Shown piece after piece: positions 1 through 8,182 of a stretch of DNA of 8,182 bases (position 1 is its first letter; every line of letters starts with the position of its first letter). Both the position numbers and the translations under genes were made by a program. The notes beneath the pieces are model-generated. The model searched no databases. It saw only the letters and a program-made list of their open reading frames with translations, and was not told where the DNA came from. This stretch comes from an uncultured Erysipelotrichaceae bacterium (GTDB lineage Bacteria > Bacillota_I > Bacilli_A > RF39 > UBA660). The stretch covers positions 1 to 8,182 of the forward strand of contig CADBRE010000058.1 in the NCBI GenBank assembly GCA_902797005.1, in the 5' to 3' direction.

Positions 1-1059
1 ACTACTATATGCATTCTTTTTCAAAACTTTTTTATCAATTATATACTCATCTAGTGAAAGTTTGTCAAGTATGACTTTATCACTTCTGTTAAGAGCTTCT
101 TCTAACGCCTCTTCTTCAGTTAAATTAACTTCTTTATAAGTGTAAAGTTCTTTCTTTTCGTTTATTATTTTAAAGAATAAATAAGGTTTTTCAACTAATA
201 ATTCTTCTTCATTCATTGACATATTAGTTTCATATTTTCCCATCAATGTAAACTTTTTTCCAAATATATCTAGATAAACGTGATTTATTACTTCACCGGT
301 TTTTTCATAAACTATGTGCTTATAAGGAACTGTAGTGTTTACTTTATACCAAACTTCTGCATATACTCGCCCACTTGCATTTACTGTGTCTACTAATGTT
401 TCATCTTTCATAATGCTTCCACTTATTATAGTTTCACCTTTTTTAACTAGCTCATTTACTTCTTTTACTTTAGATCCTTTGTTAACTAGAATATACTTTA
501 TCATACCGTCTTTTCTTGCAACGATATCTGTTTTTCGCGCGTCTTCATTTCTTACTGTTATTACTCTTTCAGTTAAGTTTACTGTGTATTTAGTTCCTAC
601 TCTTTCTATTTCTATCCATTCTAGAGTTGTTTCGTTTTCTTTAAGTATCTTTTCTTTGATTTTATCTATCTCTTTTTTACTTTTAACAAACTTATACTTT
701 TTTATTCCATTTTCACTTAGGTTATCAAGCACAATTTCTCTTAAGTTACTGTTAGATGATATTACTTCAACTTCAAATATGGTATTTGATAAAACTAAAA
801 CTGCTATGTAACCAATTATGAGTGATATTAAGAATATGTAATGCTTTTTTAAGAAATTAAGTGTTCCTTTTAAGCCATAGTATTTAAGCACTTTAACACT
901 AAAAAACAAAGATAACTTTTCAATATTTTCTTCATTAGTTTTTAAATAAACTTTATTATCTTTTAAATACAAGTCTTCATAATAGATATTATTTCTTACT
1001 AGGAAGGATACTACTTTATAGTATTCTTCCTTTATATATATAAGCACTAGATCATTCAT
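1..1059 (-). CDS. yqfD: Sporulation protein YqfD, partial (C-terminus beyond window edge)
   Basis: I translated this frame by hand: it is open from ATG at 1059 to base 1, giving 353 codons with no stop, so the C-terminus lies outside the window. The family is normally about 400 aa, so most of it is present. A short soluble N-terminal region (about 1-75) is followed by one membrane segment (about 74-92, YIFLISLIIGYIAVLVL). A long extracytoplasmic part follows, with the family hallmarks NLTERV (about residue 181) and a DGMI..ILVN.GS.V..G..IISGS stretch (about 204-235). YqfD is a membrane protein required for sporulation and is sigma-E controlled in Bacillus subtilis (established); its biochemical role is unknown. 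The start overlaps the yqfC stop by 8 bases, with AAGGG about 10 bases upstream of the ATG, so the two genes are probably translationally coupled. phoH is the usual next gene but cannot be seen here. Confidence 0.88.
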   Translation of the reverse strand, partial: MNDLVLIYIKEEYYKVVSFLVRNNIYYEDLYLKDNKVYLKTNEENIEKLSLFFSVKVLKYYGLKGTLNFLKKHYIFLISLIIGYIAVLVLSNTIFEVEVISSNSNLREIVLDNLSENGIKKYKFVKSKKEIDKIKEKILKENETTLEWIEIERVGTKYTVNLTERVITVRNEDARKTDIVARKDGMIKYILVNKGSKVKEVNELVKKGETIISGSIMKDETLVDTVNASGRVYAEVWYKVNTTVPYKHIVYEKTGEVINHVYLDIFGKKFTLMGKYETNMSMNEEELLVEKPYLFFKIINEKKELYTYKEVNLTEEEALEEALNRSDKVILDKLSLDEYIIDKKVLKKNAYSS

Positions 1060-1288
1060 TAAGCTCGACCCTTTTTACTATGCCACTCATTAGTAGTTCT
1101 TTCTTGTCTAGTTTTAATAGTTTAAAACTGCTTCCATAAATCTTAACTATCTTGTTATTTATTTTAATAAAGGCTTCAGTTTCTGTTATATCAATTATGC
1201 TTTGATAATTCATTATGTGGACTTTTCCGTTTAATAGTGATATTCTGTATTCTTCATTCTTTAAGTATGTTTTTAGTGTATCAAGCAT
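1052..1288 (-). CDS. yqfC: YqfC/YabP-family sporulation protein
   Basis: This is a small protein (78 aa from the preferred start, usual length about 90) with the YabP/YqfC beta-rich pattern: a strand pair around YRISLLNGKVHIMNYQSI, then a block ending in a hydrophobic strand and LLMSGIVKRVELNE, matching the family's ...I.G.I..VEF ending. The role is in sporulation in the mother cell; the exact function is unknown. Its position directly before yqfD is the classic arrangement and strengthens both calls. Two starts are possible. ATG at 1300 (82 aa) has no ribosome binding site, whereas ATG at 1288 has GGTGA ending 5 bases upstream, inside the longer reading frame, so I prefer 1288. The family assignment rests on the residue pattern plus gene order. 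Confidence 0.8.
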   Translation of the reverse strand: MLDTLKTYLKNEEYRISLLNGKVHIMNYQSIIDITETEAFIKINNKIVKIYGSSFKLLKLDKKELLMSGIVKRVELNE

Positions 1289-1316
1289 TTTCTTCACCAT
1301 TTAATTTTATGCTGGG

Positions 1317-1355
1317 AAACATTAAAAAAACACTAATGAATTATCTTTAATGTTT
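1317..1355. repeat. 10-bp perfect inverted repeat upstream of yqfC
   Basis: AAACATTAAA at 1317-1326 is matched by its exact complement TTTAATGTTT at 1346-1355, with 19 bases between. It lies in the presumed yqfC leader or promoter. It could be an operator or an RNA stem, but it contains only one G-C pair per arm and may be chance. Confidence 0.35.
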
Positions 1356-1410
1356 ATATTTTAACACTTTTTGAACTGCTTCATCGATTTACTTTCTATT
1401 CTTTTTTGTT

Positions 1411-1439
1411 ATTATAGTTATATTTTTGCCTTCGTCTAA
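1411..1439 (-). promoter_or_regulatory. Candidate promoter of yqfC-yqfD (weak)
   Basis: On the minus strand a perfect TATAAT lies at 1411-1416, with TTAGAC 17 bases upstream at 1434-1439, a poor -35. It would give a leader of about 115 bases. Sporulation genes of this type normally use sigma-E. A sigma-E-like -10 (CATAAAAT) is present at 1303-1310, just before the coding region, but I see no good -35 for it. Either site could be chance in DNA this AT-rich. Confidence 0.25.
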
Positions 1440-1450
1440 TTTATGGTTTA

Positions 1451-1478
1451 AAAAAGAAAAAGGTGCTTTTAAGCACCT
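1451..1478 (-). terminator. Intrinsic terminator of the fibre operon
   Basis: AGGTGCTT and AAGCACCT form an 8-bp perfect stem at 1461-1478 with a two-base centre (in practice 7 bp with a 4-base loop). On the minus strand it is followed directly by TTTTCTTTTTT. It sits 24 bases after the stop of the beta-helix gene, the last gene of the unit, and separates it from yqfC. Confidence 0.9.
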
Positions 1479-1502
1479 AAATTGACTTTATAATTATATT
1501 TA

Positions 1503-3143
1503 TTAATACTGTGTAGTTCCAGCTACAAATGGAGTTGTTGTATCGAAGTAATTACCAGAAGTAGTTACACCAGTTAAACCTGTTCCACCAGTAATATTAA
1601 CTTTAACGCCATTAGCATAAGCTTTCATAACTGAAACTTTACCGTTATTGTTATCAGCAAATGCATTAGCATTCATAATTTCGAATGTACCTCTTGAAGC
1701 ATTTGTACTAAATGTTCCACCATTAATATTAATAGCAGTAGTTGCTTCATATTTACCTAAGTTAAGTACTGTAATAGCATTACCTATACCATTAGTTGAT
1801 TTAATTGTACCGTTAGTAATATTTAATACTGGATAGATACTAGTAGCACTACTTGCTGCAGGTTTCTCATAAGTACCACTTATTACTGTAATAGCATCTC
1901 CAAACCATGGCTCACCACTATAGTTATAGTAATCTTGATATGAATCATAGTCACCATCATTTGTACTTAAAGATCCATTAATTTCTCCACCATTAATATT
2001 TACTGTAGCCATTCTGTATAGAATACCACCATTGAATGTACCACCATTTACTGTTAAAGTACCTGGGTTTGGAATATAGATATTGTATCCTTTTCCAGAA
2101 TTAAATGTTCCTCCATTGATTTCCATGTTAAAGTCTTTATATTCACCATTAGCATTACTTGAGAAACACAAACTACTACAATTAAATGTTCCATCATTAA
2201 CAACAACTTTTCCGCCATCTACAAATACAGCATTGTAATCTGTATTATATGAACCTTTATTAATTGTTAATATTGCATCTTCAGTTACATAAAATGCATT
2301 AGTTCCAGCTTTACCATTAAATGTGCCATTACCTTCAACTGTAAGATTACCATTAACAGTTATAGAACCATTATAGCTCTTGCTATTTAAATCAAGTGTA
2401 ACATTTTTACCAGCAGGTATTACTAAATTACTGTCAGTCTTAGTTACAGCATTTGTTAATGTAATATCTACATTTGTAAGTGTGCTATCACTTAAAATTG
2501 ATGTTAATTCTCCTACGCCTTCAGCTGATGCATATACAATTGGATCTGATGCAGAAGTTGCATTTGCCATTGCACTAGTCTTCTCAGTTGAAGCTACTAG
2601 ATTAACAGTAAAGTTTATTCCACTTTCTATATCTAATCTAGGTTGTTTAATCATTTCAACTTTAATAGTTACTTTTGTAACTTCACCCTTATTTGTTAAT
2701 TCACTATCAGCTACTGTTTTAGTTACTCTAAAGTATTCTTTAGATGTATTTGCATCTACATCTGCATAGATGTATGCTGGTATTCCTTCTGATTCATTTA
2801 CTACATTATATTCAAGTGTAACACTATCTCCTAGTTCGAATCCTTCACTAATAGCAAATGTTGCTGTGTGATCTCCTGTAACATCTAATGTTACATTTGC
2901 TGCATCTATTCCGTTAGTACTAGACACTACTGCAGCTTTTGTTTCAGCGTCTGTTACATAAGTGTTATCTGCTGCATCAAATTTTACGAATCTTACTTTG
3001 AAATCTTCATTTGTAGCACTACCTTTTGCAGTGGCAGTACCATTAATATTAAATGTTATGTTTGTAAGTGCAGCATATCCTATTCCTAGGAATACTACAC
3101 CGACTAGCATTAATAGCCAGTATTTTCCTTTTAAATTTTTCAT
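1503..3143 (-). CDS. SipW-dependent TasA-like module fused to NGGTF-repeat beta-helix surface protein
   Basis: This is a secreted 546-aa protein. Residues 1-24 form a SipW-type signal peptide (basic start, hydrophobic core, LGIGYA before a likely cut ahead of ALTN). Residues 25-190 form a TasA/camelysin-like beta domain, clearly paralogous to the next gene upstream (shared LTN..., GTA.AKGSAT.EDF.VR and an ..GEV..VTI.V motif). Residues 205-525 hold about ten imperfect copies of a strand-turn unit such as LTVNGGTFNGG, MEINGGTFNSG and ININGGTFST, the pattern of a right-handed beta-helix of the pectin-lyase-like or adhesin kind. The only two cysteines, in CSSLC (322-326), could form a disulfide. 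There is no LPXTG and no C-terminal membrane segment, so I infer attachment by incorporation into or onto a fibre. GAGGT lies 5 bases before the ATG. The gene starts 24 bases after the TasA-like gene ends and is the last of the operon. Ligand and enzymatic activity are unknown; I see no catalytic motif. Confidence 0.85.
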   Translation of the reverse strand: MKNLKGKYWLLMLVGVVFLGIGYAALTNITFNINGTATAKGSATNEDFKVRFVKFDAADNTYVTDAETKAAVVSSTNGIDAANVTLDVTGDHTATFAISEGFELGDSVTLEYNVVNESEGIPAYIYADVDANTSKEYFRVTKTVADSELTNKGEVTKVTIKVEMIKQPRLDIESGINFTVNLVASTEKTSAMANATSASDPIVYASAEGVGELTSILSDSTLTNVDITLTNAVTKTDSNLVIPAGKNVTLDLNSKSYNGSITVNGNLTVEGNGTFNGKAGTNAFYVTEDAILTINKGSYNTDYNAVFVDGGKVVVNDGTFNCSSLCFSSNANGEYKDFNMEINGGTFNSGKGYNIYIPNPGTLTVNGGTFNGGILYRMATVNINGGEINGSLSTNDGDYDSYQDYYNYSGEPWFGDAITVISGTYEKPAASSATSIYPVLNITNGTIKSTNGIGNAITVLNLGKYEATTAININGGTFSTNASRGTFEIMNANAFADNNNGKVSVMKAYANGVKVNITGGTGLTGVTTSGNYFDTTTPFVAGTTQY

Positions 3144-3167
3144 TTTCTACCTCTTTCCTTAATTATT

Positions 3168-3758
3168 TTAGTTAGCAGGTTCTACTGCTTCTGCTTCATA
3201 TGATACTGTAAATGTACCAGTTGTATCTAGTTTGTTTTGTGCTATACATTTAACTGTTACGGTTACTGGTAAAACTTCACCAGGTTGTAATACTTCATTA
3301 GTATCAGCATCAACAGTTACAGTAAATAAATCACTTTGGTCATTAGTTACTGCATCATTTGCTATTTTTATTTTAGCATCTAGATTAGTTGATAGGTTAG
3401 CTACATAATACTTAATAGTTACTTCATCATTTGTAGCCATACCATCTACTGAAAAAGTAGCATGAGTATCATCAGTTAAACTAGCTGTTGCTGTAGCACC
3501 TGCACTAGCAGTAGTATCAACTACAACTGGATTAGCAGCTACAGCTTTAACACTTTCATAAGTATTTGCTGTATCAGTAGCATTTACATATCTTACTCTG
3601 AAATCTTCTTGAGTTGCTGATCCCTTAGCTTTTGCAGTACCTGTTATAGATAAGTTTACATTAGTTAATGCAGCATATCCAATACCTAATGCTATTATAC
3701 CCACTAATACTCCTAATAATAATTTCCCTCTCTTAGAATTTTGTCTGTTCATAATCAT
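3168..3758 (-). CDS. TasA/camelysin-like protein with SipW-type signal peptide (probable major fibre subunit)
   Basis: This 196-aa secreted protein begins with a basic head (MNRQNSKRGK), a hydrophobic core and ALGIGYA|ALTN, the pattern of SipW-dependent signal peptides. The predicted cut after GYA (residue 29) mirrors the known cut after TWA in Bacillus TasA. The mature part is beta-rich and Thr/Ala/Val-rich, with the CalY/TasA-type elements of a conserved first strand, an ATFSVDGMATNDEVTIKYYV.N.S strand pair near 95-120 and a LPVTVTVK strand near 163. Such proteins assemble into extracellular fibres by donation of the N-terminal strand (established for TasA); here this is inference. It is the smallest structural gene and has its own candidate promoter, so it is probably the major subunit. 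Two starts are possible: ATG at 3758 and ATG at 3752. The second has AAGGAG at 8-base spacing and gives MNRQNSK...; the first relies on an earlier AAAGGA. The choice adds or removes two residues only. Confidence 0.87.
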   Translation of the reverse strand: MIMNRQNSKRGKLLLGVLVGIIALGIGYAALTNVNLSITGTAKAKGSATQEDFRVRYVNATDTANTYESVKAVAANPVVVDTTASAGATATASLTDDTHATFSVDGMATNDEVTIKYYVANLSTNLDAKIKIANDAVTNDQSDLFTVTVDADTNEVLQPGEVLPVTVTVKCIAQNKLDTTGTFTVSYEAEAVEPAN

Positions 3759-3795
3759 TTCTCCTTCCTTTTCATAGACTTCCTTCTATTTTCAT
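3759..3795 (-). repeat. Duplicated leader segment carrying two ribosome-binding sites
   Basis: On the minus strand ATGAAAATAGAAGGAAG (3795-3779) recurs 20 bases later as ATGAAAAGGAAGGAGAA (3775-3759), ending at the ATG of the TasA-like gene. Each copy begins with an ATG and carries a purine-rich Shine-Dalgarno-like core. The second copy encodes a six-codon reading frame MKRKEK whose TGA overlaps the ATG at 3758 (ATGA); the first encodes MKIEGSL, whose TGA overlaps the next ATG. I read this primarily as a small tandem duplication. Translation of the micro-frames is unproven. Confidence 0.45.
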
Positions 3796-3799
3796 ATTA

Positions 3800-3828
3800 A
3801 TTTTAGCATATGTTTTTACATAATGCAC
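3800..3828 (-). promoter_or_regulatory. Candidate internal promoter for the TasA-like subunit gene
   Basis: On the minus strand TGCTAAAAT (3808-3800) is an extended -10 with five of six consensus bases. The -35 position (3823-3828, GTGCAT at 17-base spacing) is weak, as is common for extended -10 promoters. It lies in the only sizeable gap inside the operon (104 bases) and would give a leader of about 40 bases ending at the TasA-like gene. It would let the subunit genes be made in excess over the peptidase. Confidence 0.4.
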
Positions 3829-3844
3829 TACATTTTTTTCTTTT

Positions 3845-3862
3845 TTTACAACTCTTTGTAAA
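3845..3862 (-). other. Short hairpin directly after a stop codon, no U-tract
   Basis: TTTACAA and TTGTAAA form a perfect 7-bp stem around a four-base loop. It starts at the base after the TAG of the 245-aa protein gene. On the minus strand it is followed by an A-rich run, not by T, so it is not a standard terminator. It could be an RNA processing or stabilising element between the upstream membrane genes and the downstream subunits. The stem has a single G-C pair and may be chance. Confidence 0.25.
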
Positions 3863-4600
3863 CTAACCACTCTCCTTCTCTTTTATTACCAAATCAGATG
3901 CTATATTTTCTACAGTTAAGACTCCTTCTTTATAAGAATAATTAGCTTCTCCTTCAACAATAACATCTTCTGGAATATCATCTATAAATTCTATTATTAA
4001 ATCATTGCCATCCACTACTATAATAGGATAATTATGATTAACAATATTTTGATAACTAATATTATATACTTCTCTAAATCTAAAGTTTAAATAAGAGTTT
4101 AGTGTGTTTTTACTATCAACTATTTCTTCATTTGTTATATTCTCTTTATACTTAAATGTAATTGTAAATGTTTTCTCTTCTTCTGGTCCAATCTTTTCAT
4201 ACTTATTAATTCCATTTATTTCAAAGATTATAATATCATTTAATTCATCCAAAGTGGTTTTATAAAAATCTTCGTTTTTAACAACTTCTATAAAGCTTAA
4301 ATCTTTAAGAGTGTTATTTTTAATTTTAATTTCATAAGTAATATAAGAATCTTTATCTATTCCTAACACTATTTCTGTATTAAATATAGTTTTAGTAGCG
4401 TTTATAACTCTTGAAGAAGAATCTACATTTACACTGTCTAAGTAATCAGCACTAATTATATCTACACTTGTACTTGCAAGAGCATTTGCATATCCTGTTA
4501 TATTTAAATCAGTACTAGAAATAGTCGCGTATGCTATGCCTAGAAATAAAGTGGATAAGCAAATTAATGAAGTAAAAAACTTTATTTTTTTATTAAGCAT
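3863..4600 (-). CDS. Third SipW-type signal peptide protein, probable minor fibre or anchor component
   Basis: This 245-aa protein has the signature MLNKKIKFF, a hydrophobic core, LFLGIAYA|TISSTDLNITGYANA, so it should be exported and cut by the same peptidase; the likely cut follows AYA at residue 25. Residues about 45-175 form a beta-rich domain with a DSYITYEIKIKNNTLKDL strand pair and GPEEEKTFTITFKYKE, resembling the Ig-like, TasA-type fold but diverged. Residues about 178-241 (starting YNISYQNIVN and ending in VLTVENIASDLVI) form a separate small beta domain that I cannot name. There is no C-terminal anchor or sortase signal. AGGAGG stands 8 bases before the ATG. An earlier out-of-frame ATG lies 2 bases after the Shine-Dalgarno sequence and is too close to be used. 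The stop of the DUF5305 gene is 17 bases upstream. By position and divergence I infer a TapA-like accessory or base subunit; a second polymerising subunit is the alternative. Confidence 0.75.
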   Translation of the reverse strand: MLNKKIKFFTSLICLSTLFLGIAYATISSTDLNITGYANALASTSVDIISADYLDSVNVDSSSRVINATKTIFNTEIVLGIDKDSYITYEIKIKNNTLKDLSFIEVVKNEDFYKTTLDELNDIIIFEINGINKYEKIGPEEEKTFTITFKYKENITNEEIVDSKNTLNSYLNFRFREVYNISYQNIVNHNYPIIVVDGNDLIIEFIDDIPEDVIVEGEANYSYKEGVLTVENIASDLVIKEKESG

Positions 4601-4617
4601 AGCATTTCCCTCCTATT

Positions 4618-6492
4618 TTATTTTTTCTTAGCTCTTGTTGTTTTTGTTTCTTTTTTAGCTTTTGTTAAAGTTACCGGTTTAAACTTTACTGATTTTTCAT
4701 CAGACTTTTTAACAGTAGCTTTTTTACTTGTTTTAACTTCTTTAATCTTAGTTGTTTCTTTCTTTACAGTCTTTGTAGGTTTAACTAAATCCTTAACTAT
4801 CTTTTCAGGACTTTTAAGCTTTCTTTTAACCTTAGGTTTCTCATCTTCCTTAGGTTTAGTTACTTTTGCTTTTTCTTTAATAACTACCTTTTTAACAGTT
4901 TTAGGTTTTTCCTCTTTTTTAGAAGTCTTATTAGGTTTAATCAAATCTTTTACTATCTTTTCTGGTGTCTTTAATTTTCTTTTTACCTTAGGTTTCTCTT
5001 CTTCCTTAAGTTTAGTTACTTTTACAGTTTCTTTCTTTGCACTTTTTACCAAATCTTTTATTATTTTATCTGGTTTTTTAAGCGTTCTTTTAACCTTAGG
5101 TTTTTCTTCTTTAACAGAAGTTTTAACTACTTTTTTAGGCTCTTCTTTGACTTTCTTTGCCTTTATTTCTACTACTTTAGGTGCAGCTTTTTCTTTCTTT
5201 TCAGCTTTCTTAGCAGCAGCTTTTATATCAGATAATTTATAGCTAGTTGTTTTTTCAAGTTGCTCATATAATTTTTCTTTACTGTTTTTATTACCCATTA
5301 TAACATTATCAGCATCAAGTTTATGCATTGTAATTGTTCTAGTTGCATCATCTATCTGGGCATCTATATATTGTTTAGTGAATTTTTGTTCAGCTAGAGT
5401 TTCTTTATTTAAATTCGTAACATCATACTCAGGCGTTTCTACACCGTGTTTATTTGCAATTATATCAACTACTCTTAAAGCATAAGAATAAATTGTATAT
5501 TCATTAGCTGGTATAATAAAGAAGGTTCCTGTATTCTTAGTATTGTGTACCATTAAAATTGGCTTTTGAAGACAATCTCTAACTTCAAGTAAATCATCAA
5601 ATGATTTTAATTTATATACCATTGATGCGCCAATCTTATGTGAAGAAGATATCTCTTGAATATATGGCGAATAGTTACTTAATATTGATTTTAATTTCTT
5701 TTTATATAAAGCTAGAGGTGTTCTACTATTAAAGTAATATATTACTAAGAATAGAATCATTATTGAAGCACCTGTAAGAAGTATAGAACCTACTACAAGA
5801 AATTCTCTTTTTTCTCCATTTACTTTAACTGTTATATAGTTTCCTTTAGAGTTTTGTAAATCACTATTTAAATCAATTGATACAGTCTTAGTTGTTAATG
5901 GTATGTTAAGGCTTATAACTTTGTTATTATTAATCTCTGATAGATATTCATTATCACTATCTAAAAGTGTTACATACATAGCTACTTTTAAAGTGCTATC
6001 AGATTTATCTAAGTCAAAATCTTTTACAAAACCTTTAATTAATTCGTTGTATTTGTTGTAATCTATCTTTATGTTCTTATCAATAGTTATATTACCTTTA
6101 TTTGATTGAGTTCCAGAAGTATATAGTAAATCTTTGTGTTCATAATACGTTACATCATCATCTTTATCTTTAACACTTAACTCAGCCATTATTTTATATG
6201 AATAATTATAATTAATAGCTTCTGTTGGAAAATCTAAATCATATTTATAATCAGCACTTATGTAGTCAATTAGATTTGCTATATATTTACTATCTTTTCC
6301 TAAATATTTGTCTGTAAAGTAATTGTTTTCTTTTAGATATACCTTGTAATCTAAATCACTCTTTTCTACATATTCTATCTTGTAATCAATGTTTTCTTTT
6401 AAATACATACCTATAAAAACGAGAGAACAAAGTACTAATATTCCCGCGAATGTTCCATATACAGGTATTATTTTCATTTTTTTCTTTTTCAT
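4618..6492 (-). CDS. DUF5305-type membrane protein with lysine-rich cytoplasmic tail
   Basis: This 624-aa protein (from the preferred start) has an N-terminal membrane segment (about 8-30), an extracytoplasmic domain of about 200 residues rich in Y, D and N, a second membrane segment (about 231-254), then a cytoplasmic part. The layout and the motif run YKKKLKSILSNY, LKSFDDLLEVRD.LQKPIL, FFIIPANEYTIYSYAL match my memory of DUF5305 proteins, which often lie next to SipW-type peptidases; function unknown. From about residue 425 to the end the sequence is low-complexity and about 37 percent lysine, with three copies of an EKPKVKR.LK.P.KI.KDL.K unit. Start: ATG at 6492 has GAGGTG 4 bases upstream and begins 13 bases after the peptidase stop. 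An earlier ATG at 6528 has no ribosome binding site and would overlap the peptidase gene by 23 bases, so I rejected it. A scaffold or chaperone for the peptidase or its substrates is inference. Confidence 0.72.
   Translation of the reverse strand: MKKKKMKIIPVYGTFAGILVLCSLVFIGMYLKENIDYKIEYVEKSDLDYKVYLKENNYFTDKYLGKDSKYIANLIDYISADYKYDLDFPTEAINYNYSYKIMAELSVKDKDDDVTYYEHKDLLYTSGTQSNKGNITIDKNIKIDYNKYNELIKGFVKDFDLDKSDSTLKVAMYVTLLDSDNEYLSEINNNKVISLNIPLTTKTVSIDLNSDLQNSKGNYITVKVNGEKREFLVVGSILLTGASIMILFLVIYYFNSRTPLALYKKKLKSILSNYSPYIQEISSSHKIGASMVYKLKSFDDLLEVRDCLQKPILMVHNTKNTGTFFIIPANEYTIYSYALRVVDIIANKHGVETPEYDVTNLNKETLAEQKFTKQYIDAQIDDATRTITMHKLDADNVIMGNKNSKEKLYEQLEKTTSYKLSDIKAAAKKAEKKEKAAPKVVEIKAKKVKEEPKKVVKTSVKEEKPKVKRTLKKPDKIIKDLVKSAKKETVKVTKLKEEEKPKVKRKLKTPEKIVKDLIKPNKTSKKEEKPKTVKKVVIKEKAKVTKPKEDEKPKVKRKLKSPEKIVKDLVKPTKTVKKETTKIKEVKTSKKATVKKSDEKSVKFKPVTLTKAKKETKTTRAKKK
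4780..5109 (-). repeat. Three-copy coding repeat in the lysine-rich tail
   Basis: A 22-residue unit of the form (E/D)EKPKVKR.LK.P(E/D)KI(I/V)KDL(I/V)K is encoded three times, at 5044-5109, 4936-5001 and 4780-4845. The linkers of 14 and 30 residues are rich in K, T and E. Each copy has a proline-containing basic head and an amphipathic KIVKDLVK segment that could form a short helix. The differences between copies are mostly conservative, so the unit seems kept by selection rather than freshly duplicated. Confidence 0.7.
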
Positions 6493-6496
6493 TTTA

Positions 6497-6502
6497 CACC
6501 TC
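6497..6502 (-). promoter_or_regulatory. Ribosome binding site that decides the DUF5305 gene start
   Basis: GAGGTG on the minus strand lies between the peptidase stop codon and the ATG at 6492, four bases before that ATG. No comparable site precedes the earlier ATG at 6528. Confidence 0.75.
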
Positions 6503-6505
6503 TTT

Positions 6506-7636
6506 TTATTTCTTTTTAAACATTTCATTAAGCCAGACAGTCGGTCTTCCTATTACCGGAATACTAAAGTTAACTCTTCCAAGTATTGCTTCTTCTTTTA
6601 TGAATCCATCATCTTGCATCTGGTTATTATCGCCTTTAGTATAATATAGTTTAGCATTATTTCTAGTATCTATTTTAATAACCCTATGGACTAAAATACG
6701 GTCTTCTTTTTCAAAGACTAATATATCTCCTACGTTTATTTCGCCTTTGTTTATTTTACTATCATAGACTATTACATCGCCTTTATCTATAGTCTTTCTC
6801 ATTGATCCAGATCCAATCACTAATGCACCGTATCTAAATTTACATGATATTAGCATTATAAATACTGCCATTACTGAAAATGATAAGATGCTTAATATAT
6901 TGCTTTTCCCCTCTTTTTTGATTTCAAGACTTTCTTTTTTATTTCCAAAATTATCTTCAAGTATATAGTAAACAATTAATGGATAAATCATTCTAAAGAA
7001 AGTTCTAAAGAAAATGTACACATCAGGTATTATTGGAATAATGTATGAATATAAGCTTATTACTAATCTATATATTATTACAGGTTTAGGTCCAAATCTT
7101 TTACTTATATAGTTATAAAGTAAATTAGACGCTACTGCTGCAAATGTTAAATAACCTATCGACAATAGGAAATCATCCAGTGATGAGAAAGCATATAGAT
7201 TTGAGTATATTGATATATCTATTAAAACGCCTATTATAAAGTTAAATACCATAGATACTTTATTCTCAATAGTTATAAACTTATATCTTATTATTTCACT
7301 AGATATTATTATTGCCACGATTGGAATGATATATTTATAAAGCGTAGTTAAACTAAATGTATGTAATGATTTATAAAAGCCAGTATATATTCCAAATGTA
7401 TAAAAGATTCCTAAATATATTACTGATAATATTGCTATAAGCCTTGTTGCTTGTTTCTTTCTAATGTGAAGTCTAGTACTCTTTCTAATTAAGAAATACA
7501 CCATTACTCCTACTGCTGACAAAAATAAAGCAAGTTCAATTTTACTATTTAATAGTCTTGTGAAGAATAAAGAAGTTGTAAGTACGATGACTAAAATAGC
7601 TTGTAATATATATAGTTTTATTTTGTCTTTTTTCAC
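6506..7636 (-). CDS. sipW: Signal peptidase I, SipW/Sec11 (ER) type, with multi-span N-terminal domain
   Basis: This membrane serine protease should remove signal peptides from the three SipW-type proteins encoded downstream. The catalytic domain is residues about 250-376. It has a membrane anchor, then GSGSM with the nucleophile Ser278, DKGDVIVYD, LVHRVI with His317 where bacterial P-type enzymes have lysine, and TKGDNN...DD (334-343). Ser/His and the GDNN..DD box define the Sec11/SipW class. The chain ends IPVIGRPTVWLNEMFKKK with no C-terminal membrane segment. B. subtilis SipW is about 190 aa; this one is 376 aa because residues 1-240 add roughly seven or eight hydrophobic segments of unknown function. 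The start is GTG: the frame has a TGA 10 bases upstream, GAGGTGA lies 9 bases before it, and the next methionine is far inside. It is the first gene of the unit, 13 bases before the DUF5305 gene. The symbol denotes class, not proven orthology. Confidence 0.92.
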   Translation of the reverse strand: MKKDKIKLYILQAILVIVLTTSLFFTRLLNSKIELALFLSAVGVMVYFLIRKSTRLHIRKKQATRLIAILSVIYLGIFYTFGIYTGFYKSLHTFSLTTLYKYIIPIVAIIISSEIIRYKFITIENKVSMVFNFIIGVLIDISIYSNLYAFSSLDDFLLSIGYLTFAAVASNLLYNYISKRFGPKPVIIYRLVISLYSYIIPIIPDVYIFFRTFFRMIYPLIVYYILEDNFGNKKESLEIKKEGKSNILSILSFSVMAVFIMLISCKFRYGALVIGSGSMRKTIDKGDVIVYDSKINKGEINVGDILVFEKEDRILVHRVIKIDTRNNAKLYYTKGDNNQMQDDGFIKEEAILGRVNFSIPVIGRPTVWLNEMFKKK

Positions 7637-7645
7637 ACTTTTACT

Positions 7646-7652
7646 TCACCTC
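7646..7652 (-). promoter_or_regulatory. Ribosome binding site supporting the GTG start of the peptidase
   Basis: GAGGTGA on the minus strand lies 9 bases before GTG at 7636. Its last three bases (TGA) are the in-frame stop that rules out any earlier start. Confidence 0.7.
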
Positions 7653-7677
7653 TTTACTCTCCTAGCTTACATTTATT

Positions 7678-7706
7678 ATTATAACATGACTATTATTTTT
7701 TTAAAA
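7678..7706 (-). promoter_or_regulatory. Extended -10 promoter of the sipW fibre operon
   Basis: On the minus strand TGTTATAAT (7686-7678) is a perfect TATAAT with the TGn extension. The -35 at 17-base spacing (7701-7706, TTTTAA) is weak. A TTGAAA is present further upstream but 27 bases from the -10, too far to pair with it. Transcription would start near 7671, giving a leader of about 35 bases. The site lies between the tuf terminator and the first gene, where a promoter is required. It looks like a vegetative sigma-A promoter. Confidence 0.65.
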
Positions 7707-7717
7707 CATTTTTCAAC

Positions 7718-7745
7718 AAAAAAACCGAGAAATTTCTTTCTCAGT
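7718..7745 (-). terminator. Intrinsic terminator of tuf
   Basis: On the minus strand ACTGAGAAA pairs with TTTCTCGGT around a GAAA loop (7745-7724), nine pairs including one U-G, followed by a run of seven T (7724-7718). It begins 12 bases after the tuf stop codon. Confidence 0.88.
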
Positions 7746-7757
7746 TTAATAGTTTAA

Positions 7758-8182
7758 TTATTCAATAACTTCTGATACTACACCAGCGCCAACAGTTCTA
7801 CCACCTTCACGGATAGAGAATTGAGTACCGTTTTCAAGAGCTATCTTAGTTATTAATTCAACTGTCATAGTAACGTTGTCTCCAGGCATTACCATTTCAA
7901 CACCTTCAGGAAGTGTGATTACACCAGTAACGTCTGTTGTTCTGAAGTAGAATTGAGGTCTATAGTTACTGAAGAATGGAGTATGTCTTCCACCTTCTTC
8001 TTTAGATAGAACATAAACTTCTGCTTTGAACTTTTTGTGAGGTGTAACTGTTCCAGGTTTAGCTAGAACTTGTCCTCTTTCAACGTCTTCTCTGTTGATA
8101 CCACGAAGTAATACACCAGCGTTATCTCCAGCTTCTGCATAGTCTAAAGATTTCTTAAACATTTCAATTCCTGTAACAACAG
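7758..8182 (-). CDS. tuf: Elongation factor Tu, C-terminal part (5' end beyond window edge)
   Basis: About 141 codons remain and the frame is open to the window edge ([20 protein letters not shown] at its start), so the N-terminal GTPase domain lies outside. The visible part covers the end of domain II and all of domain III. Landmarks are [20 protein letters not shown], the near-universal GGRHTPFF and [27 protein letters not shown] and the ending [15 protein letters not shown]-Tu carries aminoacyl-tRNA to the ribosome as a GTP complex in the cytoplasm. An ATG at 8162 is the internal methionine of GIEMF, not a start. Codon use here is slightly less AT-biased than in the neighbouring genes, as expected for a very highly expressed gene. 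The usual neighbour upstream would be fusA, not visible here. Confidence 0.97.

What the first reader, a model, noticed from the sequence alone, without database searches (positions are those of the whole stretch)
1503..7636. A self-contained five-gene SipW-dependent surface-fibre operon with unusual content
One promoter, five co-directional genes spaced 13, 17, 104 and 24 bases apart, and one terminator. It encodes a dedicated Sec11-type peptidase, a DUF5305 membrane partner and three substrates sharing SipW-type signal peptides. Compared with tapA-sipW-tasA it adds a membrane partner with a basic cytoplasmic tail and a beta-helix fusion, and its peptidase has an extra membrane domain. Seen: gene order, signal motifs, catalytic motifs. 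Known: SipW cuts TasA and TapA, and TasA forms matrix fibres. Inferred: these five genes jointly build a fibre or coat in this lineage.
Basis: partly seen in the sequence, partly recalled or inferred. Interest (0 to 1): 0.72.

Follow-up and report, generated by a model that had tools for sequence, protein, structure and literature searches.

The report
Surface-filament operon with paired membrane peptidase
This five-gene cluster of an uncultured bacterium, likely one operon, encodes a predicted signal-cutting enzyme with an extra membrane domain, a second membrane protein whose gene sits beside such enzymes in many bacteria and some salt-loving archaea, and three predicted secreted proteins that likely join into a surface fibre, which would make the second protein a missing part of how such fibres are built.

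Summary
In detail: five minus-strand genes, gaps 13, 17, 104 and 24 bases, between an EF-Tu terminator-like hairpin and a second one. They encode a Sec11-type signal peptidase with a 245-residue membrane domain, a DUF5305 protein and three proteins with SipW-type signal peptides. In 193 genomes of the same family, 102 of 113 listed long Sec11 matches lie beside DUF5305; 0 of 35 listed short ones do. The pair also stands on 4 of 6 haloarchaeal plasmid records that match DUF5305. The membrane domain has three residues invariant in 92 of 92 sequences. Small substrates of a chosen subset of related modules match AbpX, a donor-strand filament subunit, modestly; the window's own family alone does not. 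The fifth protein fuses such a domain to a predicted adhesin-like beta-helix. I read it as a filament-building module in which long Sec11 and DUF5305 likely form one processing and assembly platform. The exact five-gene order was seen in no other locus examined; co-transcription, filament formation and the partner's role are inferred. No held paper mentions DUF5305.

The parts
6506..7636 (-). Sec11-type signal peptidase with multi-pass N-terminal membrane domain (long Sec11, 376 aa, GTG start)
   Evidence: TIGR02228 83.6 bits, cut-off 51.85; PDB match to SEC11C 7p2q E 5.2e-12; Ser278, His317, Asp336 each 91 of 92 in the alignment of long Sec11
6902..7636 (-). extra membrane domain of the peptidase (residues 1-245), with invariant Gly82, Glu114, Arg117
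   Evidence: conserved in 92 of 92 sequences; no Pfam family matches more than 1 of 29 members, best E 0.0011; no PDB sequence match better than E 0.42
6518..6892 (-). catalytic Sec11 domain of the peptidase (about residues 249-373)
4618..6492 (-). DUF5305 membrane protein (624 aa): membrane helix, beta-sandwich ectodomain, second membrane helix, predicted cytosolic alpha/beta domain, Lys-rich tail
   Evidence: PF17231 52.9 bits; AlphaFold2 model of residues 1-400, mean pLDDT 76.3; topology inferred
5827..6384 (-). ectodomain of DUF5305 (model residues 37-222), absent from short forms in relatives
   Evidence: model; short forms at 11 loci, all 11 mapped
4621..5238 (-). basic, predicted cytosolic tail (206 residues, 81 Lys/Arg, 29 Asp/Glu) with three copies of a KPKVKR-type repeat
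3863..4600 (-). substrate 1 (245 aa), SipW-type signal peptide; related to the N-domain of larger substrates downstream of DUF5305 in relatives
   Evidence: phmmer to the L079 downstream protein E 5.5e-24, residues 4-185
3168..3758 (-). substrate 2 (196 aa), small one-domain SipW-type protein, likely main filament subunit
   Evidence: family alignment A2; hhalign to module small substrates without P0004: 99.6% probability, 97.7% for the mature part alone
1503..3143 (-). substrate 3 (546 aa): substrate-2-like N-domain fused to a predicted beta-helix
   Evidence: phmmer to substrate 2 2e-30; model mean pLDDT 81.7
2574..3062 (-). N-terminal beta-sandwich of substrate 3 and the segment before it (residues 28-190); residues 28-40 are the candidate donor strand (21-40 have pLDDT under 50)
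1524..2546 (-). predicted right-handed beta-helix of substrate 3 (residues 200-540)
7678..7705 (-). promoter-like site (TTTAAA, 16, TATAAT, TG before the second hexamer)
   Evidence: such sites are not in excess of shuffles
1461..1478 (-). terminator-like hairpin after the last gene
7722..7747 (-). terminator-like hairpin of the upstream tuf gene, separating it from the cluster

Best explanation
The window holds a likely Sec11-DUF5305 operon whose long peptidase is predicted to cut the signal peptides of three secreted beta-rich proteins, which likely join by donor-strand exchange into a surface filament on a membrane platform that would be formed by the peptidase and DUF5305. Proposed steps: (1) substrates are exported through Sec (inferred from signal peptides); (2) long Sec11 removes the signal peptide and frees the conserved strand that follows it (cleavage inferred; catalytic residues shown); (3) DUF5305, held to the peptidase's membrane domain, keeps the freed subunit from joining at random and hands it to the growing filament, with its ectodomain as holder and its cytosolic domain as the constant, controlling part (inferred); (4) substrate 2 is the main subunit, substrate 1 a base or starter, and substrate 3 places a beta-helix adhesin on the filament, most likely at its tip (inferred).
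For: Gene pairing: Sec11 lies immediately upstream of DUF5305 on the same strand in 72 of 80 named loci, median gap 11 bases; in 193 same-family genomes 102 of 113 listed long Sec11 matches have DUF5305 within 2.5 kb, against 0 of 35 listed short Sec11 matches, with Sec11 upstream in 101 of 102 pairs. Pairwise distances of the membrane domain and DUF5305 correlate at 0.85 over 70 loci (500 permutations, maximum 0.10), though common descent alone can do this. Substrates: signal end plus following strand in 65 of 67 small and 37 of 47 large module substrates, against 9 of 66 other proteins with an N-terminal membrane segment in the same loci (the pattern was made after seeing these loci). Family: A8 (33 small substrates: 31 of the 67, chosen by eye as one subtype, plus L053 and window P0004) matches AbpX at E 3.6e-5 and 3.5e-4; mature parts of the 31 alone, E 6.7e-4 as best hit, over positions 10-89 of 168; profiles A3 and A7 as controls give nothing better than 0.04 and 0.42. 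TasA, ABP and 'ABPx' are named donor-strand-exchanged fibres (PMC11952670, passage); that the PDB's AbpX is this ABPx is taken from the name. In TasA the strand just after the signal peptide is the donor strand (PMC9674648, passages). Substrate 3 model: residues 21-40 have pLDDT under 50. Modularity: P0110 joins a 65% identical N-domain to a different C-terminus. No LPXTG-like end (motif recalled) is seen by eye in substrates 1-3.
Confidence: 0.6

Rival explanations
1. The operon displays separate surface proteins rather than a fibre: long Sec11 matures them and DUF5305 anchors or retains them at the membrane; the beta-helix protein is a stand-alone adhesin.
For: Substrates are very variable between loci, with an open frame of at least 2,844 residues beside a short DUF5305 form (L192); the beta-helix resembles adhesins of the SRRP type; TasA or AbpX homology of the window's own proteins is not shown.
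Against: The conserved strand after the signal peptide recurs in 65 of 67 small and 37 of 47 large substrates, and a subtype of small substrates matches AbpX, which fits filament subunits better than unrelated cargo.
Confidence: 0.22
2. DUF5305 is a sensor, not an assembly factor: its ectodomain reads substrate or filament levels and its cytosolic domain passes the signal inward.
For: The predicted cytosolic domain and the two membrane helices are the constant part, kept in 11 of 11 mapped short forms without ectodomain; one homologue is fused to an MshEN domain, E 6.9e-10; tails differ in charge. SipW of B. subtilis is described as having a second, regulatory role (PMC13082335, introduction).
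Against: The tight pairing with long Sec11 and the tolerance of loss of the ectodomain fit a partner of the peptidase better than a receptor; no regulator was recognised in the cluster.
Confidence: 0.13
3. The products serve the spore coat, since yqfC and yqfD lie next door.
For: yqfC and yqfD follow downstream; TasA was first described as spore-coat associated (PMC9674648, passage).
Against: A terminator-like hairpin separates them. No tuf match lies within about 1.5 kb of yqfD in the 21 relatives' loci read, and in the module maps yqfC/yqfD appear only in the window and in L041, where the DUF5305 match is below the cut-off, so the neighbourhood looks accidental.
Confidence: 0.05

Closest known systems
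tapA-sipW-tasA operon of Bacillus subtilis and sipW-tasA / calY / capP of B. cereus
   Same: Sec11-type (SipW-type) peptidase encoded with SipW-type secreted beta-rich substrates; probable donor strand right after the signal peptide; no sortase signal seen by eye
   Different: Peptidase has a 245-residue extra membrane domain and scores 58.9 bits against the SipW model (cut-off 190); a DUF5305 partner is present; no window protein matches PF12389; CapP carries DUF4047 (PMC13082335, passage)
AbpX / archaeal bundling pili (donor-strand-exchanged fibres)
   Same: A subtype of module small substrates matches AbpX over profile positions 38-165 of 190 (E 3.6e-5)
   Different: The window's own family gives no match alone; whether AbpX genes have a DUF5305 neighbour was not tested
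sipW-bsaA operon of Clostridium perfringens
   Same: SipW needed for secretion and polymerisation of a small extracellular protein (PMC7395162, passages)
   Different: No DUF5305 or long peptidase is named in the passages read
Eukaryotic signal peptidase complex (SEC11 with SPC22/23)
   Same: The catalytic domain matches SEC11A and SEC11C; a membrane protein with a predicted beta-sandwich outside the membrane is encoded beside it (SPC22/23 form recalled)
   Different: DUF5305 has two predicted membrane helices and a cytosolic domain; no SPC22/23 chain is among the shown fold matches, which excludes nothing
Serine-rich-repeat protein (SRRP) adhesins of Lactobacillus reuteri
   Different: An alginate lyase, glucanases and phage depolymerases score alike; no serine-rich repeats seen in substrate 3

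Membership tests
Sec11/archaeal-type signal peptidase I (TIGR02228) | profile score over the curated cut-off | tested here: met
   83.6 bits, cut-off 51.85
Sec11/archaeal-type signal peptidase I (TIGR02228) | Ser, His and Asp catalytic residues (roles recalled) | tested here: met
   Ser278, His317, Asp336 present; each 91 of 92 in the family alignment
SipW of Bacilli (NF046067) | profile score over the curated cut-off | tested here: not met
   58.9 bits, cut-off 190
DUF5305 (PF17231) | profile score over the gathering score | tested here: met
   52.9 bits, cut-off 29
TasA / camelysin (PF12389) | Pfam match of the substrates | tested here: not met
   no match of P0003-P0005, none in the genome; 4 of 39 aligned substrates (37 of modules, 2 of the window) match weakly, best 0.0011
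TasA / camelysin (PF12389) | jellyroll / Ig-like fold with N-terminal donor strand | tested here: inconclusive
   beta-sandwich predicted for substrate 3 N-domain; thread filament 7pnb at Foldseek rank 41, E 0.15; TasA not listed
AbpX / archaeal bundling pilus subunit | sequence match to the subunit | tested here: inconclusive
   E 3.6e-5 and 6.7e-4 for a chosen subtype of module relatives; 0.064 for the mixed set; none for the window's own family
TasA / AbpX donor-strand filaments | forms filaments by donor-strand exchange | not testable with these tools
   needs microscopy or complex structures
Eukaryotic-type signal peptidase complex | accessory subunit homologous to SPC22/23 | tested here: inconclusive
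   not among shown fold matches; only sequence match at E 10 or better is a CheA at 0.04
SRRP-type beta-helix adhesin | right-handed beta-helix binding region | tested here: met
SRRP-type beta-helix adhesin | serine-rich repeat region in the same protein | tested here: not met
   not seen in the sequence of P0005 (by eye)
SRRP-type beta-helix adhesin | dedicated glycosylation and export genes | not tested
   none in the window; the genome was not searched

The most novel reading that the evidence does not exclude
Long Sec11 and DUF5305 are the two subunits of a prokaryotic signal peptidase complex that couples signal-peptide cutting to filament assembly from the membrane side: the invariant Gly82, Glu114 and Arg117 of the peptidase's membrane domain bind the DUF5305 membrane hairpin, the DUF5305 cytosolic domain is the constant engine or gate, and the ectodomain is an exchangeable subunit holder. 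This would be a further way to run donor-strand pili, beside chaperone-usher and TapA-started TasA, shared by gut Bacilli, Clostridia and haloarchaea.
Probability: 0.3. Interest if true: 0.82.

Novelty: new variant of a known kind. Interest (0 to 1): 0.6.

Why it matters
DUF5305 is a family of unknown function in Pfam, and neither its name nor its accession occurs in a paper of the held library. Its near-constant pairing with a peptidase that carries an unexplained conserved membrane domain gives it a first testable function. It also suggests that SipW-type filament systems, known mainly from Bacillus, exist with their own membrane machinery in uncultured gut and rumen bacteria and in haloarchaea, where such surface fibres would shape adhesion and biofilm life. 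In the passages read, the helpers named for TasA-type filaments (TapA, CapP) are exported proteins processed by SipW; no membrane-embedded helper besides SipW is named.

Tried and rejected

Considered and rejected: DUF5305 as a homologue of the substrates (hhalign 21%; 0% without signal peptides); the tail's positive charge as a general feature; an accidental SipW locus (pairing statistics). Presence or absence in the same-genus genome G001 could not be read: no peptidase, DUF5305 or P0005 match, but its yqfD match starts at a contig end and it is 86% complete.

Selections and rows dropped: one search used one peptide pattern and kept the best 80 of 110 stretches. A1 held 22 of the 85 DUF5305 homologues; A3 held all 85. 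A6 held 37 of 67 small module substrates, A8 31 of 67 plus L053 and P0004, A10 the same 31; the 31 were picked by eye. A9 held 18 proteins picked by eye from 30 loci. In one search two Sec11 matches that start between residues 60 and 230 were set aside, and matches that one search did not list are missing. In one search three identical sequences of 95 and one 63-residue fragment were left out; upstream proteins outside 150-260 aa and downstream proteins under 300 aa, over 150 bases away or without an N-terminal membrane segment; one near-identical locus of 71. For the P0005 model six of 33 aligned rows were left out to keep misaligned parts away. In one search only chosen neighbour genes of the six plasmid records were tested.
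Full report
WHAT IS THERE. The window is the whole contig C58 (8,182 bases) of an unnamed 1.02-Mb genome bin in 175 contigs, 90.67% complete. On the minus strand, between the end of tuf (EF-Tu) and yqfC/yqfD, lie five genes with gaps of 13, 17, 104 and 24 bases and a sequence like a ribosome-binding site before each. A longer start for DUF5305 at 6528 is possible, but the ribosome-binding site favours 6492. Terminator-like hairpins close tuf (7747-7722) and the cluster (1478-1461). Promoter-like sites are not in excess of chance, so a single promoter is plausible only.

THE PEPTIDASE. P0001 is a Sec11-type signal peptidase: TIGR02228 83.6 bits against a cut-off of 51.85; SipW model 58.9 against 190; PDB SEC11C E 5.2e-12. 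Its first 245 residues form a multi-pass membrane domain. In an alignment of 92 long Sec11 proteins, Ser278, His317 and Asp336 are each kept in 91, and Gly82, Glu114 and Arg117 of the membrane domain in all 92; Pro201, Pro204 and Pro219 in about 95%. No Pfam family matched more than one of 29 such domains, and the PDB gave nothing better than E 0.42. The conservation suggests that the domain is more than an anchor; what it does is unknown.

THE PAIR IS A MODULE. A scan of genome contigs with a DUF5305 alignment, by one peptide pattern, gave 110 confirmed stretches, of which the best 80 loci were kept. Sec11 lies within 4.5 kb in 74 of 80 and immediately upstream on the same strand in 72 of 80, median gap 11 bases; 71 of these 72 peptidases are 370-406 aa, one is a 63-aa fragment. 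The usual order is small SipW-type protein, long Sec11, DUF5305, larger SipW-type protein. The window keeps the core but has the small substrate downstream; the nearest layout is L187 (small, Sec11, DUF5305, small, 505 aa). In 193 genomes of the same family, 94 have DUF5305 (87 over cut-off) and 109 match P0001 at E 1e-10. Of 113 listed long Sec11 matches, 102 have DUF5305 within 2.5 kb on the same strand; of 35 listed short Sec11 matches, none; Sec11 is upstream in 101 of 102 pairs. Seen from DUF5305, 102 of 139 matches (96 of the 122 listed down to the cut-off) have a long Sec11 nearby. In a phylum-wide draw 12 of 295 genomes have DUF5305 (9 over cut-off), the window's own included, so the module is concentrated in this family and its kin. 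Records named are mainly Bacilli, Firmicutes, Tenericutes and Clostridia bins, many from rumen and gut. Distances of the membrane domain and DUF5305 correlate at 0.85 over 70 loci (permutation maximum 0.10), the catalytic domain at 0.825, the small substrate at 0.71-0.78 with each over 66 loci; shared descent can explain this.

BEYOND BACTERIA. One contig (L200) of a distant bin looks haloarchaeal by eye and holds Sec11, DUF5305 and proteins with SipW-like signals. Six haloarchaeal plasmid records match its DUF5305. In four of six an annotated signal peptidase I is the neighbour (three) or one gene away (one) and matches my Sec11 profile (E 1.5e-11 to 2.5e-17). In the two Haloferax records no Sec11 is among the four neighbour genes tested in each, but proteins with SipW-like signals (by eye) lie beside DUF5305. 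The archaeal peptidases carry their extra hydrophobic segments after the catalytic domain, so the layout differs. A bacterial DUF5305 in L201 is fused to an MshEN domain (E 6.9e-10).

HOW IT PROBABLY WORKS. Shown: gene order, catalytic residues, pairing, shared signal and strand. Inferred: long Sec11 cuts the signal peptides and frees the donor strand; DUF5305, held to the peptidase's membrane domain, keeps freed subunits from joining at random and feeds them to a filament; substrate 3 places an adhesin on it. The nearest worked-out system is TapA-assisted TasA assembly, compared by its authors with chaperone-usher pili (PMC10151520, passages). It would work like that system; membership in the TasA family is not met by Pfam and open by fold.

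NOVELTY. Ten literature searches were made. DUF5305 and PF17231 occur in no held paper; subscription papers are mostly not held. I rate it a new variant of a known kind: a SipW-type secretion system with its own membrane partner. Of the papers cited, PMC9674648, PMC11952670, PMC10151520 and PMC7395162 were seen as search listing and passages, and PMC13082335 as abstract, introduction and passages; PMC9715654 (archaeal thread, passages) was consulted and says that the gene cluster of that filament revealed no definite chaperone or usher.

Noticed in passing
own genome C65, locus L064:2635-4957: A second, short Sec11 (241 aa) with two neighbours that look by eye like its own SipW-type substrates; the genome's only DUF5305 match is in the window, so this genome seems to run two such systems.
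   Followed up: partly
L201:7837-9774: A 645-aa DUF5305 protein with a C-terminal MshEN domain (E 6.9e-10), and a Sec11 with the catalytic domain first; MshEN is recalled as a cyclic-di-GMP-binding domain, which would hint at control of export or assembly.
   Followed up: no
L200 (G248:C49:1-12949): A contig of a bin placed in the same class that looks haloarchaeal by its acidic proteins; a likely binning contaminant.
   Followed up: no
window 1524-2546 and proteins P0115, P0116, P0118-P0132, P0134: The beta-helix of substrate 3 is 38-39% identical, over 46-50% of P0005, to helices in 18 proteins of 807-950 aa with S-layer homology domains, which suggests domain exchange between two ways of surface display.
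   Followed up: no
L192 (G034:C80:3-8534), L059:1-7149: Very large open frames (2,844 and 2,383 residues, running off the contig or stretch) with SipW-type signals by eye lie near the short DUF5305 form without ectodomain.
   Followed up: partly
G034 and G425: Single genomes with four and six peptidase matches and five DUF5305 matches each, suggesting expansion of the module within a genome.
   Followed up: no
window 3759-3862: The 104-base gap before the likely main subunit holds an AT-rich inverted repeat and a TGCTAAAAT stretch that could be an extended -10 site; separate control of the main subunit is possible (by eye).
   Followed up: no
DUF5305 tails of L077, L081, L083, L086, L088-L093: In these ten loci the tail is acidic; nine of the ten (not L077) show near the end a shared motif of the type VDPxTLxxPLKKIIGxVRRKAE instead of a basic end.
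   Followed up: no
G018:C34:1121-1426 (in L053) and G245:C6:24192-24380: Two small substrates beside a Sec11-DUF5305 pair match the TasA family PF12389 beyond the signal peptide, but under the cut-off (E 2.9e-4 and 8.3e-4).
   Followed up: no
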